A DNA stretch of 64,000 nt from Coniochaeta sp. PMI_546. Lineage: Eukaryota; Ascomycota; Sordariomycetes; Coniochaetales; Coniochaetaceae. Positions within the stretch are counted from its first letter, which is position 1; each line of letters begins with the position of its first letter. Location of the stretch: the NCBI GenBank assembly GCA_021432605.1, contig MU271143.1:2861277-2925276 (forward strand), given 5' to 3'. This document shows positions 1-64,000 of this stretch, piece after piece. The notes beneath the pieces are model-generated. The model saw only the letters and a program-made list of their open reading frames with translations. It made no database searches and was not told the origin of the DNA. The position numbers were made by a program, and so were the translations under genes.

Positions 1-1576
1 TATCCTCATTCCGGTCGCCGTCAATGATGCTGTCTCGCTGGCGCTCAATGGGCGCATGTCCATTCTCGTGGAACCTCTCCTTGATGAACTCGAATATCTC
101 GTCGCTCTTGTCGTTGGAGATGATCGACTCGGGAAGGTTCTGGTCGAGAAGGTTCGTCACGGACATTACCTGTTGAGGTGCTACAGAAGGGGGGTAATAT
201 CCTGTCGCATGCTCTGGGCCGTAGTACGGAACAGCGTATTGATTGAATTCGCCGTAAGAGCTAGGAGATTTTGTTAGCTATGTCGCACTGTACACGCCGA
301 TGCGCACAGGTAAAGCGTCTTGTACTTACTTGTAGCTTGGCATCTGCGCCCCAATCAGAGGAGAACCGTCGCCGGGTTGGGTGTTGGTGGTACTGAACAG
401 ATACGCCATGAAGTCTTCTGGCATGCCTACGTAAGGTGACTTGTTCAACATACTGTCGGTCGGGCCGAAGATGGGGATGGTCGTTGGCATGCTCATTTGA
501 TCCAGGAGCATCATGTCACTAGACTGTTGTTGATGGTTATGCTCAGAATACTCCGAGGAGGTAGGTGGAGCATACGTCTGCTGGGACTCGCGCGGAACAG
601 GTGCCGATGTTGTCGAGAAATCAGACGGGGGCAGAGTAAAGGGCGTGAAGTTCTGAGGCGGCACATATTGCGGCGCCCCCGTAGAGGACTGCGGTGTGTT
701 GTGTGTTTGGCTATGATAACCGGGTTGTGTGGACATGGGCGACATGTATGGACCGGCATTGGTCTGAACAGACGGCCGTTGTGGCCCTGCAGGTGATTGA
801 TGCGGCCCCCGTTGACCGGGCCCATTGTGGTAGCCGCCTTCATGATGCAGATAGTCAACGCCGTTGGTATGGTGGCCATTAGGGTATCCAGTCGGTGGAG
901 TGTTGGTCATGGGCGTGTACGGGCTACCCATCGCGTCTTTGGGAGAATGGTACGGCATGCCCATGTGGTTGAACTTGCCGTATGCAGTACTAGGACGGTT
1001 GACTTCCGGAGATATCGACCCAGCGTGCGGGAATGACTGTCGGCCGTCTACAACCGGAGAGGCTTGCCCCATGAAAGAAGACGGAAGCGAATCCTTACGG
1101 TTTAGTGCTGACCCCTTGGCTGTGTGCCGGTCTTTATGCCGGTTGCACAGGTCTAGTCGCACAAAGGTTCGGGTGCAGTCGCCCCAGTCGCACCTGTAGA
1201 CTTGTTTTGGGTTGTGATTTAGTTGATGACGGTACCTATTATTCCAGTCATTAGTTGTGGCCACACATCATGACTCTAAGGGGAAAAAGCCGTACAGATG
1301 TTCTGCTCTCGAATAACTCTTGCCGCAGCCCTTCTCCGGACACTCAAACTTCTTGTCGAGGCCCTTGCGGCTCCGGCGGCGCTTCCGGGCTGGGCCCCCG
1401 TCAGAGTTTGACGAATTTGCATGGTTACCGTCCGCGTCGCCATCCATGGCGTTGTCCAGTTCGAAACCGTCGGCATCTTTGGTCTCGGACCGGTTCCGAA
1501 CCCGTCCTCTGTCCAACTCGTCCTCCAGCTTGACTTGATGCGGCGGCGTCGGTTCTTGCTTCGGAGCTGACGGCAT
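1..1576 (-). CDS. C2H2 zinc-finger transcription factor, 3' end outside window
   Basis: Probable DNA-binding regulator acting in the nucleus. Three exons are visible on the minus strand: 1576-1296, 1235-330 and 260-1, continuing past the left edge. Introns are 1236-1295 (donor GTACGG) and 261-329 (donor GTAAGT, branch GCTAAC); both join in phase. Two adjacent classical fingers are seen, CPEKGC...HQLNH and CDWGDC...HKDRH, each C-X4-C-X12-H-X3-H, preceded by a basic stretch (KRRRSRKG) and an acidic linker. The first intron cuts finger 1 just before its first zinc-binding histidine. After the fingers comes a long Pro/Ser/Gln/His-rich, probably disordered region, then a more conserved-looking acidic stretch (SNDKSDEIFEFIKERF) near the edge. 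The start chosen is the ATG at 1576 (good context, GCCATGCC); an in-frame ATG at 1648 is possible. The two-finger plus Q/P-rich layout is known in fungal regulators; the target is unknown. Confidence 0.85.
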
Positions 1577-3128
1577 GGCTGGGTTCGACCGGCGGACTGG
1601 TATCACAGAGTCGATATCACTTCTCTGTGTCGTCACAACGGACAGCATGTTCCACAAGCAATGGCGAAAGCCTAAGCTTCTGGGGGTTGCTGTTGCGCAC
1701 AGCACGATGCTTTCTGCTGCGAGCGAAGCGAATTCGGTATCGTGCAGGCCGTGGTACGTCTCGAGCACGAGTGCTGGAAAGGCCTATGCGCGGTACAAAT
1801 GCCCAACCAAGACCACCAAAGTTGTCGGGAACCGTTACACAGCCAGATCAGGGCAACAGCCCGGCGGTGTTGAAGAGCGACGATAAGAGGCGAATGTTTG
1901 TACAGACTGTCGCAGCACTGCGAGAGGTTGCGCTTCGATTACAGCCGCGCCAAAGCGGGCGATGCGACCGACTGGCCGTCCAATCTCCTCCAAGCGATTC
2001 GAAAGCGGGTGCTACGAGGACATTGTCTGATGCAGTTCTGGTGGCTCTCGTCGGCAACTGTAGAGCGCAGGAATAGAACGACACCGTGCCCGGAATTGCA
2101 GACAGGAGCGTGTCGCGAGGTGGTAACTTGGGTCTACTTTGCCTTTCAGGTCTTCTATTTTAATTCCCTGAGAAAGATGATTAGCGAGGGAGCTTGGGAC
2201 AGTTATGCTGCCGCCAGTTGCGGTAAAATGAGTCCAGCCGGAGCAGGGCCGCACGCATTGAAAGATGCAGGAGAGGGGCCAGGCAGGGTCCTGTGGAAGG
2301 GGGGTGTGGTTCCAGAGATCGCAGACGGGTGGACCAAGCGCACGTACGGATTGGATTAAAGGAAAGAACGAGGGAATAAAATTGCTGGTCTGGTCTCTGT
2401 CTTCTGTTGGTGTTTCGCTCAAACGAAGAGGAGAGGTAGCCAGGCCGAGTGTGTAGACATATCGCGATAGCTTTTTTCCACTTTAACGAAAGGCAGGCTC
2501 GTTGCAGTTGTCTTCACTGGCCCCATCTTGTCCATCCTGCAACAGACTTGGGCGCGACGGGCTCCGTCTAAAGAGTACGTCGCCGCTTGCCAGTGTATGG
2601 AGGAGTGCGGAGCGTGGAGTACACGATGATAGCGGAAGCCCTTGGCCCCGACAACAGATGCAACAGATGCTACTCGTGTGTAGATAGATATTGCGTGTGT
2701 ATGAGGAAGGTAGAGTAGCAGCCTTGGGGAGAAGTATGACGAGCTTCGCAGAGATAGATAGCACCAGCGAGCGGGTCGGCACAGACAACCAGACGAAGCT
2801 CTGGGAGGACAGACCGGATCGACCGAACACGACACAGAAACAAAGCATCTCATCACATACCCGATATAAAGGTTTCGCACCACCAACACCAAGTCGTACG
2901 TATAAATATGCCGAGTTCCAGAGATGTCGGCACCCTCGAGTGCGTTGATCGGTTGAAGAGTTTTGCCCACGAGTTGCGAACGCGTGTTCGAGGGGGGCGT
3001 GGTAGAGGATACAGAATCGCGGGGGCAAACTGCTCAGCGGAGTTCTTGTTATAAGTGAGAACAGAGATTCGGGTGGTCCCGTTCAGTTCGCAGTTTGTTG
3101 TTCCAGCGCTGGTCGTCGATTACATCAA

Positions 3129-3185
3129 AGTGTGTAGATGTGTATGTGTAGATGTGTGTATGTATGTGTGTGTGTGTGCGTGTGT
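3129..3185. repeat. GT-rich microsatellite
   Basis: Imperfect repeats of TGTGTA, TGTATG and TG on the plus strand inside the gene-poor interval, followed 50 nt later by a run of 13-15 T. Simple sequence with no coding potential. Confidence 0.8.
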
Positions 3186-6100
3186 AAGAGAAGAAGCGTG
3201 TGTTGCAAGGCTTCCCCAGATATTGTCCGTGGCTTTTTTTTTTTTTCGTTGCTCTTCTTGTCCAACGTCGGATCTTGAGGGGCTCTCTGTGGCCAACCCA
3301 CGTCTTGGATAGTTGATTCTGGGGAAGTGGGAGGAACTGAGAATCGAAGGCGCGGGCGGACGGTGTGGGGGTTCTTAAGAAGCAACAGTCCCAATTCCAC
3401 GCCAGGACACGCCCACTGTCTCCCCAAGATTTGCCCCGGAAGGCTAGGGGAGGCTAGGGAAGGCTAGTACCTTGTCACTGCCCCATCAGGACTAGTGCAC
3501 GTAGTCAAAAGGGCTGCCCGGTCAAGACCCTGGCTGCTTGGCAAATGCAGCGGAGAGGAGTGGGAAAGAAGAGACAAGAGTGAACCGCTTCTTCTGTTGC
3601 CGCTAGCCCTGGACTAGCAGCTCGGTAAGGTCACCGGGGTCCGACGTGGCTCGATTGTGATTGTGATCGTGTTCATGTTCGGTGTCGACTGTCGACTTCT
3701 GTGTCAGCAACCCCGTCATAAAAATCTCGCAGTTGGTGATTCTGGTGGCTCTTTGCAAACCGGAGAGAAAAAGAGTAGGAAAAAGTAAATGTTGTTCTAG
3801 TTCGATGAGCTTCCGAGTCCACACAGCCTAATGCCGAGGGTATCTTTGCCTGACTATGTGGTAGGCTATTACTTAAATCAAGTTGCAGTTACGTACGAAC
3901 ACCGTACTAGTTCTACTGCTAAATGAGGTCCGGTCCGGGCTACCTAACACCAACAAATATGGTGGTGAAAATCCCCGTTGTGAGCCGCTTTTCGGAAGTC
4001 GGTGGCCATTCCCGGCAGATGCTGTAGCTGCTCAAACAGATCAGCCCGTCGCGGTTGAAAGCTTGGTACAGAGGTATGTTCTTCCCATGATAGACTTCTG
4101 GACCCGAGACTTTCTCTCGAGGCGTCAGGCTTCAACGTGCATGCCATGCGTAAGCACTGTATGCGCCTTTTTGACGAGGTCATATTCTCCTGCGTGTGCA
4201 TAGTACTTTGGTATGCTCAAACTAAAGGTTGGGGGTCGTGTCCGCCACGATGCCTGCTGGATGGTCGCTTGTGGCGCTGGGGTGCTTTGTTGGCCAATGC
4301 TCACCTGCCTTATGTAAGGTCGTGATCGGAGGTGGCCGAGATGGAGTTCAGCATAATATGGTAAGGTAGTGGGTAGATTTCAACTGTAAGTGTACGTGTA
4401 CAATAAGCCGCAAACCTTTAATCAGGAGGTGAAACTCTAGCAGTGCGGTGACGACGCCAAGCGTGAATATGTATGCAAGTCGCTCGCGTGAAGTCTTGTA
4501 GTCGGTAGTGTCTTCAAGCCCTGATGTTGCTGCATGTCGCTGGCCGCATACAGCTTGCCCGAACTTCTCGGTGTGAGATGCGAAATCACATCAACATTTT
4601 GACGCTTGTTGTGATGGTTTCATCTCTACCACACTCGCGATGTAGTACCAAGTAGAGCTTCCAGCTTCGAACGCAACGAGATGAGCTGGCAGTGGTGGGA
4701 GCGAAAGTCCCCTAGCCTGCTTTATGGGCAGATGGGGAGCTGGAGGACAATGTCGAACCCCCGCCCTCTGACAAGGACAGGGCCCTGAAGCTGGACCGGC
4801 GCTAGGCTGCTGAGTGGGGTCGAGTCCTGCACTCGCCTCGCCTGAAGATTTCCGTGGAGAAGTGCTCAGGGCTGGAATGATTGGCGGTTGCAGCACGTAG
4901 TACAAGATCCCAGCTTGGTCATTGAGCTCGTGAACGCAATCACCAGCGTCATCACCACCGACCGAGGTTCGATGGACGGGGAAAATGGGCCTGAATATGG
5001 TTGAATCTCTTCTGCAAAATGTCTGAGCTTTGTGAAGTCAGGCTATGGTGCGCGAAGATGCAAGGGTGAAATTACCCCAGCTCTCTCGCCATGATTTCTA
5101 ACTGAAGACGAGAACCGCACCGCCAAGGCGTGCCGTGCCTGCCCTCATGGCTGTGATATTCTGGCCTCTGTCGTTCTATTCAACGGCCTGAAACAGCGAA
5201 AGACTGGCATAAAATGTCATTACCGGCTTTCTCATCCCAAGAGCTGGTGTCAATGAGAACGACATTTTCTGGTAGTAGCCTTGCGTGCGCCGGCAATCAG
5301 GTACGTAATTCGATCCGTTTGGCGCCGGTTCCAGGGAGCTGGTGTGTTGACTGGTTCCAGCTGACTGGCACGCGACCTCGAAGTCTCTGCAAATAATAAT
5401 AACCTTGTCGCTTCTCTTGACAAGACCAATTTCTTGGGAGGTAATAACTAACAGGTGATTGGCGCCAAGGTGCTTTGGTTGAATCAAGGACAACACAACG
5501 CACTGAAAACTGGGTGCACTTCGTGTTCGTCCAGGCTTGCAATACGACCTCTAACAGCAGACGAAACATCTGTCAATAGCAGATCTCTTTAGAAGGGTAC
5601 TTACCGCCAGAGCAGCTGCAGCAGAGACAACTCGGCCCCGGCGAGTGGACTGGTAGAGAGCATGCAGGACCTTGTCTGTTCGCCGATCGTGGGATGAAAT
5701 GCCCTAAACGAGCCGCTTGTAAGACCATGTTACACAGGAGATGTCCCCAACAGGAGTGCTCTGCACACATACATGACCACCCCCTTCTTGAGACATGGGT
5801 GTTTGGAACAGCGTCAAATCGCTGGGTCGGAGGCTCCGGGTGTGGTCCGGACATGTTGGTCAGCACGATATGCTGAAATTCCCACCTGACCAACGCCAAG
5901 TGCAGTGATTTGCTCCTGAGCTCTCGTCCCCAGCTTGCGGTAAAAAGGTGCGAAACATGCAAAGCGCCGCTAGCACGCTAGCTGCAGGTCAATATGCAAG
6001 TCAACGAAATGGTCAAGCCTCAGATCGACAAATCCGAAGGGGCATAATCAGCGACGACCACTCCAGGCTGAGAAGAATTGATGACCAGCCGATAGGGTTA

Positions 6101-6938
6101 CATATGGGTCGGTGGCATCTGCCAACGAGACTTCAAGACAGAGGGGACCTGCGAAATTCAAGGACTAGACTTTATTGGTTCCGATGGTGGACGGAGCGAG
6201 GTTCCGGTACCGAGCTGCGGTGACGAGAGCACGGCAGGCCTCTAGAGGCCGATCCAGACCTGCCGCGTTGCTGCAGGTTGTTCCGCGAAGGGAAATGGAG
6301 GTCGTGCACGGATTGTCCCTGACCTCGCAGGCTACAGGATGCGCGGCTATCTTGATTGTCCTCGCACAGGCTCAAGCACCCCTCGCCCGTCTGTACACAT
6401 ATTCGTACACTACAGTAGCGCACGATGCCGCATGGTGGGGGGTTGCCGAGCGTCCTGGATGATGCTTGTTTGCATCTCTACAGTACACCGCGATTCACGT
6501 TGATGGGTGATGTGATGATGTATTGCATCTTCGAAATGAGTCTTCAGCGGGGGAGCTGCCCCTGAGCCTACGTATCCTCGATTGTATGCGACTTATTGGC
6601 GCCCACAAGGCGATTGATTTGGCTTGCCGGCAGCGAGTTCAGATGTGAGATCGTTGGCCCGAGAGATCAGGGTAAAAAGAGATAGTTTGGGCTATGCTCG
6701 CTCTTCTGCTCGACCAACGGCTAGGAGAGGCAATAGAACACTACTACCTACCTTAGCTCTCCAGTTTATAAGTACATTGCAGGCTTTCTCTTCCAATACT
6801 TCAAGCAGTTGTGGAAATAATTTTGTCTACTGTGCATCGCGGATGAAGGTCAAGGCAGAAAAAGTAGTTGACTCGAACCACCTCAGGTACGAACCACAAT
6901 TGAAAAGTGTTACGCGAGCTAACAACTAACCGTAAGGT

Positions 6939-6950
6939 AAGGTACCTTAA
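6939..6950. repeat. 12-bp palindrome TAAGGTACCTTA (copy 1)
   Basis: Perfect palindrome in an intergenic GGTAAGG/ACCTACC-rich patch (about 6931-6990). The same 12 bases recur at 43812-43823. Confidence 0.7.
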
Positions 6951-7297
6951 GTAAGATACCTACCTATATTACACAGTACCTGGTAGGTTGTCACTGGGTG
7001 ATTGGATCTGTAAGTGTGGAGCTGTCAAGTGTCGTCACCATGGAGGAACCCTTTGGCCAAGGGCGGGTGATGAATGCGGGCAGGGTCCTCTGCCAGAAAA
7101 TGGTCACAAACTTCACCAGTCACTTTCCTGCCTTCTGCTTGCCAGCCTTTTGCCAAAAAGCTCGAACGATACGACCGCTTGCGGGCAACTGTTCACTGTC
7201 CGTTGCGCACTTAGAAACATTCATTTTCTCTTGTTTTCTGAGGATTGCAATGTAAATAAACCACGAGCGTGCTGTTTCTCGCTTCACTTTTCCAACA

Positions 7298-7958
7298 ATG
7301 GCGCCGTCCAAAACCTCCCGAGGAGCCCACGACGACGACAAGCCTGAGGGCCCAGCACCTACCAAAGAGAAGGCTAGACGCGCGAACAATCATCACTCAA
7401 ATGGCAAGCTTCAGCGAGTTGCGAGTTCGACAGGTTCCAAATTACAAGAATTGACAAGCGCTGCCGCTGCCGCCTCGGCCACAGCAACAGCGGCAACAGC
7501 GACGGCAACAGCAGCGGCGGTGGCGGCTCAGGATAGCGCCATAGCACCTGGAGTACGTCTCTCAACCGCACCGACGCCTCTGATATACCTTGGGATGGCA
7601 GATTGTGCTGACTGACTCTGTACAGCTCCAATGGCCTGCATTCGACCGCGACGTCCTCCACTCCTACCGACGTGCCTACCGCCTCGACACACCGACCGCC
7701 TTCACAAACGATGTCCGCAAATGGGTTCTGTCGAAACCAGGCAGTATCGGGCTACACTCGCCATCAATGGCACGGCGCAAGGAATTTCGGCGGCAGAGCA
7801 AAGACCAGCTGGCCGGCGCCGTGCGTAAACACTTCAACGGCCTTGGCGTCCAAGAAAACGACATCATTGTCGACTTCCTACACAAAGTCCGCACCCAGGC
7901 GATTGTCAAGCCGCCCAAAACGAAGAGACCAGAAACGGCGCTTGCGGAGCAGATATGA
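7298..7958 (+). CDS. SAP30: SAP30-like Sin3-binding subunit of histone deacetylase complex
   Basis: Likely small subunit of the Rpd3/Sin3 histone deacetylase complex in the nucleus. Two exons, 7298-7552 and 7626-7958, with a 73-nt intron (donor GTACGT, acceptor TACAG) joining in phase 0, give 195 residues. The N-terminal half is low complexity: basic patches, then an Ala/Thr run (about residues 52-75) encoded by GCN/ACN repeats. The C-terminal half resembles the fungal SAP30 Sin3-binding domain: it begins at LQWPAFDRDVLHSYRRAYRL (about residue 86), continues with a short basic helix (ARRKEFRRQSKDQLAGAVRKHF) and ends in VQENDIIVDFLHKVRTQ. Start ATG follows CCAACA and is the first in frame. It lies 720 nt upstream of MDJ1 on the same strand without functional link. 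Assignment rests on remembered family sequence; the complex membership is inferred. Confidence 0.78.
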
Positions 7959-8677
7959 CGGCATGCACATATGGCGTAACCTGCATAGATATTCGTTCTC
8001 CTAGACACAAGGGCATTGTTGTCGCAGCAGCATGATGGATACCAGGCATGAGGTGTTCGGCGTTCGGGATGACTTCAGGGCAGGGCTTTCTGGGTCGTTT
8101 TTTTCTGGTGTTACAAGTTTTGTTGGACAAAATATTTCCCATGCATCAAGTTGTTTTTTCTGACAAAAACAGGCAGTAAATAAGTTATATACCTTGGCTA
8201 CAGTACTTCTCTGGCTCACTAGGTCTAGTGTATACATAGAGGCGCAGAATTGCTGCGAATATTCCAATTTGTTCCATTGAAGGTTCCGTGGAACCTCACT
8301 ACAGTGACACTAGGAACCACAGTTCGCAGTAAAAGTCCACTCACCGTCCATGCGGAGAAGCGTGTCGAATGGCACAACGCGTTAATTGACCCACTTCTTT
8401 ACTGTGCTCAGCTTAAGCCGAGCTGGTTGGCTGCCTAAGGCCGACGTTGGACGGGCTCCTTCGGCCAAACGAAAAAAAAAGTAAGAAGTACCTTTAGCTT
8501 TCAATTGTCGTCGGCTTCGCGATGTCATCAAAGAGTTTTCCCGACTATTCTGCTCTATAATACCATCTGCACACCGTGGTGTCAGCACCCTGAGCAGCAA
8601 CAAAAACAATAGCTTCATCCTGTGCTCCAAATCCTAAGCTCAGATGATACTGTGAATTCCAACCACCACCCCCCAAG
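7959..8677. other. Intergenic, SAP30-like 3' flank and MDJ1 promoter
   Basis: No gene seen. A TATAATA sequence lies near 8554, about 120 nt before the MDJ1 start codon, and could be a promoter element; otherwise nothing distinctive. Confidence 0.5.
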
Positions 8678-10399
8678 ATGAACTCAAGCCTCCTACCCAA
8701 GGCCGCCGCCCTCCCGGTGCGAACCCTGTCGCCGGCCCAGATATGCCGGCATCAGAGGATAAAACGCTGCGCCGGCCGTAGTGCCGCCCCAATATGCACC
8801 TTCACCGTCACATCCCGACCGGCACACCACCCCAGCCCACACAGCAACTCTCCGTCCGTCATCCAGAAGCGCTCCTTCCACGCCACGGGACGCTCCCAAG
8901 CCTCGCAGAAGGACCCTTACTCCGTCCTCGGCGTCGACAAGAGCGCCACCTCCTCCGACATCAAGAAGGCCTACTACGGCCTCGCCAAGAAATTCCACCC
9001 GGACACGAACAAGGACCCGAGCTCGAAGGACAAGTTCGCCGAGATCCAGTCCGCGTACGAGATCCTCTCCGACCCCAAGAAGAAGGAGCAGTACGACCAG
9101 TTCGGCGCCGCCGGGTTCGATCCCAGCGGCGGCATGGGCGGTGCCGGCGCCGATCCGTTCGGCGGGGCCCACCCGTTCTCCGGCTTTGGCGCGCAGGGCG
9201 GCGGGTTCGGCGGCGGGTTCAACTTTGAGGATCTGTTCTCGGCCTTCACGGGACAGCAGGCCGGGCGCGGGAGGGGGGGACCACGGAATCCGTTCCAGCA
9301 GGAGATACTCGTCGGGGATAACATCGAGGTGCAGACTACGATCTCGTTCATGGAGGCGGCCAAGGGGACGAACAAGAAGATTACGATCATGCCGCTCGTG
9401 CAGTGCAAGACCTGTACGGGCAGCGGGCTGAAGAGCGGGACTACAAAAGCGCAGTGCAAGGCTTGTGGCGGGACGGGCACTAGGGTGCATTTCATGCAGG
9501 GCGGGTTCCAGATGGCGAGCACGTGCGGGACGTGCAGCGGGACGGGCCAGACGGTGCCCAAGGGGAGCGAGTGCGTAAGCTGTCGCGGCGAGGGCGTGGT
9601 GAGGGAGAAGACTACGCTCAACATCGAGATCCCGGCCGGGATCGAGAACGGCATGAGGTTGCGAGTGGATGGGGCGGGTGATGCGCCGGCGACGGGACGG
9701 ATACCGGATGCTGCCCATGCCAGGACCGGACGAGGCGATCTCTACCTTCACGTCAACGTCGCGGCGGATCCGAAGTTCAGCCGGCAGGGGTCGGACATCC
9801 TGTACACGGCTACGATACCGTTCACGACGGCGCTGCTCGGCGGCGAGGTCACCATTCCGACGCTGGATGGCGATGTCAACGTCAAGGTCAATACGGGCAC
9901 GGGCACGGGCGACAAGATGACGCTTGCCGGCAAGGGCATGAAGAAGCTCAACGCGCGGCGGGGAGGCTTCGGCGACCTCAGGGTCGAATTCCGCGTGGCG
10001 ATGCCAAAGTCGCTCTCGGCCAACCAGCGGACGCTTGCGGAGATGCTGGCTGATGAGCTCGGTGACAAGACGGCGAGGCGGGTGATGAATGTCAAGAGGC
10101 CATCTTCAACGTGAGAGCATACCCACCCACCCGTCTTATCGTTCTAATCGCTTGGACAAATTTAAAGAGAGAAGGGGCTAAACTGGTGCGCTTTTTATAG
10201 GTCTGACAACGCTGCTGCAGCGGAAGGAGCATCGCACGAGAACGAGGGCTTTTTAAAGTCGTTGTGGCATAACATCACGAACCACCCTGCTCATCAGAAG
10301 AAGCCGGAGGACGACGGGACGCCAAAGGACGGCAAGACCGACAACAAGCCGAAGTCGGAAGATGAGCCCAAGAAGAACTCGGGTACGGGCTCTGGTTAG
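8678..10399 (+). CDS. MDJ1: Mitochondrial DnaJ/Hsp40 co-chaperone Mdj1
   Basis: Type I J-protein that stimulates mitochondrial Hsp70 in the matrix. Exons 8678-10110 and 10201-10399, split by a 90-nt intron (GTGAGA...TATAG), give 543 residues. The N-terminus is a typical mitochondrial presequence: Arg-rich, without acidic residues, ending near RSFHATG (about 66-71). The J domain spans about 79-143 with HPD at 107-109. A Gly/Phe-rich segment (about 144-205) follows, then four zinc-binding CxxCxGxG repeats at 243-250, 260-267, 283-290 and 299-306, and the C-terminal substrate-binding domains. Exon 2 encodes a short tail ([14 protein letters not shown] plus a Lys/Glu/Asp-rich end), as known in fungal Mdj1; without the splice the frame stops four codons after the donor. 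Codon use is extremely GC3-rich, which creates long meaningless frames on the opposite strand. Confidence 0.96.
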
Positions 10400-11473
10400 G
10401 AACCGGGAAATAGACTGTATTATACTAGCGGTCTCCTACTTATTCGTGTTGTTTTTTTGTGTATGACACACGGAGGGCGACCGCTTAGAGGGAGGTGATT
10501 TGCATGGGTGGTGTTCGGAAGCTGGTTTCCGCTGGCGTTCATATCATTGCTAGAGCAAGAGGTTGCGCGTGTTGCATTTTGCTTGTATAATACATATGTA
10601 GCATGGACGAGGCAGCTTGGCATGTTTGTAGATTACACACACGTAGGATAAGAACCAGACCACTCTCACGGCTGTGCGTCTATTACTGCTTCGCGTATTC
10701 TGAGTGAGTCTGAGACCCGGAGAGTAGTCTAAGTCTGGCGCCAAACTCAAAGATGTCATGTGAAAGTTGGCTTGGTTGGAACTCGGGCAATTGCTCGGCA
10801 GCACTCTTCCAATATATGATGCGGTTTAAGTGATGCTAGACTTGAATGCATGATGATGTCCGAAGAGACACGCCGTGGACTGAGGTGGTCAATTGCCCAG
10901 GCGGGATATATGCCTTAGACGACTCACAGACAGAAATATCTCTAGATTTCGAATGCAAAAATAATCATTCCAGGAGCCTGCACTTGTTGGTCAGAATGCT
11001 TGTTATAAGAGGCAATAAAAAGAGTCCAAAAGACTTGCTTGGAGCTCTCATCTCCAAAAGACTCCAATAAAAAAAACTTGTGGAGTTTAATTTAGATTCC
11101 CCGCAAAGCGATCAAGCGTTGAAAAGCGTTGCTGCTCCTTCTCTCCGCACAACCACTCCACAACGAATCGGACCGCTCAACGGCGTTAAACCTCATCTGG
11201 CCTCGCTGATTTCTGGCTTTCTGAGGTGAGGGTCCGAGACCTCCTATGCCATGGCGCCGCAGGGTGCCATCGGCCGGGGTGTTCAGCGTGGACGCGCTCA
11301 TGGAGTCGGCCCAGTTCCGGCTACCGGGTTGCGAGTGATGTCCCCTGGATGACCTGGATGGGCCGGGCGGATGATCTACATATGTGTATATATATCAGGA
11401 TGGATAATCTCAATTTCTCCCTGGCTGCGATCGTCACCCTCTCTTTCCTGGTGTTCCGTGACCGTGATACATA
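10400..11473. other. Intergenic, MDJ1 3' flank and glucoamylase promoter
   Basis: No gene seen in 1.07 kb. The last 400 nt should carry the glucoamylase control region. I looked for paired CGG sites of the AmyR type (CGG-N8-CGG) and found no clean copy, only GC-rich CCGG-containing sequence near 11310-11330. Confidence 0.5.
11387..11395 (+). promoter_or_regulatory. TATA-like element of glucoamylase gene
   Basis: TATATATAT lies 87 nt before the glucoamylase ATG, at a distance expected for a TATA box of a strongly inducible fungal gene. Inferred from position and sequence only. Confidence 0.45.
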
Positions 11474-13492
11474 ATGGCGCCCATGACGTATCGTGGCCTT
11501 CTCTTGAGCAGCATCCTCGCTTTCGCAGCCGGAACCACTGCTGCTGACTGGCCCCAGAATGTCGACGTCGACTCGTTTGTCGGCACTGAGAGGGGCATAG
11601 CTCTCGAAGGAGTGCTCGCCAACATCGGACCCAATGGCAGCATGGTCCCTGGTGCTGCCGCCGGTCTGGTGGTCGCCAGTCCATCCAAGGTCAACCCGGA
11701 CTGTTAGTCTACCATTGCTGCATATTGCCGTAGCGATTAGACTTTATAGACTCCTAGCATCGCTGACACCCTCACAACAGACTTTTACACTTGGACAAGA
11801 GACTCGGCCTTGACTCTCAAGATGATCGTCGACGAGTTCCTCTTTGGCAAGACCGAACTCAAGCCGTGGATCGAGGACTACATCACCGCCCAGGCCGTCC
11901 TGCAGACAGTCAAGAACCCCTCAGGCTCGCTGCTGCCGTCAGGTCTTGGCTTGGGAGAGCCAAAGTACAACGTCGACGGGACCAAGTTCAACGGCAACTG
12001 GGGTCGTCCGCAGAGAGACGGTCCGGCACTGAGATCCATTGCTATCATCACCTATAGCAACTATCTCATCGCTCAGGGAGAGTCTGAGAGGGTGAAGGAA
12101 GTCATCTGGCCCGTCATCTCCAACGACCTGTCATACACCGGGCAGTACTGGTACGTCCAACGTAGCATAGCTTTATTTTTGCTCCTTGATGCTCTGCTAA
12201 CCTCTGCACTAAGGAACTCGACCGGCTTCGATCTCTGGGAGGAAGTCTCCGGGTCCAGCTTCTTCACCACCCAGAACCAGTACCGAGCTCTGGTCGAGGG
12301 CGCCAAGCTCGCCGCCGCCCTAGGCGTCACCTGCACCGGCTGCGATCAGGCCCCGAACGTCCTCTGCTTCCTCCAAACATACTGGAACGGCCAGTACATC
12401 ACGGCCAACATCAACGTCAACAATGGTCGCACCGGCATCGACGCCAACACCATGCTCGGCGCCCTCTCGGCCTTCGACGTCAACGCCCCCTGCGACAGCC
12501 CGACCTTCCAGCCCTGCCACAGCCAGTCCCTCGCCAGCTTCAAGGTCTTCGTCGACACCTTCCGCAACCCGGACCTCTACCCCATCAACGCCGGCATCCC
12601 TTCGTCTCAAGGAGTCGCTCTCGGACGCTACGCAGAAGACATCTACTACAACGGCAACCCGTGGTACCTCATCACGCTCGGCGCCGCCGAGTTCCTCTAC
12701 GACGCCGTCGCGCAGTGGTCAGCGCAGAAATCCATCACGGTCGACACCACATCCCTCCCTTTCTTCCAGGGCCTCTACCCGAACGCCACGGCGACAATCT
12801 ACAAGCAATGCAAGAAATCCGACCCCTTCCGCAAAATTCTCACCGCCGCGACGGCCTACGCCGATTCCTTCGTGGCCGTCGCACAAAAGTACACGCCATC
12901 CAACGGCACCCTCTCGGAACAATTCCTCAAGACACCCCCCGGCACCCCCCTCTCCGCCAACGCCCTGACCTGGTCCTTCGCCTCCTTCGTGACCATGGCC
13001 GAGCGTCGCGCAGCCCAGTACCCGCCGAGCTGGGTCCCCTCCCCGCTCCCGCAGCCCCCCTCGTCCTCGTGCCAGCCGGGCTCAACTAAAGGCGTCTACG
13101 CCCCCGCCACCGCCGCCGGCGCCCCCAACGTCACCGTCGGCTGCACCAGCACCGTCCTCTTCGAGGTCAACGCCACCACCTACTACGGCGAGAACATCTA
13201 CCTGCTCGGCAACTCCTCCGACCTAGGCGCCTGGAACGTCGCCGACGCCCTGCCCCTGCTGGCGAGCAACTACACCTCGGAGCGGCCCCTCTGGTACCTC
13301 GCCGCCCCGCTGCCGGCCGGCGAGACGGTGAGCTACGTCTACGTGCGGCAGGAGAACTGCGGCCAGCCCTGGATATACGAGAGCGTGAACCGGACCCTCA
13401 CCGTGCCGGCCTGCGTCGAGGGGGATGAGAGCGTCAGGGAGAGCACGGATGATGCCTGGACTGGGGCGACGGGGAGCAGTGGTGGGTGTTAG
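11474..13492 (+). CDS. gla1: Secreted glucoamylase, GH15 with C-terminal CBM20
   Basis: Extracellular enzyme that releases glucose from the non-reducing ends of starch (glucan 1,4-alpha-glucosidase). Exons 11474-11702, 11781-12150 and 12214-13492 give 625 residues. Introns are 78 nt (GTTAGT) and 63 nt (GTACGT); the second restores the family sequence QYWNSTGFDLWEEV. A signal peptide covers about residues 1-23 (hydrophobic LLLSSILAFAAGTTA). The GH15 domain follows: YTWTRDS near 79, the likely general acid Glu209 in DLWEEV, and the likely general base Glu435 in LSEQF, matching the Aspergillus enzyme. A short Pro/Ser linker (about 472-487) leads to a CBM20 starch-binding domain (about 505-600) with GNSSDLGAW. 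Several N-X-S/T sites suggest glycosylation. The downstream neighbour is a convergent Zn2Cys6 regulator; a regulatory link is not shown. Codons are strongly GC3-biased, as expected for a highly expressed gene. Confidence 0.95.
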
Positions 13493-14255
13493 TGAATACA
13501 CATACATGGGCATTGGATCACAAAAGGTGTGTTGTCTCGGGGCAATCTGTCCTCCCTGCACTTCACTATCAGGTAGGTGTACAGGTCGGGCATATATGAC
13601 GTCCCCAATTTATAGAGTGTATAATAAGTTGCTCGCATTCAAGAACCACACGTACACATACATGTAATAGTTAACCAATCTATTCAGAAAATGCAAAGTC
13701 AAAACAGCGACCTGGGTATGAAGATGAGAAGTAACAAGCAAAGGACTAAGTACTTAGATTACTTCACGGAGCGACCAGAAATGAACGCTCACCGGGCTGC
13801 CGCTCCTAGGAAGTGCCCGGATACGAAACCCGTCTGGGCATTTCCCTCCTGTGTTGACTCCGAAGCGGTAGCAGGGAGAAATGTCTGTGAATTGAAACCG
13901 TAACCCACGACAGACCTGATACTTGGAGCCGCTCGAGGCACACTGGTCTACGGCAGCCGGCGGGATCGGTCGCCTATTACCACCAAGCCACCTGGCCTGA
14001 TGGGTGTTACACCCACCTAACATCTTGCTTTGTGGACCGGCCTCTGCGTCACATAGGCGTCACTTTCACCTCATTTCTCAGACACAACGGTTTGCATAGT
14101 ACACTCTATCACACGTAAAGCTAAACCCTTGCCCAATATAACAAAATGAGTGGTATATAGTCCCTTTCCTAACCCATTCACGTGAAGCCCTACTCCTAGT
14201 CCGGGGTAAACGCCGACCAACCAATCTGCACTTTTCCTCCGCCAGGGAACCGCCC
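13493..14255. other. Intergenic between convergent genes
   Basis: Holds the 3' flanks of the glucoamylase (plus) and the Zn2Cys6 regulator (minus). No gene, RNA or repeat recognised. Confidence 0.6.
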
Positions 14256-17096
14256 TTATGTTCCAGGACCACCGGGAGGATGACCCGTAGGAGGTACAGG
14301 CCACCCACCGCCCACACCTCCGTAACCGCCGCCGAAATTGTTGAACTGCAGCATGTAGTGACTCCAGTCCATCTGCCCAAAGTCGCCATCCGCCATCGGC
14401 CCACCCCCGCCTAAGAACGGGTTGACGCCGTCGAAGCCGCCAAACATCATGTTGTTGTCGTTCAACGACATGCCCCCTCCTCCTCCTCCGCCACCACCCA
14501 TAGCTTCTGTTCCCATCGGAGCCTCCTGCATCGGCTTACCACCTACATAGCCGGCCGAGGCCGACGTCATGCCCACAGTCGGACTGGCGCTAGACGTCGA
14601 CACCGGCCCTCCGACGGGTTGCTGTCCATACCCTGGCTGTCCTCCATTCGCACCGACACCCATAGCGCCCTGCCCACCATCCCTCAACCCAGCTCCCGCA
14701 TTCCCGCCTCTTTTGGGGTTCAGCCTCGCCATATGCTGCCTCAGCATAACCACCAGCTTGGGCGGCTGCAGCTGGTTCCCCATCGCCGCCTCGGCCGCCT
14801 CGCGCGCGTCCCAGGCCTTGACAAACATGTTTCCAAAGGTGATGTGCATCGGACTCCGCAGGTTCCGCATCAGGCCCCTCCTCTCGTGGTTCTCGAGCAT
14901 GATCTCCCACGCCCTCTCCGCCAGATCCCCCGTCTTGCGCGCCCGCAGCTCGGACATGAGGAAGATGTAGGCCGGGAACGGGAAGTGCATGTGCATGTAC
15001 CACGAGAACCCCGTGATGCTGTCGTTGGAGAGTAGGCCGTTGTCGTACTCGATTGTGCGGATGGCCTCCGCGAACAGCGCGTCGCGCTCGGACTGCTCCA
15101 GGGTGTCGGTCGAGATGCCGCGGCACATGAAGTCGATGACGCGCAGTTTGCAGAGCGCCTGGCGCGTCATCATGAGGGTGAAGAAGTGCAACGGGATCTT
15201 GGGGTCGCACTGCTTGAGGTAGATGGACTCGATGTAGTTGCAGTAACCATCGAGGTCTTGGGGTAGGTTCACGTTGGCCACGTGCGTGACGAGATCGGGC
15301 GATGACGGAGAGGGGCTGTAGTGCACACGCGGCTTGTTGCCCATGGGGGCGCTGGGGCTAGGCCGGATGCCGTTTGGTGCTGCGGCGACAGTCATCTCTA
15401 TCCGGGTCAGGGCGAAGAGCATCTCGGTCGGGCCGTGGTACGGTGCCGGGGGGTCTTTGGCATGTGTGTTCAGATCTGTGTCATTGATGTTGAGCGGGAG
15501 TCTACAGTCCCCTCCGGAAGAGGACAGGGCGGTGATGCTTGACCCGGTGATCTCGGCTATCCGCTTGTCGAACATGACAATCTGCCACCAAAGCCGCCTT
15601 CGCATCTCCGTGTCAAAGGGTGATATGCCGAACTGAGCTCCGTCCCGGTGTAGACCAAGGCGCGTCGCGATCCGCACGGCGATACCGATCAGGCAAAACA
15701 GAGTCCGCGGATCAGTGTACTGCCGGATACCGAGCTGTGACATAGTAAGCTCAGTCACTATGGTCTTTGGAATAAAGATCTAGAGGCTATACCGAAGGTT
15801 GTGCACCCAAGCTGTGATGAATGAGACTTACAAGATATAAGGTGTAGGCTTGGAGCACCATGATTTCGGTCGACCGCATGAATCCCGCGTTTACCAGAGC
15901 CTGTTGCGCTGCCATATGATATTTGGTCAGAAGGACGTTCCTGTCCTCGCCAAACATGCTCTGGACCTCTTCCTCCTTCATCGACGTCACGGCTATGAAG
16001 TAAATACTAAACATTAAAGCCTCGAGAGGTTTCGGTATCTTGGCAGGGTTAGCACCTGCCCCGATGATCTGCCCCTGGAGCGTCGGTACATGGCTGATCT
16101 TTAGTAGCGGGTTCACGTTGCTGATGTAGATCTGCCATAGCTGGAGTATCTGGATCGCCGATGGATGTGAGTTGGTCACGCTTGACTGCGTACCGCCGAC
16201 GGTGAAGGGAAAAGCATCACCGTCCCCAAACATGGCGTCGAAGGCATGGTGGATGGTCGGTCCTTCATAGTCATCGTCCGAAGAGTCAATAACATCGGTA
16301 TGCCGATACTAAGGGGTTCAAGTCAGAGACCGGGTATGTATGGCGCGTCTCGGAGCCGGGGTCTCCGGTGAGGAGGGCAATGATATGCACGGCGTTCCGA
16401 GTCACAGATTCTTTTGAACGAGGAGATACGCTGTGTAATGGTCACACGAGAAAAGCACAGGGATGAAGGGAATATGAAGGAGTGAGGCATCAGGGATATA
16501 TAGAACGAGGAGAAGAGGCGAAGAAGAGGACGTATACGAACCCCATTGAAGTAAGGGAAATACTTGAGACTTCTGCGAAGGGTTAGAGGCGTGAGCAAAA
16601 ACACATAATCAGTCTCATGTGAGACCAAGAAGACGGAGACGACTGACTTTTCATCGCCATCGCCCTGGTTATAGTCTGTCGGGGCGCTAGACTCGGGTGA
16701 GGTCTTCAGGCCGCTGAGGTCTTGGCCCAGGTCGGCGATGTCGTCCGCATTGTCCGAGGCCTTGAAGTCATCGGCGATAGGCTCGAAGTTGACCCCGTGC
16801 TGGGCTAGCAGAGACTCATATTTCTTCAGCCGCTCAATCAGGTCCCGCTCATGCGGCTTCTTCCTCCTCCTCCGCGGGGGCTGCGGAGGCACGACCCTGC
16901 ATTCGACCTGGGCCTTGACGCAGTTGGCACAAGGCTTTTGCTTGTCACAGCGGACCTTGCGTTGCTGGCACAGGACGCAAGAGTGGCCTCTGGTCAGCTT
17001 CATCACCAAATGATCGGGTATCAGACCTTGAGGGACCGCTGGAAGCCTGTCAGTTGACGGAGGCCCAGCAGCAGCTGGATCGGACCCAGGGTCCAT
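14256..17096 (-). CDS. Zn2Cys6 transcription factor with fungal_trans domain
   Basis: Nuclear DNA-binding regulator. Four exons on the minus strand, 17096-16648, 16572-16542, 16308-15832 and 15734-14256, give 811 residues in consistent phase. The zinc cluster is at residues 40-66 (CVLCQQRKVRC...CANCVKAQVEC), followed by a basic linker (PPRRRRKKPHERD) and a short coiled coil (LIERLKKYESLLAQHG), the usual dimerisation element. After an acidic stretch (VIDSSDDD) comes the fungal_trans domain: PSAIQILQLWQIYISNVNPL, LGLHRDGAQFG and MRRRLWWQIVMFDKRIAE. The C-terminus is rich in Gly, Met and Pro (runs of GGGG) and probably disordered. Exon 2 is only 31 nt and its borders are the least certain; the 75-nt intron before it has no in-frame stop. 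The target pathway is unknown; proximity to the glucoamylase gene is suggestive only. Confidence 0.88.
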
Positions 17097-18823
17097 CTCG
17101 TACGCGCGTAGCAGCAGATGCCGCCAGCTTATGTATACAGATAGTAAGGTACCCGGAGTGTGCTGCTGGTCCGGACTTCCTACGGAGATCCCACGTAGTG
17201 CGGATATCTGGAGCGGTGGCTCGGGTCCGAAGCCAGCCAGACAAGTGTTTAGTACCTAGTATTCTGGAAGTCGTTTTAGAGTTCTGCAAAACGCCTAACA
17301 AGCAGCCAGCAAATGTCCGATAGGGTAATTGAAATTGGTATTGCTTTCTTGTCGTTTCCTGGCGTCGATCAATGTGGTAAAGCCTCATGCGCAGAGCCGC
17401 ACATTGGTCTCGCTCTCCAGGTGGTGGCTGCTATGGCTGCTATGGCTGCTTCCTCGTGCTGCTAGAGCGGGTAGCCGGCTAGATAGATTGGGTTATGTGG
17501 TACCGTCAATGGTTTATTCTGCATAAGGCAAAGTATGTTCCGGGTTGACAACTTTGACACTGTCAACCGCGCTTGAGTACAACGGCCGAGCTGCTACTGT
17601 GCCAATGGTGGTTGTAACAGCGATGGCGCTGAAACAGAATCCAAAGTCGAGATTGAGCAGAAATGCACGAGGCGAACAATGATGACGATGACGATGTCAG
17701 ATCAAATGAGAAAGGCAAAGAAGCGGTGGGAGGCAGCGTAAGGCAAGCAAGGACAGAGGGACAAAGGAACGAGCTGCCGGCACATAACGCGCACCTAAAA
17801 GGTCTCTCTCTTCCTCTGTACCTTAGGCTACCTTGCCTTACTCTACTTGTCGCAAGAGGTGTCTGTTGGTTCGACAGAAGCAGTTTAAGGCACGAAGAGC
17901 AAACTACGACACTCCAGTCAGAAAGTACCCAACAGGTGTATAATGCAGCGCAATGGTACCTTGCACATCACTGTCAAAAGCCGACTGACAGCACGCATTT
18001 AGACGTGGAGACAGGGTCATCCCTGATGAGCAAAAGCAGTTGTCAGCCAAGCTTTCGCAAAGCGGGGGCATGATAGCCAGCGGCTGCCAGCCAGAGTCCC
18101 CCAGAGACTTAGCTCTGACTTGCTTCTCGGTCCCGAAGGCTGGCACTTCGCGACCGAGACCTCAAATTGGGGGCTTTTACGCTAGGCCCAAAGAGGTAGA
18201 TGACTAAGCCCGGCGTCCAGCCCGGCTCCATGGCCTGTCTGCTGCTCTCCGGCAGAAGCTGCGGGTATCTGAAAGACATGAGCCGGCTCCGATGGGGAAC
18301 TTCCTGATGGCATTTCTCGACTCTGTCGCTCACCACTTGTCCGCAAAACCCATCGCAATTACTGAGAGCTTGGCCATTGGAGCCCGATATATGCGAGATC
18401 CATCTCCAAATCCGAGATTCTCTGCTGGATCCAATCTCTGGTCTCCTCATTCGGCATAACTCAGGTCTAAAAGTGCTAAATTGAAACGGTAGGCATGGAT
18501 GGGTTCGAGATTGGACCACCCATGGCGATGGCGACGGTGACGAGGTCGTTCGATGGCATCCACCAAGGGCGTGAGGTAGGATGCTGGATGCTAGCTTAGC
18601 GGCTGCGCCCATATATATTATAATCTTCTCCTTCGTCAAGTCCGAACTCCAAGGCAATAGAACCACATCTCTCGGCATACTCCTCATCGTGTCCTCAGAC
18701 AGTCTGAATCCAGGCAAGGTTCCTGATCCAAACTTATTCTCATCTTAACATCGTTGAAGTGTGCTTGTTCCAGTCTGAAGTTGCTTTGCGTCCAGTCATC
18801 CTGACTTGGTTCGGACGCGCACC
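17097..18823. other. Divergent promoter region, 1.7 kb
   Basis: Separates the Zn2Cys6 regulator (minus) from the MFS exporter (plus), so it holds both promoters. No convincing gene. A threefold GGCTGCTAT repeat is at about 17423-17450. A minus-strand frame of about 200 codons near 18109-18717 shows no family features and looks spurious. Confidence 0.55.
18611..18624 (+). promoter_or_regulatory. AT-rich TATA-like stretch upstream of MFS gene
   Basis: ATATATATTATAAT lies about 200 nt before the exporter's ATG. It is the most AT-rich spot in this promoter and could be its TATA element. Confidence 0.3.
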
Positions 18824-20743
18824 ATGTCACGGTCGACAACCTCTCTGGCCAGTGGTCGGACTGATCGACCTGAGAGCAAAGAGAAGCCTATCGAGTTGGC
18901 AGATACTTCAGATATCGAGAAACAAGCGCTCTCGCCCACAAAGGAGGGCCACGACACAGGTGCTGGCGGTCCTCCAGGAGGCGGTCCCCCCGGCTTCAGC
19001 GAAAATGATCTCTACAAGCCCAAGACCCTCAAGTTCTGGTCCATACTCATGTCCAGCTTCCTCGCCCTCTTCCTCGTTGCCTTGGACAGGACCATCATCG
19101 CGACAGCCATTCCCCGTATCACGGATGAGTTCGAGAGCTTGGGGGATATCGGCTGGTATGGCTCGGCGTATATGCTCACGACCTCATGCTCGCAGCTCAT
19201 CTTCGGCCGCATATACAAGCATTACAACATGAAATGGACATTCCTCATCAGCATCGTCGTCTTTGAGGTCGGCTCTGCAATCTGCGGCGCAGCACCGAAT
19301 TCGAAAACCTTGATTGCCGGGCGCGCCATTGCTGGTGCAGCATCGGCCGGTATCTTCTCGGGATGCATGATGATTATGATTCCGATGATACCCCTTCACA
19401 AGCGTCCCATGTTCCAAGGATTGTTCGGCATGGTCTTTGGCCTGGCATCGGTTCTGGGACCTCTCATCGGTGGAGGGTTCACCTCATCAGTTACTTGGAG
19501 GTAAGCACAAGCATCTACACGTTCACACCTGGTACGTCAAGTCACTAACATATCCCAGATGGTGCTTCTACATCAACCTACCCATCGGTGCGGTGACCAT
19601 AGTCGTCATGATCTTGCTCTGGAATCCGCCACCCCAGAAGCACGAATCCGCCACCCCCCTGACGCACATCAATCGCTTGGACCCCATTGGCATGTTCTTC
19701 TTCCTCCCGGGCATTGTGTCCCTCCTCCTCGCGCTCCAATGGGGCGGCTCCACCTACTCCTGGAACGACGGCCGCATCATCGCCCTGTTCGTCGTCTTCG
19801 CGGTCCTCATTCTCGCCTACGCCGCCGTGCAGATCCTCAAGCCTGACACGGCAACCATACCTCCGAAGATCATCACTCAGCGCAGCGTCTTCTTCGGTGC
19901 CGTCTTCACCTTCTTCATCGCCGGCGCCATGCTGGTGTCAGTCTCCTACCTCCCAATCTGGTGTAAGTTTCATCGATACCCTTCAAAAGTCAAGCTTCCA
20001 CTAACATTGTGCATCCAGTCCAGACAGTCAAACTAGTCGACCCCCTCAATTCTGGCATCTACACCATCCCCATCGTCCTCTCCCTCGTCGCCTCTGCCAT
20101 GATATCCGGCTTCTTCACCGCCAAGATCGGCTACTACGTGCCGGCCATGTACGTGTCCCCAGCCATAATGGCGATAGGCGAGGGTCTCATGTCGACCTTC
20201 AACCCGTCCACCTCGTCCTCGAAATGGATAGCATACCAGTTCCTCACCGGTTTCGGGCTGGGCTTCGGCATGCAGACGGCCGGGTTGGCCATGCAGACTG
20301 TCCTTCCCAGGGAAGACGTGTCTATCGGGCTGGCGATCAACTTCTTCGCGCAGCAACTCGGCGGAGCGGTGTTTGTGAGTGTGGGCCAGACGATACTGAG
20401 TAACCTGCTGGTGTCGAGGCTGCAAGGGGTACCTGGCTTGGACCCGAGCGAGATTGTGGGCTCCGGAGCAACGGATCTGGTTAAGGTGGTGCCGCCTGAG
20501 TATATGGATCTCGTGATTCAGGCGTATAACTATGCTTGCACGAGGATCTTTCTCTGTGGGCTTGGTTTGACGTTTGCGGCGCTGCTCAGTGCGCTGGGTA
20601 TGGAGTGGAAGAGTATCAAGAAGGGGAGGCAAGGGCCTGGGGGTCCTGGAGGACCGGCAGCGGCAGGGCCGAAGGAGCCGGCTACCGTTGGAGAAGAAAA
20701 GAAGGCCGAAACCCCGGCCATGCCAAATAAGGAGGTCCAGTGA
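18824..20743 (+). CDS. MFS drug/toxin exporter, DHA2-like (14-helix type)
   Basis: Plasma-membrane H+-coupled efflux pump, probably for drugs or metabolites. Exons 18824-19500, 19559-19962 and 20019-20743 (introns 58 and 56 nt) give 601 residues. An 80-residue Gly/Pro-rich cytosolic N-terminus precedes the first helix ([20 protein letters not shown]). Family motifs seen: the [13 protein letters not shown] motif of helix 1, [11 protein letters not shown] in helix 2, [15 protein letters not shown], and motif C spanning exons 1-2 ([20 protein letters not shown]). Helices continue through the second half ([19 protein letters not shown]), ending in a Gly/Pro-rich C-tail. Start ATG at 18824 has strong context (CACCATGTC). 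It converges with the JmjC gene, only 251 nt apart. Substrate cannot be deduced; relatives include fungal toxin pumps, but no biosynthetic genes are adjacent. Confidence 0.93.
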
Positions 20744-20994
20744 GTGCGGAATGTAGGAAACTTGGAAAGTTCTCTTGTAGATAGTCATAGATTGGCATGG
20801 CACATGGCGTTGGAAGGATACTCTCCACAATGAGGCTTTGATTAGTTAGTTCAGTAGACTAGGATTATTCAAATCAAGTAGTAGTGAATGCTATCGCTTC
20901 CCCTGGTGACATATAACCCGGTCGATTGTAGGCTTAGCAGTCCCCTTCCGTGTGAATATCAGGTTCTTCGCATGCACAGCTGGTGACCTCGGCC

Positions 20995-22608
20995 CTAGTT
21001 CCACCAAAAGCTCACACTGAAACTTACACTCAAGCTCCTCACGTAATGCCACCACCCAACGGGTATGTACAGCGTGTCTCCCGGCTCCAGTATACAATCA
21101 ACGTAGGGTATATCCTTGAATGCCACTGCGCTGCTATCCAGACCCCCATCTCCATTTACTTGCCCGGTCTCGTCGTCTGAGTCCGAGCCGACAGGCCGCC
21201 CATCCCACCCCTCCTCAACACCCACGTCCCACTCACTCGTGTTACTCATGTCAATCCCGCCCTCTCTTCCTCGCGGCCTCATCCTCTTGCCTTCCCAAGG
21301 CCCGTAGAGCCGCACGTACTTGCGTCCGACAACTTGCACGAGGAGGTTGTGGTACGGGTCCGTGTGCAGAGGCGTGATGGTCCCTGCCGGCCCGAACCAG
21401 GCGTTCAGCTTTGGCTCGTCGACTTCTTCGGCCGCTGGCCCTCTGTGAAATGGGTTTGGTGGGGGAGAGGTGTAGCATAGGTCTGGGATGGTTATGTTTG
21501 CGCGGAGGGCAGGTAATTGGGTTAGGAGAGGGTGCTGAGCCAGGTAGGCCACGTCTCTCTTGGAAGTCGGTGGTGTCTTTGGAGGCGTCGATGTCGAGGG
21601 AGATAAAGACGGGCTTGGCGACATCGGCGGTGATGACGGAGGGAAGTATGAAGAGATAAATTCCCGGAAGGTAATTAGCTCCTGACCCCAGCCTTCGTCA
21701 ACATAGCTCCGACCTATCTCGACAGGCACGAGGCGTCGGCCACCGAAGGTGCGATAGAGGAGGTACGAGGGCTTGCACCACGGACGAGTGGTTCGCGCGG
21801 GCCAGTCGTCGGCCAAGCCTGAGATGATGAGCGGTTGTGCGCCTGTGGTGCGGTGCATCGGACTATCCAAGTAGCTTTGGAAGGACTCGTGAGTGAGACA
21901 GGCAGCCCGCTTGATGGGCTGTGAAACCGGTATATGCACAGGTTCAGAAGTTGAGAAGGAAGGTAGGTCGTCCCAAGCGGACGGCAAGCTATGCTCTTTT
22001 CTGAGTTTGAGAAACCGCCAAGCCTCATCCTCGTCCTCTCGTGTAGGAAGCTCAGCACAGCATTGCTGGAGGAGATACAATGCTTCGTCGATCCAGGCCC
22101 GACCTCTCTTCGCACCTGCTGCTCCGGCCATGATGATAGCGAGATCCAACGTCTTGACCATGTCTGTGAGCTCTTTGTCTGGATCGGCTTCCTTGTGATA
22201 TCCTCCATCTGCGAGACATCTCGCCAGAGACGAGAACAAGAACTGTTCGGAGAACTTCAGAATGCTGGCGTCGGTGTAAAGCTGCCGCAACCAGAGCGGG
22301 AGTTCACTAAATGCATAGTGGTAAAACTTTGAGTATGATATCGATAAAATGTCTTCCAGCCTCTTCCTCAGCAGCGTCCTTTGGCTGAGGCTTGAGTCAG
22401 AGTCGCGGAGATTGTCTGGCCTTGTGGTCGAGCACAGGATTATCATAACCGAAGCTTGTCTCTGGAGCAGTTGAACCAGAGGTGCGTCATAACCTGGGAG
22501 AGATCCCAGTTCTCCTGGATGCTCGCCGTGATCGCAACCGGTGTATATGTCCTGTATAGCTTGGTGACAGTGGGTTCTCAACTGCTGTCCAAAGGGTGCC
22601 GTCGACAT
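20995..22608 (-). CDS. JmjC (cupin-8) domain protein, KDM8/JMJD5-like
   Basis: Predicted Fe(II)/2-oxoglutarate-dependent hydroxylase of the JMJD5/cupin-8 group. One intron-free frame of 537 residues. The first 230 residues are helical with no named domain. The JmjC fold runs from about 255 (QPLIISGLADDWPA) to the end, with metal ligands His415 and Asp417 (HTDPYHNLLVQ) and His521 (GWWHYVRSLS). The typical lines KYVRLYGP and PGDTLYIPVGWW are present, and the protein ends right after SFSVSFWWN, as relatives do. Two low-complexity insertions interrupt the fold: a Ser/Pro-rich one at about 322-350 and an acidic/Gly one at about 448-495. JMJD5 relatives act as arginyl hydroxylases or proposed proteases; whether this one acts on histones is unknown. 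Start at 22608 is the only sensible ATG. Confidence 0.9.
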   Translation of the reverse strand: MSTAPFGQQLRTHCHQAIQDIYTGCDHGEHPGELGSLPGYDAPLVQLLQRQASVMIILCSTTRPDNLRDSDSSLSQRTLLRKRLEDILSISYSKFYHYAFSELPLWLRQLYTDASILKFSEQFLFSSLARCLADGGYHKEADPDKELTDMVKTLDLAIIMAGAAGAKRGRAWIDEALYLLQQCCAELPTREDEDEAWRFLKLRKEHSLPSAWDDLPSFSTSEPVHIPVSQPIKRAACLTHESFQSYLDSPMHRTTGAQPLIISGLADDWPARTTRPWCKPSYLLYRTFGGRRLVPVEIGRSYVDEGWGQELITFREFISSYFPPSSPPMSPSPSLSPSTSTPPKTPPTSKRDVAYLAQHPLLTQLPALRANITIPDLCYTSPPPNPFHRGPAAEEVDEPKLNAWFGPAGTITPLHTDPYHNLLVQVVGRKYVRLYGPWEGKRMRPRGREGGIDMSNTSEWDVGVEEGWDGRPVGSDSDDETGQVNGDGGLDSSAVAFKDIPYVDCILEPGDTLYIPVGWWHYVRSLSVSFSVSFWWN

Positions 22609-24326
22609 GGTGCCAGCGTCAGTCTGCCGTCTAAACGGCCTGAAGATTCTGGTTGCCCGTCAAGGAGGACTCTTAATATGTTTTGAATTACTTTCGATAT
22701 CAGTCTCATGACTGGCGTGCGACGACAACTCGTAAACTCCTGATAGTTTTCGATGTCGAGCTCCTTCGGAAATCAAGGGATCTAGAGTGCTAACGAATCT
22801 TAGCAATAGTGGGGTGGAGTTCTGTTAACGCAACATCGGAAAAGAGCATCTTGTCCTCTCGCTTACTAGTAAATGGGCCCTCGCACCAGCTGCTTACGGC
22901 TTATTGTTTCAAACAGACGATCTATGATGATTCGGTAGATGTGGTGAGCTTTTACTACGGAATCCAAAGGAATGTGTGCAGACGTGTGATATAGTCCATT
23001 TGTAGGTGCGTGAGGATAACATGCACCCCTACATGACCACACCTGGGCACGTATCCGCTTGTGGCGTGTCTCACACTGGGACACTTTCCTGCTTGAATAT
23101 ATATGACCTGTGTTCAGTATGGAGATGTCATATTAGTTGACATCCGTGTTTGATAAAAGGTTGCAGGCGTGAGTCTCATTTCAAAACGGCCGGGAAGCTC
23201 GTGCCCACCGAGACAACCGTTCCCGTTGCGAGGCTGTCTCGGTGAGCGGCCGAGCCTGTTCCTGAACAGTGATGCACTCAGGTCTCACTGTATTCTTGCA
23301 GCATGCCACACGGACTTAGGTGCACCGACAAACAGGAGGTGATCTTGATATTGGTTTGGTATTGGAGTATTCATCATGAACATGATGTGCCTTGAAAAGC
23401 AAGGTCTCTAGGCCATCGCCTGTCTGCTCCAGTTTCTCGGCCCGGTCTCGGAGACTCACCAGGCAGGAAGAGACGAGGACTCTAGACTTCCTCGCATTCA
23501 ATCTTTGTGCGGTCAGTCGAGCATGCACAAACCGAGAAGCACTTATAGGGGATCCGCGCATGGTGATTTAAACCGTCAAGTCAGGCCTGTCTATGATTTG
23601 ATAATGGTGTCAAGTGTTGTATCGTCCAAATTCCCAAAACACAGTCGGGACGAGGAGCGAATGAGTACTGTGGTAGGAGATGCATGAGCTTCCTGTCGGT
23701 GAGAAAACAACCACATCCCTGACGTATACAAATCTCTGGCTCCGAAGAACAAACATATACCGAAACCCGGACGACAGGCATGTATATCGGCCCGTGCCCA
23801 TAAGCTTCCGTCTAGATCCGGGCCTGATATCGGCAGAGACGTCGTGTTGTCGAGGTAGGGATGGCCATGCAGCTCCATCCGAACGGTTCAGAAGCCGTCC
23901 CGACGGTGCCATCTAGCAAGGTTGCATAGAGTATTGCTGAACTACACGAAAACGCAGTCTTGATCGGCGAGTTCACCAGTCCACTTCCAAAAAGAAAGAG
24001 CCCGAACTGGAGCGTGGAAGGGTGGATGTCACAGTTGGTGATGCATCCCAGTGGCGACACTATTGGTGCAAGGACATGCCTGAATCATCGTTGTGCATGA
24101 GCACAAACAACTCTAGCAATGAGCTGCCAGTATCTTTTATTGGCCTGGATCCGGACTGTTGGGCTGTTTACCCAGCAGGCGGATTGGTCCCCGAGGCGGC
24201 TTGCGAGATAAAACCCGGTGTCGTGCAGGACGGCAGGACGGTAAAATGCGCCACAAGAACTATAGTTTGGCCACGCCTTGGCGCCAACGGCCAAGACTGC
24301 GTCGTTGGTCGCCTCGCAAAGTAGTC
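22609..24326. other. Intergenic, 1.7 kb
   Basis: Holds the promoter of the JmjC gene and the 3' flank of the LaeA-like gene (both minus). No protein gene recognised; a perfect 10-bp inverted repeat lies at 23206-23244. Confidence 0.5.
23206..23244. repeat. Inverted repeat, 10-bp perfect arms
   Basis: CACCGAGACA at 23206-23215 is exactly complementary to TGTCTCGGTG at 23235-23244, with a 19-nt loop. It could fold as an RNA hairpin or be a protein-binding palindrome; no transposon ends were recognised. Confidence 0.6.
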
Positions 24327-25541
24327 CTACGCCGAAGGTGGTTTCTGAGCCCAAACAATGTGAGCTGGGAGGAAAGGGTGAATCCTCTTGTTCCGAAGCA
24401 CAGCTCGCACCCCGTGTAGCAGTTCGTTGACTTCGGCTTTGTCTATGCCGGCATCTGTGAATGGTTTGGCAGCCATGGCTGCAAGCATCTCGTCTATAAT
24501 CTCCCGCATATAAACGCCGATCGTCCTGAGATGTTTCTCTCGGGGCCAGTCGCCGATGGGAAGATGGTATATCTTTCGCTGGATGTTGATAAAGCCTGTC
24601 TGCTCGAGCTTTGAGGGAACCTTCTCGATGTAGGTGAGATCCATGCCATATTGCCGGAGAAAAGCCTGCCTCATGATATCGTAGAATCTGAGCAGGGGAT
24701 TGTCGGGGCGCACTGTCCCGTCATCACAACCGATAACAGGAAGGAACTCGCAGAACTCGATCCAACCACCCGCCTTGAGGTTCCTGTGTTTCGCAAGGTC
24801 AGTCGTCATATATAGATAGAAGAGAGAGTGTATGAGAAAGAGATTTGGGCTTACCTGAAGGCGGTGTCGATGACTTTAGGAGGGTCTTTTAGGCAGGCAA
24901 AGACGACGCGTGAATGGACATAGTCGTAGTCGGAGCCATCAGTCCATTCGTCCTCGATATCATCCACAATGAACTCGACATTCGGAGGCAGCCAGACAGG
25001 CTGGATCGGAGACAGGTCAATACCTGTGACCTTGGCACTTGGCATAGCGTCGCCAACTACATGGCCATCATTAGTGGATTGAACAGAGGAAACCAAGGGT
25101 GACTGAGGTAGACAATGTACCCTCAATGGCCCACTCGCCAAAGCCAGTTCCCAAGTCAATGATCTTCTGCGCATTAGGTCCGACGGGAGCTAGGAAGAGC
25201 TGCCCGTGGAGGACTTCCTTGAACATTGCATGCTTGAGGGATTCTCTTTTGAACTCCTCTTCATCATTTGGCATTGGGTAGCGGCCATAGCGAAATATCT
25301 GATAGCGTCTGTCCACATCGGTGTCAATAGCTCGCCCAGCTCATCGCCTCTCGTATCTGTCATAGCGAGGTGATACATACCTCCCATACTCCCAAACATG
25401 TCCATTGACGCTGGAGCTCACCGAGCAAAAGGACGACGCCGCTATGCTGGGATCATAGTCTGAAGTGGCTGCCGTCATTGTGTTTTGCGAGGCATCATCG
25501 TCATCATCTGGAAGAGGCTCAATGATGCTGCTGTTTTCCAT
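24327..25541 (-). CDS. LaeA-like SAM-dependent methyltransferase
   Basis: Class I methyltransferase of the LaeA/TAM-domain family common in filamentous fungi. Four exons on the minus strand, 25541-25381, 25308-25121, 25056-24855 and 24783-24327 (introns 72, 64 and 71 nt), give 335 residues. An acidic/Ser-rich N-terminus (about 1-45) precedes the family opening HVWEYGRRYQIFRYGRYPMP (48-67). SAM-binding motif I is IIDLGTGFGEWAIE (103-116), followed by the post-I acidic residue in VTGIDLSPIQP (126-136) and VEFIVDDIED. The C-terminal half (NLKAGGWIEFCEF, YHLPIGDWPREKHLR) matches family spacing, so it appears complete. Start at 25541; the frame is open further upstream, so a longer N-terminus is possible. 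Most paralogues have no known substrate. Equating it with LaeA, the global regulator, is not justified. Confidence 0.9.
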
Positions 25542-27876
25542 TACATGAGTGTCGTGTGAACTCGGTCTGCTCTTCTCGAGCGTCCAGCTATGCGGACGCT
25601 TCCTGAAGTGACGAGTAAGGAGAACTGTAAAAGGGTTGCAGGAACCCATGTGAGCATATGCTGGCTTAGAATGGGCACGAAGATTTAGAGTTGGCAGATC
25701 GAAAAAGACAGTGAAGCAAACCCTCTTCTGGATACAGAGAGAATGAAAGGCGCGGAGCAAACCTGGAGTTCGGGGACAGACAGATGGGGGGAAGCATTAA
25801 TAGACCAGACCTACAGGCAAACAAGAGGGACGGCAACAAAGCCTCACTTCCGGATCATGGGACCTAAGGAGTGGCTCTGACACAGCCGGTAATTGGCGGG
25901 CAGATTGGTGAAGATGTTGGCTGTCAAAGTGCAACGAGTCGAACTGAACACATAGAGGATGTGTGCCCATGCGTCGTACAGTGCGAAGGGACGAGGAGGA
26001 TGGCCTGACCCAGACGGTCGGGACACACAGGTGGGAGGGTCTCCGAGTCTACACTACTACGGCCCGTGTCAGACCGTTACGGCAGAACTAAAGCACCTCG
26101 ATGGCCAAAGTGTACCCGGTTGTACGGCAGAGCAAGCGCTTCATAAGAGTGTGGTTTCGAAACGACGTTAAAAGCTTCTCTGGAATCCGACAGGGGAGCT
26201 AAACTCAGCTAAGGACGGATGGGAATAAAGACACGCCAAGAACAGTATGTGAAAGGTAATGAGTATAGGGGAGACTGTTTTGAGCTTGAGACTCATCCAT
26301 TTCCCCATAGCTCAGCTCACAAGTGTAATGAGGGTTTCCGAGCTTTCCAGAAGCAGAGAAGAAGCGAAGGTCGGACCAATGAGGGGGGAACTAGGAGTCT
26401 CAAGGATGAAGTTGATTAGTGTTGATAATCGACAGGGATCTCTACCACCACCGAGACAGCATCGCATCTGATTCATCTTGGAAGGGTGACCCGCTAGCGG
26501 TCCACTGCCACTGACGCATTCGACCACAGGAATGACTCCACTGCCAGTGCCCCGTCCTCGGGAATAAAATGTGGGGTTTTGTCGAATGGGCGGCGTCTGC
26601 TGGCACGGGCTTGTTTGTGTTGTGCTTGCGTCAGGAACAGCCATCAAAAAGCCCAACCGTCATTCCAATGCTCCCGTCTTTGCCCACACCCACGGGAACA
26701 TGCGACAGTGGGGTTCTCCGATGACATTCTTGCATCTCTTGGGACTGTGAAAGCCCGACAGTTTGGTAAAGGGGCGTTGCAGCAGCTACTTGACAATAAT
26801 GGACGGGAGACTGGTCAAATGCAACGTCTTATTCTTTGTTCTAGTACGTGACTCTTGACATTCGCCGAATGGGAGGATAGCTTTTGCGTTTCGATTAAGC
26901 ATGCCCGAGATTAGACCGGGCTATCGTAGAGTTGGCTAGGCTCAAATACGACATCGTAGCTGAAGATGATAGCAAACAAACAACCTCGCATCAACCTGCG
27001 TCTCCTCGATCCTCCTATTGACCACGATCTCACCGCTAGAGTTTCGATGGCGGGCCTCGCGAGCATGAAAGACAACTGAGAAGATGTGGTGGATTGTTAC
27101 TGGAACCACATGTTCGTAGGATCAGTTACGATGTGGGGATGCAAGAAAAAAAACAATGAGAAGCAAAAAATGGAGGTCGATGAGTTGGAATAAGCTCGCT
27201 CCTCGTCGGTCTAATTACAGTCTCTAACTCGTTGGTATCATACCTAGTGTCGACCTGCACGACGTGTGGCTACTAGGGAAGTCGTCGTTCGTTAGACTTC
27301 TACCACACTACAGTACCGTAGAGTTAGGCCCCTTTGCCCAGGTCTGGAAGTTGATGCTATCATCAGGGTTCGGGTAAGCCAGCTGTGGGCCCAGCCGGCT
27401 CGCAGCTGGCGGCCCGTATCTTATTACGTAGCCTCTTACACGTAAGGTAAGTACTCACGTCTCACGTATCTCTTAGTGGGGTCTACCGCAAAACGACCCA
27501 AGGAAAGTCAGGCGCGTCTCTCAAAGTGAGAAGCGCGTCGTGCCGGCCCATAACACCCAGTACACATTTCCATACTGAAGTTTAACTCTCACGCCAGATT
27601 CAAGTCACAACGACGACCAAAGCTTCGCATTATAGTCCTGTCGTAGGACATTCATGATTCCACACTTCGCACAAAGCATTTTCTCCCCTAGGAGCGTCAA
27701 TTGGCCCCAGACATCACTTGTACAGTTCCACGCGCAGTGCAGACCGTCTTAGACGCGTCCATGCCTGTCTTGATCAGCCCACGCCACGACACAGCATATC
27801 TCTAGAAGATACCAGTAGCGAACAGCTCCTATGATTACCGGAACGTCTGGAATACGCGTCTAGATCCATCACAGCC
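25542..27876. other. Divergent promoter region, 2.3 kb
   Basis: Separates the LaeA-like gene (minus) and CDC45 (plus). Frames are short and unconvincing; no RNA gene or repeat was recognised. It contains a short run of A near 27147-27153. Confidence 0.5.
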
Positions 27877-30611
27877 ATGCATCTACCACGCTCCCTAATA
27901 TCAAAACTCTACCTCCATCTGCAGAACACGCGCCACCCACTGTCACCGCCCGTCCTCGTCCTCGTCGCCCTCGAGCCGGACGCACTATGTGCCTGCCGCA
28001 TTCTGACGCGCATGCTCAAGCATGACTACATACCGCACAAGATCCAGCCTGTGGCTGGCTACACCGACCTCGAGCGCGTCGGCCGAGACCTCGTCGCCCC
28101 TATGATGGAGACGCGCGGGGGTGCCGGCGGCGTGGTCGTTTGTCTTGGCGTGGGCGGCATGGTTGATCTGGGCCAGGTTCTAGGACTGGAGCCGGAAGGC
28201 GAGGAGAACACGTTTGCCGGCGTCGAGGTGTGGGTCGTGGACTCGCATAGGCCATGGAACTTAGCCAATGTCTTTGGAGGGTTCCCGCTTGAGCCCGAGA
28301 CCGAGGAGGCTACGACATATATGGCGAGGTCTCCTGCTGGTGTGGTTGCTGGACGTATCGAGAGGGGGTACAAGCCTGGTAAGGGCGGGATCGTGGTTTT
28401 GGATGATGGCGATATAGAGGACGAGCTCGACGCGGAAAAGGACGCGTATCTCAAGCTGGTCGATATGCCGGACATCGATGACAATGGGGAGGACCTCGAC
28501 GACAGTGATGGCGAGAGTGATGACGATGCAGATGGAGAAGATGCACTGGCAGTCTCACGTGCTGGTCAGAAACGGAAATCATGGTCGGATCAAGATGAGG
28601 ATGACGACAGCGATGGCGATGACAGGCCGCATCAGAGGAGGAGGAGCAATTCGGTAAGTGAGATGCAACCGGCCATTTCTTGTCAGAGCTAACCGTCTGC
28701 TAGTCCACTCCTATAGCAGACTCTCCTCGGCGACCAGCTCAACGCGGTCTCATATCAATTAGAGACGATGCGGTGTTCTCGTCTAGTAGTGATTCTGCGG
28801 ATCCACCCACGGCAGCACAACCACCTAAAGCACTGTCTGCGCGTACAATGAGACGGCGGCTACTTCGCATACGGCGGGAAAACGAAGCTATCCTGCAGAA
28901 ATACTACCGCATGGGCACATCCTACTCTGAGCCGATATCCTCGATGCTCTACTCGCTAGCATCGGAGCTGGGTAGAGAAGACAACGATATGTTATGGCTC
29001 ACGATTGTCGGCGTCTCGTCCATGGAGCTCTATGGCCGGTCATCCGCAGGAGTGGCAGTTACTGTGCGCAATTCAGACTCTCGTGCAGCCTCCGGGTGGC
29101 TAGGCATGCGCGGTGCTCGCATACGACAGCTCCTCCGGGACGAAGTCAGACGGTTGAACCCACCAGATGTAGGACCGCCGAACGGACGAGTACTACCCGA
29201 AGCGATCGGCATTATACCCACCACAGCACGCAGTCCGGAAGACACCAGCATCCGACTCTCCCCAGAGCCAAAGTTCCTCATGGTACGGCACTGGAGCTTG
29301 TACGACAGTATGCTGCACTCGCCCTACCTGTTCTCACGACTCAAGACGTGGAGCGAGACAGGTCTGAAAAGACTGCACAAGCTCTTGGCGAAAATGGGCG
29401 TCAGCCTGGTGCAGTGCAAGCAAAGCTACACACACATGGACATGGTGCTCAAGCGCGAGCTGCGCACCAAACTGCTCAAGTACGCGTCCTTGTATAACCT
29501 CGACGAGATGGTCCCCGCCATCGATACCGACGGGAAGGATCGCGCCGGCGCGAAGGACGGATGGGGCTTCGTGCGCAGCTGGGGATGGCGCGCCACGCTG
29601 AGCGCGCAGGATGTTGGTGTTGTCATCGGTGCCTTGTTGGAGGTGGGAAAACACGCTGCTGCGTCTGATAATTCTGCGGTTAGCCAGTCACAGGCGGTAG
29701 ATCCTGATGACGAGGAGCAGGTTCAGGCAATCGGGGAGGAATGGCTACCGCGGTTCTGGGACGCATATGACGCACTGGAGAAGTAAGCTTTCCTTCTGAC
29801 ATATCGGCCTTGGTTCTTCTTACCTAGTGCATCTCTGCTTACGCATAATCACAGCATCGAGTCTCTGAAGGCCGGTCTGCCAACAGCGCAATACCTCCAT
29901 AAATCCATCTTCACCACAGGCACCATCATTCTCAAAAAGAAGCAGATCTCCCACCTGCGCGCCTTCCGCATGTGCATCGTCAAGGACTCGCCTGAGTCGG
30001 CACTGTTCAACCACCCGGGTGCACTGACGAAGCTCGCCCTCTGGATCGGCGAGGCACTGGCGGAGCAGGAGAAGGAGGCTACCGGCCGCCTTGCGCACGG
30101 CGGTCGCGGTACGCCGCTCGTTGTAGCTAGCTTGGACGAGAAGCGCGGGGTGTACATTGTCGTCGGCACTGGTGGCGGCGGTGGCGGGCCAGACGGGGTC
30201 TTTGTTGACCGAGAGGCGGCGAAGAAGAAGAAGGCCGAGAGAGAAGCCAAGGCTAGAGCCAAGGAGGAGAGCAAGAGGGCGAAAGAGAAGATCAGGGATG
30301 AGAAGCGGGCTGCCAAACGCGCAGCAAGAGGGGATGGTGAGAACGAGGAAGAAGACGACGAGGAAGAGGAAGATGACGAGAGCGAGTCGGATGCGTCCGA
30401 TATCTCCGAGTCCGAAGACGAAGAAGACGACGAGGCTCGAAAGGAGAGAGGGTATGGCCTGAATAAGTTTGGTGTGGCGTTCCAGGATGTTGTTTCGGAG
30501 ACCAACGCGCGGGTGCGCATCGATAGCTTTGAGCACTGCGTCGTTGAGGTAAAGAAGGAGGATCTAGGAGGCTTTTTGGAGAGCTTGAGCATGAAGGCTG
30601 TTGTTGGATGA
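27877..30611 (+). CDS. CDC45: DNA replication initiation factor CDC45
   Basis: Subunit of the CMG (Cdc45-MCM-GINS) helicase at nuclear replication forks. Exons 27877-28653, 28704-29782 and 29855-30611 give 870 residues; introns are 50 and 72 nt. The N-terminus shows the family start (VLVALEPDALCACRILTRML; PHKIQPVAGYTDLER). After an acidic, Lys/Arg-containing linker (about 200-290) come conserved blocks: RRENEAILQKYYRMGTSYSE, DNDMLWLTIVGVSSMELYGR, PKFLMVRHWSLYDSMLHSPY and MGVSLVQCKQSYTHMDM. Exon 3 has KSIFTTGTIILKKKQISHLR and the final FGVAFQDVVSETNARVRIDSF. It is longer than yeast (650) and human (566) Cdc45 mainly because of the acidic linker and a charged insertion at about 738-815, first Lys/Arg/Glu-rich then almost purely acidic. 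Expected to be essential and cell-cycle regulated. Confidence 0.96.
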
Positions 30612-31041
30612 TTTGGGCACGCGTGCGCGAAGCATATAGAGGGTGCTGTACGGTCATTACTGGAGCTAGGCGTTCTTCAAGGGTACGAACGGGACAGTTT
30701 CCTCTTGGTGAGAGGCACAACGATCGAGACGATGGCATGAGACTAGGTACTGGCTGGGTTTCTTGTGCATGATTAGCTGACATTATTGCTGAAGTCTTGA
30801 ACGACATAAAATATATCGTTGTAGCCCACGAAGCATCTCTGTGGATTGCATAGAAGAGCTCAACTCGTCCTCATTGGCGCAGCTCTCGTCCCGTCATTCT
30901 GTCTTCTGTCCATACGGTTGTTCTGGTCCTCTGATATGGATAGCATAATAAGGAGGGCCTGAGAAGCCTTGAGCTGATGGGCCGTTCGAGCTCTTGCCTC
31001 CTGGCTTGCTGCCATACAGAGACAGTAGGATGGTCGTTTAG
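30612..31041. other. Intergenic, CDC45 3' flank
   Basis: No gene recognised. If the hemerythrin relic that follows ever had an N-terminal exon it should lie here, but I cannot identify it. Confidence 0.45.
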
Positions 31042-31369
31042 ATGATCAACGTCCACAACGCCCTGCTCCGCCTAGTATACGCTGTCTGGCTCCAATGTAG
31101 CTAATGTTGAGAAGTCACCAGAGTACTAGCCAGCGTTCCTCAACCACATCAAGGGTGTCATAGACGTAGTCCGCTTGCACAACGCAGGCGAGGAGAATGA
31201 CACCTTCCCAGCGATCGACAACGCGACCGGGGTTGCAGGCATATTGGTCGATGGAGTCGAGCAGCACTGGGGGTCCGAGAAGGGACTGGAGAGGTTTAAG
31301 ACCTATTTGCATGCGGCCATAGAAGAGAAGGAGAAGAAGCATGGAACTGAGGGAGAGGCGAAGGCATGA
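31042..31369 (+). pseudogene. Decayed hemerythrin-like (HHE domain) gene fragment
   Basis: The translation resembles the middle of fungal hemerythrin-like proteins. From 31042 one frame reads VHNALLRLVYAVWLQ, like the usual first helix with its metal-binding His. After a +1 frame change near 31100 the next frame reads NVEKSPEY, a stop codon at 31127-31129, then PAFLNHIKGVIDVV, LHNAGEENDTFPAID and VEQHWGSEKGLERFKTYL, ending at 31369. The family pattern HHxxEExxFFP is altered (LHNAGEENDTFP), so some metal ligands are missing. No N-terminal start region or C-terminal third is recognised. An alternative is two short exons joined by an unusual intron, since CCAG precedes the second part, but the continuous match across the break favours a pseudogene. 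Confidence 0.55.
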
Positions 31370-32923
31370 ATTACATGTCGATAAACTTGAAGGATGAGCT
31401 GCATTGGCTTGCACTGGCATGGCTCATCCCAGCATGGCACTCCAAGGCTACAACCTGGTGTCTGGTGCCGGAACACAAGTGGCTGGTGGATCATCTGTCC
31501 CTGTGACGCCGGAATGCAGCCGAGAGAGTCGCCATTTGCATGAGGGTTCTTATACCTAAGGGTATGTATGTGACTGTGGCATCGCCGGCCAAGTTTCAAG
31601 CCGGCGTTCTTGGGCAGCGCATCTTGGTTTTGTTGTTCGATGGGCAGGACCGAGGCAGCCTCGTACTCTAGACATATATAAGGTACTTAGCTGAGGATCC
31701 GGTCCTTCCTTCAAGATTGTCTCGTTGTCGAGTCTTGCTCTATCCTTCTATTGAAGATTGTGTGCCGAGCCCTATCGCAAGCACTTGCCCAACATCAATG
31801 GATCATTCCTGCGTGATGGAAGGTAGCCCGCATGTTGCCCAGCACTAACTACTGTGTAGTGTGTTCGCAGTGCGCCTGCATGATCCAGTTTATCGCCGCC
31901 TTACATAAGGTAAGTTGCACCTTCCCTCGTCAGAGCCGGGCATCTGGCGAAGTCTTGGCAATTTGCACAGCCCCCTTCCCGGTGCGTCATGATTCGCCAA
32001 GCTCGGACCCTCAATCCCAACACTGACTCTCCCCAGTGGTGGCGGTTAGAGACATCTGAAGGTAAAGAGATATTCGAGCCTCGAGTTGATGGCCCTGGTC
32101 TCGGTGATGTTCTTGTTGTGCTTTTGCTCGAGGGGAGAACAAAGATAATGGGCGTGCGTAGATACCTAGTGTGTATGCCTAAAGGTACGCAATACTTGTT
32201 CATCAAGGTCCCTTGCAGCGTCCCTGGATTTCAAACCCACTTCAGCCTCGTCCGTCGTCAATATAGGTACTTGGGACTTCGAAGCCCTCTTAAAGTTCCT
32301 TTGTCCGAAGTGCGGTCCAACAAATGTAGGTGCGATTGAGACGACTCTGGCGACCCATAATACTCAATAGATAGATACCTTGAGCAGGCCAAGCAGGCAA
32401 AATAGAACTCAGCCACAAATTCAAGACACCGGACGGTTGACTGCCTGTTCGGTACACATCATGACCATCACGGCGTTAAAGCTACAGGGGTACCTCCGTC
32501 ATCCCGTTCCAAACTGCGACGGCCACCTCCTGCCCCTCATTTTCAAGCATTTGCAATTCCCCTTTGCCGCCGCCGTCGTCACTCCTCTGCCTCGCTCCAC
32601 CAACCAGCCCACTTACTCGGGACTGGAATAAGATAGACAGACTACTACAGGTTTCGCTACACGTGCACCCTTCTCCATACCAACAAGCATTTCACTGATT
32701 TGCCTGGCCCATCTTCAAGCAACCTTCCAAATCTGTAAACATCCTATCTCCCCACCTGACGTATCTTTACTGCGCATCGAACAATACGCTTAACTCAATC
32801 TTCTTGCCTCGACTGCTGTACGGCAAAGCGCGCAACCAATACAGGCACATCTCTGTAGCCCGCCAGCCCCTGTCGAAGAAACCAAACAAGTCGCCCCCCA
32901 TAGAAGGTCGATAACCTGCGAAG
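31370..32923. other. Intergenic, 1.55 kb, NCS1 promoter
   Basis: Only short overlapping frames. The last few hundred bases form the NCS1 promoter and leader and are pyrimidine-rich (about 32560-32790). No RNA gene recognised. Confidence 0.5.
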
Positions 32924-33758
32924 ATGGGTGGAAAGTGAGTTGCACTTGTTCTGAAACACCCGTGTCGAACCTGTCAGCATTGCGCGCGGACGACCGAGCA
33001 AGGCTGGACGGCGATGGCTTCACTTAAGCGATCCTACTTCAGCCTCCGCTGAATTCCGCGCAAATGCAACAGCACACGTACGCACAAGCAATGTCAAAGG
33101 CGCTAACGCTCAGTCCCTCCCCAGACAGTCCAAGCTCTCCCAAGAGCAGCTGGCCGAACTACAGAAGTCGACGCACTTCGATAAGAAGGAACTCCAGCAG
33201 TGGTACAAGGGCTTCCTCAAGGACTGTCCTTCGGGCATGCTCACTAAGGACGAATTTCAAAAGATATACCGCCAGTTCTTCCCCTTTGGCGACCCGTCCT
33301 CGTTCGCAGACTACGTCTTCAATGTCTTCGACAGCGATAAGTCGGGCTCCATCGACTTCAAGGAGTTCATCTGCGCCCTGAGCGTGACCAGCCGCGGCAA
33401 GATGGAGGACAAGCTCGACTGGGCCTTCCAGCTGTACGACATTGACGGCGACGGCAAGATAAGCTACGACGAGATGCTCAAGATTGTCGAGGCGATATAC
33501 AAGATGGTATGTTCTCCCATATGTTCCGTGCAAGTTTGTGGGAGAAACGGAAAACCAGGATGGCTAACGCATGCGCAGGTTGGTTCGATGGTCAAACTCC
33601 CAGAAGACGAAGATACCCCCGAGAAACGCGTCAAGAAGATCTTCAAGATGATGGACAAGGACGAGAACGGCAGCTTAGACATGGAGGAGTTCAAGGAAGG
33701 CAGCAAGCGCGACGAGACCATTGTGTCGGCCCTGTCTCTTTACGACGGTTTAGTCTGA
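32924..33758 (+). CDS. NCS1: Neuronal calcium sensor 1 / frequenin
   Basis: Myristoylated EF-hand calcium sensor; the yeast homologue Frq1 binds and activates phosphatidylinositol 4-kinase Pik1 at the Golgi. Exons 32924-32934 (11 nt), 33125-33506 and 33579-33758 give exactly 190 residues, the usual family length. The first intron (190 nt, GTGAGT; branch GCTAAC; acceptor CCCCAG) is needed to obtain the N-terminus [17 protein letters not shown], whose Gly2 fits N-myristoylation. EF-hand 1 is degenerate (CPSG near 38-41), as in all NCS proteins. EF-hands 2-4 have intact loops: [12 protein letters not shown] (73-84), [12 protein letters not shown] (109-120) and [12 protein letters not shown] (157-168). 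The second intron (72 nt) lies just after the third hand. Sequence is highly conserved and the gene looks fully functional. Confidence 0.96.
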
Positions 33759-34632
33759 GAAAAGGATAATGCTTTTGATGAATACACGAACGATGAACGG
33801 TCTAGATTCGGCCCCTTTGCGCCAAGACCCTGCTCCGGGATTCGGACAGTTTACATGAGCCCGGGTCGCCGTACCCCTACGGCGGAGTCGGTGGATGACG
33901 GGATGACGCCCCGTCGGGATTTGGGACTTGGCAAAGCTGTTGGATGGGAACCCGTGCAAGAAAGGTGAGGATACATGAGGAGGAGGAGGAAAGCAAAGTC
34001 CGCAAGGACCAAACGATGCTCGCATGTGAATAAATGAACCTGTAACTCTCTCGTCCCTTTGTGGCAAGCCCGGTTCTGATCACCTTCTTTGTCCACCGCC
34101 GAATTATATACGTAACGTGAGTAAATACTCTTGAAGATCAGGAAGCACTTCTATATCATTTTGTAGTACTCACCTGACGACATTGAACCTTACCAAAGAT
34201 CGTGCCAAGACAACCAGTAACAATCTACGCATTCTGTATGGGACTGCTGACCACTGCTGACGCCAGGCAGGAGATATTTCCAAAAGCAGGCAATGCTAAA
34301 CGGGACAAGACTTAAAGCGGATTGCAATAGAGGGGATATATTGAAACAAAATCCCACCTTGCGCTCGCGCAAAGTAGGACACTTCAAGACAAATCGACAG
34401 AGGCTACAAAGAACTACAAAAGTACAAGTCCCCCCTCAAACCAACTTATTACTCGTCACAAGCTAACTCTCCATCCAGCAGTATAGCATGAAGGAGTATG
34501 ACTGGCTGAAGCAACTCCGAAAGTTGAATACTCAGGACTCTCCCTTTCGATTTCTTTTTTACTTTCTTCAGGGAACGAAGCTGTCAACAAGAGAACGCCG
34601 GTGGCGGACGCCATGTCCCTCCCACCTCGCGC
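33759..34632. other. Intergenic between convergent genes
   Basis: Contains the 3' flanks of NCS1 (plus) and the acyl-CoA synthetase (minus). Nothing further recognised. Confidence 0.55.
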
Positions 34633-36876
34633 TCAGTTTGACGAGCCATAGGCCTCGTCGACTTCCTTCCGGAACTTATTGAGGATGCCCTTGCGGTTCA
34701 GCTTCTGAGCTGCGGTAACGAGGCTCTGCAGGAAGGGGTTAGCTGCCGTTGACCATAACACACACACACATATGTATACACCGAGTCACGCCACGGGATC
34801 GACTTACGTTTTGCGGCGTCCACTCCTCATCCGACATGACGACACCCTCGATAATCTCAATCCCGGACAACCCACCGGCACGGCCCGCATTCTGAAGCTC
34901 CTTGAGCACAGCCTGCTGCAGCTTCTTGTTGTGCACCAGCTCCTCGATGGTATTGCCCTGCACCCCGATGGAAGCCGCCAGCTTCTTCAACGCCGGCTCG
35001 GCGGGGACAATGATGGCGATGGGCCGGGTCTTGGAGTCATCGGCGTACACGCATATGTTGGCCACCACGGGCGCGGACCGGTAGATGGATTCGAGCTTCT
35101 CGAGCGCAATGTACTCGCCATTCAACGTCTTGATCAGGTTCTTCTTGCGGTCAATGATCTTCAGGTGGCCGTTGCGGTCCCACTCGCCGATGTCGCCGGT
35201 CTTGAACCAGCCGTCCGCCGTCATGGCCTCGGCCGTCTCCTTGTCGTTCTGGTAGTAGCCTTCCATGACGGTCGGCCCGCGCAGCCAGATCTCGCCCTGG
35301 GGGTTGGGCTTGTTGGTCGCGAAGTAGCCGGCGTCGGCGAAGTCGACGAGTTTGGCCTCGACAGAGGCAGGCATGGCGCCGATCGTGTCGGCGGTCCACT
35401 CGAGCGGGTTCTGCAGTGTGCCGTTGGCTGTTGTCTCGGTAAGTCCATACCCGATAATCATGGGGCAGATGGCCATGCTGATGAAGCGCTGCGTCTCCTT
35501 GGACACGGGACCTCCGCCGTTCATGCACAGCTTCAGCCGGCCGCCGGTAGCCTCCTTGATTTTCTTGAAGACGACTGCATCCAGAGCTCCCGAACCAGGC
35601 AGACCCGCGCCCAAGAGCGCATTCTTGGCCCATAGAGCGCCCCAGAAGAGCTTCTGGACGACCGGACTGCCATCGTGGACCTTGGCAATGATGCCCTTTT
35701 TGACCGTCTCCCACACGGCCGGGACGCCGACCATGACACTGGGCCGGAACTCCCTGATATCACCTTTGCAGTTACGAACCGACGTGTCGGACAGGGTTTT
35801 GGGGTTGCTGTAGCCCATGGTGGAGCCCCAGAAGATTGACGCGTTCTCGAAAACGTACTCGAGAATATGTGCCAGGGGTAGGTATGTCAGCAAGCCATCG
35901 CCGGGTCCAATAAAAGGCTGCACCACGACGCTCACGCTCGCCACTTTAAGATTCCGACAAATTAGCCCCAAAGTGTTCTGACTACAGACCAAGGATCAAT
36001 AAGAATGCAGGTAAGCTTACCAGATGCAACCACATTCTTATGCTTCAGGGGCACACCCTTGGGCGTACCGGTCGAGCCGGAGGTGTACATGATACAGCAG
36101 AGGTCTTCCGGCGTCGGAGGGACGGGGTCGACGGGGTTGTCCTCGCCAAGCTTGCGCAGCTCCTCAACGCTGAGGACGCTGACATGAGGGAAGGCGGCCT
36201 TTAGCTTGTCGATGTGTTCCTGCTTGACCTGGTTCTGGTTGTTGTATACGACCTGTCTAACCTCAGTAGCATCCTTGAGGACGTTGCTGAGAGTAGGCAG
36301 GAGGTGCGGATCGAGGAATATGGCCTTGGCGCCCGTGGCGACCATGGAATGGCGAAGACCCTCCTCACCGAGTGTGTCGTAGGCTGTGACGATGGCCATG
36401 TTCTGGGAGGCGGCTCCATGGCCCATAGCAAGCCAGTACTGGCTCGTTGCCGCGAAGATGTGGACGCGGTCGTTCGCCTGCAGACCGAGCTTGCGCAGAC
36501 CGGCGCCGAGCTGCAGCACGAGGCGCTCGTACTCGTTGTAGGTTAGGTATTCGTAAGAGCTCAGCTCGAAGTAGGTCCAGTTCTTGTCGACCTCGCGCTC
36601 CTCGCCGTCGATCATCTTCTTGACCTTCTTGGTTTCCTGGTGTGTGCGCAAGAGCTTGCGCGAGCCCATGCACTTGGCATTGCCGAACTTGGCCGCGCTG
36701 ACGCGAACGAGCTCGTAGACGGTAGAGATGTTCTGTGCGGGTTTCGTGGGCAGCTCATTCACTGCTGCTGGGTGCCGGCGGACGGGCGTCTCGCCCTCGA
36801 CGGGCTGCTGGCCGGGCACCTCGACAGAGAATGGGGGCTTGGCCGACAGCCGCGGTAGAATTATCTGTTGAGTCAT
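34633..36876 (-). CDS. FAA1: Long-chain fatty acid-CoA ligase
   Basis: Activates long-chain fatty acids to acyl-CoA via an acyl-AMP intermediate, for lipid synthesis, beta-oxidation and fatty-acid import. Three exons on the minus strand, 36876-36021, 35943-34808 and 34725-34633 (introns 77 and 82 nt), give 694 residues, the Faa1/Faa4 size. The ATP/AMP motif YTSGSTGTPKG is at 264-274. It is followed by LTYLPLAHILEYVFE, GYGLTETTANGT and the fatty-acid-binding signature region DGWFKTGDIGEWDRNGHLKI with the catalytic-region Lys downstream (KTLNGEYIALEKLE). The small last exon supplies the conserved end SLVTAAQKLNRKGILNKFRK. Without the last splice the frame continues into a short meaningless tail. 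A CT-rich tract lies 360 nt upstream of the ATG. Single-copy Faa1/Faa4-type gene; the exact paralogue name is a choice of convenience. Confidence 0.95.
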
Positions 36877-38379
36877 GTTGGACTGATTTTGCAGAAACGT
36901 TGTTTTGGGTATCTCGGAAAGGGTATGGGTGCACGTTTTGTGTGCTCAGCTGTAGAGAGGAGGCGCTCCAGCGATGACGAAGCTTGAGCTACCTGTTTGT
37001 TGAGGAGCTCTGCCTGGTCTGCGGGCAAGCTGTGAAACCGGAGTTAAGCTACTAGTGGTTGGCCAAAGTTTTGGGGGGGAATACGCTTTTCTTGCTGCTC
37101 GCTAGGTTGCCAGACGCCCTTCACAACAATGAAAAAGAAGAGACGATGAAGCGAGGATGAGGTTAATGAATACAAGCTGGGTGGAAGGAGAGCGGGAAAG
37201 AAAGATGTGCACGAGGGTCGGGGCCAGGGCGTCTTTCTCTCTCTCTCTGTCTCTCTCTCTCTGTTGACGAGGTGAAAGCAAGGCTTGTAATGCTTGGCTT
37301 TTTCGCTACGACCTTAGCTGATTTGAGCCACTGTGCACTAGCCACATTCAGGGTTCGTCAAGAGGAGAAGAGGAGAAAAGGAGCATTTTCATCAAGTCAA
37401 ATTTGTCCTGTCCAATGCTAATAATACTGTGTAAAATGACCCGCGGTGCCACAAGACGGGAAAAAGATGGCTCGAGCTTCCAGGTTCCTCTGCAAGACTG
37501 CAACCATGACGAAATGCAGCGGATCGCTGGATCAAAGGAGCTGTACGTGTAGTGTAGTGTAGTGTAAGAAAAACGGCGCTAATTAGACTAGACAACCCCA
37601 GGGCACCACACAGTCCACAGTCCACGGGAAGAAACCATCTAGGCTGACTTTGGAAAAGTGCGTCTCTCTTTAGTCCACAGTAGCTCCTTGACCTCGCAGG
37701 CGATTGATGCGGGGCTCCTCAGCACTAGTGGACACTACTGCGCAGGACAGCAATCACCCCAACAACTTGGCCAGTTCCCAAGACTCTGCCCAGCATGCCG
37801 AGAAGAGGCTGTTTGTCACTTGACTTTGTCCCGTTGGTTGACAAGCCAGCCCCAGACTTTGGACCTTTTCCACTCATCCATCATACACTAGCTACCTAGT
37901 GTAGTGTAGCCGGTTGCTGTCTCCAACCATCAACAGCCAACTCAGTTGGTGTCAGCTGCCGGCAGCTTTGTCAAAAGCTGTCAAGATCACAACACGCACA
38001 GCACAACTACACGAAGATCACTGCTACCAGAATTAGGTTGGTCTGACAACTGCCCAACTCCGGACTCCCGATATTTAGTGGTCCAGCACAGCCCCGACGC
38101 CTCGCTTCTTGGCCGCATCGAAATATATTACGAAGCGTCTTGTCAGAACGGTCAGATCTTGTGGTGCTGCTCCTTGTCGGGTTTGCAGCTTTGCAGTGCA
38201 ATCGGCTTGCAACCTCCGGCCGGATCTGAACCGAAATCAAAGTTTCCGACAGACCCGTACTTTGATATTTGATCAAGCCAATAAGTACTGTGGTAGACAG
38301 TGACAAGGTAGACTTATACAGTAGAAAGGACAGGGTGTCTCACGCAAGCCCGCCGCGGGCGGCGGAATAAACCGTTGAC
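36877..38379. other. Divergent promoter region, 1.5 kb
   Basis: Lies between the acyl-CoA synthetase (minus) and the RKM5-like gene (plus). It holds a CT microsatellite at 37231-37264 and GTGTA repeats near 37550 and 37898. No gene recognised. Confidence 0.55.
37231..37264. repeat. CT/TCTG microsatellite
   Basis: TCTCTCTCTCTGTCTCTC-type repeat; on the transcribed strand of the acyl-CoA synthetase it is a GA-rich tract about 360 nt before the start codon, possibly in the promoter or leader. Confidence 0.75.
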
Positions 38380-39494
38380 ATGACGACCCTTGACGGTCTG
38401 GTCCAATGTCTCGGTGTCCATGTCACTTCGGTGGAAGAAGGTCTGTCTCTTTGCATACTGCGCGCAGAATACGGGAAAGCAAACTGACCGCCAGCCCCAT
38501 AGAGACATTCGATCTGTTCTCACAAGATCTTCCATCTCAGAATCTCGGCTTTGTCGACTCCAAGTCACACGTAGTTGAGGTCGCAGTCGCTGGACATGAC
38601 TTTACCATTCACCAGTCACCTGCCATCCTCTCATCCAACCGTGCAGGTGGCACGACAGGAGCAGGCAAGTCAAGTCCTTGACCATCTGACATACTCGTGT
38701 TCCTGCCTACCTGGTTATGCTAAACCGCAGCACCGCCTCGTGTAGTCGTTTGGAAGATCACGCCTGTGTTCGCCCAGTGGATAAGCAGCTTGGACAACAT
38801 TCTCTTCACCAACGGCATCCTATCTGCCCAATCTACCGTTGTCGAGCTTGGCTGCGGGATATCGGCCCTCGTCGGCTTGCTGTTGGCGCCCAAGATATCC
38901 AGCTATGTCCTGACTGACCAGTCCTATGTCTCGAAGCTTTTGGAGCAGAATATCGAGGAGAACAAGGATGTACTCACCACTAAACCCGCAGCTGCAGGCA
39001 GAGGTACAAAGAGCAGCAGCAGCAGCCGCAGATCCAAAGGACGGCCGTCTGTCGTGCGCAGACCATCATCATCGGCTTCCGATCGACTTACATTCCGGTC
39101 ATTAGACTGGGAAACAGACACGGTCACCTCGTCCTTGACCGGCAGCCAAACGGTGCGCAGCTTCAATGCAGTCGTCTGCTGCGACTGCATCTACAACGAG
39201 GCGCTGGTAGAGCCTCTGGTGCAGACCTGCGCCGACATCTGCAGGTTACGCGCTGATGACGAGGCCATCATGAGTGACGAGGGGACACTCCCATGTATAT
39301 GTGTTGTAGCCCAGCAGCTCCGCAACTCTGACGTGTTTGAGGCTTGGTTGACCCGATTTGCTCGAGATTTTGATGTCTGGCGCGTACCAGACTCGCATCT
39401 TATCGAAGGCCTGCGGTCTAACACTGGGTTTGCCGTACACATAGGCATCCTGAGGGGATGTACAAGCGACTCGAATCGACAGGATAGAGGATAG
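38380..39494 (+). CDS. RKM5: Ribosomal lysine N-methyltransferase, RKM5-like
   Basis: SAM-dependent lysine methyltransferase of the METTL21/Rkm5 group; yeast Rkm5 methylates ribosomal protein L1. Exons 38380-38440, 38503-38664 and 38746-39494 give 323 residues. Intron 1 (62 nt) has an unusual donor GTCTGT, branch ACTGAC and acceptor CATAG. It joins in phase to give the family line EEETFDLFSQDLPSQNLGFVD. Intron 2 (81 nt) begins GCAAGT instead of GT, a GC-AG intron, and joins GGTTGA to VVWKITPVFAQW. Further signs are VAGHDFTIHQSP, SAM motif I VVELGCGISALVGL, YVLTDQ, LDWETD and the catalytic-region CCDCIYNEALVEPL. A Ser/Arg-rich insertion (about residues 160-190) separates the motifs. Divergent from the acyl-CoA synthetase. 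Identification rests on several family-specific lines. Confidence 0.9.
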
Positions 39495-39950
39495 ATGCCT
39501 AGAGGTAGTCCCATAGAGCACGATCTGAAAGTAGCCGCAATGCTAAAAAGTGTTCCCGAACTTAATCATCTCGATAATGATCATCACGTTCCATTCCACG
39601 TCTCATCAAACCGTCGGACTCCGAGGCTCTTGCAGTACCTTGTCCTTACACGTGGACTTCAGAACACAGTGAGTGGCGCTTCAGCCCACGAGCATATGCA
39701 GGAACCATTTACTCCCACCACCGCATCTCTCCGGCAGGCACTCCTGAACCGAATTGACTCGTCCCTGGATGGTTCACTCCCAATACAAACTAATTCGCTG
39801 ATTCACTGATGCGCTCATTGTGGAGGGATAAGCCTAAAGAAAGCGAACGTTGGTTTCGACCCGCAGCGCCAAAATATAAGTACCATTACCAAGCGATCAG
39901 TACGTGGATCCACCCACCTTCGCATCTTACAAGGATGTGTCACGCTAAAT
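39495..39950. other. Intergenic between RKM5-like gene and tRNA
   Basis: No gene recognised; contains the 3' flank of the RKM5-like gene and the 5' flank of the tRNA gene. Confidence 0.6.
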
Positions 39951-40044
39951 GTCAAGGTGCCGGAGTGGTTAACGGGCGGCCCTGCTATCAAACGCAGTGT
40001 AGGCCGTGTCTTCGGACGCGCAGGTTCGAATCCTGTCCTTGACG
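39951..40044 (+). tRNA. tRNA-Ser (GCU anticodon) with 13-nt intron
   Basis: Class II tRNA. The acceptor stem GTCAAGG/CCTTGAC pairs perfectly, with discriminator G at 40044. D stem is CCG/CGG around GAGTGGTTAA; anticodon stem is CGGCC (39977-39981)/GGCCG (40002-40006). The loop reads CTGCTA then A, with anticodon GCT at 39984-39986 decoding AGC/AGU. A 13-nt intron (39988-40000) sits one base 3' of the anticodon, the canonical nuclear position. The long variable arm GTC-TTCG-GAC and T arm GCAGG-TTCGAAT-CCTGT complete it. Confidence 0.95.
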
Positions 40045-40049
40045 ATTTC

Positions 40050-40062
40050 TTTTGCATTTTTT
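40050..40062 (+). terminator. RNA polymerase III T-run terminators
   Basis: TTTT at 40050-40053 and TTTTTT at 40057-40062 follow the tRNA within 6-18 nt on the coding strand, typical Pol III stop signals. Confidence 0.8.
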
Positions 40063-40592
40063 GGGGAATTAATCCCTGGGATCTCCTTCTGCTATCGTGA
40101 CAGGTAATCACGACTGCACTTGACGTGGAGCCTTTTCTTCCTCTTCGGGCTTGCTACCAAGAGTGGTCCGGTCAATCAGCGGTCACATCTGGTGGACAAC
40201 TTTTGCAAAGCCGTCGCAGTCTTCCCCCCCTTGTCTATGATGATAGTTCTTTCTGCACTGTGTGGCGAGCAAAGTAGTCGCGCGTTCAAGTAGACTGGCA
40301 CGTAAAAGGCGTACTTGATGAGCCTTGGGGCTTGATATCGTGAAGAGCCTTATCGACTGATGTTTCCACGTCCATGAAGTGGTTGAGCGGTCATTTAGTT
40401 ACGGTATAAGCTACGAGTCTGCTGTCTCCGAAGTATACCGTCTTTGGCTCTTTGGCCACACTATGACTGGTTAGGTTGAAGCTCTATCTTAGCATGAAAA
40501 CTACGCTATGAGATGAAACAAACACAACAATCATCACTCATTAACTACAGTATCATATGTGAAGGATATCAGAATATGTTGAACCCCACGTT
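40063..40592. other. Intergenic, 3' flank of transglutaminase-like gene
   Basis: No gene recognised in these 530 bases. Confidence 0.6.
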
Positions 40593-42626
40593 TCATACCA
40601 GCTCCCATCCCACAACGCAGTCCCAACCCATGGCACGTATGCTGTTACTCGCCCTCATCGAGAGAAACTTCTCCTTGGACATCCCCCTCACCTCCTCATT
40701 ATTCAGCTTCGTGAGTCCGAGCAGCTGGAGCTGTTGACCGGGCGCGCCCAGATCACGGGCAGGAATGTCGACCCACCACCAGAACCCATCGTTCTCGAGC
40801 ACGACCATATCGTCTTTCTGACCGTTCACACCCCTCCCATCCGGGCCGTGAATCTTCATCATGAGCAGCAGCGGCTTGCCCCTGCCGTGCTTCTCGCCGT
40901 CCCAGTGCTCGCAGATCTTGCTGAACTGGAACCGCACTATTTCCCCGCTGCGGACAGAGATATGCTTCTCGCGAGGACTGAAGGTGAACTCGTTGAGGCC
41001 CTCTTTCCCGGCATGGCAGTACCACATTGCCTGCTCGCCCTTGAGCGGGCCGACGATGTATTCCTCCCACGTCGGTATCCTCCCGTCGCTGCGGTAGAAA
41101 TGCCTCGAATCCTCGGGAAAGTGCTTGAGCCCGAACAGCTCGTTGGAGAGGGTGAACATCTCGGGCGCGAAGCGCTTGATGTACCGCGGCTTGTCGACCG
41201 CGCCAGCACCCCAGCAAGCGTCGATGAGCTTCCACTCCCCGCCGTCGATCCGCACCGCATTCCACGCATGCCCCGTGGCGTCACGCGGCGGAGGACCCTG
41301 TCCGGCCGCTAGCGGCGTAAAGCCGTATCCCTTGCCGTGTCCGGTTACGACAACGCACTCCAGCCCGGCTCGCCGTGCGATGCCCTCATAGACCTTGGCG
41401 TAGCCCTCGCAGACAGCCTTGCCGCTGAAGATGGTCTGGTCCAATGTCTGGCCACGCGGTATGCACTTGTTGAAGAAGCCATCGACATCGTAGGCGACGT
41501 TGTGGTGACACCAGGTGAAGATGGCGCGAGCCTTGTCAGTAAGCGACGGGAATGGGCTGCAGAGGTGGTGGGCTAGGTAGCCGACCGGATCCTGGCGCGG
41601 GAGTTCCCAGTATGGATACTTCTCCGCAACCGCGTCTGGCCCTGAAAAATCTCGGCAGACGAGGCAGGATCCTTCGCCTGCAGGAGCGGGCTTCGAGCGA
41701 GTGGAAGCTGCGGCGCGGCTCGCGACAGCGTCGATCTGCGCGAAGGTTGGCCTTGAGCTCAGGGGGACTGGAGGGGGTGCATGATCTTGGCCGTGTCTTG
41801 CCGTCTCCACGGCGGACTTTGCCCTGTTCCAGGCCGTTGGTGGTGGAGGCATTCGCCGTGCCGGCAGTGCGGGTGCTTGTTCATCTGCTTGCTCGGTTGC
41901 CGGCGAGCGTTCCGGTCTGCTGGGAAGCCGTGGAGGCAAGGATGGTCGTGGATCTGCAACCCGCGACACCGCCGGCGCCGACTTGATAGTGTGCAGCGGC
42001 GCCCTTGCGGCTTGCGCGGCGGCCTCCTCCTTCGCTCGTGCTTCGAGCTCACGGCGTGTGGGTGGCAGAGGCGGTAATTTTGCCTGATCCAGCGTTGGCG
42101 GCAGACGCCGTGTCGAATGATCTGAACCGACACTTGTCGCCGAGGACGCGGTGTTGTTTAGAGATGCGGTCGAGACAGTAGACCTGTAAGAGATATCGGA
42201 CGCATTGGAGTTTCTTCGCCCTGGCAGCGTTTGTGCGGACGGTCTCCGCGGCGGCAGAGCAGGTGATATCTGAGCCGTTGAAGACCGGGTCGGCAATTGT
42301 GGCGCGAAGGTCCGCCCTGGAAGCGGTGGTGACGATGTCTCTCCATCTTGGAGATCGGTGGTCCTTCGCGGCAACGGCGGTGCGCTTTCTACTGCGACCG
42401 GGGCGACCCTAGCGGGCCTGGCCGGTATTGACGGGCTCTTGGAAGTTGTTGCTTGATATCCGTGTCCATTGGTCACCAGCTGCGACGAAGCAGGCCGGTT
42501 TGGCGGTGGGGGAGGCGGTGCTCGTTTGCCTGCGCCAGGAGGAGGAGCCTGGAAGTTCTTCTGTTGGTTGAGGGCTGCTATCCTCTCGGCCAAGGTGGTG
42601 AAATGTGTTTCTTCAACTTCTGCCAT
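40593..42626 (-). CDS. Proline-rich protein with transglutaminase-like domain (Cyk3-like)
   Basis: Single-exon gene of 677 residues. The N-terminus (AERIAALNQQKNF at about 14-26) and following 300 residues are disordered and full of proline-rich PPLP and PPRR sites that could bind SH3 domains, so an actin or septation role is plausible. The C-terminal half holds a transglutaminase-like fold from about 340: ARAIFTWCHHNVAYD, then Cys406 in GKAVCEGYAKVYEGIA, His453 in ATGHAWNAV and Asp469 in WKLIDACWGAG, which fit the Cys-His-Asp triad. The end contains a beta-rich region with IPTWEEY and FWWWVDIPA. It resembles fungal Cyk3-type cytokinesis proteins but without the N-terminal SH3 domain of yeast Cyk3; function is inferred. 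The start is the ATG at 42626 (context GCCATGGCA). Confidence 0.85.
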   Translation of the reverse strand: MAEVEETHFTTLAERIAALNQQKNFQAPPPGAGKRAPPPPPPNRPASSQLVTNGHGYQATTSKSPSIPARPARVAPVAVESAPPLPRRTTDLQDGETSSPPLPGRTFAPQLPTRSSTAQISPALPPRRPSAQTLPGRRNSNASDISYRSTVSTASLNNTASSATSVGSDHSTRRLPPTLDQAKLPPLPPTRRELEARAKEEAAAQAARAPLHTIKSAPAVSRVADPRPSLPPRLPSRPERSPATEQADEQAPALPARRMPPPPTAWNRAKSAVETARHGQDHAPPPVPLSSRPTFAQIDAVASRAAASTRSKPAPAGEGSCLVCRDFSGPDAVAEKYPYWELPRQDPVGYLAHHLCSPFPSLTDKARAIFTWCHHNVAYDVDGFFNKCIPRGQTLDQTIFSGKAVCEGYAKVYEGIARRAGLECVVVTGHGKGYGFTPLAAGQGPPPRDATGHAWNAVRIDGGEWKLIDACWGAGAVDKPRYIKRFAPEMFTLSNELFGLKHFPEDSRHFYRSDGRIPTWEEYIVGPLKGEQAMWYCHAGKEGLNEFTFSPREKHISVRSGEIVRFQFSKICEHWDGEKHGRGKPLLLMMKIHGPDGRGVNGQKDDMVVLENDGFWWWVDIPARDLGAPGQQLQLLGLTKLNNEEVRGMSKEKFLSMRASNSIRAMGWDCVVGWELV

Positions 42627-43811
42627 GGCTGCTGTATGTTTGGGCAAACCGTAAAGTGGCGGTTCGTAGACAACTTCCAGGTTCTTAGGGGCGAAAAAGA
42701 CGTCTGCCGGTCCCAGGTAGAAGGTCAGTCGAGGCTACCTTCACGCAAAGACAGACGGTGGGGGCGAATATCAGTCAATTTGTGCCGTGAGTGCCGTCTG
42801 CTTCTTGGCTTGACGGATGTTCTCCGATTGAGGCCGGATTACATGTACTCGAGAGAGCCGGCTGTGATTTGGCAAAATAGACAAATAAGAAAGCGAAGGT
42901 GGACAGAGAACGAATGGAACTGAGTGAAGAAGGATAGCGGATGGAACAGAGAGTATCGACTCACGATTCCATTTCGATCACTCACAGTTGAGGACGGGGA
43001 GTCGTTGGATGCAAGGCAGCGGCACAGGGTGGATAATTAGGTACCTGACCTTATGTATTGTACAAGGTAACTTTGATGCACAGCCTCGCGATACCGCCAC
43101 CTTCTCCGCAATTGCCAAACATCGCAACGAGTGGACCTTCCGAGGACCAGGATCAGATGGCGAAGCAGCAGATCTTCTCTTCTGCTGGCCCTCTACTTCA
43201 TTCTGCCTTGCTTCCTGACTCAACATGTCCAACGACTGGCCTTCATTCATTGTTCGAATCCGGCGGGCTGATGAAATTGGACGAATTGGATGGAATCGAC
43301 GGCAGTCGGTATGACAATTGACAATCTTTTAGTTGCATGATGGATATGGCAACAACAGGCTCTCAGGGTCTTCCACTAGACTCTATAGTCTACGTGAAAT
43401 ATCCCAATACAACCGACTAGGTAGCCCTTAATCTTAGAATTTCACTTGGGATATTTACAGTCCTGGCACAGCGTTCGTAAATCTTGGAGGCCGGGTTGGC
43501 CGGTCTCGGGCCATGCACTGTAGGTTTCTTGCTGCGCTGTTTGCAAGGTGCCGGAGCGCTCAACAGGACTCAAAATAGCTACACGGACAAGTCAAGGGGT
43601 GGCGCTTGGTCCAGAGACGAGACGGTCTATGATGCTCTGAAGCCCCTGATGCAGGGAGGACGGGGACTCTGAACTCGTCAGTAGTAAAGCAGATCTTGGA
43701 ACTTATAGGAAGTGACAGAAACTGTCAAAGAGCTACTTCCTGATCTACCTTAGGTACCTTATATGTAGTAATCTTATCACAGGTGTCAAACCCAATTCAA
43801 AGAATGGAAGG

Positions 43812-43823
43812 TAAGGTACCTTA
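43812..43823. repeat. 12-bp palindrome TAAGGTACCTTA (copy 2)
   Basis: Perfect palindrome, identical to the one at 6939-6950 and surrounded by similar ACCTTAGGTA and GGTAAGGTACC words between 43745 and 44050. Confidence 0.7.
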
Positions 43824-44119
43824 GGTAGTGAGCGCACTGGTTAACTCTTCGTTTCAAAACTACCAGTAGTAAACGGGACCAATTTTGTACTAGGTGATGA
43901 ATACCGGTACCTTGAGGTACCCCACTTCAGCCTCCTTTAGGCCAAAAGGCATTCACATGTACATATACCAACGCGGGTTAGTGCACAGTACAACAGGTAC
44001 CTCTCTGCCTTATCATAGTAGACTTACCTAGCGGTAGACTAAGGTAGGGTAGTCCACTGATTAACGGCAACTAGCACGTTCCAGCTCTTGGCGTTGCCAA
44101 TCGGTGCCAGCACTTTGAT

Positions 44120-44153
44120 CGACCTCCGCGCTCTCTCGACCTCCGCGCTCTCT
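44120..44153. repeat. 17-bp perfect tandem duplication
   Basis: CGACCTCCGCGCTCTCT occurs twice in direct succession (44120-44136 and 44137-44153), about 275 nt before the F-box gene start, probably in its promoter or leader. Confidence 0.8.
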
Positions 44154-44426
44154 TGTCGCAGATCTGCCGTCTCACAACTTTACTCTTAAGGACGACGGCC
44201 GACCTGTTCTTCAATGTTTTCCCAGCCCTCTGGTCGAGCCCCGAGCCCGTGTGTGTTCCACAACCGCAAAGCTGTTGTGAACCCGTGAACCAACCGTCTT
44301 GCCACTTTTATCGTCTTACACTGCTGCCAATAAACACCAGTGTTCTACAGCTGGTGACGGTCTTCCCCTAAGCCCACGATCCGGACTGGCTCCCAGGACG
44401 GCAGCGCCGAAATAACACATAGTACC

Positions 44427-47400
44427 ATGTCTTCAGTTGACATTCCCAACGCCTCGCCGCCACCCAACAGATCTCGCACAGGCTTCTTCGACTTGCCCAG
44501 AGAGGTGCAGAAGGAAATCTTCAGTCATTGCAGCCAGGGCGATCTCATATGTTCGTCACTTGTCTCTAAGGATTTCCGCGAGCTTGCCGCCGCACAACTC
44601 TACCGCAACTTCCACATAGTCTTCCCGGACGAAGATGACCCCAGCTATGACTCGCCTATCGATGGACTGGCAGGAGGCCTGGACACGTTCGTGACTAGTG
44701 ACTATGACTACGCCAAGCACCTGCGCGATCTATCGCTCGATACGCTAAGCGCTGGCGACAAGGCCGAGACCGCCTACAAGCCCTATTTGTACAGTGTCAG
44801 CTGCGGAAAGTTCATGAATACATTGCTTTACTTGACCCTGAAGAAGGCCAGATCATTGGAGGCCTTCAGGTGCGTCTCATCATGTTCGACACTATGTCTT
44901 CTGTCCGATTGCTAACGCTACATGCACTGCGCAGGTGGAATATCCGCGTCGAACTCAGCCGGCAAGTCTACAGAGCGCTCCACCAGATCGATACGCTCAA
45001 GGTTCTACATCTCAGGTTGCAGGCTGGCCCCTCGCTGTACGAGGCGCCGCCGCCACTGCCCTTTTCCACGACGAGCAGTGCCGCGTCGTCACTCATACAT
45101 CTCCCCGACCCGGTGCCTCCTCCCCCGCCGGCGCCAATATTTTCACCGCCAACTTTCAGTATCCCGACCGGCGCACAAGTGTTCTACGTCACATCAACAG
45201 GCGCGCCTCCTCCGCCTCCCCTCCCTCCGCCAAAGCACGTTGCGAGGAATAAACCACCGAAAAAGAGCAATCTCTCCAAAGAACCACCTACATTATCAGG
45301 TTTCAGGAACCTGAAGAGCCTGTCTGTTCTGGATATAGACTCTCTGGACGTCATCACAGAGCTCAAGTCTTGTGTCAGGAACTCAGCCAGCACCCTTACG
45401 AAGCTGCAGCTCTCCTTCTCCGATTACCTCGGCTCACAAGCCCGGAAACCGCCACCAGACCTTGACCCGGATGATTCGGATCCAGATGACGAGTTTCAAG
45501 TCGTTCCAGCGCCTCCCATGTCGGGGTTCAATGACGACGTCAGTGGACCTGCCAGAGCGTTCCGTGCCCAGGAAGAGCGGAAGAGCCAAGAGGCTGTGCT
45601 TGGTAGGATCTTTGATGTCGAGCCTTATCTGATCAAGAAGCCTGCACTCAAGCCGTCAAGGGAGAAGGCGAGGGGAGCGAGGGGGGAGCCAAGCTCTAAT
45701 CCTGGGCAGGATTTCATCAATTCCCTCACAGGGTGGTCACGGAAACTTATGAACGATGTTAATGAGTCTGATAACCTGCCGCCAGTGCACCAGGATCTAT
45801 TGGATCTGATCGAAGAAGCAGCCAGGAAGTATGTCGAGTCTGATGACTGGGCTTGGGATCGAAGCAGACGACGCGCAAAGAAAGCTGGTGAGGGAGGTTC
45901 AGGCTCAACCACGCAGCCGAAGCCTGAGGACGAAACTCAAGCGGCAGACAAGGCTTCAGACGGCGGTCTATTTCAGGCTTCGGCACCCAAGTCTAAAGAG
46001 GCTGAGAAAGATGCTGATCCGGACGATATCAACATCGAGGAGCCATTAGATCAACTTACGCTTGAACCTCAGGATTCAACAACAAGCCAGACTCCGCCCA
46101 ATGAGACTGCAATTCCTGCTGCGGCCACTTTTGCCGAGGGTTCTACATCTCGGACACCTCCGCTCCGAAACCGTGTCTCCGGGATGACCGGCATCGAAAA
46201 GGCGGTTAGCAACCTTGAGGCTCAGAAAATCAATTTCAAGACGCTGGCCGAGAAATTGGGCCACTTCGAGACTCAAGCCAACGATCTCAGTAAGGAGATT
46301 CAGGGGCTTCGCGCTAGCGACGGGCCCGCAGCGCTGGGGCGTCTCTCCGAGGCTGAAAAGCAAATGCAGAGCTTCAGCAGGAGCATACATGATATCCAGA
46401 GAGAAATGAGCGTCGTCGAGGCCGAGATTGACGATGCTGAAAAGCAGATTCCCTTGTCGCACAACACCGAGGGCACGGAAGCCGCCCAGCAGCGACGCAT
46501 GACCGAGTACTTACGCTCAACGAGAGGCCTTGCGCTGGAGACGCTCAGTATTTATCTTGTCCCCGTCAAGGCGTCGGTTCTTCACAAGGCCATCGATATT
46601 CGTGCTCTCAGACGAATCACGTTGCTCAATGTGGGATCGCAGGGGCCCATTTGGACTCTCTTCCACAAAGAGAACAAGGAGTCGCCGCTCGCGCTGCGCA
46701 AGATCTTTACTGACAATGTGTCGATGGCGTTTCTGAATTTTGTCTCCTCACTGGAGGAGGTACATGACCTTTTTATGCTCGAACGCGATCATAAATACAA
46801 GCCAGAGAGTTTTGCACCCAAGACTACCACAACCATTGCCCAAATCCGACGCCTGGTGTTGAAGAAGCATATGCACACGCTCCGGAGGCTCATGATCAAG
46901 AATCAAATGGATCAATCATGGGATCTTGACGAGAAGACGTTCTCCGTTGTCTGCGGCCGAGGCCAGCAGCTCCAGGAGCTGGCCTGTAGCACGAATATCA
47001 AAGCGATGGTACGGGACACTGCACTCCGGATCATCATAATCTTGCTTCTTTCTGCTAACATGTACGCAGCACGTATTCATGCGGAGAATGGCCAAGCTGA
47101 TTAACCTCCGGGCACTGCACATCATCTCACTTCGCAACGACGATACCTGCGTCTGGGTAATGCGCGAGACGAAGGAGTTTCTACTGGATAACCTCTCCCA
47201 CCACCCGGAGATGAAGCTGGAGTGGGTCTCGATTGATGAGGATGATAAGGTCGACCGCATCCTCATGCCTTCCGAACTTCCGGACAAGACGAAGAAGAAG
47301 AAGAAGAAGGCAAAGAAGGATAAGGGGAAACAGAAGGCCGCAAACTTCTCTATTAGTGGCGGAAGTCTCAGCTTCCCTGTCTTCCCTCCGCTGGAAAGCT

Positions 47401-47534
47401 GGGATGCTGATAGTGACAGCGACGATGACGAAGAGGAGACAACGTCGGCCGTGGAAAGGATGTCCGGTGTAAAGTTCTACGACGTCTGGGATGTGAGGAT
47501 CTTTAAGAAGGAGGTCGTTTACGGAAGACTTTGA
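44427..47534 (+). CDS. Large F-box protein with coiled coil
   Basis: Probable substrate receptor of an SCF ubiquitin ligase. Exons 44427-44869, 44935-47008 and 47070-47534 (introns 65 and 61 nt) give 993 residues. An F-box is seen near residues 18-60: FFDLPREVQKEIFSHCSQGD, then VSKDFRELAAAQLYRNFHI. The following part has leucine-rich stretches (TLKVLHLRLQ; FRNLKSLSVLDIDSLDVITELKS), interrupted by a proline-rich loop and long acidic, disordered segments. A coiled coil lies at about 565-650 (heptad Leu/Ile with Glu, Lys, Gln). The C-terminal third returns to leucine-rich character (LALETLSIYLVP; LRRITLLNVGSQGPIW), so the real fold may be an LRR-like solenoid split by insertions. A poly-Lys tract near 910 could be a nuclear signal. 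The ubiquitylation target is unknown. Confidence 0.88.
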
Positions 47535-49019
47535 CTTCCAGGGTTGTTATCTCACGAGTGCTTGAAGGACGGGGCATAGCGCCGGACACGGGAATACCCT
47601 TTTGATTTTTTACGTTTGCAGAATCAGGCTAGGTTGGACATCGGAAGCAGCGGCGTCTAGACAGTAGCGTATACACATCATTCGTTATGGTCGAGCTAGG
47701 TTTACATGGCAGACAAGGGGGCAATGAGCGGAATGGTCGAAGCCAAGCTGGTGTAACTGCTGTACCTTGGAGCAGCAGGTTATCTTCACTCACGACTACC
47801 TTCCCATCTAGGTTGAAACAAACTCGGCTTGCTTTTCCGTTTATCGCCCCCGCAGAGCTCAATGTCTTTCAATGATGCAGTCAGCCGGAAACGGATAGTG
47901 GTTGCTCATAAGCGTGGGGAAGGGCTTTGGGGAAACTTTGGGGTTAACCAATGCCACTCATTCAGCACCGCTATCGGCGTTTTCTACCATCGTATCGCTG
48001 TGGTCGGCTGGAGCAAAGCACGACGATGGTGGCTTCGCTTTGATCATTGGGGCTTGCTTTTGTGACTGCCAATGTGCCGACTACAGGGGGCATATGGTCA
48101 TGCCGACGATGACGAATTGTGCGTACTGCGGTAGCGTCCCATTGCTGGCACGCTTGATACCGAGAAATTCAGTCTAGATAGATACGTACACCTATTTCCA
48201 TCACGTCGATCAATGCTCTGACCTTGTGCTGGTCTCTTCTTTCACTGACACATCTTGATGCTGACCGGAGTCCATGGCGAGCTCACGTTATCCAACCCAA
48301 AGCTTACTGTGGTACTGCTTGACCACACAGAAATAAGGTTTCCTTTGTCTGATTGTTACTGATTCTCCTGCTCATCTGTTTTACTTTTCAGACGGAAATA
48401 AGGTAAGCTATGACCTCTGAGTGGGAACCTGAGCCAGGAGGCGATAGCGGATAGGGAGAGTCGGACTGTTAACCCCACTTCAAAGTGGTAGACCCTTGCA
48501 ATACTAGTGAGGGCCCTTGGCAGCGGGATCGTCCAGCATCGAATCAGGGCCCCTGCTTTTGAAATTCACCGTCCACCCCGCATTCCGTGAACCGGAGCTC
48601 GACACACCTCTCCGATCATCGGACTGTTGCCGCTGCGGGACCTCTTGTCGTAGTGACGATTCACGGCTGGATATCACAGTAACCCTGAACAAAAACCCCG
48701 GTACATCAGTATCTTCCGCCGATATCTGCCCACAGCTTCAAATAGAACTGTAGCGCCGAGAAGCTGAAGATTCTCTCAGTCCCAGACCCGTCGACATATT
48801 ACAAAAAGAGTGCCCATCCCCGCCCTCTACGACTCATCACGTTACACCTGGGACTTTTGCATATTTTGATACCACTTCTTTCTTTCAAGTCTTTACAACT
48901 ATTGCGCTGCATCATCTCCACGCGGGAGCACAGGAATAGTATCGCAAACATCGAAGGGACACGAAGACCGTGTACATACCACCTTATTCTGCAAGTGATC
49001 ACCAGGTTGCACAGTCAAG
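47535..49019. other. Intergenic, 1.5 kb, LEU1 promoter
   Basis: No gene recognised. Three paired CCG/CGG half-sites at 48585-48638 lie about 400 nt before LEU1. The last 200 nt are the probable LEU1 leader. Confidence 0.55.
48585..48638. promoter_or_regulatory. Cluster of inverted CCG-Nx-CGG sites upstream of LEU1
   Basis: CCG-N5-CGG at 48585-48595, CCG-N5-CGG at 48612-48622 (itself the palindrome CCGATCATCGG) and CCG-N3-CGG at 48630-48638. Inverted CGG triplets are the classic target of Zn2Cys6 dimers. The Leu3 regulator of leucine genes uses CCG-N4-CGG, so spacing here does not match exactly; a binding role is only inferred. Confidence 0.35.
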
Positions 49020-51487
49020 ATGCCCGGCGTAGAAAGTACCCCGCAGACTCTTTATGACAAGGTCCTCCAGGCCCATATCGTAGACGAGAAACTCGATGGC
49101 ACAGTCTTGCTCTACATTGATAGACATCTTGTGCATGAGGTCACTTCACCAGTAAGTCACATCCCCAGCGCATTCCCTGGCTCGAGCTCAGCTTACTCAC
49201 AATCTCTGTAGCAAGCCTTCGAGGGTCTAGAGAATGCTGGGCGGAAGGTCCGGAGACCGGACTGCACTCTTGCCACGACCGATCACGTAGGTCAATTCCA
49301 AATCTTGTGCATCTATTCAAATGCCAGGCGGGGCTCAAGCTGACAGATTCGCGCAAAAAGAACGTCCCAACCTCGTCCAGGAAATCCCTAAAAGACATTG
49401 GCAGCTTCATCAAAGAGGACGATTCGAGAACACAATGTGTAACCCTCGAGGAGAATGTCAAGAAGTTTGGTGTCACCTATTTCGGCCTCAGCGACAAGCG
49501 ACAGGGCATCGTCCATGTCATTGGCCCTGAACAAGGATTCACTCTGCCCGGCACCACCGTGGTGTGTGGCGACAGCCACACCTCAACACACGGCGCCTTT
49601 GGTGCCCTTGCTTTCGGCATTGGCACGAGTGAGGTCGAGCATGTCCTGGCCACACAGTGCCTGATCACAAAGAGGAGCAAAAACATGAGGATACAGGTTG
49701 ACGGTGAGCTGGCCCCGGGTGTCAGCTCCAAGGACATCATCTTGCACGTTATCGGCAAGATAGGCACGGCTGGTGGCACCGGAGCTGTCATTGAGTTCTG
49801 CGGCTCAGTCATCCGTAACCTCAGCATGGAAGCACGCATGTCGATCTGCAACATGTCCATCGAAGGTGGAGCGCGCGCCGGTATGGTGGCCCCCGACGAG
49901 ATCACTTTTGAGTACCTCAAAGGCCGGCCATTGGCGCCCAAGTATGGTTCTGAGATGTGGAACCGGGCCGTTGCATATTGGAAGTCCCTGGCATCAGACC
50001 CTGGCGCCAAATACGACGTTGACGTGTTCATCGACGGCAAAGATATCATTCCTACAGTCACGTGGGGAACCAGCCCTGAGGATGTCGTTCCCATCACCGG
50101 AGCAGTCCCTGACCCAGAGACCTTCGCAAGCGAGAGCAAGAAGGCCGCCGGACGTCGCATGCTCGAGTATATGGGCCTTACACCAGGGACCCCTATGCAA
50201 GATATTGAGGTCGACAAGGTCTTCATCGGCTCGTGCACAAACTCGAGAATCGAGGATCTGCGCGCTGCGGCCCACGTCGTCAAGGGTAAGAAGGTAGCAT
50301 CCAACATCAAGCGCGCTATGGTGGTTCCAGGTTCTGGACTGGTCAAGCAACAGGCCGAAGAGGAGGGACTGGACAAGATCTTCATCGAGGCCGGCTTCGA
50401 GTGGCGCGAGGCTGGTTGCAGCATGTGTCTCGGCATGAACCCGGATATCCTGTCGCCCAAGGAGCGTTGCGCCAGCACCAGCAATCGGAACTTTGAGGGC
50501 CGCCAGGGTGCCCAGGGCAGGACACATCTGATGTCGCCAGTCATGGCTGCCGCCGCCGCCATTGTCGGCAAGCTCGCAGACGTCCGCACGATCGCGGAGT
50601 ACAAGGCCAGCCCACATGTCGAGGCAGCAATCGTCCCGACACCAGCAAAAGCTCGTGTTGATGAGAGGATTGAGGAAGATGACCACGAGAAGGAGGCCTT
50701 GACCGATCAGCCCGAAGACATCTCCCCCCATGTTAACATCCACACTCCCGGACACGGCGGCCCTGCTGGACTTCCGAAATTCACCGTCCTCAGAGGCATC
50801 GCGGCGCCAATGGAGAAGGCAAACATCGACACTGACGCCATTATCCCCAAGCAGTTCCTGAAGACCATCAAGCGCACTGGTCTCGGAAGCGCTCTCTTCT
50901 ACGAAATGCGGTTCAACGCCGACGGCACCGAGAACCCCGACTTCGTCCTCAACAAGGAGCCCTACCGCCGGTCCAAGATTATTGTCTGCACAGGCGAGAA
51001 TTTTGGCTGCGGCAGCTCGCGCGAGCACGCCCCTTGGGCTCTTAACGACTTCGGCGTGAAGAGCGTGATTGCTCCGTCGTTCGCCGACATCTTCTTCAAC
51101 AACTCGTTCAAGAACGGTATGCTACCCATCGCTATCAGCAACAAGTCCGACCTCGAGGCCATCCACGCCGAGGCGCAAGCAGGGCGTGAGATCGAGATCG
51201 ACCTGCCTGACCAGGAGATCAAGACGGCGGATGGCAAGACAATCTGCAAGTTTGAGGTCGAAGAGTTCCGCAAGCACTGCCTGATCAACGGCCTGGACGA
51301 CATCGGGCTGACGATGCAGATGGAGGACAAGATTGCCGAGTTTGAGCAGAAGATGTCGAGGGAGACGCCGTGGCTCGACGGCAGCGGATACCTCAAGAGG
51401 AACAAGAGCGGCAAGTTGGCCGTCAAGGCTGTTCCTGTGCCGACGACGAATCGTGGCGAGGAGAAGAAGGAGCCGCTCGAGTGGTAA
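49020..51487 (+). CDS. LEU1: 3-isopropylmalate dehydratase (fused large and small domains)
   Basis: Isomerises 2-isopropylmalate to 3-isopropylmalate, the second specific step of leucine synthesis, using a [4Fe-4S] cluster. Exons 49020-49151, 49212-49286 and 49361-51487 (introns 60 and 74 nt) give 777 residues, close to yeast Leu1 (779). The N-terminal exons encode [31 protein letters not shown] and [15 protein letters not shown], which are lost without splicing. The aconitase-type large domain has [10 protein letters not shown] (138-147) and cluster cysteines Cys361 ([11 protein letters not shown]), Cys422 and Cys425 ([10 protein letters not shown]). After a linker of about 70 residues rich in Glu/Asp and His comes the small swivel domain ([35 protein letters not shown]). 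Bacteria carry these as separate LeuC and LeuD; the fusion is typical of fungi. Confidence 0.97.
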
Positions 51488-52833
51488 TTCTGAGGAGGGA
51501 GAGTTTGTTGACGAAGACACGATCATTGCTACATTCTGCCTCCTTGACCGGTGTTTTTTCATGTTGAAGTACGAGCTATCTGGGTGGCAGATATGTTTTC
51601 AATACCGTCGGCGGAAAGTGCTCGGAAGCGGAGTGGGATCACTCCATCACTGACTCGCGGTTTTCACCGCGAGATGGATGTCTTTGGGAGTTGCAAAAGT
51701 TGATTTTAGCTCATCATCGGTGGAAGAAATGAAGCTACAAGTGCAAACTTCAACATTGCTTGACCCCCTGAAAAATGGTTCCGAATTGTCTCTGTAATCG
51801 TTCTAGATTCAAGCAATGTTCTTGGTGACCCGTCAACGTGACCATGGAGTCTTTCGCTCGTCAAGGCCCACATAGTCGTCTCCAGGCTCTCCAACAAAAT
51901 AACGGTGAGGCTCAAGGGGCAAGGGGAGACCTCCTGTCAGGTGTGCGACGGATGACTGGTAGCAGAGCTTCCCATTCCAGGTTCTGGATTGCTTACGTGG
52001 AGGAAAGCTTAAAGTTACACCCGCAAGTTTTCCGCAAAGACCTCCGCAGAGCCAGTAACAACCACGCTAACATGCGGACGTTGCGGCCGGACGACGCTAT
52101 TAGGTAGTTCCGGGTCGGTACACAAGAAAATTCGCCGAGAATGCGGCCTTAGCTCTCTTGGCGTCTTGGGGTTTGGCATCACGAAATATATCAACGTGGC
52201 AGGTGAGAAACCATAATGATCCTACCTGTCAAGGCCCATACGTCATTCAGCTGAAATGCAAGTAGACCATTCCGTAGACGGGAGTTGACATCGGCAAGCG
52301 ATTTAGTCGGGTCGCACTACTGGGAACCGAAAGCACAACAGGGGCAGCGGTGCAGGGAACGTTTGTACTATGGCAGTGATCTCGTCAAGGGTCTCTCGCC
52401 TGAGTCAGCAATGGACGCTCCGGATTCGATGGACGAAAGCGGGCAGGGGATTCTTTCTAAGCATTGCTTGTGTGTGTGAGTTTCGAGGCTCCGAATCCTT
52501 CAAGATCAATGAAAAGGCATCAGCCACCTAGCTCTCTCTCCCCCGGCCTTGATCAGGCCACTCTTGTTTTGATTCTTTACGAAGAAACACAAGCGTGGTG
52601 GACCATTATACGAAAGCCACATCAACCTCGCGATCGTCGTCTTATGGAAAGCTATTATTGCGCCTGCTTACTTCCTGTGAGGGGAGAGCTTGGCTCGTCA
52701 GAGCATCGCCCAAAGCGGCCGAAGAGTCCAGAGCTCGGGATATCTAGCACCGGACCCTGCGGCCGTGGTTCGAAGCCCATGATATGATGCGGAATGTCCA
52801 TCCTTGTGGTTCCCTTAGCATATTTCTTTTCTG
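51488..52833. other. Intergenic, 1.3 kb
   Basis: LEU1 3' flank followed by sequence with only short, unconvincing frames on either strand. Nothing recognised. Confidence 0.5.
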
Positions 52834-53169
52834 TCAACCTTGACCCGAGAGAGGCTGAGGGCTCCCCGCGGAGTCCGCGCTTGGCGTCTCACTGGCAGCT
52901 TGCTTGGGACCGTCGCGCTTGGCATCTGACAAGCGTCGCCAGATGATGATGGTGATGAGCAAAGAGGCGCCCCCAGCCAAGAAAAACGTGGTGTTATGGG
53001 TATGCGCGGCAGATGCGTCTGTCGTCTGTTTGTCTAGAAAAGACTGCAGTCTGGCCAAGTGGCCCGTCCGTAATCCTCGAGCCCATCCCCCTCCCCTTTG
53101 CCGGGGTTTCGAGATAGGTAGGTGGTTAAGGTTGGGTTGCAGGGGGGGACCCGCCATCGGGAGGGTCAT
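52834..53169 (-). CDS. Possible small single-pass membrane protein, unknown function
   Basis: Single frame of 111 residues starting at an ATG with fair context (CAAGCATGA). I do not recognise a family. The first 45 residues are Arg/Gly/Pro-rich without acidic residues until Asp46 and could act as a mitochondrial targeting or otherwise basic region. Residues 60-77 (TTFFLAGGASLLITIIIW) form one clear hydrophobic helix, followed at once by a positive patch (RRLSDAKR) and a Ser/Pro/Ala tail. This N-out/C-in or mitochondrial-membrane pattern is unlikely by chance but is the only support; no intron is needed. It could also be a chance frame, as it stands alone in a gene-poor 4-kb region. Confidence 0.42.
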   Translation of the reverse strand: MTLPMAGPPLQPNLNHLPISKPRQRGGGWARGLRTGHLARLQSFLDKQTTDASAAHTHNTTFFLAGGASLLITIIIWRRLSDAKRDGPKQAASETPSADSAGSPQPLSGQG

Positions 53170-55952
53170 GCTTGGTTGCGTTTAAGCTTGCTGCTCCCAA
53201 TCCTTCTGATGTACTGTACTTGCTCGAGCCTAATGTCCCTGCTGACGGTCTGATAGCTTTTCCTCTTGACGTGGCATGAGATGACGGCTTGGCAGGCTAG
53301 CGAGGGTATCAGGCATATCTACTATGTAGTTGAGATGATTAGTAGAAACAGCGATCCGCAGGAGGACCCAATGAACAGGAAGCATGTTTCGAGGAGCGCT
53401 GTTTCGCGCAAAGTTCAGGGGTCGACAGGAGTGAAGAAACGTGCGTGTCCTTGGAGACGACGTTCCGGATTCCGAATCCTTCAGGAGGGGACCCTGGAGT
53501 CTGGTATGCATACAGGTGTAATGAGCCCGGAGAACGAACATGTCGGCCGGTTGCGCAGTGCAGCCCTTCTCATCCGGGTTGGATTGCCGGCCGACGGCCC
53601 CCCTGAATCGATATGTGGACAGATCCGTAAGGTATGATCGGCTGGATCTCTGTCTATCATATCACAGCATACTAATCCTTCCATCGGCAGGGCTGCAGTC
53701 TGCAATCTGCAGTGCCAGCGAGTTAGCGGTGAGATTGACCTAACCTTAATATACTACACTAGACTCTACAAGATCAGCGGCTCAAGGGGGCGCACACGCC
53801 GCACAGATGTTCCGGCGGAGAAATACATATCCTGGTCTCGAGGTGAAGACACCTCACCTCAATAAGCATGTGACGACTGATGGATCGTTGTTCCACCCTC
53901 TGGTGGTATTCAAGATGTCTGGCTGCTACTCATTATTTGTGTTAGAGGTGGTGATTAGTGATCGAATCGCCCAATTCCTCCAACCTACCCGAGTCATTTA
54001 CGCAGTAAACATATAGACTTGGTGGCATATGCAATTGCACCAGATCTGGTGACTTCTTGGTGGCGTGAAGGCGCCGCCGAGCTGTCGTTGAAGAGCGGTG
54101 TAACTGTGTATTCCAACTACATCTTGGCGAAACTGCAATATAGCTGTCAAGCTCGTGAAGCTCGCGCGGGAGGACACGGGGAGTTGCCACAGTGGGAGGA
54201 AGAGACGAAACCTGCAAAACGGAAAAAGGGCAAATCAAGAAAAAGGGTCGCGATGGATGAACCTTGAAGGTCGTTTGTTGTACCTTCCCGAACGGAAACC
54301 GTCCAGGAGTGACCATGGCATGCATGGATCATCAGACCGTGTAATGCGCTGCGGTTGATCCAGGGTATATGGTAGTGTATTCTATGGTGTAGTCCGGGAT
54401 TTTTTTCCCCAACGGCAGCAACGGTTCCTACCCAGTCCCTCCATCTGAAGACGCCAAATGCTGCATGGAACTTATGCGAGCCGGGAGGGCCTTGCGCTGA
54501 TCTGAGCTCCCAAGAACTTCTCTTAGTGGCAGAGCAGCTCCAGGCACCAAAATTGAATGACCGCTATTCTTAGCCTCTTGTATTGTAATCAATCAGGTAG
54601 CCCCGTACTTCCTTAGTCAGTAGCCAGAGACTTGGGGGCCCAAGCAATTCAGACTCCAATCGACAGGGTACCTCTAGTACTGCACCCACTATCATTGGCT
54701 GATATCCGCTAGCGGCCCGCTAAGGTGGGTTTCGTCCCAAAGTTCCCCAAACCCCAGACAGCCGATCAGTCGACACATCAGGTCGTCCGACTGACTACCA
54801 CTGCTACCACAGTAGACGTGCAGACGTGTAGACAGCCCTGACAGCCTCCAACGAGAGCTTTTTCTTTGTCTCTGTCTTCTCGTGAGAAGGCACTCCACCG
54901 TCTCACCATCTACACTACTACACGACAGCTGCACGGGTTCCATCTGGCTGTTGATTACCGCGTATGAACGGGATCCAGGTTAGGAAGTCTACACGGGCTA
55001 GTAAACCAATCCCCGTCTACATGTCGAGGTTTCTTTACGAGTTGCGATTTTGTCAGAATCGTGCATAATCTCCGCACCACTCGACTCGATCAAGTGAACA
55101 CCCTTAGGTAGTGATGTCTGTCTTCCCAATCCCTACAAGGCGCCCTCGCTCGTAATGCAGGAGCGGCCTCTAATGAAGCCACTATGGGCGCTATGTGGTT
55201 AGCTCCACCCTCGAGACCTACTTTGGTTCTGCAGCTCAACTTGGTGCCTCCGCCCCGTTGTTTGACTAAGGCTTGGCTGTCCCGGTTTACGGCTGGATTA
55301 TGTCCATGTATGTGTAGCTCCATGCAAGCGTCTCATCTTACAGTACATTCTCCGGTCCAGGATACACTGTTTACGGTATCCGCAAGGTAAGACAACCACC
55401 ACCGGGCATGCGGCGATGGGTCCGCTGCCAACGGTAGTGGTCAATGGGTCAATGTGTCAATGGGCAACCAGACCAGGGTCCCGTCCTCGAGCGAAGAGCG
55501 GCAACCCAGTCCTGCCACTAAACCCGTGCCCCGGCACAACCAGTATCTGCCAAAAAAGGAGACGCCGACGAATGGCCGTTGATGACGGTGGCGCTGTGGG
55601 TAGCCTTATGGCCATGTGCGTCTGCATGTACTGTACCCTACCATGCCTACATACATGGGCGCGGCAATGTACTTGAGTGGCATGGACAAGCCAAGAGGAT
55701 GGGTGCATGCAGGTACCTACATGTTCACACCTCCGGGCCTGTGATGGCCTCTCTGACACCTGTTTTAGTTAATAAGGACTGAACACCTCCTCTCCTCGGT
55801 CCCAATCGGTAAGATAGAGCTCAGTCTTTACGAGACTGGGTTTACGAGTTGCCTCACTAGTAGAGCTCCGAAATTCTCTCCCTATCATTCCGCCGCAAAC
55901 AGTCAGTCTCATCTCCGGAAAAGAAACACTCATATACAGTGTACGTCACAAT
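53170..55952. other. Gene-poor interval, 2.8 kb
   Basis: No convincing gene. Frames are below 130 codons and overlap on both strands. The final few hundred bases hold the promoter and leader of the second Zn2Cys6 regulator. Confidence 0.5.
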
Positions 55953-58059
55953 ATGGGTGTGTCGAGTCCAGCACCCTCATCACGGACATCTAGTCCCGTT
56001 GCTGTCGGTAGTCCGACGGAGAGCCAAGCCGGCAAACGGAAGAGGGCAAGCAAGCCGAAAGTTCGTACCGGATGCATCACATGGTGAGTAAGGACCCAAG
56101 AACTCTATCTGCAACATGCAGCACATTCCCGGGCCAACAACCCGTATACGGTATATGCTAACGTCTGTGCGTGATTAGCAAGTGAGTCTTTGGTCTTTCT
56201 ATCCTTCGTCACCATTCACCTCTCTGCGTTCATGAGATGCTGTCTATGCCAGAAACTAGTCACTAACCTGGTTCCGCCAACACAGAATCCGCAGAGTGAA
56301 ATGTGGAGAGGAGAAGCCGGCATGTGTGCGGTGCACCTCGACAGGACGCACTTGCGATGGCTACGACAAGGGAGTCCCGCCTCGAAACCGGACGCTCGAG
56401 TTCCAGCGCAGCGCCGAGACGGCCAAGATAGAATTCATCAAAGCCTATCAGTGGAATGAGGCCCTCCGGTCCATGCGTCCTATCGCAGCCGACATCGACG
56501 GCACCGAGTCAGAGAAGAAATTCTTCCGCCGGTTTCGTCTCCTGGCCACAGACGGCCTGACAAACCACGTCTGCCACTTCACCACCTTTTGGAGCCGCGT
56601 GACTCCTCAGATAAGTCACCAGGACGAGGCCGTCAAGCATGCCGTCATCGCTCTCGGGGCTGCCTATCAGATATTTCAGCTTTCTCCTCATGAACAAAAA
56701 TACGAGAAGAAGCATGACAAGGCCCTCCACACTGGATCTTCCGACGAGTTCACGCACGAGAACCTTGAGGTGTTCACAATCCAACAGTACAACAAGTCAA
56801 TCTCGAAGCTGCAGCGACATGTTGGATCCTCGTCACCGGAAAGTATCCAGGTCACACTCATATGTTGTCTCGCTTTCATCTGCCTCGAGACCTTGCGTGG
56901 CCATCATGAGGCCGCCGTTACGCACTTGATCAACGGCCTCAACATCCTGCAGTCGCTGCCGCCAAGAGAATTTGACTTCCTAGCCGACTTGAGTGGCAGC
57001 GACAACCAAGGGAGACCGCGAGCACAGCCTTATTCGGCTCAGTGCGACATGCGAGACATCATCGACCTCTTCGGCCGACTAGAGATAAGTGCGTGCTTCT
57101 TCGCCTCGGGCTTGAGACCCATAGTCGCCGAGCGCGGGTACGCTCATCGGAGATTAGACGATGGCACTTGCTCGAAATACCCCAGCGAGTTCTATTCTCC
57201 GCGTCAAGCTCACAGGGCGTATACCTACTTTCTCCGAGATGTACTTGCTCGGCTGTACGAGACCAGCCAAGAACCACCGACGTCGCCTTTCTGGTCCGAC
57301 CCAGCGCAGCAGCGGCAGCAGGAATGCCTCCGGCTGCGCGCAGCGAGACTAGACGTGCTCGTTCAGCAGTTCCTCACCGGTCCCTACGCACCACAGCCGG
57401 ACTCGGACGAACACTACTGCATATACCTTGACCTACTGCACTTCCGGGCGGCACAGATCCTCCTCGCCGGAATGGACGAACGCCTAACCGGACACGGCTA
57501 CGGCTGTGCCCTAGGATTCAGATCTCACTACAACTACCCATCCTCCCCTTCAGGCTCGAGCTCGTCATCTTCATACTCCGGCGGGGCGACGCCACCGCCA
57601 TTTTCCACATCCCCCTTCCCTCCTGACCACGCCACAATCAACAGACCACAACCCGACTCACGAGCTCTACAATCCGACCTCCTCAACGTTGCGTCGCTTC
57701 TCAACGCCTCCCAGACGGCACAAGGCCTGCGTGCGACCTCGAAACACCGCATATTCTTCAACGACGCCGGCACCGTCGGGCCTGTATACCTTGTTGCCAT
57801 CACCGCCACGGACCCAACGATTCGCTCGCGAGCCTTCCGACTATTGGCGGAGACGGGCGGGCTCGGCGTGGGCGACTGCTCGGGCTTTTTTTGGGACGGA
57901 CCGGGGCTACGACAACGTCTGGGGCTGATGGTAGACCCCCTCTTGGGCGCACCTGCTTGGCATACGGGTATGGGAGATATGGGTATGAATAGCATGGGTG
58001 CCGCGCCACTCGTGCAGGATGCGTTGGAACGCTTGGAGTCTCTACGGGTTGAGATGTGA
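55953..58059 (+). CDS. Zn2Cys6 transcription factor with 3-nt exon
   Basis: Nuclear regulator of the fungal zinc-cluster class, 635 residues. Exon 1 is 55953-56083, exon 2 is the three bases CAA at 56179-56181, exon 3 is 56286-58059. Introns are 95 nt (GTGAGT; branch GCTAAC; TTAG) and 104 nt (GTGAGT; branch ACTAAC; ACAG). Joining exon 1 directly to exon 3 makes a TGA stop inside the zinc cluster; adding CAA yields TGC AAA and the perfect cluster CITCKIRRVKC...CVRCTSTGRTC with cysteines 41, 44, 51, 58, 61 and 68. Basic residues (KRKRASKPK) precede it. Downstream are helical blocks typical of the fungal-specific factor domain (FTTFWSRVTPQISHQDEAVK; HAVIALGAAY; VTLICCLAFICLETLRGHHE), a Ser-rich loop and a C-terminal region with GPVYLVAITATDP. 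The target is unknown. Confidence 0.9.
56179..56181 (+). other. 3-nt microexon of the Zn2Cys6 gene
   Basis: The bases CAA are flanked by an acceptor (GATTAG) and a donor (GTGAGT). They complete Cys44 and supply the first two bases of Lys45 of the zinc cluster. Both flanking introns have CTAAC branch points at normal distances from their acceptors. Confidence 0.82.
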
Positions 58060-59108
58060 CAGTGATGATGCGCAACCTTGGATAAGAGGGACGTGATTGG
58101 TGTCCTTGAGCTTGGAGTTCGGTCAAATGGGTTTGCTTCCGAAGCTTTCGGGTTGTTTAGCCGGGTATGACATTACGAATACAGGGTGGATGGAAAAGAT
58201 AGGGCGTCCGATGACCGGCTGTACGAACATCATGATTTTTTGTCTTGTATATCAGATCAGATGCAGAGGACCTGCAACCTCGCCATAATGGTGACAGTTT
58301 CGGGCACGAAGATGAGAGGAAAGAATACCACTAGCGCACGTTTATCATACAAGACCTCGCCTAAGACGCATTAGCACCGTCACTGGTCAATGATGTTGAC
58401 CTCGGCAATGCAACCGTCTTAATCAGCGCAATACCGCCGGCTGTTGTGCAACAGAGCCATTCAGCCTCCCGCACGGGGCGAGGTACAGCTCCTCCTGCAT
58501 AGTAGCCGTGGAATATTGCATATGTGGCTGGATGCAGCTGCCACACAGACATCGATGTAACGGCTGCCGCCCCCAAAAGAAGCGTGTGGGCCGACCTAAA
58601 ATTTGATAGCTACACCGTACTTTGGGGGCGTCTAGCAGCCTTTATCGGAGCTGGGACATGATCGGACTGGACCCTTGATGTTGACAGCGGTCGAAATGTG
58701 GTCATGGCTTGGGAGCACCTGTCACTTTTCGGGATTGCCGTTTTCGCTTGAAGTGACACGGAAGACAACCGCAAGTGTTCCGACTCGAGTCAATACCCAG
58801 TGTTATACCTACTTTATAAGGAGCAGACAAGTTGTATGTATTTTTGGTTCCCCATTTAGGTACGGTATCAATACTCAAAGTAATCATAGGAGTAAACAGT
58901 ATAGTAACACGGAGTGTAATCAAAAGTCGCCTCCCTTCCTTGAAACCAAGATCCTAGCAGCTATCCCCCGGCCTCCTCACCCCCTCTTCCAAACCTTTCG
59001 ATGACAGGACAAGTTCAACGACAACGAACTTGACCTTCCTTTACCTCAGTGCCACTCTAGCACAGCTCGATTGTATCTCGACCCAACCCTTCCAGGGCCC
59101 ATCGTCCC
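58060..59108. other. Intergenic between convergent genes, 1.05 kb
   Basis: Carries the 3' flanks of the second Zn2Cys6 regulator (plus) and the large disordered protein (minus). No gene recognised. Confidence 0.55.
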
Positions 59109-62100
59109 TCAGAACCCAACCAAAACCATAGCCCCCCTGAGGACAGCCCTCGCCAGGCCAGCAACCAGCAGCATCCCCTTGATGCCCCAGACAGCCGCCA
59201 GAAAAGCAACCAACACAAACACCAGCGCAAGTAGATACACGGCACAGTCATGCCACGTCGACCGCCCGGCCGAAAACCTCTTGCTGATAGGCGACCCGGC
59301 GTCGAAGACGGGCGCGATCAAGTTCCAGTACGCTGACATAATCTTGATCAGCGTGTCGGAAAGTCCTGACGACTTGTATCTCAGCGCGGTTGCCGCCCCA
59401 ACACGAGGACCCTTGAGCGCAATCCTTGTCGCCCTAGTAACCTTGTCAGTCCTTGTCTTTCCGGAAGGACCGTCGGTGTCTGCGCTGTCGTCTGGGAGTG
59501 CCTCCCCGCTGCCCCTGCCCTTCTGATCTCGGAGCCCATCCGGGCCCCACGCCGCCGCAGTCGGTGTAGTCGGTGTCCCCGTCACATTCCCCTTGACGCT
59601 CCCCTTCCGCGGGGGGACGTGCACGATCCGTGCTGTCGCGGCGTTGTACTGCGTCCCCACTAGAGCCGTGCGGGCGGCTTCCGTTGCCGGCTCGCGGATC
59701 GGGAGGTGCTTCCGGGACTGGCTCTGGTCGTTGTGGTTCTGGTGTCCGTCGAGTGCTGGCTGGGCAATCGGCTGCCCCGACCTGGGGCTCGTGTTGCCGC
59801 TGCTGCTCGGGGAGCGGGACGGCATGTACCGGTACTTCGGCACTGACGCCTGGCACGTAGACGTGGACGTGGGTGATGCAGTGGTGACGGCATGCTTGTA
59901 GGGCATCAAGTTCGTGACTCCGGCATTCCGGGACGGTGCCGTGGCCGGGATTTCCTTGATGCCATGCCCGTTGTTGCATCTCTCTGCTGGTATTGGAACT
60001 ACGTCTCCGGTCATTGCCGCTTCTCTGTCTGGACCCTTGGGATGGAGGCGAGATATGCGCCGATATAGCCTCTCGCACCGCTCCCGTGTGGCCACCAGCT
60101 GGGATGCCGATGTGGTAGGTATGACGGGCCCTGGCTCCTGTGTGTATATGGGGGCTGTATTCTGGGGGATCCACAGACTTGATCCGTTGCGACATCCCTT
60201 CGTCGGCAAGTGCTTGTGGGACGATATAATACCGTTGGCTAGTCCTGGCTCTGCTTTGTAGTGAACCGTCTCTGTCTTCGGCTCCGATGGGCGCCATTGG
60301 TGCCGATACTCCGTCACCATCGGTATCCTGTGTTGCCGCTCCCGGGGAGCGGAGATGTCGAGACTCGGCCAAACGCTCGGTGGCAGCCGGGGTGGGGAAG
60401 CCAGCAGATCGAAATCGGGCTGTGTCGGCTGCTGGAATGAACTTGAGGATGTCCAGGGCTTCTGTGCTGGCTGGTCCGTCGCCGTCTCCCGCTCTAGTTT
60501 GACTTCGGCGTCGATGAGTTGGGTCGTCGATACCTGAGAATCTCGACTCTCTTTGGAGCTGGCTTTCTCGCGAGCCTTCTCGAGCTGAAGCTTTGTAGCG
60601 GCTTCCATTGCCGATATCCGAGTCAATCGATCGTCTTTGGATACGCTGCTTTCCGCAGGTCCATCGAAGTGCGGCCTCCTGTGCAGTCCGCGAGTGTGCA
60701 TCAGCAGACGCGGATCGTAGCCAGTAATGGTGGTGGTGGGTATGTAGGCAGACTTTGGTAGCGCCTGGGTCCTTGAATCCTCGGCTGGAGACTCTTGCCT
60801 TGTCTCTTGCCTTGTCTCTACCGCTCCCGTGGGGTGTGCGATCTTTGTTTCGTGTTCTGCGGTGGGAGGCAGGTTCTTCGTATCCTGTCCGAAGCCTGCG
60901 ATATCCTCTAGTAACTGCTTGGCCCAACCTGATGTCTGAGGGTCCTTCGTCTTCGGTGAAATCTCTGTATCGGTGAGGTTGACGGGCGTGTCTTGGATCT
61001 GTGAGCTCGACAACAGTCGCGTATCTTCCTGCTTTGGGCCCAACGGGAGCGGTATCGACGGTCCCCGGTATACGTGTATGGTCCCGGGCTGTGACTGGGG
61101 TGTGGTCGCTGTAGCTGCGCTTATCACGCCTCGGCCTTGGTCGATGCTGGGTATTTTTCTCGGTGAGCTGTTTGGGCTCGACGGGTAATTCACGAACCAC
61201 ACCTTCCGGTTCCTCTCGCCCGCGAGACTGCATATGGCTGCGTCGGGCGGCGAGCCGATCGGCGTCTCGTCCACGTTCACAGGACCGGCAAAACGGCGGT
61301 TCTCCTCCTGCCCTATCTCCGCTGGAAGTGGCGGGCTCGCGATTGCTCTGTCTCCGGTGTAGTGGTAGCTGGCCTCTATCGTCTCGATCCTTGCCCCTAA
61401 AAAAGAATCCTGGTGGATTGAAGGGCCGGGATTGGAAGTGTTTTCCACGTTGCCTGGTATGGTGATCTTCAGCGAGGGTGGCTTCTGTTTGTCCTTTGGT
61501 GGCGGGACAGGTTTTCGATATATCCTACGGTTGCTGGCTGATAAGCCAGGAGCTGCCACCTCTACAGCCGGACCGGGCTCTGAAGCTCTTCTAATAGCCT
61601 GAGGAAGCGTACGGTTGATCCCATTTCCGAGAATGTCAGTGATCACGGAGTGTCTGCGATCGCCCTCAGGATGGGGGGTGTGTATAATGGTGTCGGAAGA
61701 CTCCTGTGCGACGATGTCTGGGCGAGTCTGAGGAGTGCTAAGCCCCGTCTGGAGACCAGTGGGTATCGATATGGATCGTTGTTCTTCCCAGCGAAGGACC
61801 TTTGGTATGGCCGGAGGTGGTATAATTGCTCCGTCAGATGCTAATGCTTGTCAGGCGAAGTGAAAGGGAGCCCGGATAAGACGATGCCACTCACTCGAAC
61901 GTGAAGTCCTGCTCCTTGCTGATGCATCGGCGATGGGACTCAGATCAGGTTCGGCCACGGAAGACCACTGATTCCTGTCTTTGCGCCATCTCACCCGGTG
62001 CTGGAATGAACGGATTGACTCCTTGTTCCGCTGAACCTTGTCCAGTCTCTCTTGCTCCTTCCGCAGCCGGCCAAGACTGGCTTCCTCTGCATCACGAGTT

Positions 62101-62909
62101 CTGGCGGCACGCTGATATGCAGCTCGGGAGTCAGACATGCTCTCGGAGTACCCCTGAGGTTCAGGAGCAGACATCATTGTGCGGTCTGTCGGTGAGCTAC
62201 TCGTGGATGTCAGGATGTCCATGACTCCCGTATGAGGGTTGATGCCTTGAACCCCAAGAAAGTCACTACTTTCCTTCAGGCTGCGGCGTAGGCGACGGGC
62301 TTCTCGTTTAGCGTCAAAAGTGGTCACGAGTCTCTGTATGGCGTTCGCAGTGGTAGGTCCAGGGTCAGAGGGTCGCCGAGAGACGGTCGATGCGGCAACT
62401 TCGGCTGTTCTTTGAGTCTCCTTCGTGGCGTTGCTAGGTTGGCTGTCCTGTTGCCTGCCTGGGTCTCGAGGTCTATATCGATGTGGCGTCAGACTATGAG
62501 GACGGCTCCCAATAGGCTGAGATTGCACCCTGAGAAGGGGTTGCCCTTCTAACCGGGAAGCTTGGGCTCGTTGCGTCTTTTCCGGTAGGGGAAAGGCAGG
62601 ATTCCAAGCGTTGGAGATAATGCTGTCGGAACCGTGTTTGTAACTCGGACCAACTCTGTGGTCCGTTCTGGGGTGGTCAGTCTGTTGCTCCTCCCAGAAA
62701 CCCTGATCGCGCAGTGTGCCACTACGTTCTGGGCGATGACTAGGCAGAAACTTGGTGAAGAAGCCGGCGACAGATGACGATCGTTTACGTCCGCTGGTGG
62801 TGCCGACCTCTCCCCTTGGCTCATCCTTGAGACTAAGGACTGGTTCAAGGACGGACGGTGAAGGACCGGGGGAGGTCAGCGGGTTTTGGAGGGAGTGTCG
62901 ACGAGCCAT
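59109..62909 (-). CDS. Large disordered protein with hydrophobic C-terminus, unknown function
   Basis: Two exons on the minus strand, 62909-61895 and 61840-59109, joined over a 54-nt intron (donor GTGAGT, branch CTGAC, acceptor TTAG), give 1248 residues. I do not recognise a family. Most of the chain is rich in Pro, Ser, Thr, Arg and Gln, with many short basic patches and no globular look. Exceptions are a charged helix near 200-220 (DAKREARRLRRSLKESSDFLG) and a coiled-coil-like run near 270-310 (EEASLGRLRKEQERLDKVQ). The last 50 residues are strongly hydrophobic (CAVYLLALVFVLVAFLAAVW, then GMLLVAGLARAVLRGAMVLVG), suggesting one or two membrane segments that anchor it with the bulk in the cytosol. 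A conserved-looking segment (SAYWNLIAPVFDAGSPISKRF) precedes them. Splice phase and an uninterrupted 2.7-kb frame make it a real gene. Confidence 0.82.
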
Positions 62910-63703
62910 ACTTCCGGGTGGATGATGATGCTGCCGTCTCTATGACCTCAACTATTCAAACAGATGATGATGGTGATGATGATTACGGCTCGTCGTGGGC
63001 GTCACCAACTCAATAGGTACCTTACACTTCATCCGCTTGCATGCCCGCTCTGTGTTGCCCGTGACACGCGGAGAGATAGGGTAAGGACGCGCGATCAGGC
63101 CTACATTGCACCTTCTGTAACGTTGTCAGTGCCAAGGTCTCGGAAGCTGCTATTTCGCACGTCAATGCAGTTGCGAGTGGGTAGGTACACAGGTCCTGGC
63201 GGAGGGCGCGATCCGTGATTGATTTTTGGGTAAGGTAAGGTAAGGTAGGTTACTGCGTGAGGGACAACTATCCCAAAATCATCCATTTCATGAGGCTCGG
63301 CTTCGTCCCAACCAAAAGTGCATGTACCGTCTTGGACTCTCTGTCCGTGGAAACGTGGTTCTGCTGCAATGTACAATACGAGGCGAAAACCATAAAAAGC
63401 CTGAAGATGCTGTCCATGACATCCTTATTCCATCATGCACGCGCACTTGTCCCACACAGTCTTCGGGGAAAATGACCGCACGTCGAAAGCTTCCCTTTGA
63501 ACTCCAAGAAATCAGAACAGTCATGTTGGACTGCGTTTCCGACACCCAACATTTGCGGCTCATGAAGAAGTGAAAGACTAGACTGAACCCTGGGTTGATA
63601 CGAGGCAGACCATGCGATGCAGGTCGAATTTTGACTTGAATGTGGACAATCTTATTATTAATGGTAGAGTGGTATCCGCTGTAACCATGCTATGCCCACA
63701 ACA
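62910..63703. other. Intergenic, 0.8 kb
   Basis: Promoter of the large disordered protein and 3' flank of the gene at the right edge (both minus). A run of GGTAA repeats lies at about 63230-63250. No gene recognised. Confidence 0.55.
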
Positions 63704-64000
63704 TCAGGACCAGCGTGAGGGGAACCGTTCCCCGGAGTAGCGATTAGGCCGTGCGAAGGGATTTGATGACAGTGCCTGATCCAACTGTCCAAGCTGTGTC
63801 GTAGCTCTCCTGTTCTCCTTCAAAGGACTGCTCTGACGGACCATCCTGTCCGCAATATGTCGTTGCTCAAGGGCTGCCATTTCTCGGGAGTTTCGAGGAG
63901 ACGACGCCTCTGGGCCTTTCAGGTCGCCTAGACTGGTCGCCTTCTTCAGCGGCGAGAGCGAATGTGTGTAGACTCCCATACTGCCACCAAAGTTAGTGCT
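63704..64000 (-). CDS. C-terminal fragment of an unidentified protein, 5' end outside window
   Basis: The last 98 codons of a minus-strand frame that is open to the window edge; an ATG at 63979 is in frame, but the upstream codons (STNFGGS) read on, so this is probably a C-terminus rather than a whole gene. It is rich in Ser, Arg, Asn and Gln with no fold. It contains two SPLK sequences (LSPLKKA and SSPLKENRR), which fit cyclin-dependent kinase sites, and the second overlaps a KEN box, the degradation signal read by the anaphase-promoting complex. A cell-cycle role is a guess from these short motifs. Confidence 0.55.
   Translation of the reverse strand, partial: STNFGGSMGVYTHSLSPLKKATSLGDLKGPEASSPRNSREMAALEQRHIADRMVRQSSPLKENRRATTQLGQLDQALSSNPFARPNRYSGERFPSRWS

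What the first reader, a model, noticed from the sequence alone, without database searches (positions are those of the whole stretch)
55953..56330. A 3-nt exon completes the zinc cluster of a Zn2Cys6 regulator
Exon 1 ends ACATG|GTGAGT inside the codon for the second cluster cysteine, and the last exon begins AATCCGCAGA. Joined directly they give TGA. Between them, TTAG|CAA|GTGAGT has perfect signals on both sides of three bases, and both introns have CTAAC branch points. Including CAA gives the canonical CITCKIRRVKC. The cluster thus depends on recognition of one of the smallest possible exons; skipping would truncate the factor at about residue 43, a potential on/off switch.
Basis: partly seen in the sequence, partly recalled or inferred. 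Interest (0 to 1): 0.78.

Follow-up and report, generated by a model that had tools for sequence, protein, structure and literature searches.

The report
Three-base exon completing a zinc cluster
A fungal gene regulator can build its DNA-binding zinc cluster only if the cell splices in an exon just three bases long, and protein models of related genes in many fungi carry marks of the same tiny exon being missed by gene-finding software.

Summary
In a Coniochaeta genome a Zn2Cys6 regulator is split ACATG|GTGAGT..ATTAG|CAA|GTGAGT..CACAG|AATCC. No single GT/GC-AG intron restores the cluster (0 of 90 open solutions). Two of 6,728 open two-intron solutions do; only CAA has consensus signals. The deposited protein BR93DRAFT_90890 is letter-identical to the CAA model. 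Skipping gives TGA after 43 residues.

New here is indirect evidence of conservation, read from protein models. Nineteen orthologues are annotated CITWIR-type, exactly what skipping CAA yields if exon 3 starts with G; ten carry ..SKIRRVKC, the acceptor AG plus CAA. All lie in one clade; the W forms span five Sordariomycete orders. Only 26 of 89 NCBI models have an intact cluster, against 56 of 66 for relatives of a paralogue with one intron at the intron-2 position. Intron 2 is thus probably the older, intron 1 a later gain 3 nt upstream.

A regulated switch is not supported, nor excluded: two short introns with full signals should include CAA constitutively. Precedents: the 20-nt Xlr2 microexon and the 1-nt CYP621A exon. 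No RNA reads and no DNA of other species were examined.

The parts
55953..56083 (+). Exon 1: ATG to ACATG, ending inside the codon of the second cluster cysteine (TG^C)
   Evidence: P0001 letter-identical
56084..56178 (+). Intron 1, 95 nt, donor GTGAGT, CTAAC branch point, acceptor ATTAG; the extra intron of this gene
   Evidence: no intron at this position in the own-genome paralogues L011, L013, L020, L023
56179..56181 (+). 3-nt microexon CAA: completes TGC and supplies the first two bases of the Lys codon
   Evidence: deposited protein identical
56182..56285 (+). Intron 2, 104 nt, donor GTGAGT, CTAAC branch point, acceptor CACAG; at TGC AA^A, the older position
   Evidence: same position in L011, L013, L020, L023
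56286..58059 (+). Exon 3: rest of the zinc cluster and the protein up to the stop
   Evidence: PF00172 over its cut-off and PF11951 just under it (20.3 against 21 bits) in the joined protein

Best explanation
This is a real 3-nt internal exon, most likely included constitutively, in a Zn2Cys6 regulator. Shown: the sequence, the single solution with consensus signals, the identical deposited protein, and the intron-2 position shared with four paralogues. Inferred: each intron is recognised on its own (intron definition) and they are removed one after the other; removing either leaves normal sites for the other, so CAA needs no special machinery. Inferred origin: an old intron at TGC AA^R was joined by a second intron 3 nt upstream (TG^C) in an ancestor of several Sordariomycete orders, which left CAA between them. 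Because gene finders rarely model so short an exon, most of the deposited orthologues examined have a damaged cluster on paper, probably not in the cell.
For: Unique consensus solution; signal found once in the window; deposited protein identical. 19 of 293 proteins fetched in all searches read C[IL]TWIR[RK], the skip join when exon 3 starts with G; none of the 118 first fetched by the paralogue control search does. 10 proteins have SK directly before IRRVKC (AG + CAA + G). P0003, 80% identical, reads through both introns with codons that fit ..CAG-CAA-GTGAGT.. and CTAAC in both introns, and starts with the same MVSKDP as the window's read-through. All W and SK rows of the tree lie in one clade of 86; close relatives at 79-93% identity differ in annotated form. 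Intact cluster in 26 of 89 NCBI models against 56 of 66 for the paralogue's relatives. Intron definition in filamentous ascomycetes (PMC6616335, passages).
Against: No RNA read and no DNA of another species was seen; conservation rests on codon-level inference from protein models. 4 of 18 models listed lack the Arg before IRR that the model predicts for read-through (P0037, P0118, P0068, P0109). Three of the 13 SK-class rows do not show plain SK before IRR (P0045, P0083, P0102). P0017, an unbroken ORF with CLTCK on a 2,377-nt contig, could be a transcript or an intronless gene. Nearest-group control is weaker: 19 of 27 intact. The Fisher values ignore relatedness.
Confidence: 0.86

Rival explanations
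1. A regulated microexon switch: including CAA makes a DNA-binding factor; skipping makes a 43-residue stub here, or a full-length protein with a dead cluster (Cys-Lys to Trp) in species whose exon 3 starts with G.
For: Skipping ends in TGA here. A switch-like 20-nt microexon in the Zn2Cys6 cluster of Xlr2 is reported (PMC11121469, abstract and passages). The W-type models are full length and in frame.
Against: Consensus signals on both introns; intron definition favours two short introns (PMC6616335); the skip product is not conserved; W and intact models alternate between close relatives, as annotation error would.
Confidence: 0.09
2. Another junction restores the cluster: a non-canonical GT..CA intron (56084-56282, CITCR) or a TGA exon (acceptor GCAAG, donor GTCTTT, CITCE).
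For: Both restore a cluster with an open frame.
Against: Poor or non-canonical signals; the deposited protein has Lys, which neither gives.
Confidence: 0.03
3. A stwintron (one intron nested in a splice site of another), not two introns with an exon between.
For: Two splicing reactions within 202 nt; stwintrons are described in Sordariomycete fungi (PMC9024468, listing and start of abstract only).
Against: A stwintron leaves no exon, so it acts as one contiguous deletion; the only one that restores the cluster ends in CA. After intron 1 comes CAAGTGAGT, not the rest of a split donor.
Confidence: 0.01
4. Sequencing error or a decaying gene.
For: None seen.
Against: Open frame to the stop; P0002, from a second Coniochaeta genome, has the same CITCKIRRVKC at 82% identity overall.
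Confidence: 0.01

Closest known systems
Xlr2 microexon of Trichoderma virens (PMC11121469; abstract and passages read)
   Same: Microexon inside a fungal Zn2Cys6 cluster, missed by annotation, conserved in related species
   Different: 20 nt and encodes PCRRCE; inclusion reported to depend on glucose; conservation reported within Trichoderma; a different gene
1-nt exon of Fusarium CYP621A (PMC12940212; parts 1 and 2 of 3 read)
   Same: Ultra-short fungal exon in a conserved motif, missed by gene models, inferred from orthologues
   Different: One nucleotide, a P450 gene, Fusarium only, supported by RNA reads; the authors propose base loss and rescue by a cryptic exon, whereas here the paralogues suggest gain of a second intron
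1-nt exon of plant APC11 and conserved plant microexons (PMC4674806, PMC8831610; passages read)
   Same: Ultra-short, conserved, widely misannotated exon
   Different: Plants; verified by RNA; other genes
3-bp micro-exon of Drosophila homothorax (PMC7392893; search listing only)
   Same: Exon of three bases in a transcription-factor gene
   Different: Alternatively spliced; an animal homeodomain gene
Stwintrons of filamentous fungi (PMC6616335, passages; PMC9024468, listing)
   Same: Two consecutive splicing reactions at one place
   Different: Nested introns that leave no exon between them

Membership tests
Zn2Cys6 (Zn_clus, PF00172) regulator | Six cysteines in CX2CX6C..CX2CX6C spacing, PF00172 over its cut-off | tested here: met
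   Joined protein 30.2 bits against cut-off 21; only with CAA or the two poor alternatives
Zn2Cys6 (Zn_clus, PF00172) regulator | Fungal-specific transcription factor domain (common, not obligatory) | tested here: inconclusive
   PF11951 at 20.3 bits, cut-off 21
Microexon (very short internal exon) | Internal exon flanked by two introns with canonical signals | tested here: met
   and the enumerations
Microexon (very short internal exon) | Present in mature RNA | not testable with these tools
   No RNA reads; indirect: deposited protein identical
Switch-like microexon (as Xlr2) | Inclusion changes with condition | not testable with these tools
   No RNA data
Stwintron | Internal intron splits a splice element of an external intron and leaves no exon | tested here: not met
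   Only contiguous deletion that restores the cluster ends in CA
Conserved microexon | Same exon with flanking signals in orthologous DNA | tested here: inconclusive
   No DNA of relatives found; protein-model signatures agree

The most novel reading that the evidence does not exclude
A 3-nt exon kept across several Sordariomycete orders because its inclusion is regulated: where exon 3 starts with G, skipping makes a full-length protein with a dead zinc cluster (CITW), a built-in dominant-negative form; in Coniochaeta, skipping shuts the gene off through TGA.
Probability: 0.1. Interest if true: 0.8.

Novelty: new member of a known kind. Interest (0 to 1): 0.57.

Why it matters
If right, one of the smallest possible exons has lasted across several fungal orders in the core of a DNA-binding domain, and 63 of the 89 NCBI-sourced models examined lack an intact cluster, so surveys that count Zn2Cys6 factors by domain would miss or misread them. 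It gives a natural test of how a fungal spliceosome handles a 3-nt exon under intron definition, and of how such exons arise: the paralogues keep the older intron, so gain of a second intron 3 nt away can be tested against loss of bases with rescue by a cryptic exon.

Tried and rejected
DNA of relatives: viral contigs (2 pattern matches, no relative) and genome contigs (13 pattern matches, no relative). Stwintron, GT..CA intron and TGA-exon readings were rejected on sequence.

Own-genome survey: 20 further loci with partial cluster matches, out of 147 listed PF00172 matches. With strict signals 9 of 20 get a single intron; with looser ones 19 of 20 get some single-intron solution, several doubtful (L024-L028), and L014 gets none. 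None gives a 3-nt microexon. L011, L013, L020 and L023 have one intron at TGC AA^. L010 is ambiguous: one 240-nt intron or a 4-nt exon GCAA, same protein. L014 shows a weak 10-nt candidate.

Weaknesses of the counts. The class labels are simple regexes: P0126, P0134, P0135, P0154 and P0175 have intact clusters but were filed elsewhere, and P0083 is a read-through ORF filed under SK. The tree used 102 of the 175 proteins then held; the rows outside the clade of 86 came mostly from a search on the cluster itself, so 15 of 16 intact there is a biased control. The paralogue search is the fairer one. The 11 species pairs were picked by eye from the listings. Fisher values (2e-12; 2e-4 for the nearest group) ignore relatedness. 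One search crashed after 5 of 10 sister pairs; the other 5 were done. One search read loci in the wrong orientation and was redone.

Papers: searches aimed at this exon or its kind listed no report of this 3-nt exon in the library held; two searches showed only the first 25 of 735 and 15 of 52 papers. MGG_01779 (P0049, FZC29) stands in a knockout table of PMC4192604 with Normal in five columns and Affected in the sixth (one passage, column heads not seen).

Full report
Observation. The window lies on contig C1 of a 33.5-Mb fungal genome in 24 contigs. C1 has 4,343,278 bases, the contig length given for P0001, hypothetical protein BR93DRAFT_90890 of Coniochaeta sp. PMI_546. The gene runs 55953-58059 on the + strand. 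Exon 1 ends ACATG at 56083; intron 1 is 95 nt (GTGAGT..TGCTAACG..ATTAG); CAA is 56179-56181; intron 2 is 104 nt (GTGAGT..CACTAACC..CACAG); exon 3 starts AATCCGCAGA at 56286. The joined frame is 635 aa with CITCKIRRVKC. Without CAA a TGA follows 43 residues, and retaining either intron also gives a stop.

Alternatives. Of single GT/GC-AG introns, 90 keep the frame open and none gives a cluster. Allowing any ends, one contiguous deletion does so, with GT..CA ends and CITCR. Of two-intron solutions 6,728 are open and two give a cluster: CAA, and TGA with poor signals and CITCE. The deposited protein is letter-identical to the CAA model, which neither alternative gives. YAG-NNN-GTRAGT occurs once in the window on both strands and in 42 of 20,000 shuffles of the interval.

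Relatives. Only protein models of other species could be read. One search listed 120 of 436 hits and (cluster region of a W-type model) 120 of 376; together 175 proteins. Nineteen read C[IL]TWIR[RK]. If exon 3 starts with G, inclusion reads TG-CAA-G = Cys-Lys and skipping reads TG-G = Trp, so these are what skip joins would look like. Ten more have SK directly before IRRVKC, which fits an exon stretched upstream over the acceptor AG and CAA. In 14 of 18 models with read-through or odd joins listed (recount) the residue before IRR is Arg, as AG plus a purine gives; P0037, P0118, P0068 and P0109 are exceptions. P0003 (80% identity over 93% of the query) starts MVSKDP, the six residues the window gives when read from the last ATG of exon 1 into intron 1, and goes on ..YMLTPMRAQ-Q-VSF.. 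and ..SALTSLKR-R-IRRVKC, compatible with CTAAC, CAG-CAA-GTGAGT, CTAAC and AG-R; its introns would be 78 and 107 nt. These are codon-level inferences, not DNA reads.

Tree. On the part after the cluster, 102 of the 175 proteins (quick LG+G4 tree; the tool warned of long branches) put all 19 W rows, all 13 SK-class rows and 25 of 26 other rows in one clade of 86 (SH-aLRT 100) with 29 intact rows. The W label needs 14 changes on the tree (11 forced by starred branches). W rows belong to Sordariales (P. fimiseda, Chaetomidium), Calosphaeriales (Pleurostoma), Microascales (Lomentospora), Glomerellales (Colletotrichum) and Xylariales (Hypoxylon, Monosporascus and, by recalled kinship, their allies), looked up for one species per genus named; Coniochaeta is Coniochaetales. 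These orders lie in three subclasses. Close relatives differ in annotated form: P0085/P0088 90%, P0014/P0022 87%, P0012/P0018 93%, P0075/P0076 87%, P0049/P0068 86%. That fits annotation error better than protein evolution. P0017, an unbroken ORF on a 2,377-nt contig with CLTCKIRRVKC, is the sister of the W-type Pleurostoma model at 61% identity: perhaps a spliced transcript, perhaps an intronless gene.

Control. The paralogue L013 has one intron at exactly the intron-2 position, and the deposited P0176 is 100% identical to my spliced model (120 of 226 hits listed). Among NCBI-sourced listed models an intact cluster stands in 26 of 89 for our gene and in 56 of 66 for the paralogue's relatives (19 of 27 for the nearest ones). 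In 11 species pairs found by eye, 5 have only the paralogue intact, 0 only ours, 4 both and 2 neither. None of the 118 proteins first fetched by the control search has the W form.

Origin. Four own-genome paralogues (L011, L013, L020, L023) share the intron at TGC AA^ and show none at TG^C. Intron 2 is therefore probably the older one and intron 1 a later gain 3 nt upstream (inference). The composite 202 nt would be long for one fungal intron; introns over 160 nt are called rare in A. nidulans (PMC6616335, passages). Nelson and Syed propose another route for their 1-nt exon, base loss and rescue by a cryptic exon (PMC12940212); that is not excluded here. L010 may be a second case (4-nt exon) or a single 240-nt intron.

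Mechanism. In filamentous ascomycetes splice sites pair across short introns (PMC6616335, passages). Each intron here has its own full set of signals, and removing either leaves normal sites for the other. Constitutive inclusion in two steps is the simplest account (inference). A 3-nt exon can hardly be bound from both sides at once, so the steps are probably sequential (inference). Regulated skipping, as reported for the 20-nt Xlr2 microexon (PMC11121469, abstract and passages), stays possible but has no support here.

Novelty. Ultra-short exons are known: 1 nt in Fusarium CYP621A with RNA support (PMC12940212), 1 nt in plant APC11 (PMC4674806, passages), 3 nt in Drosophila homothorax (PMC7392893, listing). 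A microexon in a Zn2Cys6 cluster is known (Xlr2). This is a new member of a known kind, notable for its three bases, its place in the cluster, and a signature spread over several orders.

Noticed in passing
L010 (G000:C2:2663166-2663958): Another Zn2Cys6 gene whose cluster can be joined by one 240-nt intron (donor GTACGA) or by two introns around a 4-nt exon GCAA with GTAAGT donors; both give the same protein.
   Followed up: partly
window 16872-16985 (-): A second Zn2Cys6 cluster match in the window, uninterrupted.
   Followed up: no
window 11810-13492 (+): ORF with glycoside hydrolase family 15 and a CBM20 starch-binding domain.
   Followed up: no
window 49307-51487 (+): ORF with aconitase and aconitase C-terminal domains.
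   Followed up: no
window 59109-61646 (-): 845-aa open frame next to the regulator with no Pfam match.
   Followed up: no
P0009 (Coniochaeta ligniaria) and P0026 (Madurella mycetomatis): Deposited models that drop parts of the cluster by other odd joins at the same place.
   Followed up: partly
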